Below, piece after piece: positions 1 to 34,994 of a DNA stretch of 34,994 nucleotides. The notes below the pieces were generated by a model. The model worked only from the letters and a program-made list of their open reading frames with translations, ran no database searches and had not been told where the DNA came from. The number at the start of each line of letters is the position of its first letter. Positions within the stretch are counted from its first letter, which is position 1. Both the position numbers and the translations under genes were made by a program. The stretch lies in contig NZ_POQU01000037.1 of NCBI RefSeq assembly GCF_002938425.1, positions 1-34,994 on the forward strand. The letters run 5' to 3'. Source of the DNA: Blastococcus atacamensis. Its GTDB lineage: Bacteria > Actinomycetota > Actinomycetes > Mycobacteriales > Geodermatophilaceae.

Positions 1-32
1 TGAAATTTTCCTCTTCGTCGGACGCGTCAGTT

Positions 33-917
33 TTGTATAAGGGCCAGCTGCTGGCCGGCACCGGCGTCGCCCTCGCCGCCGCGCTCGCCGGCTGCGGCAG
101 CTCCGCCGCGCAGGACCCGGCCACCCCGTTGCGCATCGGCGCCATCCCGGACCAGGACCCCGAGGTGCTGCAGCGCCTCTACGGCACCCTCGCCGACTCC
201 ATGGCCGCTGGACTGGGCCTCGAGGTCGAGTACCGGCCGGTCACCGACTACGCCGCCGCCGTCTCCCTCTTCCGCACCGGCGACCTCGACCTCGTCTGGT
301 TCGGCGGGCTCACCGGGGTGCAGGCGCGCCTGCAGGCCCCCGGCGCGGTGCCGGTCGCCCAGCGCGACATCGACGAGGAGTTCCACTCGGTCTTCGTCGT
401 CCACACCGCCACCGGCCTGAGCCCCTCCGACGACCTCCGCCCGCTCGCCGGACTGCGATTCACCTACGGCAGCGAGACCTCGACCTCGGGCCGGCTGATG
501 CCCGCCTACTTCCTGCGCGAGGCCGGCGTCGACCCGCAGGGCTTCCCCGGTGGCCCCGGATTCTCGGGGTCGCACGACGCCACGCTCGCCCTCGTCGCCT
601 CCGGCAGTTACCAGGCGGGAGTGGTCAACGAGCAGGTCTGGACCTCGCGCACGGAGGCCGGCGAGGTCGATCCGGCCGTGGTCGCCTACGCCCGCACCCC
701 GGCGTTCCACGACTACCACTGGCTGCTGGGCCCCGGGGCTGTCGAGCGGCTCGGGTCGGACCTGCCGCGTCGGCTGACCGGGTACTTCACCGGCCTGTCG
801 GGCCCCGAGGACGCCGAGGTGCTCGAGCTGTTCGGAGCCGGGGCGTTCGTCCCGACGGAGACGGCGGACTACGCGCAGATCGAGGCGATCGGCCGCGACC
901 TCGGGCTGATCCGCTGA
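33..917 (+). CDS. PhnD-like ABC transporter substrate-binding lipoprotein (putative selenate type)
   Basis: Extracytoplasmic solute-binding lipoprotein of an ABC importer. The N-terminus is a lipoprotein signal peptide with lipobox LAGC (Cys21), so the protein should be anchored on the outer face of the membrane. The body has the PhnD/phosphonate-binding fold, with the opening strand 'LRIGAIPDQDPE' and the segment 'DLVWFGGLTGVQARLQ'. That segment and 'AQRDIDEEFHSVF' match what I recall of the family annotated as putative selenate ABC transporter binding protein; this is memory of a family, not a search. ATPase and permease genes follow with 4-nt overlaps. No phosphonate-degradation genes are nearby, and a full selenocysteine system lies 12 kb away, which favours a selenium oxyanion substrate. 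The called start is TTG; the frame is open to the window edge, so the true start may lie upstream. 294 residues as called. Confidence 0.75.
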   Translation: MYKGQLLAGTGVALAAALAGCGSSAAQDPATPLRIGAIPDQDPEVLQRLYGTLADSMAAGLGLEVEYRPVTDYAAAVSLFRTGDLDLVWFGGLTGVQARLQAPGAVPVAQRDIDEEFHSVFVVHTATGLSPSDDLRPLAGLRFTYGSETSTSGRLMPAYFLREAGVDPQGFPGGPGFSGSHDATLALVASGSYQAGVVNEQVWTSRTEAGEVDPAVVAYARTPAFHDYHWLLGPGAVERLGSDLPRRLTGYFTGLSGPEDAEVLELFGAGAFVPTETADYAQIEAIGRDLGLIR

Positions 918-1660
918 GCCGCACCGCGCGGCTCACCGGCATCGAGGTCCGCTACCCCGGCACCACCGCCCTGGCGGGGATCGACCTCGAGGTGACCGCG
1001 GGCTCGCGGGTGGCCGTGATCGGCGCGTCGGGTGCGGGCAAGTCGACGCTGCTCGGCGTCCTCGACGGCTCCGTGACGCCGACAGCCGGGAGGGTCGAGG
1101 TGCACGGGGCCGAGCCCGCCGCGCTGCGGGGCCGGGAGCTGCGCCGGCTGCGCGCGCGCACCGGCACGGTGCGCCAGCACCTGGACCTGCCCGGGCCGCT
1201 CCGCGTCGTGCACAACGTGAACGCCGGACGGTTGGGAGCGTGGTCGACCGCGCGGGCCGCCTGGTCGCTCGTGCGGCCACAGGGGACGGCGGAGGTCCGC
1301 GCGGCGCTGGACCGGGTGGACCTGGCCGACCGCCTGCACGAGCGCACCGACCGGCTCTCCGGCGGGCAGCGGCAGCGGGTGGCGGTCGCCCGGCTGCTCG
1401 TGCAGCGGCCCGACCTCGTGCTCGCCGACGAGCCGGCCTCCGCTCTCGACCCGGCGCTGGCCGACGTCGTGCTCAGCCTGCTCGGCGAGCTGGCGACGGA
1501 GCAGGACGGCGCCCTCGTCGCAGCCCTGCACGACCCGGCGCTGGCCCTGCGGCACTGCGACCGGGTCATCGGTCTGGACAGCGGGCGGATCGTCCTCGAC
1601 GCCCCGGCGTCCTCGCTCACCGTCGCTGGCCTCGAAGGGTTCTACGGGGTCGTCCGGTGA
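914..1660 (+). CDS. ABC transporter ATP-binding protein (PhnC-like)
   Basis: Cytoplasmic ATPase subunit of the importer. Visible motifs are Walker A GASGAGKST (about residues 37-45), signature LSGGQRQRVAVAR, Walker B DLVLADEP and the H-loop in 'VAALHDP'. The first ATG/GTG/TTG in frame is GTG at 992, but starting there would delete the first beta-strand ('LTGIEVRYPGTTALAGIDLEV' region) that every ABC ATPase has. The reading frame back to 914 contains that strand and starts with CTG, overlapping the TGA of the binding-protein gene as CTGA. I therefore place the start at CTG 914 (248 residues), a rare start codon probably used through translational coupling. If CTG is not used, the fallback is 992. 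The next gene overlaps the stop as GTGA. Confidence 0.8.
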   Translation: MSRTARLTGIEVRYPGTTALAGIDLEVTAGSRVAVIGASGAGKSTLLGVLDGSVTPTAGRVEVHGAEPAALRGRELRRLRARTGTVRQHLDLPGPLRVVHNVNAGRLGAWSTARAAWSLVRPQGTAEVRAALDRVDLADRLHERTDRLSGGQRQRVAVARLLVQRPDLVLADEPASALDPALADVVLSLLGELATEQDGALVAALHDPALALRHCDRVIGLDSGRIVLDAPASSLTVAGLEGFYGVVR

Positions 1661-3264
1661 CCGCCCTGCTCGACCGCCCGGCCCCGGGAACGCGGCGACC
1701 GGTCCGGAACCGCCGCCGGTGGCCCTGGGCCCTCGCGGCGATCGCGCTGGTCGGCTGGGCGCTGGCCGACAGCGGGCTGTTCTCCGGACCGGTGGTCAAT
1801 CCCGGCGGGGCCGCCCAGTTCGGGCGGATCGCCGCCGCCGCGCTCCGGCCCGAGCTCGCTCCGGACTTCCTGGTCGTCGTCGCCGAGTCGGCGCTGGTGA
1901 CGGTGGCCTACGCGGTGCTCGGCGGGGGTCTCGCCGTGCTGCTCGGCGCGCTGGGCGCCGTCGCGGCGGCCCGCACCACCTGGGGACGGCGGCGGACCGG
2001 CCGGCTGCTGGTACGCGGAGCGCTGGCCGTGCCGCGAGGGCTCCACGAGGCGGTGTGGGGCCTGCTGCTGCTGAACGTGCTGGGGCTCGATCCGTGGGTG
2101 GGCGTGCTGGCCATCGCCGTCCCCTACGGCGCAGTGACCGCCACGGTCTTCGCCGGGATCCTCGACGAGGTGCCCCGGGGGGCACACGACGCGCTGCGAG
2201 CCGCCGGTGCCACCCGCGGGACCGCGGCGCTGTACGGCCTGCTGCCGCAGGCGACCGGAAGCCTGCTCTCCTACGCCTTCTACCGGTTGGAGTGCGCCGT
2301 GCGCTCCGCCGTCGTGCTCGGGCTGATCGGTGCCGGCGGACTGGGATACCAGCTCGCGCTGTCGTTCAGCTCCCTGCGCTGGGAGCAGGTCTGGACGACG
2401 GTGTACGCCCTCGCCCTGCTCTGTCTGGCGGCGGACGCCGCGGGCCGGGCGGTGCGGCGACGGGTCGCCGACCCCCGTCCCGGACCGGACCGCGATCCGG
2501 TGCTGACCGGCGCCGCCGTCGTCGTGGTGGTCCTCACCGGCTGGGCGGTGTGGTTCCTGGCCCTCTCCCCCGCCTCGCTGGCCTCCGCGCGGGCCCTGGA
2601 GCAGCTGTCCTACGTCGTGTCCGCGGCCTGGCCGCCGTCGACCGAGGGCGACCTGCTCGCCGACATCGGGGCCGCCGCGCTCGACACCGTCCTCATGTCG
2701 GTGCTCGCGACCGCCTTCGCGACCGTCGGCGCGGTCACGCTGAGCGGCCTCGCCGCCCGGTCGAGCACGGCCGGCCGCGCTCGCCGGATGGCGGGCGCCG
2801 GGGTGCGCGGCGCACTGCTCCTGCTGCGTGCGGTCCCGCCGCCGGTGTGGGCGCTGGTCCTGCTGTTCGTCCTCCTGCCGGGCGTCCTCCCCGGCGCGCT
2901 CGCGCTCGGCGTCTACACCCTGGGGGTGCTCGGCCGGCTGGTCGGCGAGGCGGCCGAGGAGTCCGACCGGCGCTCGCGCGAGGCGCTGCGCGCCGCGGGT
3001 GCCTCCGCGCCCGCGGCCTGGCTGTACGGGACGGTGCCGACGCTCGCCGGACCGGTCCTGGCCCTGGCCTGCTACCGCTGGGAGGTCGCGATCCGGGACA
3101 CCGTCCTCGTCGGGCTGCTGGGGGCCGGGGGAATCGGCGTGCTCCTCTCGGCGGCGACGGTGGCGTTCGACTGGCCGGCGGTGGCCACCGTGCTGGCCGC
3201 GGTCGTGCTGCTCAGCCTCGCCGTCGACCTCCTCAGCGACCGGATCCGGTCCGCACTGCGCTGA
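1657..3264 (+). CDS. ABC transporter permease, two PhnE-like domains fused
   Basis: Integral-membrane subunit of about 535 residues, roughly twice the length of a single PhnE permease. It contains two homologous halves. Each ends with a permease (EAA-type) loop: 'DALRAAGATRGTAALYG' in the first half and 'EALRAAGASAPAAWLYG' in the second. Each loop is followed by 'FYRLECAVRSAVVLGLIGAG' or 'CYRWEVAIRDTVLVGLLGAG'. One polypeptide can therefore supply both transmembrane halves of the importer. The start is GTG at 1657, overlapping the ATPase stop by four bases, so all three genes are probably translationally coupled. Longer upstream readings of the frame run antiparallel to no signal and merely shadow the ATPase gene. 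Substrate is inferred from the binding protein. Confidence 0.82.
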   Translation: MTALLDRPAPGTRRPVRNRRRWPWALAAIALVGWALADSGLFSGPVVNPGGAAQFGRIAAAALRPELAPDFLVVVAESALVTVAYAVLGGGLAVLLGALGAVAAARTTWGRRRTGRLLVRGALAVPRGLHEAVWGLLLLNVLGLDPWVGVLAIAVPYGAVTATVFAGILDEVPRGAHDALRAAGATRGTAALYGLLPQATGSLLSYAFYRLECAVRSAVVLGLIGAGGLGYQLALSFSSLRWEQVWTTVYALALLCLAADAAGRAVRRRVADPRPGPDRDPVLTGAAVVVVVLTGWAVWFLALSPASLASARALEQLSYVVSAAWPPSTEGDLLADIGAAALDTVLMSVLATAFATVGAVTLSGLAARSSTAGRARRMAGAGVRGALLLLRAVPPPVWALVLLFVLLPGVLPGALALGVYTLGVLGRLVGEAAEESDRRSREALRAAGASAPAAWLYGTVPTLAGPVLALACYRWEVAIRDTVLVGLLGAGGIGVLLSAATVAFDWPAVATVLAAVVLLSLAVDLLSDRIRSALR

Positions 3265-3285
3265 TCGTCGCGACGACCCGACCAG

Positions 3286-3320
3286 ATTCGGCGGTCGGAA
3301 CCGATTCGGCTCCCTATGCT
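3286..3320 (+). promoter_or_regulatory. Candidate cstA control region
   Basis: The heptamer ATTCGGC occurs twice (3286-3292 and 3304-3310), 18 bp apart and so on nearly the same DNA face, just before a -10-like TATGCT at 3315-3320. This arrangement could be a regulator site over the cstA promoter. No regulator is identified and the promoter call is weak. Confidence 0.3.
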
Positions 3321-3366
3321 GCTGTCGCGCGACGACGTTGGTGTCGCCGCTGATCTGGAGGCACTG

Positions 3367-5589
3367 ATGGCCGGGACCATGACCAAGAGCGACGGCGGTG
3401 GGGGCGCGTCCTCCGCAGGATCGGGACGGAGCAGGCCGTCGATGAAGTCGGTGCTGATCTGGACGGCGGTGGCCGTCGTCGGCGCCGTCTGCTGGGGCGT
3501 GCTGGCCATCGCGCGGGGCGAGACCATCTCGGCGCTGTGGCTGCTGTTCGCGGCGCTGTCCTCGTACGCGATCGCCTACCGCTTCTACTCGCGCTTCATC
3601 ACCTACAAGGTGCTGCGGGCCGACGACCGGCGGGCCACGCCCGCCGAACGGCTGGAGAACGGCGTCGACTTCGACGTCACCGACCGCCGGGTGCTCTTCG
3701 GCCACCACTTCGCCGCCATCGCCGGCGCCGGCCCGCTGGTCGGCCCGGTGCTCGCGGCGCAGATGGGCTACCTGCCCGGCACCATCTGGATCGTCGTCGG
3801 CGTCATCTTCGCCGGGGCCGTGCAGGACCTCGTCGTCATGTTCTTCTCGATGCGCCGCAACGGGAAGAGCCTCGGTCAGATGATCCGCGAGGAGATCGGC
3901 CTGGTCGGCGGCATCGCGGCCCTGATCGCCGTCTTCGCCATCATGATCATCATCCTGGCGGTGCTCGCGCTGATCGTGGTCAACGCGCTGGCGGAGTCCC
4001 CGTGGGGGGTCTTCTCCATCGGCCTGACCATCCCGATCGCGCTGTTCATGGGCGTGTACCTGCGCCGGCTCCGGCCGGGCAGGGTGCTCGAGGCGACCGG
4101 CATCGGCGTCGTCCTGCTGCTGCTGGCCATCGTCGGCGGCGGCTACGTCGACGGCACGCCCCTGGGCGACGCACTGACGGTGTCCAAGGAGTGGCTGGTG
4201 CTCGCGCTGGTCGTCTACGGCTTCGTCGCCTCGGTGCTGCCCGTCTGGCTGCTGCTCACCCCGCGCGACTACCTGTCGACGTTCATGAAGATCGGCGTCA
4301 TCGCCCTCCTCGCGGTCGGGCTGGTCATCGCCCGCCCGGTGCTGCAGGCCGACGCGATCACCGACTTCGCCCGCAACGGCACCGGACCGGTCTTCGCCGG
4401 CTCGCTCTTCCCGTTCGTGTTCATCACCATCGCCTGCGGGGCCCTGTCGGGCTTCCACGCGCTGATCTCCTCCGGCACGACGCCGAAGATGGTGGCCAAG
4501 GAGAGCCAGGTCCGCCTGATCGGCTACGGCGGCATGCTGATGGAGTCCTTCGTCGCCATCAGCGCGCTGATCGCGGCCGTCGTGATCGACCAGGGCCTGT
4601 ACTTCGCGATGAACAGCCCCGCCGGCGCCACCGGCGGAACGGCGGAGAGCGCGGCGGCATACCTGAACACGCTCGGGTTCGACACCACCGCGCAGTCGAT
4701 CGCCGCGACCTCGGCGGCCGTGCAGGAGGACACGCTCGTCTCGCGCACCGGCGGGGCGCCCACCCTCGCCATCGGCATCGCGCAGATCTTCAGCCAGGCG
4801 TTCGGTGGGGGCGGCATGGCGTTCTGGTACCACTTCGCGATCATGTTCGAGGCGCTGTTCATCCTCACCGCCGTCGACGCCGGCACGCGGGTGGGCCGGT
4901 TCATGCTGCAGGACACCATCGGCAACGTCTGGAAGAAGTTCGGCGATCTGTCGTGGCGGCCCGGCAACATGATCGCCAGCGCCATCGTCGTCGGGCTCTG
5001 GGGCTCGGTCCTCTACATCGGCGTCACCGACCCGCTCGGCGGCGTCAACCAGCTGTTCCCGCTGTTCGGCATCGCCAACCAGCTGCTGGCGGCCATCGCG
5101 CTGACGCTGTGCACGGTGCTGCTGGTCAAGCACGGGAAGCTGCGCTATGCGTGGGTGACCGCCGTCCCGCTGGCCTGGGACCTCACGATCACGATGACCG
5201 CGAGCTGGCAGAAGATCTTCTCCTCCGATCCGCGGGTCGGCTACTTCCAGCAGGCCCAGAACTACTCGGCCGCGCGGGACGCCGGGGAGCTGCTGGCACC
5301 CGCCCAGACCCCGGAGCAGATGGACCAGGTCATCTTCAACTCGACCCTCAACGGCATCCTGCAAGCCGTGTTCGCGCTGCTGACCCTGGTCGTCGCCGTG
5401 CACGGCGCCGTCATCATCGCGAAGGCAATCAGGTCCGGCGGCCTGCCGACGACGGAGGAGCCGGCCGTGGAGTCGAAGCTGGTCGAGCCCGCGGGCCTCT
5501 TCCCGACCGCCGAGGAGAAGCGGGCGATGGCCGACCGCGACCGGCTGGTCGGAGCCGGGGCCGGGCGCAGCGAGGCGGAGGAGAAGTGA
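3367..5589 (+). CDS. cstA: Carbon starvation protein CstA, pyruvate/peptide transporter
   Basis: Large polytopic membrane protein of 740 residues, the usual size of CstA. Family hallmarks include 'GHHFAAIAGAGPLVGPVLAAQ', the 'CGALSGFHALISSGTTPKM' segment, and 'QAFGGGGMAFWYHFAIMFEA'. CstA proteins take up pyruvate or small peptides under carbon limitation. The start chosen is ATG 3367, preceded by GGAGG at 3357-3361; an in-frame ATG at 3316 would add 17 residues without a ribosome site. The small ybdD-like gene overlaps its stop (GTGA), the conserved partner arrangement in many bacteria. A charged cytoplasmic tail closes the protein. Confidence 0.95.
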   Translation: MAGTMTKSDGGGGASSAGSGRSRPSMKSVLIWTAVAVVGAVCWGVLAIARGETISALWLLFAALSSYAIAYRFYSRFITYKVLRADDRRATPAERLENGVDFDVTDRRVLFGHHFAAIAGAGPLVGPVLAAQMGYLPGTIWIVVGVIFAGAVQDLVVMFFSMRRNGKSLGQMIREEIGLVGGIAALIAVFAIMIIILAVLALIVVNALAESPWGVFSIGLTIPIALFMGVYLRRLRPGRVLEATGIGVVLLLLAIVGGGYVDGTPLGDALTVSKEWLVLALVVYGFVASVLPVWLLLTPRDYLSTFMKIGVIALLAVGLVIARPVLQADAITDFARNGTGPVFAGSLFPFVFITIACGALSGFHALISSGTTPKMVAKESQVRLIGYGGMLMESFVAISALIAAVVIDQGLYFAMNSPAGATGGTAESAAAYLNTLGFDTTAQSIAATSAAVQEDTLVSRTGGAPTLAIGIAQIFSQAFGGGGMAFWYHFAIMFEALFILTAVDAGTRVGRFMLQDTIGNVWKKFGDLSWRPGNMIASAIVVGLWGSVLYIGVTDPLGGVNQLFPLFGIANQLLAAIALTLCTVLLVKHGKLRYAWVTAVPLAWDLTITMTASWQKIFSSDPRVGYFQQAQNYSAARDAGELLAPAQTPEQMDQVIFNSTLNGILQAVFALLTLVVAVHGAVIIAKAIRSGGLPTTEEPAVESKLVEPAGLFPTAEEKRAMADRDRLVGAGAGRSEAEEK

Positions 5590-5774
5590 CGGCCGTCCTG
5601 ACCCGCGCCTGGCAGGGCGTGCGCTGGTACCTCAAGGAGTTCACCGGCGAGGCGCGCTGGGACGATTACCTCGCGCACTGCGCGGAGCACGGGCACACGC
5701 CCATGAGCCGGCGGCAGTTCGAGCGGCAGCGTGCCGACGCGGCCGAGAGCAATCCGATGAGCCGCTGCTGCTGA
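5586..5774 (+). CDS. YbdD/YjiX family small protein, CstA partner
   Basis: A 62-residue soluble protein that starts with GTG inside the cstA stop codon. It shows the family's features: a Trp/Tyr-rich N-terminus ('AWQGVRWYLKEFTGE'), a central 'WDDYLAHCAEHGHTPMSRRQF' region, and the characteristic C-terminal Arg-Cys-Cys. YbdD-type proteins are encoded next to CstA-type transporters and are thought to be needed for transport activity; the biochemical role is not settled. The tight overlap implies co-translation with cstA. Confidence 0.88.
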   Translation: MTAVLTRAWQGVRWYLKEFTGEARWDDYLAHCAEHGHTPMSRRQFERQRADAAESNPMSRCC

Positions 5775-5795
5775 GCGGCTGATCACCACCCGCTG

Positions 5796-5841
5796 ACGTC
5801 ACAGGGTCGCTCTCCGGTACCGGATAGCGACCCTGTGACGT
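5796..5841. terminator. Bidirectional terminator-like hairpin between ybdD and rsmE
   Basis: Perfect 16-bp inverted repeat: ACGTCACAGGGTCGCT at 5796-5811 and its complement at 5826-5841, with a 14-nt loop that itself contains the palindrome CCGGTACCGG. It lies between two convergent genes. There is no clear U-tract, as is common in actinobacteria. Confidence 0.7.
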
Positions 5842-5855
5842 GAGAGCCCGAGTTG

Positions 5856-6608
5856 CTACTTCCAGCGGGTGCCGATGCTCAGCGCAGCCAGCGCGGCGGC
5901 GCCGGCGGTGGAGGTGCGCAGGACCTCGGGGCCCAGCCGCACCGGGTGGGCCCCGGCGGCACGGAACGCCACGACCTCGCCGTCGGTGAGCCCGCCCTCG
6001 GGGCCGACGACGATCACGACCGTGCCGTCCGACGGGACGGTGAGCTCGGCCAGTGGACGCCGGGCCTGCTCGTGCAGGACGACGGCGAGGTCGGCGTCGG
6101 CGAGCATCCCGGCGACCTCGCGGGTGCTCATCGGCCCGGTCACCTCGGGCAGCCGCGGACGGCGGGACTGCTTGCTCGCCGCCCGGGCAGCCGCGCGCCA
6201 CTTGCCCACGCCCCGGTCCACGCGGTCGTCCCGCCAGCGGGTGACGCAGCGCGAGGCCTGCCAGGGCACGATCCGGTCCACGCCGAGCTCGGTGGCGAGG
6301 TCGACGGCCAGCGGCCCGCGGTCCCCCTTGGGCAGCGCCTGCACGAGGACGAACTCCGGCGCGGGTGCCGGCACCTCGAACCGGTTCCGCACCGCGACCC
6401 GCAGACCCTCCGGCCCCGCCGAGACGACCTCGCCCTCGGCGACCGTCCCCTCGCCGTCGCCGACGTGCACGCGCTCACCGGCCTGCAGCCGCAGGACGTC
6501 GACGGCGTGCCGCCCCTCCTGACCGTCGACCAGCAGCTCGGGCACGTCGGGCAGCTCGTCGAGGAGGAACAGTGGGGCGTTGTCCAGCTCGGGGGCCTCG
6601 GTGCTCAT
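5856..6608 (-). CDS. rsmE: 16S rRNA m3U1498 methyltransferase RsmE
   Basis: SPOUT-class (knotted) methyltransferase that methylates N3 of U1498 in 16S rRNA using S-adenosylmethionine. The N-terminal part (about residues 1-75) is the PUA-like RNA-binding domain, with 'HAVDVLRLQAGERVHVGDG'. The C-terminal knot shows 'VIVVGPEGGLTDGE' and 'RLGPEVLRTSTAGAAALA', the AdoMet-binding motifs. 250 residues, normal length. It begins three bases after the dnaJ stop, completing the hrcA-dnaJ-rsmE operon order typical of actinobacteria. It is the only protein gene called here that ends in TAG, notable because the resident tRNA-Sec reads UAG. The protein already reaches its normal family C-terminus at that codon. 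Confidence 0.95.
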   Translation of the reverse strand: MSTEAPELDNAPLFLLDELPDVPELLVDGQEGRHAVDVLRLQAGERVHVGDGEGTVAEGEVVSAGPEGLRVAVRNRFEVPAPAPEFVLVQALPKGDRGPLAVDLATELGVDRIVPWQASRCVTRWRDDRVDRGVGKWRAAARAASKQSRRPRLPEVTGPMSTREVAGMLADADLAVVLHEQARRPLAELTVPSDGTVVIVVGPEGGLTDGEVVAFRAAGAHPVRLGPEVLRTSTAGAAALAALSIGTRWK

Positions 6609-6611
6609 CGA

Positions 6612-7733
6612 TCAGCGCTCCTTGAACAGGCGGGAGAACAGGCCGCCCTGCGCCTCCCGGTGCGACTCCGGCTGGTCCTCCCCGCGCAGCGCGGCCAGCT
6701 CGCGCAGCAGCTTCTCCTGCTCGGCGTCGAGCTTCGTCGGCGTCTGCACCTCGACGTGCACCACCAGGTTGCCGCGGCCGGTGGCGCGCAGCCGGGGCGC
6801 CCCGTGCGCCCGCAGCGTGAGCACGCTGCCGGACTGGGTGCCCGGACGGATGTCCAGGTCCTCCTCGCCGTCGAGCGTCCTGAGGCTCAGGGTCGTGCCC
6901 AGCGCGGCCGAGGTCATGGGCAGGGTGACCCGGCAGTGCAGGTCCTCGCCGTCCCGCGTGAACACCGGGTGCGGGACCTCGTGCACCTCGACGTAGAGGT
7001 CACCGGCGGGGCCGCCACCGGGGCCCACCTCGCCGTGCCCGGTCAGCCGGATGCGCATGCCGTCCTCGACACCGGCAGGCACCTTCACCGAGATGGTGCG
7101 GCGGGCCCGCACCCGCCCCTCACCGGCGCACTTGGGGCACGGCTCGGGGATGACCTGGCCGGTGCCCGAGCAGGTCGGGCAGGGTCGGCTGGAGACGACC
7201 TGGCCGAGGAAGCCGCGCTGCACGCTCTGCACCTCGCCGCGGCCGGAGCAGGTGGCGCAGGTGGCCGCGTGCGTGCCGGGGGCGGTCCCGGCGCCGGCAC
7301 AGCCGTCGCACAGGACCGCGGTGTCGACGGTGATCTCCTTGGTGGTGCCGAAGACCGTCTCGTCGAGCTCGAGCTCGACGGGGATCAGCGCGTCGCGCCC
7401 GGCCCGGGTGCGGCTGCGCGGGCCGCGAGCGGCCGCTCCGCCGAAGAAGGCGTCCATGATGTCGCCGAGGCCGCCGAACCCGGCTCCGCCGAACCCGCCA
7501 CCGGCGCCCGCCCCGGAGTCGAACGGGTCACCCCCGAGGTCGACGATGCGGCGCTTCTCCGGGTCGGTCAGGGCCTCGTAGGCCCGGCTGACCTCCTGGA
7601 AACGGTCCTTGGCCTCGGCGTCGGGGTTGACGTCGGGGTGCAGGTCGCGCGCCAGCCGGCGGTAGGCCTTCTTGATCTCGCTGTCCGTCGCTCCCTGGGA
7701 CAGGCCCAGCACGCCGTAGTAGTCGGTTGCCAT
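6612..7733 (-). CDS. dnaJ: Molecular chaperone DnaJ
   Basis: Hsp40 co-chaperone that delivers unfolded clients to DnaK and stimulates its ATPase. Domain order is complete: J domain at residues 3-68 with the HPD motif at 32-34; a Gly/Phe-rich linker ('[14 protein letters not shown]'); a zinc domain with four CxxCxGxG-type repeats beginning CDGC, CATC, CPTC and CPKC; then two substrate-binding beta domains. 373 residues. This is the hrcA-linked DnaJ paralogue, normally a second copy in actinobacteria besides the one in the dnaK operon. It lies downstream of hrcA with a 15-base gap and should share the CIRCE-controlled transcript. Confidence 0.96.
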
Positions 7734-7748
7734 CGGTAGGTCTCGTCC

Positions 7749-8771
7749 TCAGCTCTCGGCCAGCAGGTGGCCGACGTAGCGGGCCACGGCACGGACCGCG
7801 GCCATGTTTCCTGGGTAGTCCATCCGGGTCGGTCCCACGACGCCCAGGCCGCCGAGCGACCGGTCCGCCGAGCCGTACCCCACGGTGACCAGCGACGCCC
7901 CCGTCAGGGCCTCGTGGTCGTTCTCCTCGCCGATCCGCACCAGCACGGTGCTCGCATCGACCTCGCTCATCAGCCGCAGCACGACCACCTGCTCCTCGAG
8001 CGCCTCGAGGATCGGGCGCATGGTGCCCGGGAAGTCCAGCGCGCTGCCGCGGGCCAGGTTCGCCGTCCCACCGATGACCAGCCGGTCCTCGCTGGGCTCG
8101 ACCAGTGTCTCGACCAGCGTGGTGCTGACCGTCGCCACCAGCCCGCGCAGGTGCTGCGGCGCGGTCTCCAGCAGATCGGGGACCTTGTCGCCGGCCTCGG
8201 CCAGCTTGATTCCGGCGAAGGCCTGGTTGAGCAGCGTGCGCAGGTCGGCCACCGCACCGGCGTCGACCTCCACCGGGGAGTCGACGACCCGCTGCTCGAC
8301 CCGTCCGGTGTCGGTGATCAGCACCACGAGCAGCCGGGAGGCCGCGACCTGCACGACCTCGAGGTGCCGGACGGCGCTGCGCGAGAGCGTCGGGTACTGG
8401 ACGACGGCGACCTGGCGGGTCAGCTGCGCCAGCAGGCGCACGGTTCGGCCGAGCACGTCGTGCAGGTCGACGGCGCCGTCGAGGAACCGTTCGATGGCCC
8501 GCCGCTCGGCGCCCGAGAGGGGCTTGACCGCCGAGAGCCGGTCGACGAACAGGCGGTAGCCCTTGTCGGTCGGCACCCGGCCCGCGCTGGTGTGCGGCTG
8601 GGTGATGTAACCCTGCTCCTCGAGCACCGCCATGTCGTTGCGGATCGTGGCCGGGGACACCCCGAGGTCGTGCCGCTCGGCGAGAGCCTTGCTGCCCACC
8701 GGGTCGTTGGTCGAGACGAAGTCCTGGACGATGGCCCGGAGCACCTCCAGGCGGCGTTCGTCGTGCGCCAC
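7749..8771 (-). CDS. hrcA: Heat-inducible transcriptional repressor HrcA
   Basis: Repressor of class I heat-shock genes that binds CIRCE operators; GroEL normally modulates its activity. The winged-helix DNA-binding domain occupies about residues 1-80 ('[20 protein letters not shown]', '[20 protein letters not shown]'), followed by the GAF-like dimerisation domain. The start is GTG at 8771, with a ribosome site AGGAGGTG-like stretch at 8776-8783. This gives 340 residues, the normal family length. A longer in-frame reading to 8948 would run across the CIRCE element and is not credible. The operator 75 bases upstream implies autorepression. Confidence 0.95.
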
Positions 8772-9073
8772 GGTGACACCTCCCCGTACCGGTCGACGCG
8801 CCGTGCGTGCCGGCGGGACGACGGGTCCCGCCACGACCCTCCCGGGCTGGCACTCGCACGGACGGAGTGCCAGCCCAGCATACGCGAAGGACACCACTCC
8901 CCTCCCCGACGAACGCCCCTCGGAGGGAGGCGCCGCGACCTGCTCCACCGCGAGCCGGTCCCGCCCTCCGCGCGCTCGGACGGGCCGTGGGAGCCGGGGC
9001 AGGGCGTGTTCCCGGCGGCTAGGGTGGACGAGGTCGGTCGCCCCGCCGGGGGCTCGGAGCGGAGGTCGGTCCC
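8772..9073. other. Intergenic region with hrcA operator and promoter
   Basis: About 300 bases between the divergent hrcA and the small gene at 9074. On the minus side it contains the CIRCE operator and, just upstream of it, a -10-like TATGCT (complement of 8878-8883). On the plus side there is a -10-like TAGGGT at 9020-9025 for the rightward gene. I see no gene in it. Confidence 0.5.
8846..8874 (-). promoter_or_regulatory. CIRCE operator (HrcA binding site)
   Basis: Inverted repeat GCTGGCACTC - nine bases - GAGTGCCAGC. This is the CIRCE architecture (consensus TTAGCACTC-N9-GAGTGCTAA) with perfect 10-bp arms and the GCACTC/GAGTGC core conserved. It lies between the -10-like hexamer and the hrcA start, where bound HrcA would block transcription of hrcA-dnaJ-rsmE. 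Confidence 0.93.
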
Positions 9074-9451
9074 CTGATCTTCAAAGGTGTGCACGACGGT
9101 CGCCCCTATCCCGACCACGGCCTCCAGCCCCGCGACTGGGCGATGATCCCGCCGCGACAGGTGCGCATGGACACGCTGACGACGACGAAGCGCGAGCTCG
9201 CGCTGGATGCGCTGCTGGCCGACGACTCGACCTTCTACGGCGACCTGTTCCCGCACGCGGTGCAGTGGCACGGCGAGCTGTACCTGGAGGACGGGCTGCA
9301 CCGGGCGCTGCGGGCGGCCCTGCAGCAGCGCAACGTCATCCACGTGCGGGTGCTCGACCTGGACTCGGCCGGCCCCGGCCAGGCGCACACCGGCTCGGAC
9401 ACGGCCTCCATCCCGGCCCAGCCACCGGTTCCCGGCCCGCACAACGGCTGA
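9074..9451 (+). CDS. Conserved actinobacterial protein of unknown function
   Basis: A 125-residue protein whose N-terminal two thirds resemble a small conserved actinobacterial family I recognise by pattern (a 'GRPYPDHGL', 'IPPRQVRMD', '[14 protein letters not shown]', 'YLEDGLHRA' series) but cannot name. The first GTG in frame is 9089, but the family normally begins five residues earlier with an Ile-Phe-Lys stretch. A GGAGG at 9060-9064 sits about nine bases before CTG 9074, so CTG is the likely start. The 'EDGLHRA' segment resembles the box of ParB/sulfiredoxin-fold proteins, a weak hint only. The C-terminal 25 residues are Pro/Gly-rich and probably disordered. Confidence 0.8.
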
Positions 9452-9479
9452 GCGCCGAGCACGGACCGGGCAGGCCGGG

Positions 9480-9794
9480 TCAGGCGGCGGCGGTGCAGGC
9501 CACGCAGGTGCGGGCGAACGGGCGCAGCTCCAGCCGCTCCTCGGGGATCGAGGCCGCGCACCCCGTGCAGCGGCCGTAGGTGCCTGCCTCGATGCGCGCC
9601 AGCGCGGCGTCGATCTCTCCGATCGTGCGCTGGAGGTCGGCGCTGCGGCGCTGCGCCACCGGGTCGGGGACGGAGGTGGCGCACTCGGCGAGCGCCTCCT
9701 CGCGCTGCTGCACGCACTCGGCGCGGGTCGACCGGAGCAGGGTGCGGAACCGATCCGCCGTGGCGGTGGTCATGGTGTCGAGCTCGGCGGACAT
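9480..9794 (-). CDS. DksA/TraR-type zinc-finger protein
   Basis: A 104-residue protein with an N-terminal helical hairpin (about residues 10-70) and a C-terminal four-cysteine zinc finger (Cys76, Cys79, Cys97, Cys100), the layout of DksA/TraR proteins. These enter the RNA polymerase secondary channel and alter promoter kinetics. The start is ATG 9794, preceded by AAGGAGAT, rather than the GTG six codons earlier. The coiled-coil tip reads 'SVPDPVAQRR' and lacks the DxxDxA motif of true DksA, so its effect on polymerase may differ. It is convergent with the small gene at 9074. Confidence 0.85.
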   Translation of the reverse strand: MSAELDTMTTATADRFRTLLRSTRAECVQQREEALAECATSVPDPVAQRRSADLQRTIGEIDAALARIEAGTYGRCTGCAASIPEERLELRPFARTCVACTAAA

Positions 9795-9876
9795 CGGATC
9801 TCCTTCGGGCAACGCGGAAGGACGCGGTCACCGGTCGGTGGCGCGTCAGGACGGGCGCTGGAACTCCGGGGAGGAG

Positions 9877-10062
9877 TCAGGAGGTGCGTGGCGGTGCCCG
9901 GTCCTGGCTGCGTCGCAGGACGTCGAGTCCTCGCAGACCCCGGGCTCGCCGGTTCATCGCCAGGGCGACCAGCATGCCGCCGGACAGCGCGGGTGCGGCG
10001 ACGGAGCGCAGCCCGCGTGGAGACGTCGTTCGGAGGAACGCATGCGCGTCCATCGGCGACAC
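9877..10062 (-). CDS. Small hypothetical protein
   Basis: A 61-residue frame starting with GTG (an ATG lies three codons in), with a GAGGG upstream. It has one weakly hydrophobic stretch ('VAAPALSGGMLVALAM') followed by an Arg-rich tail. It resembles no family I know. A hairpin CCCGGC-N6-GCCGGG (10076-10093) lies just upstream. Codon-position GC bias is compatible with coding but not decisive, so this may be a spurious frame. Confidence 0.35.
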   Translation of the reverse strand: MSPMDAHAFLRTTSPRGLRSVAAPALSGGMLVALAMNRRARGLRGLDVLRRSQDRAPPRTS

Positions 10063-10168
10063 CCCCTCGCTCGGCCCCGGCGTCGTTGCCGGGACGCAGA
10101 ACCATAACCGAGATCCACGTCACGTACGCCGCCCTTTCGGGTGACCATCCGTGGCGACGTACTGAAAC

Positions 10169-10224
10169 GGCCCCGTCCCGGGTCCCGCCCTGAGCCCCCG
10201 AAGGGTGGGGAGGACGGGGTCCTT
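10169..10224 (-). repeat. Dispersed intergenic repeat, copy 1 (terminator-like)
   Basis: A 56-base sequence directly after the hemW stop codon. On the minus strand it starts AAGGACCCCGTCC and ends GGGACGGGGCC; these ends pair with one mismatch, and an inner CCxCCC/GGGxGG stem is possible. A second copy (20005-20059), about 50 of 56 aligned positions identical with one indel, directly follows the gdx stop codon. Position and fold suggest a transcription terminator that is also a dispersed repeat. Confidence 0.75.
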
Positions 10225-11461
10225 AATCGGTGAGGTCGCGGACGACCGCGTCGGCCAGCAGCCGGCCCCGGTCGGTGAGGACGGCGAGGCCGCGGGCGTG
10301 CGCCGCCGGGTCCAGCAGCCCGTCGTCGACCGCGGAGCGGGCACGCGCGCGCCCGACGTCGGTCAGGGCGGTGAGCGGCAACCCGTCGCGCAGTCGCAGC
10401 CCGAGCATCACCGCCTCCAGCGCCCGGTCGGCGTCGTCGAGCAGCTCGCTGTCCTGTGCGGGGCTCTCGCCGCGGGCCAGCCGGTCGGCGTAGGCGGCCG
10501 GGTGCTTGACGTTCCACCAGCGCAGCCCGCCGACGTGGCTGTGCGCGCCCGGGCCGACGCCCCACCAGTTCGCGTTGGCCCAGTACAGCTCGTTGTGCCG
10601 GCAGCGCGCGGCGTCGGAGGTCGCCCAGTTGGAGACCTCGTACCACCGGAAACCCGCCGCCGACAGGGTCGCGTCGGCCTGCTCGTAGCGGTCGGCGAGC
10701 ACGTCGTCGTCGGGCATCGGCAGCTCGCCGCGCTTGACCCGGCGGGCCAGCTTCGTGCCCTCCTCGACGATGAGCGCGTAGGCGCTCACGTGGTCGACCG
10801 GGGAGGCGAGGACGGCGTCGAGCGAGGCGGCCCAGTCGGCGTCGCTCTCCCCCGGCGTGCCGTAGATGAGGTCCAGGTTCACGTGCTCGAAGCCGGCGGC
10901 GCGGGCCTCGTGGGCGGCCTCCACGGCGCGACCGGGGGTGTGCCGGCGGTCCAGCGCGGCCAGCACGTGCGGGGCCGCGGACTGCATGCCGAGGCTCAGC
11001 CGCGTGTAGCCGGCCTCGCGGAGCCTGGCCAGCGACGCCAGGGTGACGGTCTCGGGGTTGGCCTCGGTGGTCACCTCGACGTCGCCGGCGACCGGGAACA
11101 GCTCGCGGACCGCACCCAGCACCGCGGCCAGGTCGTCGGCCGGCAGCAGCGTCGGGGTGCCGCCGCCGACGAAGACCGTGGAGACGGTCGGCAGGTCCGG
11201 CCCGAGCGTGCGCGCGGCGCGCTCCAGCTCGGCGATCGCGGTGCCCGCGTACTCGCTGCGGTTGGCCCCGGGGCCCAGCTCGTCGGAGGTGTAGGTGTTG
11301 AAGTCGCAGTAGCCGCACCGGGTCGCGCAGAACGGCACGTGCACGTAGAGCCCGAACGGCGTGGTGGCCAGGCCCTCGCGGGCACTGCCGGGAAGCCGGT
11401 CGGGGCCGGGCGAGCCGGGCGGCAGACCCGTGTCGTTCAGCAGCGGCAGGACGGTGTTCAT
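10223..11461 (-). CDS. hemW: HemW, radical SAM heme chaperone-like protein
   Basis: Radical SAM protein of the HemN/HemW family with 412 residues. The 4Fe-4S motif is CATRCGYC (Cys45, Cys49, Cys52), matching CX3CX2C. Other landmarks are 'VFVGGGTPTLL' and 'EANPETV'. HemW binds heme and is proposed to insert it into target proteins; it lacks the extra N-terminal Cys of true coproporphyrinogen dehydrogenases. The start is ATG 11461; the frame stays open further upstream but only as a shadow of the divergent gene. In actinobacteria hemW normally lies between lepA and hrcA; here it is 20 kb away from lepA. It is the only gene here ending in TAA. Confidence 0.93.
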   Translation of the reverse strand: MNTVLPLLNDTGLPPGSPGPDRLPGSAREGLATTPFGLYVHVPFCATRCGYCDFNTYTSDELGPGANRSEYAGTAIAELERAARTLGPDLPTVSTVFVGGGTPTLLPADDLAAVLGAVRELFPVAGDVEVTTEANPETVTLASLARLREAGYTRLSLGMQSAAPHVLAALDRRHTPGRAVEAAHEARAAGFEHVNLDLIYGTPGESDADWAASLDAVLASPVDHVSAYALIVEEGTKLARRVKRGELPMPDDDVLADRYEQADATLSAAGFRWYEVSNWATSDAARCRHNELYWANANWWGVGPGAHSHVGGLRWWNVKHPAAYADRLARGESPAQDSELLDDADRALEAVMLGLRLRDGLPLTALTDVGRARARSAVDDGLLDPAAHARGLAVLTDRGRLLADAVVRDLTD

Positions 11462-11501
11462 CTGCTCCCAGTGTGCCGCGCCCGGGCCGCCGACCGGCAG
11501 G

Positions 11502-12281
11502 ATGCCCGGCGTGACCTCCGACCAGGTGCTGCAGGTGACCGTCTCGCGCGGCGTCGCGACCCTCGTGCTCGACTCCCCCGCGAACCGCAACGCGCTCTCC
11601 CGGGCGATGCGCGCGCGGCTGCGGGCGGCGCTGACCGACGCCCTGGCGGACGACGCCGTGCGGGCGATCGTGCTCGACCACACCGGCCGCGTCTTCTGCT
11701 CCGGGATGGACCTCTCCGAGGCCGCCGGCGGGGCGAGCGAGGACCAGGGCGTGCGCGAGTTCCCCGAGCTGCTCGAGCTGGTGTGGTCCTCCGCCAAGCC
11801 GGTCGTCGCGGTGGTGCGGGGTCCGGCCCGGGCCGGCGGCGTCGGGCTGCTGGCCGCCTGCGATGTCGTGGTGGCCGCGGAGTCGGCGACGTTCGCGTTC
11901 TCCGAGGTGCGGCTCGGGCTGGTGCCGGCGGTCATCTCCGCCGTCGTGCTGCCGCGCATGGCGCCGCACGTGGCGCACCGGCTGATGCTCACCGGACAGG
12001 TCTTCGACGCCGGAACCGCGGCGTCGGGCGGGCTGGTCGACCTGGTCGTCCCCGACGCCGAGGTCGACGCGGAGCTGTCGGGGCAGCTGGCGCACCTGAC
12101 CGCCGGTGCGCCGACGGCCCTCGCGGAGACCAAGCGGCTGCTGCGCGCCCGGCAGGGGGTGCTGTCCTTCGACCACCTGCTGGACCTCTCGGCCCGCTTC
12201 TTCGCCGGCGAGGAGGGCCAGGAGGGCATCGCGGCGTTCCGCGAGAAGCGCCCCGCCCGCTGGGTGCCGACGGTCGGCTGA
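11502..12281 (+). CDS. Enoyl-CoA hydratase/isomerase family protein
   Basis: Crotonase-fold protein of 259 residues, divergent from hemW by 40 bases. The oxyanion-hole segments are 'RVFCSGMDLSE' and 'GPARAGGVGLLAACD'. Aligning to rat crotonase, the second catalytic Glu is kept ('FAFSEVRLGLVPA') while the first (crotonase Glu144, in the GGxxE segment) is Gly. It may therefore be an isomerase, hydrolase or methylglutaconyl-type hydratase rather than a standard hydratase. The start is ATG 11502; GTG 11511 is an alternative. It is convergent with the PH-domain gene. Confidence 0.88.
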   Translation: MPGVTSDQVLQVTVSRGVATLVLDSPANRNALSRAMRARLRAALTDALADDAVRAIVLDHTGRVFCSGMDLSEAAGGASEDQGVREFPELLELVWSSAKPVVAVVRGPARAGGVGLLAACDVVVAAESATFAFSEVRLGLVPAVISAVVLPRMAPHVAHRLMLTGQVFDAGTAASGGLVDLVVPDAEVDAELSGQLAHLTAGAPTALAETKRLLRARQGVLSFDHLLDLSARFFAGEEGQEGIAAFREKRPARWVPTVG

Positions 12282-12322
12282 CGCCGACCGCCGGTCGCCC
12301 CCGCGCAGCGGACCCCGGAGGG

Positions 12323-12697
12323 TCAGAGCACGTAGGTGGCGATCATCTGCCCGAGCTGGCGGATGTCGGCGTTGCCCTTGAACTCCAGGCGGACCTTGCC
12401 CAGCCCGCTGAACCACATCTCCAGCTCGGCGTCCAGGTCGAAGGTTCCGGCCGTCTCGATGGAGAAGGCCTGGACCTTGCTGTACGGGAGCGAGGTGAAG
12501 TCGCGCTTCTTGCCGGTGATGCCCTGGACGTTGACGGCGATGAGCCGCTTGTCGGTGAAGACCACGAAGTCACGCACCGTCTTGAAGCAGGCGATGATCC
12601 GCTCGCCGTGGATGAGCAGCGGCGCCACGGCGGGGCCGATGTCCTGAGGACTGGCCGGGCTGAGCTTGAACACGGAACCGTTGTTGAAGTCGATCAT
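12323..12697 (-). CDS. Bacterial PH-domain protein
   Basis: A 124-residue cytoplasmic protein consisting of a single bacterial pleckstrin-homology domain of the bPH_1 type. Landmarks are 'GERIIACFKTVRDFVVFTDKR', 'GKKRDFTSLPYSKVQAFSIE' and the closing amphipathic helix 'DIRQLGQMIATYVL'. These small proteins often form ring oligomers; their ligand is usually unknown. It follows selB in the same direction after a hairpin, so it is probably a separate unit. Confidence 0.85.
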   Translation of the reverse strand: MIDFNNGSVFKLSPASPQDIGPAVAPLLIHGERIIACFKTVRDFVVFTDKRLIAVNVQGITGKKRDFTSLPYSKVQAFSIETAGTFDLDAELEMWFSGLGKVRLEFKGNADIRQLGQMIATYVL

Positions 12698-12732
12698 CCG
12701 AGCACCGTAGGTCCCCGGCTGCCGCCTTCCCG

Positions 12733-12755
12733 GCTCCTCACGGGCCTCGAGGAGC
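12733..12755 (-). terminator. Terminator-like hairpin after selB
   Basis: GCTCCTC at 12733-12739 pairs with GAGGAGC at 12749-12755. An outer CCC/GGG extension is possible with one bulge. It lies just past the selB stop in the direction of transcription, without a U-tract. Confidence 0.45.
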
Positions 12756-12760
12756 GGGAG

Positions 12761-14506
12761 TCAACGCAGGCGGCGGGAGTTGTCGGGCAGCCGCTCGGTC
12801 ACACCGCGCGCGTCGAGCCACTCCATCAGCGGAACGGCCACGCGGCGGCTGGTGCCCCACGCCTGCCGGGCCTGGCTCAGGGTGAAGGGCTGCGCCAGCG
12901 TGCCCAGCCGGGTCCGCGCGACGCCGTCGACGCCCGGCGCCAGGTAGACGCCCTCGCCGATCTTCACCAGCTGACCACCGCGCACGGCCGCGGCCAGCTC
13001 CCGCACGCCGAGCCCGGCGGCGACGAGCTCCGGTGCCTCCGGAGCCGCGAACGGGTCGAGCACGAGCCGCGCCCGGATCGCGTCGACGGCCCGCTGCACC
13101 TGCGGCGGCAGGTCCGCGGCGCCGTCGACGACCCGGCCCTCCCGCAACATGAGCGGCTCGCGCACGAGGGCGGGCACGAGGTCCGCGCCGGGCAGGTCGA
13201 GCGCCCGGCGCACCACCTCGGCGGGGGGACCGGGCTCCAGCGGACGGAGCCGCCGGTACCGGGCGACGACGTCGGGCACGCGGGCGCCGAGCTCGTCGGC
13301 GAGACCGGGCGCCAGCAGCCACGGCCCCAGCTCGGTCGCGCCCGCGGGCGCCGGCCAGCCCATGGCGGCGAAGTCGGCGGCCCGCACGATCCGGCGGCGG
13401 GCGAGGTCCGCGGCGGCCCCGGCGTCGCCGACGGGCTGGGCGGCGAGCTCGGCGCCCCGCTGCCGGGCCGCACCCCGACGGCGCAGCTCCGGCGGGTCGA
13501 CGTCCCGGACGTCGGCGCCCAGGACCCGCCGCGCCCCGGGGTCGCGCAGCAGCAGCCGGTCCCCGACCCGCAGCGGCAGCGGGCGGGTGAGCCGCAGGCG
13601 GACCGCGGCGCCGTCCAGCGGCCGCAGCCGGGCACCGACCGTGGCCGATCCGACGTGCACCACGGGCTCGGCGGGCAGCGGGTCCTCGGGCGGCGCGTCC
13701 AGGGTCACGTCGACGACGTCGGTGAGCCGGAAGGCGCCCGGGGTCAGCAGCGCATCGCCGCGGGACAGGTCCTCGACGGCGACGCCGCGCAGGTTGACCG
13801 CCACCCGGGCGGTGGCGGTCGCGCGCTCGACCGGCTCGCCGAGGGACTGCACGCCCCGCACGCCCACCTCCCGGTCCCCCAGCACGAGGCGGTCCCCCGC
13901 GGCCACGGTGCCCGCCGCCAGCGTGCCGGTCACCACGGTCCCGGCGCCGGTGATGGTGAAGGCGCGGTCGATCCAGAGCCGCACCGGCGCGGCGGCGTCC
14001 GGGGCCGGCAGGCCCGCCAGCAGCCGCTCCAGCGCGGCGGCCAGCTCCGGGACCCCGGCCCCGGTCACCGAGCTCACCGCGACACCGGGGACCTCGCCCA
14101 TCGACGTCGCGGCCAGGCGCTCCCGCACGTCGGCCAGAACCGGCGCGGCGTCGGCGAGATCGGACTTGGTGACGGCGAGCAGGGCGTGCCGCACCCCGAG
14201 GGCGTCCAGGACCGAGACGTGCTCGGCGGTCTGGGCCGACCAGCCGTCGTCGGCCGCGACCACGACCAGCGCGGCGGGCACCGATCCGACGCCGGCCAGC
14301 ATGTTGCCGACGAACCGCTCGTGCCCGGGGACGTCGACGACCGCGAGCCGGCGGCCCGAGGACAGCCTCGTCCAGGCGAAGCCGAGGTCGATGGTGAGCC
14401 CGCGCCGGCGCTCCTCGGCCCAGCGGTCGGGCTCCATCCCGGTGAGCGCGCGGACGAGCGCGGACTTGCCGTGGTCGACGTGGCCGGCAGTCGCGATGAC
14501 GTCCAT
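12761..14506 (-). CDS. selB: Selenocysteine-specific elongation factor SelB
   Basis: GTPase that carries Sec-tRNA to the ribosome and binds the SECIS hairpin in selenoprotein mRNA. G1 GHVDHGKS (residues 8-15), G3 'DVPGHERF' and G4 'TKSDL' are intact. EF-Tu-like domains 2 and 3 follow, then C-terminal winged helices for SECIS binding, ending 'GTSRRVAVPLMEWLDARGV'. 581 residues from ATG 14506. A GTG at 14530 overlaps the selA stop as GTGA and would add eight residues; it is a plausible alternative through coupling. If the tRNA reads UAG, this SelB must work with a UAG-positioned SECIS; the codon itself is read by the tRNA, so no change in the GTPase domain is expected. Confidence 0.96.
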   Translation of the reverse strand: MDVIATAGHVDHGKSALVRALTGMEPDRWAEERRRGLTIDLGFAWTRLSSGRRLAVVDVPGHERFVGNMLAGVGSVPAALVVVAADDGWSAQTAEHVSVLDALGVRHALLAVTKSDLADAAPVLADVRERLAATSMGEVPGVAVSSVTGAGVPELAAALERLLAGLPAPDAAAPVRLWIDRAFTITGAGTVVTGTLAAGTVAAGDRLVLGDREVGVRGVQSLGEPVERATATARVAVNLRGVAVEDLSRGDALLTPGAFRLTDVVDVTLDAPPEDPLPAEPVVHVGSATVGARLRPLDGAAVRLRLTRPLPLRVGDRLLLRDPGARRVLGADVRDVDPPELRRRGAARQRGAELAAQPVGDAGAAADLARRRIVRAADFAAMGWPAPAGATELGPWLLAPGLADELGARVPDVVARYRRLRPLEPGPPAEVVRRALDLPGADLVPALVREPLMLREGRVVDGAADLPPQVQRAVDAIRARLVLDPFAAPEAPELVAAGLGVRELAAAVRGGQLVKIGEGVYLAPGVDGVARTRLGTLAQPFTLSQARQAWGTSRRVAVPLMEWLDARGVTERLPDNSRRLR

Positions 14507-14526
14507 ACCGGACGCACCCGGAGCGG

Positions 14527-15843
14527 TCACGTCCACGCGCGGGCCACCTCCAGCACCGCGTCGGCCAGGGCGTCGTCGGCCGCCGGCGGAACGCTGCGCA
14601 GGTTGAGCAGGGTGCGGCCGGCCTCGACGTAGCCGACGACGGGCCGAGCTCCTCGCCGGAGCGGCTCGGCGAACTCCGGCGGCAGCGAGACGGCGGCGCC
14701 CGGCAGCGGCTGCTCGGGGGCTCCTCCCCCGCCGACGCGCGACTCGGCGTCGATCGCTCCGGCGTCGATCCCGGCGTCGGAGAGCCGGGCGGCCACCGTC
14801 CGGGCGCGGGCGCGCAATCCGTCGACGTCGGCGGCGAGCATCTCCTGCACCGGCGGCAGCGGTCCGCGCAGCGTGGCCTCCAGCGCGGCCAGGGTCGTCT
14901 TGTCCACCCGCAGCGCCCGGTACAGCGGGTGGCGGCGGAGCCGCTGCACCAGCTCCGCGCGACCGAGCACGAGGCCGGCCTGGGGGCCGCCGAGCAGCTT
15001 GTCGCCGCTGGCCAGCACCAGGTCGGCGCCGGCCGCGATCGTCGTCTGCAGGTCCGGCTCGTCGGGCAGCACCGGGTGCGGGCGGAGCAGCCCCGAGCCG
15101 ACGTCGGCGACGAGCGGCACCCCGGTGCCCGACAGCGCCGCGGCCAGCTCGGCGACCTCGACCGCCCGGGTGAAGCCGCGGACGACGAAGTTCGACGGGT
15201 GGACTTTGAGGACCGCGCCGGTGTCCGGGCCCAGCGCGCCACGGTAGTCGGCGAGGGTGGCCCGGTTGGTGGTGCCGACCTCGCGCAGCCGGGCGCCGGT
15301 GCTCTCCAGCAGCTCGGGGATGCGGAAGCCGTCGCCGATCTCCACCAGCTCGCCGCGGGCCAGCACCAGCTCGCGGCCCTGACCCAGGGCGGTGGCGACG
15401 AGAGCCAGCGCGGCGGCGCAATTGTTGACCACGATCGCGGCCTCGGCCGCGGGGACGGCGTCCAGGAGCGCGGCGATCGCCGCCTCGCCGCGGGGTCCCC
15501 GCCGTCCGGTGCGCAGGTCCAGCTCGACGTCGGTGGTGCCGCTCGCCGCGGTGATCGCCTCGGCCGCGGCGTCGGACAGCGGGGCCCGACCGAGGTTCGT
15601 GTGCACGATCACGCCGGTCGCGTTGAGCACCGGCCGCAGGCTCGACGCGGTCGGGGGCAGCTCGGCGAGAACGGCGTCGACGGCCGCTCCGGGCGTCACC
15701 TCGCCGGAGCGCACCCGCTGCTGCACCCGCTGGACGGCGCCCTTCACCAGGGCCCGGCCCAGCCGCTTCCCCGCGCCGGCCAGGCGCGGATCGGCGAGCA
15801 GCGTGTCGGTGCGCGGCACCTGGCGGCGGGGGTCGGCGGTCAT
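14527..15843 (-). CDS. selA: L-seryl-tRNA(Sec) selenium transferase SelA
   Basis: PLP-dependent enzyme that converts Ser-tRNA-Sec to Sec-tRNA-Sec with selenophosphate. 438 residues, normal for bacterial SelA. The PLP-binding lysine is Lys282 in SGDKLLGGPQAG; other signatures are 'NATGVIVHTNLGRAPLS', 'NNCAAA', 'KVHPSNFVVRGFT' and 'DVGSGLL'. The start chosen is ATG 15843; a GTG ten codons earlier is possible. It leads a selA-selB operon in which the genes nearly or actually overlap. The preceding tRNA-Sec gene lies on the same strand 138 bases upstream. Confidence 0.96.
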   Translation of the reverse strand: MTADPRRQVPRTDTLLADPRLAGAGKRLGRALVKGAVQRVQQRVRSGEVTPGAAVDAVLAELPPTASSLRPVLNATGVIVHTNLGRAPLSDAAAEAITAASGTTDVELDLRTGRRGPRGEAAIAALLDAVPAAEAAIVVNNCAAALALVATALGQGRELVLARGELVEIGDGFRIPELLESTGARLREVGTTNRATLADYRGALGPDTGAVLKVHPSNFVVRGFTRAVEVAELAAALSGTGVPLVADVGSGLLRPHPVLPDEPDLQTTIAAGADLVLASGDKLLGGPQAGLVLGRAELVQRLRRHPLYRALRVDKTTLAALEATLRGPLPPVQEMLAADVDGLRARARTVAARLSDAGIDAGAIDAESRVGGGGAPEQPLPGAAVSLPPEFAEPLRRGARPVVGYVEAGRTLLNLRSVPPAADDALADAVLEVARAWT

Positions 15844-15922
15844 CGCACGGGAGCGTAGGCCCCCGCCCGCCACCCCGGAGCGAGCCCACTCACCCGACGT
15901 GGTGGGGCCCGGACGCCGGAGG

Positions 15923-15976
15923 TGCCGGTCCCGACCGGCAGGGGGTCCGGCGTGGCGTGCCCGGACCCCCTGCCGG
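15923..15976 (-). promoter_or_regulatory. Overlapping hairpins between tRNA-Sec and selA
   Basis: A perfect 16-bp stem (15935-15950 with 15961-15976, 10-base loop) begins five bases after the tRNA 3' CCA. A second perfect stem, TGCCGGTC-CC-GACCGGCA (15923-15940), overlaps its distal arm by six bases, so the two cannot form together. The simplest reading is a terminator for tRNA-Sec. The mutually exclusive arrangement 80 bases before selA also allows an attenuator or a SelB-binding leader, as known for E. coli selAB; that is inference. Confidence 0.6.
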
Positions 15977-15981
15977 GGAGA

Positions 15982-16077
15982 TGGCGGAGGCGGACGGGAA
16001 TCGAACCCGCCTGGCCGAGATGCTCGACCACGTCGGCTTTAGAGGCCGCGGGGGCCACCAGACACCCTGACGCCTCC
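15982..16077 (-). tRNA. selC: tRNA-Sec with anticodon CUA (UAG-decoding)
   Basis: 96 bases including encoded CCA. The 5' GGAGGCG pairs with CGCCTCC; one further base on each side (U opposite C, mismatched) gives the 8+5 layout typical of bacterial tRNA-Sec. T-arm loop is TTCGATT; the discriminator is G. The long variable arm is TGGTCGA-GCATC-TCGGCCA (7 bp). The anticodon arm is CGGC-CTCTAAA-GCCG, so the seven-base loop reads C, U33, then C-U-A, then A37, A38: anticodon CUA, complementary to UAG, not the usual UCA for UGA. It lies between selA/selB and selD. UAG-reading tRNA-Sec has been reported for Geodermatophilus and Blastococcus. Confidence 0.93.
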
Positions 16078-16119
16078 GCCCGGCAGCCTACGTGCCCGGG
16101 TTCGTCGGAGCTGCGGGAA

Positions 16120-16734
16120 ATGTCAGAGCCTCCTGCCAGCATCCGTTCCGTGACCCGCACCGAGCACCGCACCCCCGCGCCGCTGCCCCCGGTCGACCTC
16201 ACCCCTGAGGAGGCGGCCGCGATCGTCGCCGCCCTGTCGGGCCGGTCGGGCGGGCCGTTCGCCGAGGCCGGGCAGACGGCGATGGAGAAGGTCCTCACGG
16301 CGCTGGAGCCCGATGCGAGCCGGCGGGCGCGCATGCTGGCCAGCCACCGGTGGCTGGCGTCCGAGGCCGCCCGCGAGGCCGACCTGCGGCGCCGGGTCGA
16401 ACTCGGGCTGGCCGAGCGGCGCGTGCTGGTCCTCGACTACTGCGACCGCCAGCAGCGCTGGTCGGAGCGCACGGTGGAGCCGCAGCTGCTGGCCCGCCAG
16501 GGGGCGCACTGGTTCCTCGTCGCCTGGTGCCGGGAGCGTCAGGAGCTGCGCTGGTTCCGCGAGGACCGGATCAGCGAGGTGCAGGTCCTCGACGAGACCG
16601 CTCCGCGCCGCGAGCTGGACGGCCTCGGTGCTCCCCCGTCGTCCACCCATCCCGCCGGGCGGAAGCTGCCCCGCACGCCGGTCGCCCAGCCGGACGCACG
16701 CCGTCTCCGGTTGCTCCCCGGCGGACTCGTCTGA
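16120..16734 (+). CDS. WYL-domain protein lacking an HTH
   Basis: A 204-residue protein. The region from about residue 85 to 180 is a WYL-like ligand/nucleotide-sensing domain: 'RRRVELGLAERRVLVLDYCD' then 'WSERTVEPQLLARQGAHWFL' then 'RWFREDRISEVQVLDE'. Classical WYL regulators have an N-terminal winged helix; here the N-terminal half is a helical segment rich in Pro, Ala and Glu with no recognisable HTH. The start is ATG 16120, with GGAG nine bases upstream; GTG 16150 is the alternative. It sits between divergent tRNA-Sec and co-directional selD (21-base gap), so it is probably co-transcribed with selD and could sense or regulate something in selenium metabolism. That role is inference. Confidence 0.78.
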   Translation: MSEPPASIRSVTRTEHRTPAPLPPVDLTPEEAAAIVAALSGRSGGPFAEAGQTAMEKVLTALEPDASRRARMLASHRWLASEAAREADLRRRVELGLAERRVLVLDYCDRQQRWSERTVEPQLLARQGAHWFLVAWCRERQELRWFREDRISEVQVLDETAPRRELDGLGAPPSSTHPAGRKLPRTPVAQPDARRLRLLPGGLV

Positions 16735-16755
16735 CGTCGGCCTAGATTCGGTGCC

Positions 16756-17763
16756 GTGACGACCGCACCCGCCCGCATCCGGCTCACGCAGTTCGCCCAC
16801 GGCGGCGGCTGCGCCTGCAAGATCCCGCCCGGCGAGCTCGAGGCCGTGGTCGCCGGGCTCACCGCCCAGGGGCCGGCCGATCCGGCAGCCGAGCTCGTGG
16901 TCGGCCTGGACGACGGCGACGACGCCGCCGTGGTGCGCATCGCCGGCGGGCAGGGCCTGGTCCTCACCACCGACTTCTTCACCCCGGTCGTCGACGACGC
17001 GTACACGTTCGGCCGGATCGCGGCGGCCAACGCGCTGTCCGACATCTACGCGATGGGCGGCACCCCGGTCGTCGCCGTGAACCTGCTGGGCTGGCCGCGG
17101 GACGTGCTGCCCGCGGAGCTCGCTGGGGAGGTGCTGCGGGGTGGCCTCGAGGTGGCGCACGAGGCCGGCTGCCACGTCGGCGGCGGCCACTCGATCGACG
17201 ACCCCGAGCCCAAGTACGGCATGGCGGTCACCGGGATCGTCGACGTCGACCGGATCATCACCAACTCCGGGGCGGTCGCCGGCACCCCGCTGACGCTGTC
17301 CAAGCCGCTCGGCGTCGGGGTGCTCAACAGCCGGATGAAGGCCACCGGCGAGGTGTCGGAGGAGGCGGTCGCCTCGATGACCGCGCTCAACCGCAACGCC
17401 GGCCGGGCCGCGGTCGCCGCCGGGATCCGCGCGGGAACCGACGTCACCGGGTTCGGCCTGCTCGGCCACCTCTACAAGATGGCGCGGGCCAGCGGGGTGA
17501 CGGCGGTCGTCGACGCCGCCGCCGTCCCCTACCTGACCGGTGCCCGCGAGGCCCTGGCCGATGGCTACGTCTCCGGCGGCACCCGCCGCAACCTCGACTG
17601 GGTGCGCCCGCACACCGACCTCTCGGCGGTCCCCGAGGAGGAGGCGCTGCTGCTGGCCGACGCCCAGACCTCCGGTGGCCTGCTGCTCGGTGGCGAGATC
17701 CCGGGCGCGCCGGTGATCGGGGAGTTCGTGCCGCGCCAGGAGCACGCCGTCGTCGTCCGCTGA
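16756..17763 (+). CDS. selD: Selenide, water dikinase SelD (Cys form)
   Basis: Selenophosphate synthetase: ATP + selenide + water gives selenophosphate, AMP and phosphate. 335 residues. The mobile catalytic loop reads HGGGCACKI with Cys19, Cys21 and Lys22; Cys19 is the position that is selenocysteine in some SelD proteins, so this enzyme is the Cys version and does not itself need UAG decoding. 'DDGDDAAVVRI' and 'LTTDFFTPVVDD' carry the metal-binding aspartates, and 'GGHSIDDPEPKYG' is also conserved. The start is GTG 16756, 21 bases after the WYL gene. It converges on the patatin gene with a 10-base gap. Confidence 0.97.
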   Translation: MTTAPARIRLTQFAHGGGCACKIPPGELEAVVAGLTAQGPADPAAELVVGLDDGDDAAVVRIAGGQGLVLTTDFFTPVVDDAYTFGRIAAANALSDIYAMGGTPVVAVNLLGWPRDVLPAELAGEVLRGGLEVAHEAGCHVGGGHSIDDPEPKYGMAVTGIVDVDRIITNSGAVAGTPLTLSKPLGVGVLNSRMKATGEVSEEAVASMTALNRNAGRAAVAAGIRAGTDVTGFGLLGHLYKMARASGVTAVVDAAAVPYLTGAREALADGYVSGGTRRNLDWVRPHTDLSAVPEEEALLLADAQTSGGLLLGGEIPGAPVIGEFVPRQEHAVVVR

Positions 17764-17773
17764 CCTCGAGGGC

Positions 17774-18619
17774 TCAGCTCCAGAAGGAGCGGACCGCCTC
17801 GAGGGTGCCCTCGGCCTGCGCACGGCCCGCCCGGGCCGAGGGCACCCGGGTCGCCGGGTCCAGCGGGTTGCTGCCGAAGGCGGCGACGGCGTCCGCGTCC
17901 CCCAGGACGACGTGCACCCGGGACCTCGTCCCGAGCTGCTCGGCCTCCTGGTCGAGCGTCGGCCCCAGCGGACTGTTCGGGATGCCGCTCATCGGCGCGA
18001 CCACCAGCACCTGGTCGTAGCCCTCCGCCAGGTCCGCGTTGGTGATCGACCGCATGCCGCCGTCCATGTACCGCCGCCCGTCGATGGTGATCGGGGGCCA
18101 CACGCCGGGCACCGCGCAGCTCGCCGCCACCGCGTCGAGCAGCCGGATGCCCGAGGACGCGTCGAAGGCCCGGAACTCGCCGTCCGCGGTGTCGACGGCG
18201 GTGACGAGCAGCCGCTCGGCGGGCCACTCCGGATCGCCGATCCGGCCCTCGATGATGGCCCGCCGCTCCCCCTCCGGCACCGCCGAGGAACGCAGGGCCA
18301 GCGCGCCGATCCGGGCTCGCGCGTCCTGCTGCCCCGACGCACCGGCGAGGGCCGCGCCGAAGGCGGTCATCATCGCCATGCCGTCGAACTCCACGCGCGG
18401 CTCGCCGGCCGGCACCGGCCCGAGCTGGCTCTCGTACAGCTCCTCCAGGCTGCCGCGGGTGCGCAGGAGGGTGCCCACGATCGAGCCGGCCGACGTCCCG
18501 ACGACCAGGTCGGCGTCGCGGACGTCGACGCCCTGGGCGGCCCAGCCGCTGAGCAGACCGATCTCCCAGGCGATGCCGGCGACGCCGCCGCCTCCGAGCA
18601 CGAGCGCGCGTGACGGCAC
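17774..18619 (-). CDS. Patatin-like phospholipase
   Basis: Patatin-fold lipid acyl hydrolase of 281 residues. The glycine-rich oxyanion loop is LGGGGVAG (residues 8-15), the nucleophile elbow is GTSAGS with Ser43, and the catalytic Asp is Asp186 in MDGGM. No signal peptide or membrane segment, so probably cytosolic or membrane-peripheral. The start is GTG 18619, with AAGGAG seven bases upstream; a longer frame to 18685 lacks this. Physiological substrate unknown. Confidence 0.88.
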   Translation of the reverse strand: MPSRALVLGGGGVAGIAWEIGLLSGWAAQGVDVRDADLVVGTSAGSIVGTLLRTRGSLEELYESQLGPVPAGEPRVEFDGMAMMTAFGAALAGASGQQDARARIGALALRSSAVPEGERRAIIEGRIGDPEWPAERLLVTAVDTADGEFRAFDASSGIRLLDAVAASCAVPGVWPPITIDGRRYMDGGMRSITNADLAEGYDQVLVVAPMSGIPNSPLGPTLDQEAEQLGTRSRVHVVLGDADAVAAFGSNPLDPATRVPSARAGRAQAEGTLEAVRSFWS

Positions 18620-18734
18620 GGACCAACTCCTTGCACAGACCAACGAGACGCCGGTCACGCTAGGCACTTCCGGCTTGCGGTGCAACGGTGGCGTTCAGCG
18701 CGCCGCCGCCTCCGCCGCGGGTGCATCCACGGCC

Positions 18735-18993
18735 GGATGGGGCTGCGCGTCCGTCAACGCCTACGCCCAGGTCGCGGGACCGAACGCCCCGCCCCGCCGG
18801 TCGTCCGCGCCGAGAGAAGTGGATGCGCCGGCGGTTCACCGAGCTGCTTGCCGACACCGGGGGCGCCGACGCCCAACGCGTCGGCGCGACGGTCCACCTG
18901 CACCACGAGGGCGCACTGGTCGCGTCCACCGCGGGCGACGACCCCGGCGCCCTGGCCACGGCCCGAAAGGCAGCGGCACGGCTCGTCGGTTAG
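18735..18993 (+). pseudogene. Remnant of a TetR-family regulator (C-terminal part, frameshifted)
   Basis: Three frames in succession spell the C-terminal ligand domain of a TetR regulator. Frame of 18735 gives 'GCASVNAYAQVAGPNAP', a shift then gives 'VVRAE', and a second shift gives 'EKWMRRRFTELLADTG' running on to 'HLHHEGALVASTAGDDPGAL'. The second shift looks like a duplicated GA in 'GAGAGAAG'. The N-terminal HTH half is missing. The last frame alone (ATG 18823 to TAG 18993, 56 codons) could be miscalled as a small gene. The intact ancestor probably regulated the oxidoreductase that starts 10 bases later. Confidence 0.72.
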
Positions 18994-19003
18994 GTTCGCG
19001 ATC

Positions 19004-19969
19004 ATGCTGGCTGCCTTCGTCTCCACCCCCGCCCCGAAGGACCCGCTCTCCGTCCTGGAGATCGGCGAGCGCCCCGAGCCGGAGGCGCCCGAGGGCTGGA
19101 CGACGATCCAGGTCAAGGCCGTCTCCCTCAACCACCACGATCTGTTCAGCCTCCAGGGCATCGGGCTGCCGGCCGAACGGATGCCGATGATCCTGGGCAC
19201 CGACGCCGCCGGTCTCGACGAGGACGGCAACGAGGTCGTCGTCCACGGCGTCGTCTCCACCCCCGACTGGAGAGGCGACGAGACGCTCGACCCGAAGCGG
19301 TCGCTGCTGTCGGAGGTGCACCAGGGCTCGATGGCGGAGAGGGTCGCCGTTCCCCGCCGCAACCTGCTGTCCAAGCCCGCCGAGCTGTCGTTCGCCGAGG
19401 CCGCCTGTCTGCCCACCGCGTGGCTCACCGCCTACCGCATGCTGTTCGTGAAGTCCGGGCTGCGCCCGGGCCAGACGGTCCTGGTGCAGGGTGCCAGCGG
19501 CGGCGTGGCGACGGCGCTGATCGTGCTCGGCCGAGCAGCCGGCTACCGGATCTGGGTGACCGGGCGCAGCGAGGAGAAGCGCGCCGCAGCCCTGGCGCTC
19601 GGTGCCGAGCAGGCCTTCGAGAGCGGAGCGCGCCTGCCCGAGCGGGTCGACGGCGTGATGGAGACCGTCGGCGAGGCGACGTGGAGCCACAGCATCAAGT
19701 CGCTGAAGCCCGGTGGCGTCATCGTCACCTCCGGCGCCACCACCGGCTTCAACCCCGGCGCCGAGCTCAACCGGGTCTTCTTCACCCAGCTGTCGGTCAT
19801 AGGCTCGACCATGGGCACCAAGGCCGAGCTGGAGGCGCTGATCCAGATGTGCGCCGTCACCGGCATCCGGCCGCAGATCGATGTCGAGCTGCCGCTGGCC
19901 GACGCCCGCGAGGGCTTCGCCCGCATGCTCGAGGGCCGCACCAACGGGAAGATCGTCTTCACGCTCTGA
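19004..19969 (+). CDS. Zinc-binding alcohol dehydrogenase family / quinone-oxidoreductase-like protein
   Basis: Medium-chain dehydrogenase/reductase of 321 residues. The N-terminal GroES-like part has 'SLNHHDLFSLQGIGLP' and 'MILGTDAAG'. The nucleotide-binding fold starts at 'VLVQGASGGVATALIVLGRA', followed by 'VTGRSEEKRAAALALGAEQA'. The zinc-ligand pattern of true alcohol dehydrogenases (GHE, Cys cluster) is absent, so it is a zinc-free quinone-reductase or enoyl-reductase type using NADPH. The start is ATG 19004. It lies downstream of the decayed TetR gene and converges on gdx across the dispersed repeat. Confidence 0.9.
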   Translation: MLAAFVSTPAPKDPLSVLEIGERPEPEAPEGWTTIQVKAVSLNHHDLFSLQGIGLPAERMPMILGTDAAGLDEDGNEVVVHGVVSTPDWRGDETLDPKRSLLSEVHQGSMAERVAVPRRNLLSKPAELSFAEAACLPTAWLTAYRMLFVKSGLRPGQTVLVQGASGGVATALIVLGRAAGYRIWVTGRSEEKRAAALALGAEQAFESGARLPERVDGVMETVGEATWSHSIKSLKPGGVIVTSGATTGFNPGAELNRVFFTQLSVIGSTMGTKAELEALIQMCAVTGIRPQIDVELPLADAREGFARMLEGRTNGKIVFTL

Positions 19970-20004
19970 GAAGCCCGCGCGTCCTCCGCGACGCGCCGCC
20001 GGAC

Positions 20005-20059
20005 GGCCCCGTCCCGGTCCCGCCCCGAGCTTGCGAAGGGTGGTGAGGACGGGGTCCTT
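20005..20059 (-). repeat. Dispersed intergenic repeat, copy 2 (terminator-like)
   Basis: A 55-base relative of the element at 10169-10224: five substitutions and one indel over 56 aligned columns. It sits two bases past the gdx stop, in the same orientation relative to the preceding minus-strand gene as copy 1. Here it also separates two convergent genes and may serve both. Confidence 0.75.
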
Positions 20060-20061
20060 CG

Positions 20062-20376
20062 TCAGTGCAGGACCTTGAGCCCGACGACGCAGCCCACGAT
20101 GCCGGCCAGGAGCAGCAGTTTCACCACCGACACCGCCTCGGCCCCGGTGACCATCGCGTAGACGACGGTGAGCACCGCGCCGATGCCCACCCACACGGCG
20201 TAGGCGGTGCCGAGCGGCAGCTCCCGCATGGCGTAGGCAAGGCCGCCCATGCTCCCGGCCAGCGCGACGGCGAACAGCACCGTGGGCCACAGCCGGCTGA
20301 AGCCCTCCGAGCGGTCCAGGGCCGCAGCCCACACCGCCTCGAGCATCCCCGAGACCACCAGCACCAACCACGACAT
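20062..20376 (-). CDS. gdx: Guanidinium exporter Gdx (SMR family)
   Basis: Small multidrug resistance family transporter of 104 residues with four transmembrane helices. The proton/substrate-coupling glutamate is Glu13 in 'MSWLVLVVSGMLEAVWA', with the following Trp, as in Gdx/SugE exporters. The segment 'LPLGTAYAVWVGIGAVLTVV' is the family signature. Gdx proteins exchange guanidinium for protons across the inner membrane. The start is ATG 20376, with GAGGAG six to eight bases upstream. The guanidine-III riboswitch whose 3' strand runs up to that ribosome site makes the guanidinium assignment strong. Confidence 0.93.
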   Translation of the reverse strand: MSWLVLVVSGMLEAVWAAALDRSEGFSRLWPTVLFAVALAGSMGGLAYAMRELPLGTAYAVWVGIGAVLTVVYAMVTGAEAVSVVKLLLLAGIVGCVVGLKVLH

Positions 20377-20389
20377 CGCGGGCTCCTCT

Positions 20390-20432
20390 GGCGCCGTCTT
20401 GTCGCACACCGGGTACGGCACCGCTCGTCCGG
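20390..20432 (-). promoter_or_regulatory. Guanidine-III riboswitch
   Basis: On the minus strand the 43 bases carry the guanidine-III (ykkC-III) signature: CCGGACGAG at the 5' end, GCCGTACCCGG in the middle, and GACAAGACGGCGCC at the 3' end. The CCGG/CCGG stem and the GCCGT/ACGGC pseudoknot pairing can both form, as in the Thermobifida fusca aptamer. The 3' strand ends five bases before the gdx Shine-Dalgarno, which indicates translational control with guanidine as inducer. Confidence 0.92.
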
Positions 20433-20475
20433 GAGCCGTGGTCGCGGCTCGGCCCGACCATAGCCCGACCCACGA

Positions 20476-20522
20476 GTGTCAATAAAGGTTGACACCCCTC
20501 GCGAGGGCAACCTAGGTTGACA
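20476..20522 (+). promoter_or_regulatory. Paired operator sites upstream of the HTH/Clp-N genes
   Basis: Site 1 is GTGTCAA-taaagg-TTGACAC (20476-20495), a perfect 7-bp inverted repeat. Site 2 is CAACCTAGGTTG (20508-20519), continuing to TTGACA at 20522. Both share AGGTTGACA, suggesting a palindromic consensus TGTCAACCTAGGTTGACA with the two centres about 28 bp apart. Site 2 ends three bases before the ATG at 20526. The HTH protein encoded immediately downstream is the obvious candidate binder. Confidence 0.6.
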
Positions 20523-20525
20523 GCC

Positions 20526-20759
20526 ATGGCCGACACAGCAGAGGTGGCCACCGCCGCCGGCAGCAAGGACCCGTCCGTGGGTCTGAAGGCGGTCCGGTCG
20601 ATGCGGGTGCTCGTCGAGCGGCTGGAAGCCCTCCAGGTGCAGAACGCCCGCGATCAGGGCTGGACCTGGGAGCAGATCGCCCAGCAGCTCGGCGTCACCC
20701 GGCAGGCGGTGCACAAGAAGTACGCGAGCGGTCGCGGGCCGCTCCGACGGAAGGACTGA
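20526..20759 (+). CDS. Small HTH DNA-binding protein
   Basis: A 77-residue protein with a clear helix-turn-helix at about residues 48-66 ('TWEQIAQQLGVTRQAVHKKY'), an alpha-helical region before it and a basic tail. No sensor domain is present. The start is ATG 20526. The gene is followed after two bases by the Clp-N protein gene, so the two form one unit, and two inverted repeats just before the start suggest autoregulation. I recognise the HTH/Clp-N pairing as recurrent in actinobacteria but know no established function. Confidence 0.85.
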   Translation: MADTAEVATAAGSKDPSVGLKAVRSMRVLVERLEALQVQNARDQGWTWEQIAQQLGVTRQAVHKKYASGRGPLRRKD

Positions 20760-20761
20760 CC

Positions 20762-21298
20762 ATGTTCGAACGATTCACCCCCGAGGCGCGGGCGGTCGTC
20801 GTCGCCGCCCAGCAGGAGGCCCGGACCCTGCGCTCCCCCACGATCGGCACCGAACACCTGCTGCTCGCCCTGCTCCGGGGGCAGACCCCGTCCGCGGCGG
20901 TCCTGACCCGGCACGGGCTGGCGGCCGACGAGGTCACCGCCGACGTCGTCCGGTTCACCGGCAGCGACGACCTGGACGCCGACGCCCTGACCAGCGTGGG
21001 CATCGACCTCGATGCCGTCCGCAGCAGCGTCGAGGCCGCCTTCGGCCCCGGAGCGCTCGACGACCCGAAGCGCACCCCGGGGCGCGGCGGGCACATCCCG
21101 TTCACCCCGCGGGCGAAGAAGGTGCTGGAGCTGTCGCTGCGCGAGGCGCTGGCGATGAAGTCCCGCAGCATCGCCGACGGTCACATCGCGCTCGGCCTGC
21201 TCCGCGAGGGCGAGGGCCTGGCGATGAAGGTGCTGTCCGACCGCGGCGTCGACGCGGTCAGCCTCCGGCGGGACCTCGCGCTGGTCCTGAACTCCTGA
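20762..21298 (+). CDS. Stand-alone Clp N-domain protein
   Basis: A 178-residue protein made of two Clp N-terminal repeats, the adaptor/substrate-recognition domain of ClpA/ClpC. The first repeat is 'FTPEARAVVVAAQQEARTL' with 'IGTEHLLLALLRG'; the second is 'FTPRAKKVLELSLREALAM' with 'IADGHIALGLLREGEG'. It lacks the AAA+ ATPase modules entirely, so it cannot unfold proteins by itself. It could bind or sequester Clp clients, adaptors or the phospho-arginine-type ligands the ClpC domain binds; this is inference. The last 41 bases overlap the 3' end of the convergent MFS gene. Confidence 0.9.
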   Translation: MFERFTPEARAVVVAAQQEARTLRSPTIGTEHLLLALLRGQTPSAAVLTRHGLAADEVTADVVRFTGSDDLDADALTSVGIDLDAVRSSVEAAFGPGALDDPKRTPGRGGHIPFTPRAKKVLELSLREALAMKSRSIADGHIALGLLREGEGLAMKVLSDRGVDAVSLRRDLALVLNS

Positions 21299-23009
21299 GC
21301 AGTGCCAGCGCCGCGACCGCTGCCAGCGACGCCGCTCCGGCCGCCCCGGCGAAGACGGTGTGCAGCTGGGTGAGCAGCGCGGCCTCGGTCGCGGCGTCGT
21401 AGGCGGCGCAGTCGGCCGGCGTCGAGGGGCACAGCTGCATCGGCGTCCCGATGGCCGCCACCTCGGCGGTGAACCGGCGGAGCGCGACGGCGGTGAGCAG
21501 GGAGAGCCCCACCAGCATCCCCACGGTCCGCGCGACGACGGCCAGCGCTCCGGCGCTGCCGTGCACCTCCGACCGGGTGACGGCGAGCAGGACGGCGTTC
21601 ACCGGGGCGATCGCCAGGCCGAAGCCGAGGCCCGCCGCCAGCAGGACCAACCAGGAGCCCGCGCCGTCCAGCGCCGCCTGGTCCCAGCGGGTCATGGCGC
21701 CGAACGCGGCGGCGGCCAGCGCCATGCCGCCCGCGGCCACCAGCCGCGGGGCGGCGATCCGGCACAGCCATCCACCGGCCACCGCGCCCACCGGGACGGC
21801 GACCAGCAGCCGCACCAGGACCAGCGCCGCGCCCAGCTGGTCGCCCGGGGTCGTGGTCGCGCGGGCGAAGAGCGGGATGTCGACCAGCGCGGCCACCAGC
21901 GCCACGCCGACGAGCAGGTTGACGACCAGCGCACCCCAGGCACCCCGCGGCCGCAGCGCGTCCAGCGGCAGCACGGGGTCGGCCGCCCGCCGCTCGTGCA
22001 GCACGAACAGCACCCCCGCGATGCCGGACAGCGGCAGCAGCACCCAGCCGTGCGCCACGACCTGCGTCTCGGGATCGGCCGCGGCGAACGCCCACACCAG
22101 CGCGCCCAGCGCGACGACGGCGAGGAGCGACCCCACGACGTCGACCCCGCGGGCCAGCGCTCCGAGACCGCGGAGCGGGAGCACCGCCCCGTCCGGGTGC
22201 AGCAGGCTCCTCGCGACCAGCGCGGCACCCGCGACCAGCGCTGCGAGCACCAGCGGCGTCGTCTCCGGCACCGCCTCGACGAGAGGGACGTAGAGCAACC
22301 CCAGGGTGACGTCCTCGGCCAGGGCCGCGGGCTCGGCCAGCTGCAGCCCGAGCGCGGCGACCGACAGGGCCGCCAGGGCCGCGGCGACGACGTCGGGACG
22401 CCGCACCCGCCCGGCCACGGCGACCCCGACGGCCAGCCCGAGGCCCAGCAGCAGGTTGAGCCAGAAGATCGCCCGCCAGTCCGCGACGGCGAGGACCGCG
22501 GCGCCGGCGAGCGGACCGAGGACGGCGCCGGCCTCCTGGACGGCGCCGACGACGCCGAGCGGCACCGAACGCCGCTCGGGCGGCCATCGATCGGCCACCA
22601 GCGCGAGGGTGGCCGGAACGAGCCCGCCGGCGCCGATGCCCTGCAGTCCACGGCCGGCGACGGCGGGGCCGAGGGAGTCCGCCGTCGCGGTGAGCAGCGA
22701 GCCGAGGGCGAACAGCAGCAGGCACCCGATGAGCACCGGGGTGCGGCCGCGCAGGTCGGCGAGGCGGCCCAGCAGCGGCAGCGTGGCGGTGTAACCGAGC
22801 AGGAAGCCGCCGACGATCGGTGTCGCCCGCTGCAGGTCGTCCAGGCCGACGCCGACCCCGGTCAGGATGTCGGGCAGCGCCAGGACGACGACGTAGGTGT
22901 CGGCGGCGGTGACCAGGACCGCGAGCGTGGCGAGGGCGACCGCCGTCAGTCCCGGGACGCGGGCGGCGGCCGGGGCCTCAGCCGGGAGCGGGAGCGGTGA
23001 TCTCGACAT
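21258..23009 (-). CDS. MFS transporter, P55-like (DHA2 type)
   Basis: Major facilitator protein of 583 residues, consistent with the 14-helix DHA2 class. Motif A is GRLADLRGRTPVL (residues 81-93), and TM1 carries 'AADTYVVVLALPDIL'. It starts inside the 3' end of the lipoprotein gene (32-base overlap, ATG 23009). The LprG-like lipoprotein plus MFS order is that of the mycobacterial lprG-Rv1410c (P55) operon, which moves triacylglycerides and lipoglycans toward the outer envelope. By synteny the same role is likely here, though antibiotic efflux is the usual annotation. The 3' end overlaps the Clp-N gene on the other strand. Confidence 0.88.
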   Translation of the reverse strand: MSRSPLPLPAEAPAAARVPGLTAVALATLAVLVTAADTYVVVLALPDILTGVGVGLDDLQRATPIVGGFLLGYTATLPLLGRLADLRGRTPVLIGCLLLFALGSLLTATADSLGPAVAGRGLQGIGAGGLVPATLALVADRWPPERRSVPLGVVGAVQEAGAVLGPLAGAAVLAVADWRAIFWLNLLLGLGLAVGVAVAGRVRRPDVVAAALAALSVAALGLQLAEPAALAEDVTLGLLYVPLVEAVPETTPLVLAALVAGAALVARSLLHPDGAVLPLRGLGALARGVDVVGSLLAVVALGALVWAFAAADPETQVVAHGWVLLPLSGIAGVLFVLHERRAADPVLPLDALRPRGAWGALVVNLLVGVALVAALVDIPLFARATTTPGDQLGAALVLVRLLVAVPVGAVAGGWLCRIAAPRLVAAGGMALAAAAFGAMTRWDQAALDGAGSWLVLLAAGLGFGLAIAPVNAVLLAVTRSEVHGSAGALAVVARTVGMLVGLSLLTAVALRRFTAEVAAIGTPMQLCPSTPADCAAYDAATEAALLTQLHTVFAGAAGAASLAAVAALALLRSSGPARGPAGG

Positions 23010-23682
23010 CGGCCCCGAAGTCGCTGAGCTCGAGGGTGTACGTGCCGTCCTCGCCCGCGGCGAAGAACGGGCCGGTCAGTGCCGCCCGGCGCAGCTCACC
23101 GGACCCGGTGGCGATCGAGAACGTGGCCTGCACCGCCTGCGAGGGGTCCTTGCTGGTGAGCAGCTGTTCCACCAGGTCACCGGGCAGCTCGGCGGTGACC
23201 TCGCGGACGACCTCGCCGTCCACCCGCCGCTCCTCCCCCAGCTCCGCGGACCGCGCCTCGGTGAACAGCTGGGAGATGCCGGTCTCGGGGTCGAGCAGGG
23301 CGCCGGGGTCGCCGATGCCGAACTGCGCCGGGTCGATGACGCTGAAGCCGGAGGCGAAGGGCAGCTGGGCGTAGACGGTGCCGCCGACGGAGACGACCTC
23401 CAGGTCGACCGTGGAGCCCAGCGCCACCACCTTCAAGGTCCCCTCGAAGGACGCGGGCCGGGCGATGTCGCCCTCGCCGCCGACCAACGCGGTGCCGGAG
23501 CTCGGCGCACCCGCGCTGTCCAGGACGAAATGCGCGCTCGCCGTCTCGTCGAGGGTCTCCTTGGCCCGGCTCAGCAGGTCGCCCGCCGACTCCTCGGGCT
23601 CCTCGCTGCCGCAGCCGGCGAGCCCCGGCCCGACGGCGAGGGCGAGCGCGATCAGCGGCACGGCTCGACGGTGCAGCGGCAT
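22978..23682 (-). CDS. LppX/LprAFG-family lipoprotein (LprG-like)
   Basis: A 234-residue lipoprotein with signal peptide and lipobox LAGC (Cys24). The mature part shows LppX_LprAFG features: 'AKETLDETASAHFVLDSAG', 'FEGTLKVVALGSTVDLEVV', 'GTVYAQLPFASGF' and 'DPETGISQLFTEA'. The family folds into a half-barrel with a hydrophobic cavity that carries lipids across the periplasm-like space. It is translated just before, and overlapping with, the MFS gene. A stable hairpin separates it from the upstream monooxygenase gene. Start ATG 23682. Confidence 0.9.
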   Translation of the reverse strand: MPLHRRAVPLIALALAVGPGLAGCGSEEPEESAGDLLSRAKETLDETASAHFVLDSAGAPSSGTALVGGEGDIARPASFEGTLKVVALGSTVDLEVVSVGGTVYAQLPFASGFSVIDPAQFGIGDPGALLDPETGISQLFTEARSAELGEERRVDGEVVREVTAELPGDLVEQLLTSKDPSQAVQATFSIATGSGELRRAALTGPFFAAGEDGTYTLELSDFGADVEITAPAPG

Positions 23683-23758
23683 GACGTCCTCCCCGCACCT
23701 CGGAGCGCCCGACGTGCCGATGGCGGACAGTAGCGCGGGGAGGCGGCTCGGGCACCCA

Positions 23759-23809
23759 CCGCTCTCCGCCGACCAGCCCATCGGTGTCCGGCGGGTCGGC
23801 GGAGTGCGG
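23759..23809 (-). terminator. Terminator-like hairpin after the flavin monooxygenase
   Basis: CTCCGCCGACC at 23764-23774 pairs with GGTCGGCGGAG at 23794-23804. Beyond one T-T mismatch the stem extends by CCGC/GCGG. It begins about 20 bases past the monooxygenase stop codon and precedes the lipoprotein gene. Confidence 0.65.
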
Positions 23810-23828
23810 GGAAGGCCCCCGCGCGGCG

Positions 23829-25412
23829 TCAGGGTCGCCCGGTGACCTTTCGGACGAGACCGTCCACGTCGGAGGGTGCGTCGTCCCCGGCCCAGGCGAC
23901 GTGCTGGTCGGGCCGGACCAGGACCAGCCGGGAGCCGTATGCCGCACGCCCCTCGGTGAAGCTGTCCCTCAGCACCGTGAGCGGCACGCCGAGCATGGCC
24001 GCCGCGCCTTCGATCGAGGTCACCGCGGACTCGGGTGCGTCGAGGGCCAGCAGGGTGAACCCGCGGCCGAGCGCGTCCAGCACGTTCTCGCCGGACGTCA
24101 GGACCTGCGGCGAGAGGTGATGGCCGGCTCGCGCCTGGAACGAGTGCGAGCCGAAAGCGCTGCTCACCGCGCCGGGAGGACCGGCCACGACCGCGGACCC
24201 GGCGTAGTTGGGCTCGTAGTCGTGCACGGCGATCTCGCCGCCCACGCTGCCGATCGCGGCGAAGGCCTCCTCGAACTCTGCCCGGTCCCGCTCGGGCAGG
24301 TACTTCTCGACGAAGGCGCGCTCGCGTTCGATCTGCGCGGCGATCATGTTCTGCCCGATGTCGTGGAAGACGGCGCGGCGCTCGGCGCTGTAGGAGTCGA
24401 GCAGCCCGTCGCCGCCCCAGCCGCGGAGCACGGCCGTCAGCTTCCAACCGAGGTTGACCGCGTCCTCGAGACCGTTGTTGAGGCCGAACCCCCCGTACGG
24501 CGGGTGCGTGTGGGCGGCATCCCCTGCGATGAACGCCCGGCCCGACCGGTACTCGTGGGCCACCTGGACGCGCAGGTCCCAGAAGCCCAGGTGCTCCAGC
24601 TCGTGGGCGAACTCCTGGCCGACCGCCCGGTGCAGCATCTGCTCGACGTCCGCGCCCTCCGGGGTGGCCCCCTCCGGGATCGGGGCGTGGAAGAACCACC
24701 TCCCCTCGGCGTCCACCCGGCCGAAGAAGGCCCAGTAGCCCTTGAGGTAGGGCGCCACCACGCGGTAGGTGGAGCGCGGCGGGAAGCGGTCGAGGATCGT
24801 GTCGAGCTCGGTGGAGCGGAAGACGGCCAGGGCGACGACCTGGTCGAAGTCCGAACCGGACCGCTGCACACTGCTCTGCTCGGCGACCACCGACCGACCG
24901 CCGTCGCAACCGACCACGTACTCGGCTTCGAGCACCTGCTGCTCGCCGGCGCGCTCGACGGTCACCCGGACGCCGGAGTCGTCCTGCTCGACCTGGGTGG
25001 CCTTCCACCCGAAGTAGGGCTCCACGAGCTCCTGCTCGGCCATGGCGCCGCGCAGCACCTCCTCCGTCCGGTACTGGGGCAGGCGCTCGTTCCGCTCGAC
25101 GAAGAAGTTGGCGACCTGCTCACGGCCCGGCGGGGCGTGCCAGAACTCGCCCATGAGGTCGCCGTAGGCGACCACGGTGCCGATGGGCGACCCCGGTGGC
25201 ATCGTGCGGGCGGCTCTCAGCTTCTCGGCCAGACCCCAGAAGCGGAAGTGCTCCATGGTGCGCTGCGTCAGGTTCTGACCCTTGGGGATGCGCGAGAGCT
25301 CGGTCCGGCGCTCCACGACGGCGCAGGACACCCCCCGCATGCCGAGCTCCAACGCCAGCGCGACGCCCACGGGGCCTGCCCCCACGATGATGACCTCGTA
25401 ACGCCCGCTCAT
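23829..25412 (-). CDS. FAD-dependent aromatic hydroxylase (class A flavoprotein monooxygenase)
   Basis: Single-component NAD(P)H- and O2-dependent hydroxylase of 527 residues, of the MhpA/TfdB/PheA-like group. The N-terminal FAD fold has GAGPVG (residues 11-16), the second FAD motif is 'GRAFIAGDAAHTHPPYGGFG' and 'YVVGCDGGRSVV' is the DG motif. The C-terminal thioredoxin-like domain typical of this group is present. It is divergent from an IclR regulator gene and near an SsuABC-like importer, a layout typical of aromatic or heterocyclic compound degradation. Substrate cannot be read from sequence. Start ATG 25412. Confidence 0.92.
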   Translation of the reverse strand: MSGRYEVIIVGAGPVGVALALELGMRGVSCAVVERRTELSRIPKGQNLTQRTMEHFRFWGLAEKLRAARTMPPGSPIGTVVAYGDLMGEFWHAPPGREQVANFFVERNERLPQYRTEEVLRGAMAEQELVEPYFGWKATQVEQDDSGVRVTVERAGEQQVLEAEYVVGCDGGRSVVAEQSSVQRSGSDFDQVVALAVFRSTELDTILDRFPPRSTYRVVAPYLKGYWAFFGRVDAEGRWFFHAPIPEGATPEGADVEQMLHRAVGQEFAHELEHLGFWDLRVQVAHEYRSGRAFIAGDAAHTHPPYGGFGLNNGLEDAVNLGWKLTAVLRGWGGDGLLDSYSAERRAVFHDIGQNMIAAQIERERAFVEKYLPERDRAEFEEAFAAIGSVGGEIAVHDYEPNYAGSAVVAGPPGAVSSAFGSHSFQARAGHHLSPQVLTSGENVLDALGRGFTLLALDAPESAVTSIEGAAAMLGVPLTVLRDSFTEGRAAYGSRLVLVRPDQHVAWAGDDAPSDVDGLVRKVTGRP

Positions 25413-25553
25413 GACGCCTTCCAGCCTGCCTCTCGGTGATCGCCGTGCAGTTCCGTGCCGTGCGCTTCGCTGCCCGGCCCTCCGCGAGTACCTCAGCGCG
25501 GCTCGGGTCGAAGGCTAACCACGGATTCCCTGCTGCGGGAAGGATCCTCGCTC

Positions 25554-25572
25554 AATTCCGTCATGTCGAACG
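25554..25572. promoter_or_regulatory. Candidate IclR operator 1
   Basis: AATTCCGTCATGTCGAACG, containing TTCCG-N7-GAACG. It lies between the divergent monooxygenase and IclR genes. It matches 17 of 19 bases of the copy at 25682 and the same spaced half-sites of the site at 30338. A weaker TTCCC-N6-GGGAA lies at 25527-25541. Confidence 0.5.
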
Positions 25573-25681
25573 GTTCGGGCCGGACGGCTTGTCGTGCGCG
25601 CGCCTGTCTCCCGCGCGCCGCATCTGACGAACACCCCTCCGACGAGGCCTTTCGCACCGGCACCGAACGATGCCGCCCTAG

Positions 25682-25700
25682 AATTCCTGCATGTCGAACG
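25682..25700 (+). promoter_or_regulatory. Candidate IclR operator 2, overlapping the iclR-type start codon
   Basis: AATTCCTGCATGTCGAACG, with TTCCT-N7-GAACG. The ATG of the regulator gene lies inside it, so binding would be consistent with autorepression. The similarity to 25554 could instead reflect duplication of the gene's 5' end. Confidence 0.45.
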
Positions 25701-26506
25701 AACTCCCCCGCACCGGCCATCGGACGCTCGCCCCTGCGCCGGACGGGGCGACGTCCACCTCGGTCGACAACGCGCTGTGGCTCCTGCAGCTGATCGGAGA
25801 GCGGCAGGCCCTGCGGGTCGCGGAGGCCGCCGACCTGCTCGGCGTCGCCCGGTCGACCGCGCACCGGCTGCTCACGGCCCTGCGTCGGCGGGGCTTCGTG
25901 AACCAGGACCGCCCCAACGGCGCGTACCGCCCGGGACCGGCGCTCTACGAGATCGGCCTAGCGGCCGTGGGCCGCATCGACATCCGCCGGGTCGCCCGTC
26001 CGGTCCTCGAGCAGCTCCGCGAGGAGACGCAGGAAACCGTGAGCCTGGTCGTGCTCGAAGGCACCTCGGTGCGGTTCATCGACTGCGTGGAGAGCCCGCG
26101 CTCGGTACGTGTGGGCAACCGCACCGGCGTCATCCGCCCGGCGCACGCCTCGGCCGTGGGCAAGGCGATCCTCGCCGGGCTCTCCGATGAGGAGCTCGAC
26201 CGCCGTTACCCGAACGGGCAGCTGCCCGAGACCTCCACCGACGCGGCCCTCCGGGAGATGACCGTTCTCAAGGCCGAGCTGGCCGAGATCCGCGACCAGG
26301 GCTTCGCGCTCAACTGGGAGGAGAGCGCCGAGGGGGTGTGCGCCGTCGCCGTCGCGCTGCGCGACACCGTCGGCCAGCCCCTGGCCGGCCTGGGCATCGC
26401 CGCGCCGAGCAGCCGGATCGGCAGCCCGGAGGCCATCCGGGCATTCGGCCCGGCGGTCCTGCGGGCGGCGGACCTGGTGCACCAGCGGTTGACCGTTCCG
26501 GACTGA
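25691..26506 (+). CDS. IclR-family transcriptional regulator
   Basis: A 271-residue regulator. The N-terminal winged helix is at about residues 20-85 ('SVDNALWLLQLIGERQALRV', 'LLGVARSTAHRLLTALRRRG'). The effector-binding domain has 'RVGNRTGVIRPAHASAVGKA', 'FALNWEESAEGVCAVAVALR' and 'GIAAPSSRI', the small-molecule-binding signatures of IclR. It is divergent from the monooxygenase. Candidate operators with the same half-sites lie in the shared intergenic region, over its own start and in front of the ABC operon, so it probably controls all three in response to the substrate or a metabolite. Confidence 0.93.
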   Translation: MSNELPRTGHRTLAPAPDGATSTSVDNALWLLQLIGERQALRVAEAADLLGVARSTAHRLLTALRRRGFVNQDRPNGAYRPGPALYEIGLAAVGRIDIRRVARPVLEQLREETQETVSLVVLEGTSVRFIDCVESPRSVRVGNRTGVIRPAHASAVGKAILAGLSDEELDRRYPNGQLPETSTDAALREMTVLKAELAEIRDQGFALNWEESAEGVCAVAVALRDTVGQPLAGLGIAAPSSRIGSPEAIRAFGPAVLRAADLVHQRLTVPD

Positions 26507-26543
26507 CCGACGGCCGGCGCGGCTCCACCCGCCGGCCGTCGGT
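26506..26543. terminator. Bidirectional terminator between the IclR gene and the ABC operon
   Basis: Perfect 14-bp stem, ACCGACGGCCGGCG (26506-26519) with its complement at 26530-26543, and a 10-base loop. It lies between two convergent genes, starting at the last base of the IclR stop codon. Confidence 0.8.
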
Positions 26544-26550
26544 CGCCGCA

Positions 26551-27531
26551 TCAGCCGACGACGAGCTCGTCGAGGTCGACCTCGTCCTCGAGGAGGCCGT
26601 ACTCGACCATCAGCTCCTGGACGAGCTGGAGCGACTCCTTGTCGGTCTCGCCCTTCCAGAGATTGATCCGCACCTGCTCGGCCAGCTCGGGAGAGATGTC
26701 ACCGAGGTCCGGCAGCGCCTTGCGGAACGCCTCCGGGTCCTCCGCGATGGCGTCCGCGGTCGCCTGCACGCCCTCCTGGAAGGCCGCGACGGCGTCGGCG
26801 TTCTCGTTCACGAACTGCTCGGTCATCACGTACGTGCCGATCTGCAGCCCCGGCTTCAGGTCGGAGTAGGGACGCCCGATGATCTTCATCCCCTGCTTCT
26901 CCGCGACCGTGATGAACGGCTCGATGAGCACGCCGGCGGCGACGTCCCCGGACTCGATGGCGGCCGGCATGTCGGGGAAGGGGATCTCCACGAGATCCAC
27001 GCTGTCGTAGGAGAGCCCGGCGTCCTCGAGCATGTGGCCGAGCACGATGTCGTTGATGTTGCGGAGCGTGTTGACTGCGACCTTCTGGCCGTCGAGCTGG
27101 CCGATGTCGGTGATGGGGCTGTCGCCGGCGACCATCAGCGCCGAGAAGTCCTGCTCCGGCTCCTCGGACGTGCTCGTGCCGGCGGCGACCATCTTCAGCG
27201 GCAGCCCCTGGCTGCTGGCGATCATCACCGAGACGACGTTGGAGCCGGCGATGTCGAGGTCGCCGCTGACCAGCTGCGGGATGACCGTCGCCCCGCCGCT
27301 GGAGGCGGTGGCCTCCAGCGTCACGCCCGCGTCCTCGAAGAAGCCCTGCTGGATGCCGTACTGGAGGAAGTACAGCGGCGCGCCGTTGGTGTCGGCGACG
27401 CGCAGCGTGACGGGGCCCTCGTCCCCGCCACCGCCGCCCGCGGACCCGCCGGAGTCGGAGTCCGAGCCGCAGCCGGAGACGAGCAGAGCGGCAGCGGCCA
27501 GGGCGGCGCCGATTCGTGGCCAGGTGGTCAT
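26551..27531 (-). CDS. SsuA/NMT1-type ABC substrate-binding lipoprotein
   Basis: A 326-residue binding protein of the NitT/TauT (NMT1/THI5) family. The signal peptide ends in lipobox VSGC (Cys21), followed by an unusually Ser/Gly/Asp-rich linker. 'DIAGSNVVSVMIASSQGLPL', 'QKVAVNTLRNINDIV' and 'GLQIGTYVMTEQFV' are family-like. Relatives bind taurine, sulfonates, pyrimidine precursors or aromatic acids. It is the last gene of a four-gene operon (55-base gap from the ATPase stop). Neighbouring monooxygenase and IclR genes favour an aromatic or heterocyclic ligand. Start ATG 27531, with AAAGGG eight bases before. Confidence 0.9.
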   Translation of the reverse strand: MTTWPRIGAALAAAALLVSGCGSDSDSGGSAGGGGGDEGPVTLRVADTNGAPLYFLQYGIQQGFFEDAGVTLEATASSGGATVIPQLVSGDLDIAGSNVVSVMIASSQGLPLKMVAAGTSTSEEPEQDFSALMVAGDSPITDIGQLDGQKVAVNTLRNINDIVLGHMLEDAGLSYDSVDLVEIPFPDMPAAIESGDVAAGVLIEPFITVAEKQGMKIIGRPYSDLKPGLQIGTYVMTEQFVNENADAVAAFQEGVQATADAIAEDPEAFRKALPDLGDISPELAEQVRINLWKGETDKESLQLVQELMVEYGLLEDEVDLDELVVG

Positions 27532-27586
27532 GGGGTGATGCCCTTTCGTCGGAGTCGTGCTGTCGGGGGGAAGGTCGGGGGCCGGC

Positions 27587-28366
27587 TCACGCCGAAGCGG
27601 TGTCCGGGGCTCGCAGGCTGGCCAGCACGCGTGTGCGCAGCTCGCCGAAGCGGGGCAGCTTCTTGGTCTCCATCTGGTCGCGCTCGGCGGGCAGGTCGAC
27701 CTCGATCGACTCGAAGACGTGCGCCGGCTTGTGCAGGACGAGCACCCGCTGGGAGAGGTAGACCGCCTCGTCGATGTCGTGGGTGACGAAGAGGATCGTG
27801 ATGTCGAAGCGACGCCAGATGTCGAGCAGCAGGTCCTCGAGCTCGGCCCGCGTCTGGGCGTCCACGGAGGCGAACGGCTCGTCCATGAGCAGGATCCGCG
27901 GCTGGTAGGCCAGCGCACGCGCGATGGCCACGCGCTGCTGCATGCCGCCGGAGAGCTGCCACGGGTAGCTGTTGCCGCGGTCGGCCAGCCCGACCGCCGC
28001 GAGCGCCTGCTCGGTGGCGGCGGCCGCCTCGGCCTTGGACAGGCCCTTGTACTTCAGCGGGAAGGAGACGTTGCCGGCGACCGTCAGCCAGGGCAGCAGC
28101 GAGCGGCTGTAGTCCTGGAAGACGTAGGCCATGTCCTCCGGGGGGCCCTGCACCGCACGGCCCTCGAGCTCGATGGAGCCCTCGGACGCCGGGATGAGCC
28201 CGGACAGGCAGCGCAGCATCGTGGTCTTGCCGCAGCCGGAGGACCCGACGATGCAGACGAATTCGCGCTCCCCCACCGTGAAGTCGAGGCCGGCCATCGC
28301 CGGCTCGCCACCCAGGGCGTAGGTCTTGCTCAGGTCACGGACGACGAGCATCGGGGACTCTCCCAT
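27587..28366 (-). CDS. SsuB/TauB-type ABC ATPase
   Basis: A 259-residue ATPase of the nitrate/sulfonate/taurine group. Walker A is GSSGCGKTT, the signature is LSGGMQQRVAIARAL, Walker B is ILLMDEPFASVDA, and the H-loop is in VTHDIDEAVYLSQ. The Q-loop reads 'VFQDYSRSLLPWLTV', the typical SsuB-type motif. The start is ATG 28366, 32 bases inside the 3' end of the permease gene; ATG 28351 is a possible alternative. It energises import together with the two permeases. Confidence 0.95.
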   Translation of the reverse strand: MGESPMLVVRDLSKTYALGGEPAMAGLDFTVGEREFVCIVGSSGCGKTTMLRCLSGLIPASEGSIELEGRAVQGPPEDMAYVFQDYSRSLLPWLTVAGNVSFPLKYKGLSKAEAAAATEQALAAVGLADRGNSYPWQLSGGMQQRVAIARALAYQPRILLMDEPFASVDAQTRAELEDLLLDIWRRFDITILFVTHDIDEAVYLSQRVLVLHKPAHVFESIEVDLPAERDQMETKKLPRFGELRTRVLASLRAPDTASA

Positions 28367-29249
28367 CGGGGGTGGCCGGGCCCGCGTCCGCGGACTCCAG
28401 GACGACGGCGGTGCGGGTGGGGGTCAGCGCGGGGCGCGGACGCTCGCGGCGCAGCCGGGAACGCCGGACGGTGGGGGCGCCGCCGCGACCGGTGCTGCCG
28501 TGGTGCCACCGCAGGACCCGCCGCTCGACGGCGACGAACAGGGCGTTGAAGGCGAACCCGACCAGGCCGAGCAGGAGGGTGCCGGCCCACATCTCGGGGA
28601 TGTTGAACCCGCGCTGGGCGAGCTGCACGGTGTGCCCCACCCCGTTGGAGGCCCCGACCAGCTCGCTGACGACCATGAGGATGATCGCGATCGACAGCGC
28701 CGTCCGGGCACCCGCGAAGATGCGCGGCAGAGCGGCGGGCAGCACGACCCGGAGCAGCCGGGCGGACGTCGGGATCCGGTAGGACCGGGCCATGTCCATC
28801 GCGGTCTGGTCGACCCCACGGACCCCGTCGACAGTGTTGAGCAGCACCGGCCACAGCGCGCCGAGAGCGATCAGGAACACCTTGGCGCTGTCCCCGGCAC
28901 CGAACACGAGCAGCGACACCGGGATCAGCGCGGGCGGCGGCAGCGCGCGCAGGAACTGCAGCACCGGGTCCAGCGCGGTGGCCAGCGTCCGCAGCGAGCC
29001 GAGCAGCATCCCGGCGGCCACGCCGAGCACCACCGCGATCGCGTAGCCGGCGAGCATGCGGCCCAGGCTCGGGAGCAGGTCGGTGGGTACGCGCTCGAAC
29101 AGCCAGTCGTCGGCGAAGTTGCCACCGATGACCGACAGGGGCGGGAAGAAGAAGTCGCCCGCTCCGCGCGCCCACAGGTCGTAGCCGACGAGGAGCAGGA
29201 GGGGCACCACCAGGGCCAGGGCCCAGTCGCCCAGACGAGCGCGGATCAC
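28335..29249 (-). CDS. SsuC/TauC-type ABC permease, second of two
   Basis: A 304-residue inner-membrane permease with about six helices. The coupling loop (EAA motif) shows as 'DMARSYRIPTSARLLRVVLP', and 'LGALWPVLLNTVDGVRGVDQ' is the SsuC signature. The start is GTG 29249, with GGAGGG upstream, overlapping the previous permease stop as GTGA; an upstream reading of the frame is a shadow. The C-terminal 60 residues are Arg/Pro-rich and extend past the last helix, longer than usual. It probably forms a heterodimer with the upstream permease. Confidence 0.92.
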   Translation of the reverse strand: MIRARLGDWALALVVPLLLLVGYDLWARGAGDFFFPPLSVIGGNFADDWLFERVPTDLLPSLGRMLAGYAIAVVLGVAAGMLLGSLRTLATALDPVLQFLRALPPPALIPVSLLVFGAGDSAKVFLIALGALWPVLLNTVDGVRGVDQTAMDMARSYRIPTSARLLRVVLPAALPRIFAGARTALSIAIILMVVSELVGASNGVGHTVQLAQRGFNIPEMWAGTLLLGLVGFAFNALFVAVERRVLRWHHGSTGRGGAPTVRRSRLRRERPRPALTPTRTAVVLESADAGPATPDGRVPDARRP

Positions 29250-30211
29250 CGGTTCCCTCCCCGGAACGAGGTGTGCCAGTGCAGGATCCGGCGCTCGACG
29301 GCCTGCAGGCTGCCGTTGAGAAGGAAGCCGAGCAGCCCGGCCGCGAGGATCCACGCGTACATGACGTCCTGGGCGTCGCCCGCCGACTGCGCGTCGGTGA
29401 TGCTCACGCCGATACCCGGCGTTCCGACGACGAGTTCGGCGGTGATGGCGAGGATCAGGCCGATCGCCGAGGCGATGCGCAGGCCCGTGGCGATGTAGGG
29501 CAGTGCGCTCGGCAGCACGATGCGGAGCAGCCGGGCGTGCCGCGGCAGCCCGTAGGACCGAGCCGTGTCGCGGAGCGTCGGGTCCGTGTCGTGGATGCCG
29601 TAGACGGTCTGCAGCAGGATCGGCCAGAACACGCCGAAGGCGATCAGGAAGACCTTCATGTCCAGGTTGCTGCCGAAGATGAGGACGGCGGCCGGGATCA
29701 GCGCCACCGGCGGGATCGGCCGCAGGAACTCGAGCAGGAACCGGGTGAGCCGGTGCGCCAGCTCCACCGAGCCGATCGCGATGCCGAGCGGGAGGGCGAC
29801 CACCGCGGCGGCGAGGATGCCGAGCACCCAGCCCTGCAGGGTCTGCCCCACCGGACCGAACAGCTCGCCGTCGGCGACGAGCCCGGCGAAGGCCGGGAAG
29901 ATCTGCGACGGCGGCGGGAACCAGGTCTCGGGCAGCAGACCGGTCCGGACGACGAGCTCGAGCAGGGCGATGACACCGACGACGCCGGCCAGCCCGAGGC
30001 CGAACCGGCGCAGCCGGGCACGGCCCCGTCCGGGCTCCTTCGGACCGTCCGTCCTGCTCGCGGTTCCGAGTCGGCCGGCTGCCGCGGCGGGGCCGGGACG
30101 GGCAGCCGTCGTCGAGCCGGCGGCGGAGGCGCTCACCTCCCTCCGGTGCACCGATGCAGGGACGGCGGACAACTGCACGGTGTCCTCCAGAGTCGTCGGG
30201 GTCACGGCCAC
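29246..30211 (-). CDS. SsuC/TauC-type ABC permease, first of two
   Basis: A 321-residue permease. It has a long cytoplasmic Ala/Gly/Arg-rich N-terminus (about 65 residues) before the first helix. The conserved loop is 'DTARSYGLPRHARLLRIVLP', and the SsuC motif is 'AFGVFWPILLQTVYGIHDTD'. It is 35-40 percent like its partner by eye, suggesting duplication. It is the first gene of the permease-permease-ATPase-binding protein operon. Upstream (30212-30354) lie candidate operators. The start is GTG 30211; a GTG two codons later is equally possible. Confidence 0.9.
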   Translation of the reverse strand: MAVTPTTLEDTVQLSAVPASVHRREVSASAAGSTTAARPGPAAAAGRLGTASRTDGPKEPGRGRARLRRFGLGLAGVVGVIALLELVVRTGLLPETWFPPPSQIFPAFAGLVADGELFGPVGQTLQGWVLGILAAAVVALPLGIAIGSVELAHRLTRFLLEFLRPIPPVALIPAAVLIFGSNLDMKVFLIAFGVFWPILLQTVYGIHDTDPTLRDTARSYGLPRHARLLRIVLPSALPYIATGLRIASAIGLILAITAELVVGTPGIGVSITDAQSAGDAQDVMYAWILAAGLLGFLLNGSLQAVERRILHWHTSFRGGNR

Positions 30212-30337
30212 GAGCCCGGCGCCCCGCGTAGCCGGTTGGTGCGGCTGCGCGTCGTCGTGGTTGCGACGACGCTTCGGGACGGCGGCAGTGCGGACGCTAA
30301 CGTGGCGTAGCGCACAGTGCTACGACCCTGGCTGTAG

Positions 30338-30354
30338 TTCCGCTATATGGAACG
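30338..30354 (-). promoter_or_regulatory. Candidate IclR operator 3, upstream of the ABC operon
   Basis: TTCCGCTATATGGAACG: the inverted repeat GTTCC-N7-GGAAC with the same spaced half-sites (TTCCG-N7-GAACG) as the site at 25554. It lies about 127 bases before the first permease start. Confidence 0.5.
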
Positions 30355-30485
30355 AACCGGGTCGTGGGCGAGCGATCCACCGCAGCCGTGGCCCCACTGT
30401 TCAAGGGCCGGAGGACGACGACCAGCGCCTCCACCGCCTGCGCGGCCTGCCGCGCCCGGTCCGCGGCCTCTCGCCGAGCGCCCTC

Positions 30486-30523
30486 CTGGTCCTGATGGGC
30501 GGGCGCCCGCCCATCAGGACCAG
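30486..30523. repeat. Perfect 38-bp palindrome
   Basis: CTGGTCCTGATGGGCGGGC (30486-30504) is followed immediately by its exact reverse complement (30505-30523), with no spacer. It begins 67 bases past the MOSC stop codon in the direction of transcription, so it may terminate the lepA-MOSC transcript, but it has no U-tract. Confidence 0.8.
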
Positions 30524-30589
30524 CAGCAGCCGGCGCCACCAGGGGCCCGTGGACCGTCTACTCCTGGAAGGTGCTCCCACACGTGGCGG

Positions 30590-31273
30590 TCACGGGTTGC
30601 AACGGCCACGGACCGGAGAGGTCCGGGCGGCGAGCCGCTTCTCGATCTTCCCGGCGAGCACGGCCTGGTCCTTGACCGGCATGTACCGCAACGCAGGTGT
30701 CAGCTCGGGAAGCCGTGACTTCTCGGTCATCACGATGCGGAACGCGGTCCCCACGGTGATGCCGTGGTCGGGGCGAGCGATCACCTCGATGTCGTCGCCG
30801 GCACCGACGTCCCCGGCTTCCACCACTCGGAGGTAGGCACCGGTCGCACCGTGGGCGGCGAAGCGCTTGACCAGGTCCGGCACGTCCCAGAAGCGGGCGA
30901 AGTTCGCGCATGGCGTCCGCCAGGAGGTCACCGCGAGCAGCGCCGTCCCGACCGACCACCTCTCACCGATGAGGGCAGTGCGCAGGTCCAGTCCGGCAGT
31001 GCTCAGGTTCTCGCCGAACCGACCCGCCGGCAGCTCGCGGTCGAGCTCGGCGACCCACCAGTCGGCGTCCTCCTGGGCGTAGGCGTAGACGGCCTGCCCC
31101 TCGCCGCCGTGGTGCTTCTTGTTGACCTGGACGTCGCCGTCCAGGCCCAGTTCGTGGACCGCGACCCGACCGGCCACCGGCCTCTTGTCGATGCCGCTGC
31201 GGTTCGGTCGACGGCCGGGCAGCGGCAACAGGTCGGCGCCGGAAACGCAGACCGCCTCCAGCCGCCCGATCAC
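30590..31273 (-). CDS. MOSC-domain protein (YiiM-like)
   Basis: A 227-residue protein. The MOSC beta-barrel covers about residues 40-165, with '[20 protein letters not shown]', '[12 protein letters not shown]' and '[14 protein letters not shown]', whose Cys is the candidate metal- or sulfur-binding residue. The C-terminal part matches the YiiM-type helical extension. MOSC proteins handle molybdenum cofactor sulfur or, for YiiM, reduction of N-hydroxylated bases such as 6-hydroxylaminopurine. The start is GTG 31273, overlapping the lepA stop as GTGA, so it is co-translated with lepA. Confidence 0.88.
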
Positions 31274-33105
31274 TTCGGCTTGGCCGATGCGGTGGACTCG
31301 TTCGTGGAGAGCGCGGCCACGAAGGCCTCCTGGGGGACCTCGACGCGGCCGACCATCTTCATCCGCTTCTTGCCCTCCTTCTGCTTCTCCAGCAGCTTGC
31401 GCTTGCGGGTGATGTCACCGCCGTAGCACTTGGCGAGGACGTCCTTGCGGATGGCGCGCACCGTCTCGCGGGCGATGACCCGGGAGCCGACGGCTGCCTG
31501 GATGGGCACCTCGAACTGCTGCCGCGGGATGAGCTCGCGCAGCTTGCCGGCCATCATCACGCCGTAGCTGTAGGCCTTGTCCTTGTGCACGATGGCGCTG
31601 AAGGCGTCGACGGCCTCGCCCTGCAGCAGGATGTCCACCTTGACCAGCGCGGACTCCTGCTCCCCCGCCTCCTGGTAGTCGAGGCTGGCGTAGCCGCGGG
31701 TGCGGGACTTCAGGGCGTCGAAGAAGTCGAAGATGATCTCGCCGAGCGGCAGCGTGTAGCGCAGCTCGACCCGGGACTCACTGAGGTAGTCCATGCCGCC
31801 GAGCTGCCCGCGCCGACTCTGGCACAGCTCCATGATCGCGCCGGTGTAGTCGCTGGGGGCGATGATCGTCGCGTTGACGATCGGCTCGTAGACCCGGTCG
31901 ATCTTGCCTTCCGGCCAGTCGCTCGGGTTGGTCACCGTGATCTCGCTGCGGTCCTCCATGACCACGCGGTAGACCACGTTGGGCGCGGTGGAGATCAGGC
32001 TGATGCCGGCCTCGCGCTCGAGGCGCTCGCGGACGATCTCCAGGTGCAGCAGGCCGAGGAAGCCGACGCGGAAACCGAAGCCCAGCGCCGCCGACGTCTC
32101 CGGCTCGTAGACCAGCGCGGCGTCGTTGAGCAGCAGCTTGTCCAAGGCCTCGCGCAGCAGCGGGTACTCGCTGCCGTCGATCGGGTAGAGCCCCGAGTAG
32201 ACCATCGGCTTCGGGTCGCTGTACCCGCCGATCGGCTCGACCGCGGGCTTGCTGTGCAGCGTGACGGTGTCGCCGACCCGGGACTGGCGGACGTCCTTCA
32301 CGCCGGTGATGAAGTAGCCGACCTCCCCGACGCCCAGCGAGGGCACCGGCTTGGGCTCGGGCGAGATGACGCCGATCTCCAGCAGCTCGTGCGTTGCGCC
32401 GGTGGACATCATCTTGATCTTCTCGCGACCGGAGATCCGGCCGTCGACGACGCGGACGTAGGTGATGACGCCGCGGTAGATGTCGTAGACCGAGTCGAAG
32501 ATCATCGCGCGGGCCGGCCCGTCCGCCTCGCCCACCGGTGCGGGGATGTCGGCGACGATCTGGTCGAGCAGGGCGGGCACGCCCTCGCCGGTCTTGCCGC
32601 TCACGCGGAGCACCGAGTCGGGGTCGCAGCCGATGATGTGCGCGATCTCCGCGGCGTACTTCTCCGGCTGGGCGGCCGGCAGGTCGATCTTGTTGAGGAC
32701 CGGGATGATCGTGAGGTCGTTCTCCATGGCCAGGTAGAGGTTGGCCAGGGTCTGCGCCTCGATGCCCTGCGCGGCGTCGACCAGCAGCACGGCACCCTCG
32801 CAGGCGGCCAGTGAGCGGGAGACCTCGTAGGTGAAGTCGACGTGGCCGGGGGTGTCGATCATGTCGAGGACGTACTCGGTGTCCCCGACCTTCCACGGCA
32901 GGCGCACGTTCTGCGCCTTGATGGTGATGCCGCGCTCCCGCTCGATGTCCATGCGGTCGAGGTACTGGGCGCGCATGTTGCGGCTCTCGATGATTCCGGT
33001 GACCTCGAGCATCCGATCGGCCAGCGTCGACTTGCCGTGGTCGATGTGGGCGATGATGCAGAAGTTCCGGATGAGGGCCGGATCGGTGGCAGCGGGAGTC
33101 GTCAC
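31270..33105 (-). CDS. lepA: Elongation factor 4 (LepA)
   Basis: Ribosome-associated translational GTPase that promotes back-translocation or ribosome assembly. 611 residues. G1 is AHIDHGKST, the switch I region contains '[13 protein letters not shown]', G3 is DTPGHVDF and G4 is NKID. EF-G-like domains and the LepA-specific C-terminal domain ('[20 protein letters not shown]') follow. The start is GTG 33105; an upstream frame to 33321 is low-complexity shadow. It is divergent from rpsT. In related genomes hemW usually follows; here a MOSC gene and about 20 kb of accessory DNA intervene. Confidence 0.97.
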
Positions 33106-33197
33106 AGTGCCGCCATCGTCCCACGCCGCCGGCCGGACCCGGCGCCGGGCGCGACGATCGGTGCGCGCGGGGTGTGCCGGAGGTCGCCGACCGCGCG

Positions 33198-33227
33198 TTG
33201 GGACGCCCGCCGGGCGGCTGGTATCTT
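33198..33227 (+). promoter_or_regulatory. Putative rpsT promoter
   Basis: TTGGGA at 33198-33203 and TATCTT at 33222-33227 with an 18-base spacer, about 100 bases before the rpsT start. The hexamers are plausible for the housekeeping sigma factor but the call rests on pattern only. Confidence 0.4.
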
Positions 33228-33323
33228 TGCTGGCCGGTCCGCTTGGTGCCTCCGCGCCCGGACGCAAGAACTCTGCACGACTGTCAGAAGTACTCCCTCC
33301 TGTCGAGACACCGAGGCTCACGC

Positions 33324-33584
33324 GTGGCGAACATCAAGTCCCAGCTCAAGCGGATCAAGACCAACGAGAAGGCGCGTCAGCGCAACGTTGCCGTCAAGTC
33401 CGCCCTCAAGACGGCCGTCCGGCGCGTCCGCACCGCCGCCGAGTCCGGGGACGCCGCCGCTGCCACCGCCGCGCTGGCAACCGCCAACAAGCAGCTGGAC
33501 AAGGCCGCCTCCAAGGGCGTCATCCACAAGAACCAGGCTGCCAACCGCAAGTCGGGTCTGACGAAGCTCATCTCCGGCCTCTGA
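33324..33584 (+). CDS. rpsT: 30S ribosomal protein S20
   Basis: An 86-residue, Lys/Arg/Ala-rich, three-helix protein that binds 16S rRNA early in small-subunit assembly. It starts '[20 protein letters not shown]' (GTG start at 33324) and ends '[19 protein letters not shown]', both typical of bS20. A longer frame to 33174 has no support. The gene is divergent from lepA and convergent with holA, the normal actinobacterial neighbourhood. A strong terminator follows. Confidence 0.98.
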
Positions 33585-33613
33585 GTCGGCCGGCCGCGCG
33601 TCGCGCGGATCGA

Positions 33614-33654
33614 ACGAGCCCCCTTCCCTTCCGGGACGGGGGCTCGTCGCTTTT
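33614..33654 (+). terminator. Intrinsic terminator of rpsT
   Basis: ACGAGCCCCC (33614-33623) pairs with GGGGGCTCGT (33638-33647); a 14-base loop lies between, and the stem is followed by CGCTTTT. A classical stem plus short U-tract. Confidence 0.9.
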
Positions 33655-33810
33655 CCGGGCCGTCGCTCCTCCGGGCCGTCGCTCTTCCGGGCCGTCGCTC
33701 TTCCGGGCCGTCGCTCTTCCGGGCCGTCGCTCTTCCGGGCCGTCGCTCTTCCGGGCCGTCGCTCTTCCGGGCCGTCGCTCTTCCGGGCCGTCGCTCTTCC
33801 GGGCCGTCGC
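33655..33810. repeat. Tandem repeat, 10 copies of a 16-bp unit
   Basis: The core CCGGGCCGTCGC recurs exactly every 16 bases, at 33655, 33671, 33687, 33703, 33719, 33735, 33751, 33767, 33783 and 33799. The unit is CCGGGCCGTCGCTCTT; only the first unit differs in its linker (CTCCT in place of CTCTT). The unit resembles the tail of the rpsT terminator (GTCGCTTTTCCGGG), so the array probably arose by duplication of that tail. Confidence 0.95.
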
Positions 33811-33863
33811 AGGACGCCGGCCCGCCGGGGGACGCCAATCCTCCGGAGAGGACCCGGCGCGGC

Positions 33864-34865
33864 TCAGCGGCGGGCGGCCACCCGGCCGCGGCCGGTCTCG
33901 ACGCGGATGTCGACGATCCGCCGGATGGCCCGCTCGAGGGCGTAGTCCGCGCTGGCCGCGGCTCCCTTGACGTCGGCGTTGAGGTCGGCGGCGACGCCGA
34001 GGGCCTGCTGCAGCCCCTCGATGCTCCAGCCGCGCGCCTGCGCCTGGGCCTTCTTCACCTTCCACGGCGGCATCTTGAGGGTGCGGGCGAGATCGCCGGG
34101 GTTGGTCGAGCTGAGCGAGGCCACCCGCGCCGCGGTGCGCACGCCGTCGGCGATGGCGTCGGCGATGAGCACGTGGGCGACGCCGCGCTCCAGAGCCCAG
34201 CGCAGCATCTCGATCGACCCGGCCCGGTCGCCGGTGAGCACCCGCTCGGCGACGGTGAAGCCGGTGACCTCGGCCTGACCGCGGTGGAACCGGGCGACGT
34301 CGTCCGCGTCGATGTTGCCGCCGAAGTCGCTCACCAGCTGGCTGGCCGCGGCCGACAGGCCACGGAGGTCCGCCCCGATCGCGTCCACGAGCGCGGTGAC
34401 CGCGTCCGGCGTGATGCGGCCGCCGAAGGTGCGGACCTCGTTGCGCACGAAGGCGATCCGGTCGCCGACCGAGCTCACCTTCGGGCACTCGTCCACGGCG
34501 GCACCGGCGGCCTTGAACGCCTTGACCAGGGCCTCGTTGCGCTTGCCTCCCGAGTGGACGATGACCAGCGTGAGATCCGGGTCGGGGTCCTTCGTGTAGG
34601 ACGTCAGCGAGTCCACCAGCGCGCCGGCCGCCTCGTTGACCCCGGTGACGACGACCACCCGGTGGCCGCCGAAGAGCGAGGGCGCCAGGACGTCGGCGAG
34701 CTGGCCGACCGGCAGGCCCATCGCCGCCAGCTCGTGCACCTCGGCGTCGGGGTGGCGGGCGAGGACCGCGGTGCGGACGGCGCTCACAGCGCGCGACCGG
34801 AGCAGCTCCTCCTCGCCGATCACGACGCGCAGCCGAGAGGTGGGCTCGACCGGTGAGGCAGGCAC
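33864..34865 (-). CDS. holA: DNA polymerase III subunit delta
   Basis: Clamp-loader delta subunit of 333 residues that opens the beta clamp. Although divergent, it shows the family layout: an AAA+-like N-terminal domain without functional Walker motifs ('RVVVVTGVNEAAGALVDSL', 'DLTLVIVHSGGKRNEALVKA'), a middle part with 'CPKVSSVGDRIAFVRNEV', and a helical C-terminal collar ('MPPWKVKKAQAQARGWSIEG', 'LNADVKG'). The start is GTG 34865. The downstream gene is convergent rpsT, beyond the tandem repeat. Confidence 0.95.
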   Translation of the reverse strand: MPASPVEPTSRLRVVIGEEELLRSRAVSAVRTAVLARHPDAEVHELAAMGLPVGQLADVLAPSLFGGHRVVVVTGVNEAAGALVDSLTSYTKDPDPDLTLVIVHSGGKRNEALVKAFKAAGAAVDECPKVSSVGDRIAFVRNEVRTFGGRITPDAVTALVDAIGADLRGLSAAASQLVSDFGGNIDADDVARFHRGQAEVTGFTVAERVLTGDRAGSIEMLRWALERGVAHVLIADAIADGVRTAARVASLSSTNPGDLARTLKMPPWKVKKAQAQARGWSIEGLQQALGVAADLNADVKGAAASADYALERAIRRIVDIRVETGRGRVAARR

Positions 34866-34994
34866 ATCCGCATGGTGTCACGCCCCGCCGACGTTCCCGG
34901 CCGGGCGCCGGGGACCGGGTCGCGACGTCACCATCGGGTGCCTGTGCGCCGACCGTCGCGCCAGGGGCCCGACCGCGCGCCGCCACTCCCCAGC

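Follow-up and report, generated by a model that had tools for sequence, protein, structure and literature searches.

The stretch of DNA analysed here, referred to below as the window, comprises 34,994 nucleotides of contig NZ_POQU01000037.1 of Blastococcus atacamensis, a member of the Geodermatophilaceae. It carries a tRNA gene of 96 nucleotides on the minus strand (15982–16077), with the anticodon C-U-A read directly at positions 16040–16042 (minus strand), which is surrounded by genes for the synthesis and insertion of selenocysteine (Sec). Downstream of the tRNA on the same strand lie selA (14527–15873), which specifies L-seryl-tRNA(Sec) selenium transferase [PF03841; TIGR00474, 425 bits with a cut-off of 267.9], and selB (12761–14530), which specifies the Sec-specific elongation factor [PF00009, SelB-wing_3 and Beta-barrel_SelB] and could start either with GTG at 14530 or with ATG at 14506. 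A WYL-domain gene (16123–16734, plus strand) [PF13280] and selD (16756–17763, plus strand), the gene for selenide, water dikinase [TIGR00476, 388 bits, cut-off 125], are oriented divergently; the WYL-domain gene lies between the tRNA gene and selD, and any part of its protein in the Sec system would be hypothetical. A preliminary description, made from the sequence itself, had placed the tRNA among selA, selB and selD, and the Pfam and NCBIfam matches bear out all three assignments. The SelA protein is 91% identical to those of Blastococcus sp. TF02A-35 and Blastococcus sp. LR1, and clusters with them in a SelA tree, on which grounds we assign the window to Blastococcus. At the left end of the window a gene on the plus strand (33–917) encodes a putative selenate ABC transporter substrate-binding protein [TIGR04553, 285 bits, cut-off 250] which may contribute to selenium supply.

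Two further RNA calls were made in the window. A Guanidine-III riboswitch (20388–20453, minus strand; 63.3 bits) directly precedes a SugE-like SMR transporter gene (20062–20478, minus strand; 98 bits, under the model cut-off of 126), which is an ordinary pairing. The tRNA-Thr reported by ARAGORN at 21683–21778 (minus strand) falls within the ORF of an MFS transporter, reaches the gathering score of no Rfam family, and is probably a false call.

ARAGORN gives the anticodon of the gene at 15982–16077 as cta and labels it tRNA-Pyl; the Rfam model for tRNA-Sec [RF01852] matches it over model positions 1–91 of 91 with 65.8 bits, the gathering score being 47. The loop CTCTAAA on a CGGC/GCCG stem is present as first described, and since this stem flanks the loop, bases 34–36 are CUA. 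The covariance model and ARAGORN agree on the anticodon, and the shifted loop that would have moved it is absent. G73 and an encoded CCA are likewise present as claimed and, with the long variable arm, agree with what is expected of a bacterial tRNA-Sec; the anticodon is CUA in place of the usual UCA, an exception known from the Geodermatophilaceae according to passages of PMC5330540. The 8+5 layout that had been ascribed to this tRNA holds in name only because the eighth acceptor pair is U.C, which leaves seven acceptor pairs and five to six pairs in the T-stem; the Rfam alignment likewise marks non-pairs at this position. The same U.C letters occur in other actinobacterial tRNA-Secs with UCA, for example that of locus L056, and 12-pair tRNA-Secs are described in passages of PMC5330540. 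The variable arm, put at 7 bp in the preliminary description, can form eight pairs, one of them G.U. Folded by energy on its own, the window tRNA adopts a structure other than a cloverleaf (-51.3 kcal/mol, against -43.0 kcal/mol for a cloverleaf written by hand); its UCA relatives from loci L175 and L056 give cloverleaves by energy folding alone. We trust the covariance model and conservation above energy folding for this structure. A sequencing error in the anticodon is very unlikely because the identical anticodon is found in 32 of 32 separately deposited Geodermatophilaceae loci.

The genome assembly (3.89 Mb in 163 contigs, completeness 99.99) was searched for additional tRNA-Secs. RF01852 reported eight places, two of them above the cut-off; the seven places other than the window's gene are, by ARAGORN, tRNAs for Ser (three), Tyr, Leu and Met (two), and were rejected as second copies. 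A degenerate pattern which allows UCA, CUA, UUA and CCA matched the window's CUA gene only. A UCA tRNA-Sec elsewhere in the genome had been named beforehand as the finding that would speak against UAG as the Sec codon; none was found by RF01852, ARAGORN or the pattern. The genome, then, has a CUA tRNA-Sec and no detected UCA copy, as would be expected of a UAG-Sec system.

Selenoprotein genes of the FdhA, AhpC-like, AhpD-like and solute-binding-protein families were sought in the same genome; genes of further families, such as UGSC, might still use UGA for Sec. The gene for the formate dehydrogenase alpha subunit, fdhA [NCBIfam formate_DH_Act, 1927 bits], is followed by genes for a 4Fe-4S subunit and an NrfD-type subunit. 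It has a single in-frame TAG, within ENQARI*HSATVPGLGASFGRGGATN, past which the reading frame runs for about 900 codons with no other stop. The second gene is AhpC-like [PF00578], with TAG in GDW*PYC, a UxxC motif. The proposed check for formate dehydrogenase or other selenoprotein genes with an in-frame TAG thus gave two: fdhA, in which TAG falls on the Sec codon, and the AhpC-like gene, in which it is part of a UxxC motif. Queries for the AhpD-like and solute-binding proteins found no match in this genome, nor did PF20696 [UbiD_C], and another of its molybdoenzymes (C122) has TGC at the Sec position.

The aligned Sec codon of fdhA is TAG in 30/30 Geodermatophilaceae loci (L108–L137, including the organism's own gene) and TGA in all 25 of those outside loci, 48 in number, that cover the site. 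Among 20 further fdhA regions from the family 17 have TAG, one stops short of the site and the remaining two, which come from G079, have a gap there, so that TAG was found in 47 of the 47 Geodermatophilaceae genes in which the Sec codon could be read. The loss of the stretch around the Sec codon from both G079 copies (L148 and L149) is possibly a fault in the assembly of near-identical copies. FdhA was matched in 100/112 Geodermatophilaceae genomes; beyond the regions that were opened the matches are known from the stop counts per match alone. Some of these counts include extra TGA, TAA or TAG, which were considered as possible UGA-Sec codons and rejected: in the matches that were opened they lie at or before residue 38, in one case at 1128/1135, or outside the alignment. 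The AhpC-like gene is present in 30 of the 112 genomes, every time with TAG at the codon in question (30/30). Two copies from different genera, L241 (G104) and L242 (G028), retain TAG but shift frame a few codons beyond it, at roughly matching positions. Codon and anticodon therefore change in step, TAG going with CUA in the Geodermatophilaceae and TGA occurring outside the family, where CUA was found in none of 48 SelA loci.

A hairpin of seven pairs can be drawn 3' of the Sec codon of fdhA in the UAG group and the UGA group alike; its arms are joined by GGUCU in the rows shown and by AGUCU in L083, L095 and L097. Over 37 distinct rows of seven pairs, 248 of 259 cells are paired, whereas 500 shuffles averaged 226 and never exceeded 236. 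Both sides vary in two of the pairs, and three pairs are invariant; the outermost is C.C in 11 of the 23 distinct outside rows, and in some rows the 54-base piece has a lowest-energy fold other than the seven-pair hairpin. The corresponding hairpin of the AhpC-like gene is paired in 154/154 cells of 22 distinct rows which show hardly any variation, the frameshifted L241 and L242 having been left out. When 2000 synonymous shuffles were made neither hairpin was exceptional, with z-scores of -1.51 for fdhA and -1.25 for the AhpC-like gene, and with 172 and 250 shuffles, respectively, that were equally low.

TAG still serves as a stop in this organism. The RsmE-like gene of the window (5856–6608, minus strand) ends in TAG directly after the end of its domain (residue 243 of 250), and recoding is therefore context-dependent and not global. 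This agrees with the earlier contention that the change in codon meaning is confined to selenoproteins. Bacterial Sec systems proceed from SerRS through SelA and SelD to SelB. By analogy SerRS would load serine onto tRNA-Sec(CUA), SelA would turn the bound serine into Sec using the selenophosphate that SelD makes, and SelB would bring the Sec-tRNA(CUA) to the ribosome at an in-frame UAG with a bSECIS hairpin downstream; release factor 1 presumably competes for that UAG. The assertion that this tRNA-Sec reads UAG is supported by the CUA anticodon, the sel genes, the failure to find a UCA tRNA-Sec, and TAG at Sec sites. We consider it highly probable, on these genomic grounds, that the bacterium possesses a Sec insertion system whose codon would be UAG in place of UGA.

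The anticodon was followed through the family and beyond it. All 32 Geodermatophilaceae SelA loci (L024–L055, from Blastococcus, Geodermatophilus, Modestobacter, Klenkia, Trujillonella, Goekera and others) have CUA. One of them, L027 [SPQJ01000003.1], bears the unverified label Bacillus sp. AZ43; its SelA clusters with those of Blastococcus and it is probably misnamed. ARAGORN gave UCA in 36, no tRNA-Sec in 12 and CUA in none of 48 other actinobacterial SelA loci; judging by its sequence, the UCA call in L071 is probably false. The degenerate pattern, applied to 112 Geodermatophilaceae genomes, found CUA in 101, UCA only in seven and no match in four, and neither UUA nor CCA, the intermediate anticodons that it also permits, was seen. 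The exact CUA pattern matched two of 394 genomes of the class, both from the window's genus, and 0/392 outside it, in a sample which holds no other member of the Geodermatophilaceae and in which many genomes may have no tRNA-Sec. The genomes with UCA only (G066, G068, G069, G070, G072, G073 and G074; loci L170–L176) all belong to three genera, g5, g6 and g7, which have nine genomes in the set, each in 190 or more contigs and probably metagenome-assembled. No FdhA match was obtained in these three genera at 1e-100. As read from these tRNA genes, the CUA state is common to the crown genera of the Geodermatophilaceae, and three other genera carry UCA.

How the crown genera came by CUA is a separate matter. 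They might have acquired a ready-made CUA sel locus horizontally, their own UCA tRNA never having changed, an origin which we consider unlikely but would keep in mind; it concerns the source of the system only. In a quick SelA tree with a weak backbone, 35 CUA rows form one group (support 100) and four rows of g6 and g7 stand separately (96) with no supported sister relation between the two, as such a transfer would allow, and sel-fdh clusters do occur on plasmids of other actinobacteria. A donor with CUA was nevertheless encountered in none of the 48 SelA loci from outside the family and, using the exact pattern, in none of the 392 class genomes. Furthermore, the UCA tRNA of L175, from within the family, differs from the crown tRNAs of L026 and L032 at only 6 of 96 positions, four of which are in the anticodon arm: the differences consist of two anticodon changes, a compensated pair adjoining the loop, and two others. 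The window tRNA itself has nine differences from its nearest UCA counterpart in the family (L170). Since a Pseudonocardia tRNA (L100) is equally six differences away from some crown tRNAs, as near as the nearest UCA tRNA of the family is to others, which would also suit a horizontal origin, tRNA distance alone cannot fix ancestry.

Two of the plasmids, pYA7-1a of Arthrobacter sp. (L181) and plasmid 17 of Tsukamurella tyrosinosolvens (L182), carry selB-selA-selD together with formate dehydrogenase genes. Both match the tRNA-Sec query, and one of them is typed as conjugative.

It is very improbable that the system is a relic, with a non-functional tRNA and TAG codons that are true stops in decaying genes. 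Such decay could account for the frameshift past TAG in two AhpC-like copies and for a tRNA that does not fold into a cloverleaf by energy alone, but not for an FdhA frame which stays open for some 900 codons past TAG in a protein matched in 100/112 genomes of the family, nor for TAG at the same fdhA codon in 47/47 genes, as decay would not preserve a single codon. That the tRNA is a pyrrolysine tRNA and UAG encodes pyrrolysine, as its CUA anticodon, shared with the UAG-reading tRNA of pyrrolysine systems, and its ARAGORN label would have it, can be practically dismissed, for Rfam assigns tRNA-Sec above the cut-off and reports no other family at the site, the variable arm is long and not of the three nucleotides given for tRNA-Pyl in passages of PMC7609411, the neighbours are selA, selB and selD with no pyl genes among the window proteins scanned, and TAG occupies the Sec codon position that is TGA in outside fdhA genes; architecture, neighbours and target sites are all of the Sec type.

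Other genes carry TAG in some relatives and TGA in others. A solute-binding-protein gene [SBP_bac_5], which scores under every NCBIfam cut-off, lies between tRNA-Sec and selA in L030, L036 and L172 and contains the motif GEGHW-stop-VIDEPGPWGTGPF. The stop is TAG in L030 (8215–9945, plus strand) and TGA in L172 (1914–3671, minus strand), a locus of genome G073 from one of the UCA genera. Seven Geodermatophilaceae genomes were matched by this gene: five have TAG, G073 has TGA, and one falls short of the site. In a set made up of the window, 80 SelA loci and 15 others (L168–L182), TAG was found in L030, L036 and L180, and TGA in L172 and in Pseudonocardia acidicola (L102). Two Geodermatophilus genomes have AhpD-like genes of the CMD family with CFY-TAG, each placed between the tRNA-Sec gene and selA (L036, 8105–8701, plus strand; L037, 9334–9939, plus strand). 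Both the SBP_bac_5 and the AhpD-like genes may encode selenoproteins.

Geodermatophilus sp. LHW52908 (G058) has two different tRNA-Secs. In addition to a chromosomal gene with CUA there is a second, with UCA, on a 69-kb contig (C17; L168, 1169–1263, minus strand; 81.8 bits). At a distance of 315 bases lies an AhpD-like ORF of the CMD family (L168, 1579–2157, plus strand; peroxidase-related TIGR01926 above the cut-off) with an in-frame TGA at CFY-TGA. A hairpin of seven pairs lies 13 bases from the codon start (z -1.47, with 225 of 2000 synonymous shuffles equally low). The AhpD-like query matched 73/112 genomes, among which this ORF is the only match with an internal stop, although the genes with TAG in L036 and L037 could not be recognised among the matches; on plasmids all matches were under 60% identity among 333 records. 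Several transposase-like genes and a G+C content below that of the remainder mark the IS-rich end of the contig, its first 14.5 kb; no selA, selB or selD was found on the contig. This UCA island may be a misassembly at the contig end. Contamination is unlikely because a search with a piece at 37–39 kb, which matched 10 of 57 genomes, gave an 85% match to G041, another genome of this genus.

The canonical Sec system of bacteria, exemplified by selA, selB, selC and selD of E. coli, decodes UGA. This system and the actinobacterial sel-fdh cluster, as on pYA7-1a, have the same gene set and FdhA site as the window, which differs from them in having CUA/UAG instead of UCA/UGA. UAG-encoded selenocysteine in Geodermatophilus and Blastococcus was reportedly the subject of Mukai et al. 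2016. The statement in the preliminary description that such a tRNA-Sec had been reported for these genera is correct in so far as passages of PMC5330540, citing Mukai 2016, describe UAG-encoded Sec in the Geodermatophilaceae, and an AhpC with Sec-TAG has been reported for Blastococcus saxobsidens, a species named in the legend to the S4 figure of that paper. Since this has been published, the core system is already known in the Geodermatophilaceae and in Blastococcus. The window and the system presented in those passages have in common the CUA tRNA-Sec, FdhA and AhpC with Sec-TAG, and the family; we see no substantive difference between them, and what is added here lies in the relatives. UAG and sense-codon Sec are also mentioned in a portion of PMC10778597. 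Genomes with two or more tRNA-Secs are reported in PMC5330540, none of them with CUA plus UCA in the passages concerned. In our searches of the open literature we did not find the family-wide map of codon and anticodon, the codon swap in the solute-binding-protein gene, or a genome with both CUA and UCA tRNA-Secs.

Taken with the UAG-reading system of the window, these relatives lead us to a tentative proposal, which we would rate a little short of an even chance. Within one family the Sec codon would have been replaced by coordinated UGA to UAG changes in several genes and in the anticodon, both states being still alive in relatives. Geodermatophilus sp. LHW52908 would since have gained from elsewhere a tRNA-Sec that reads UGA, along with an AhpD-like selenoprotein encoded with UGA; a single set of SelA and SelB would then serve two tRNA-Secs, and UAG and UGA would both mean Sec in one cell. 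A natural change of codon meaning confined in this manner is an example of how the genetic code may be altered, and the relatives make the steps testable, with UCA in three genera and one gene that has TGA in a UCA genus but TAG in crown genera. A genome with both tRNA-Secs would reveal whether one cell can make use of two Sec codons, which bears upon the evolution of the code and upon engineered UAG selenoproteins.
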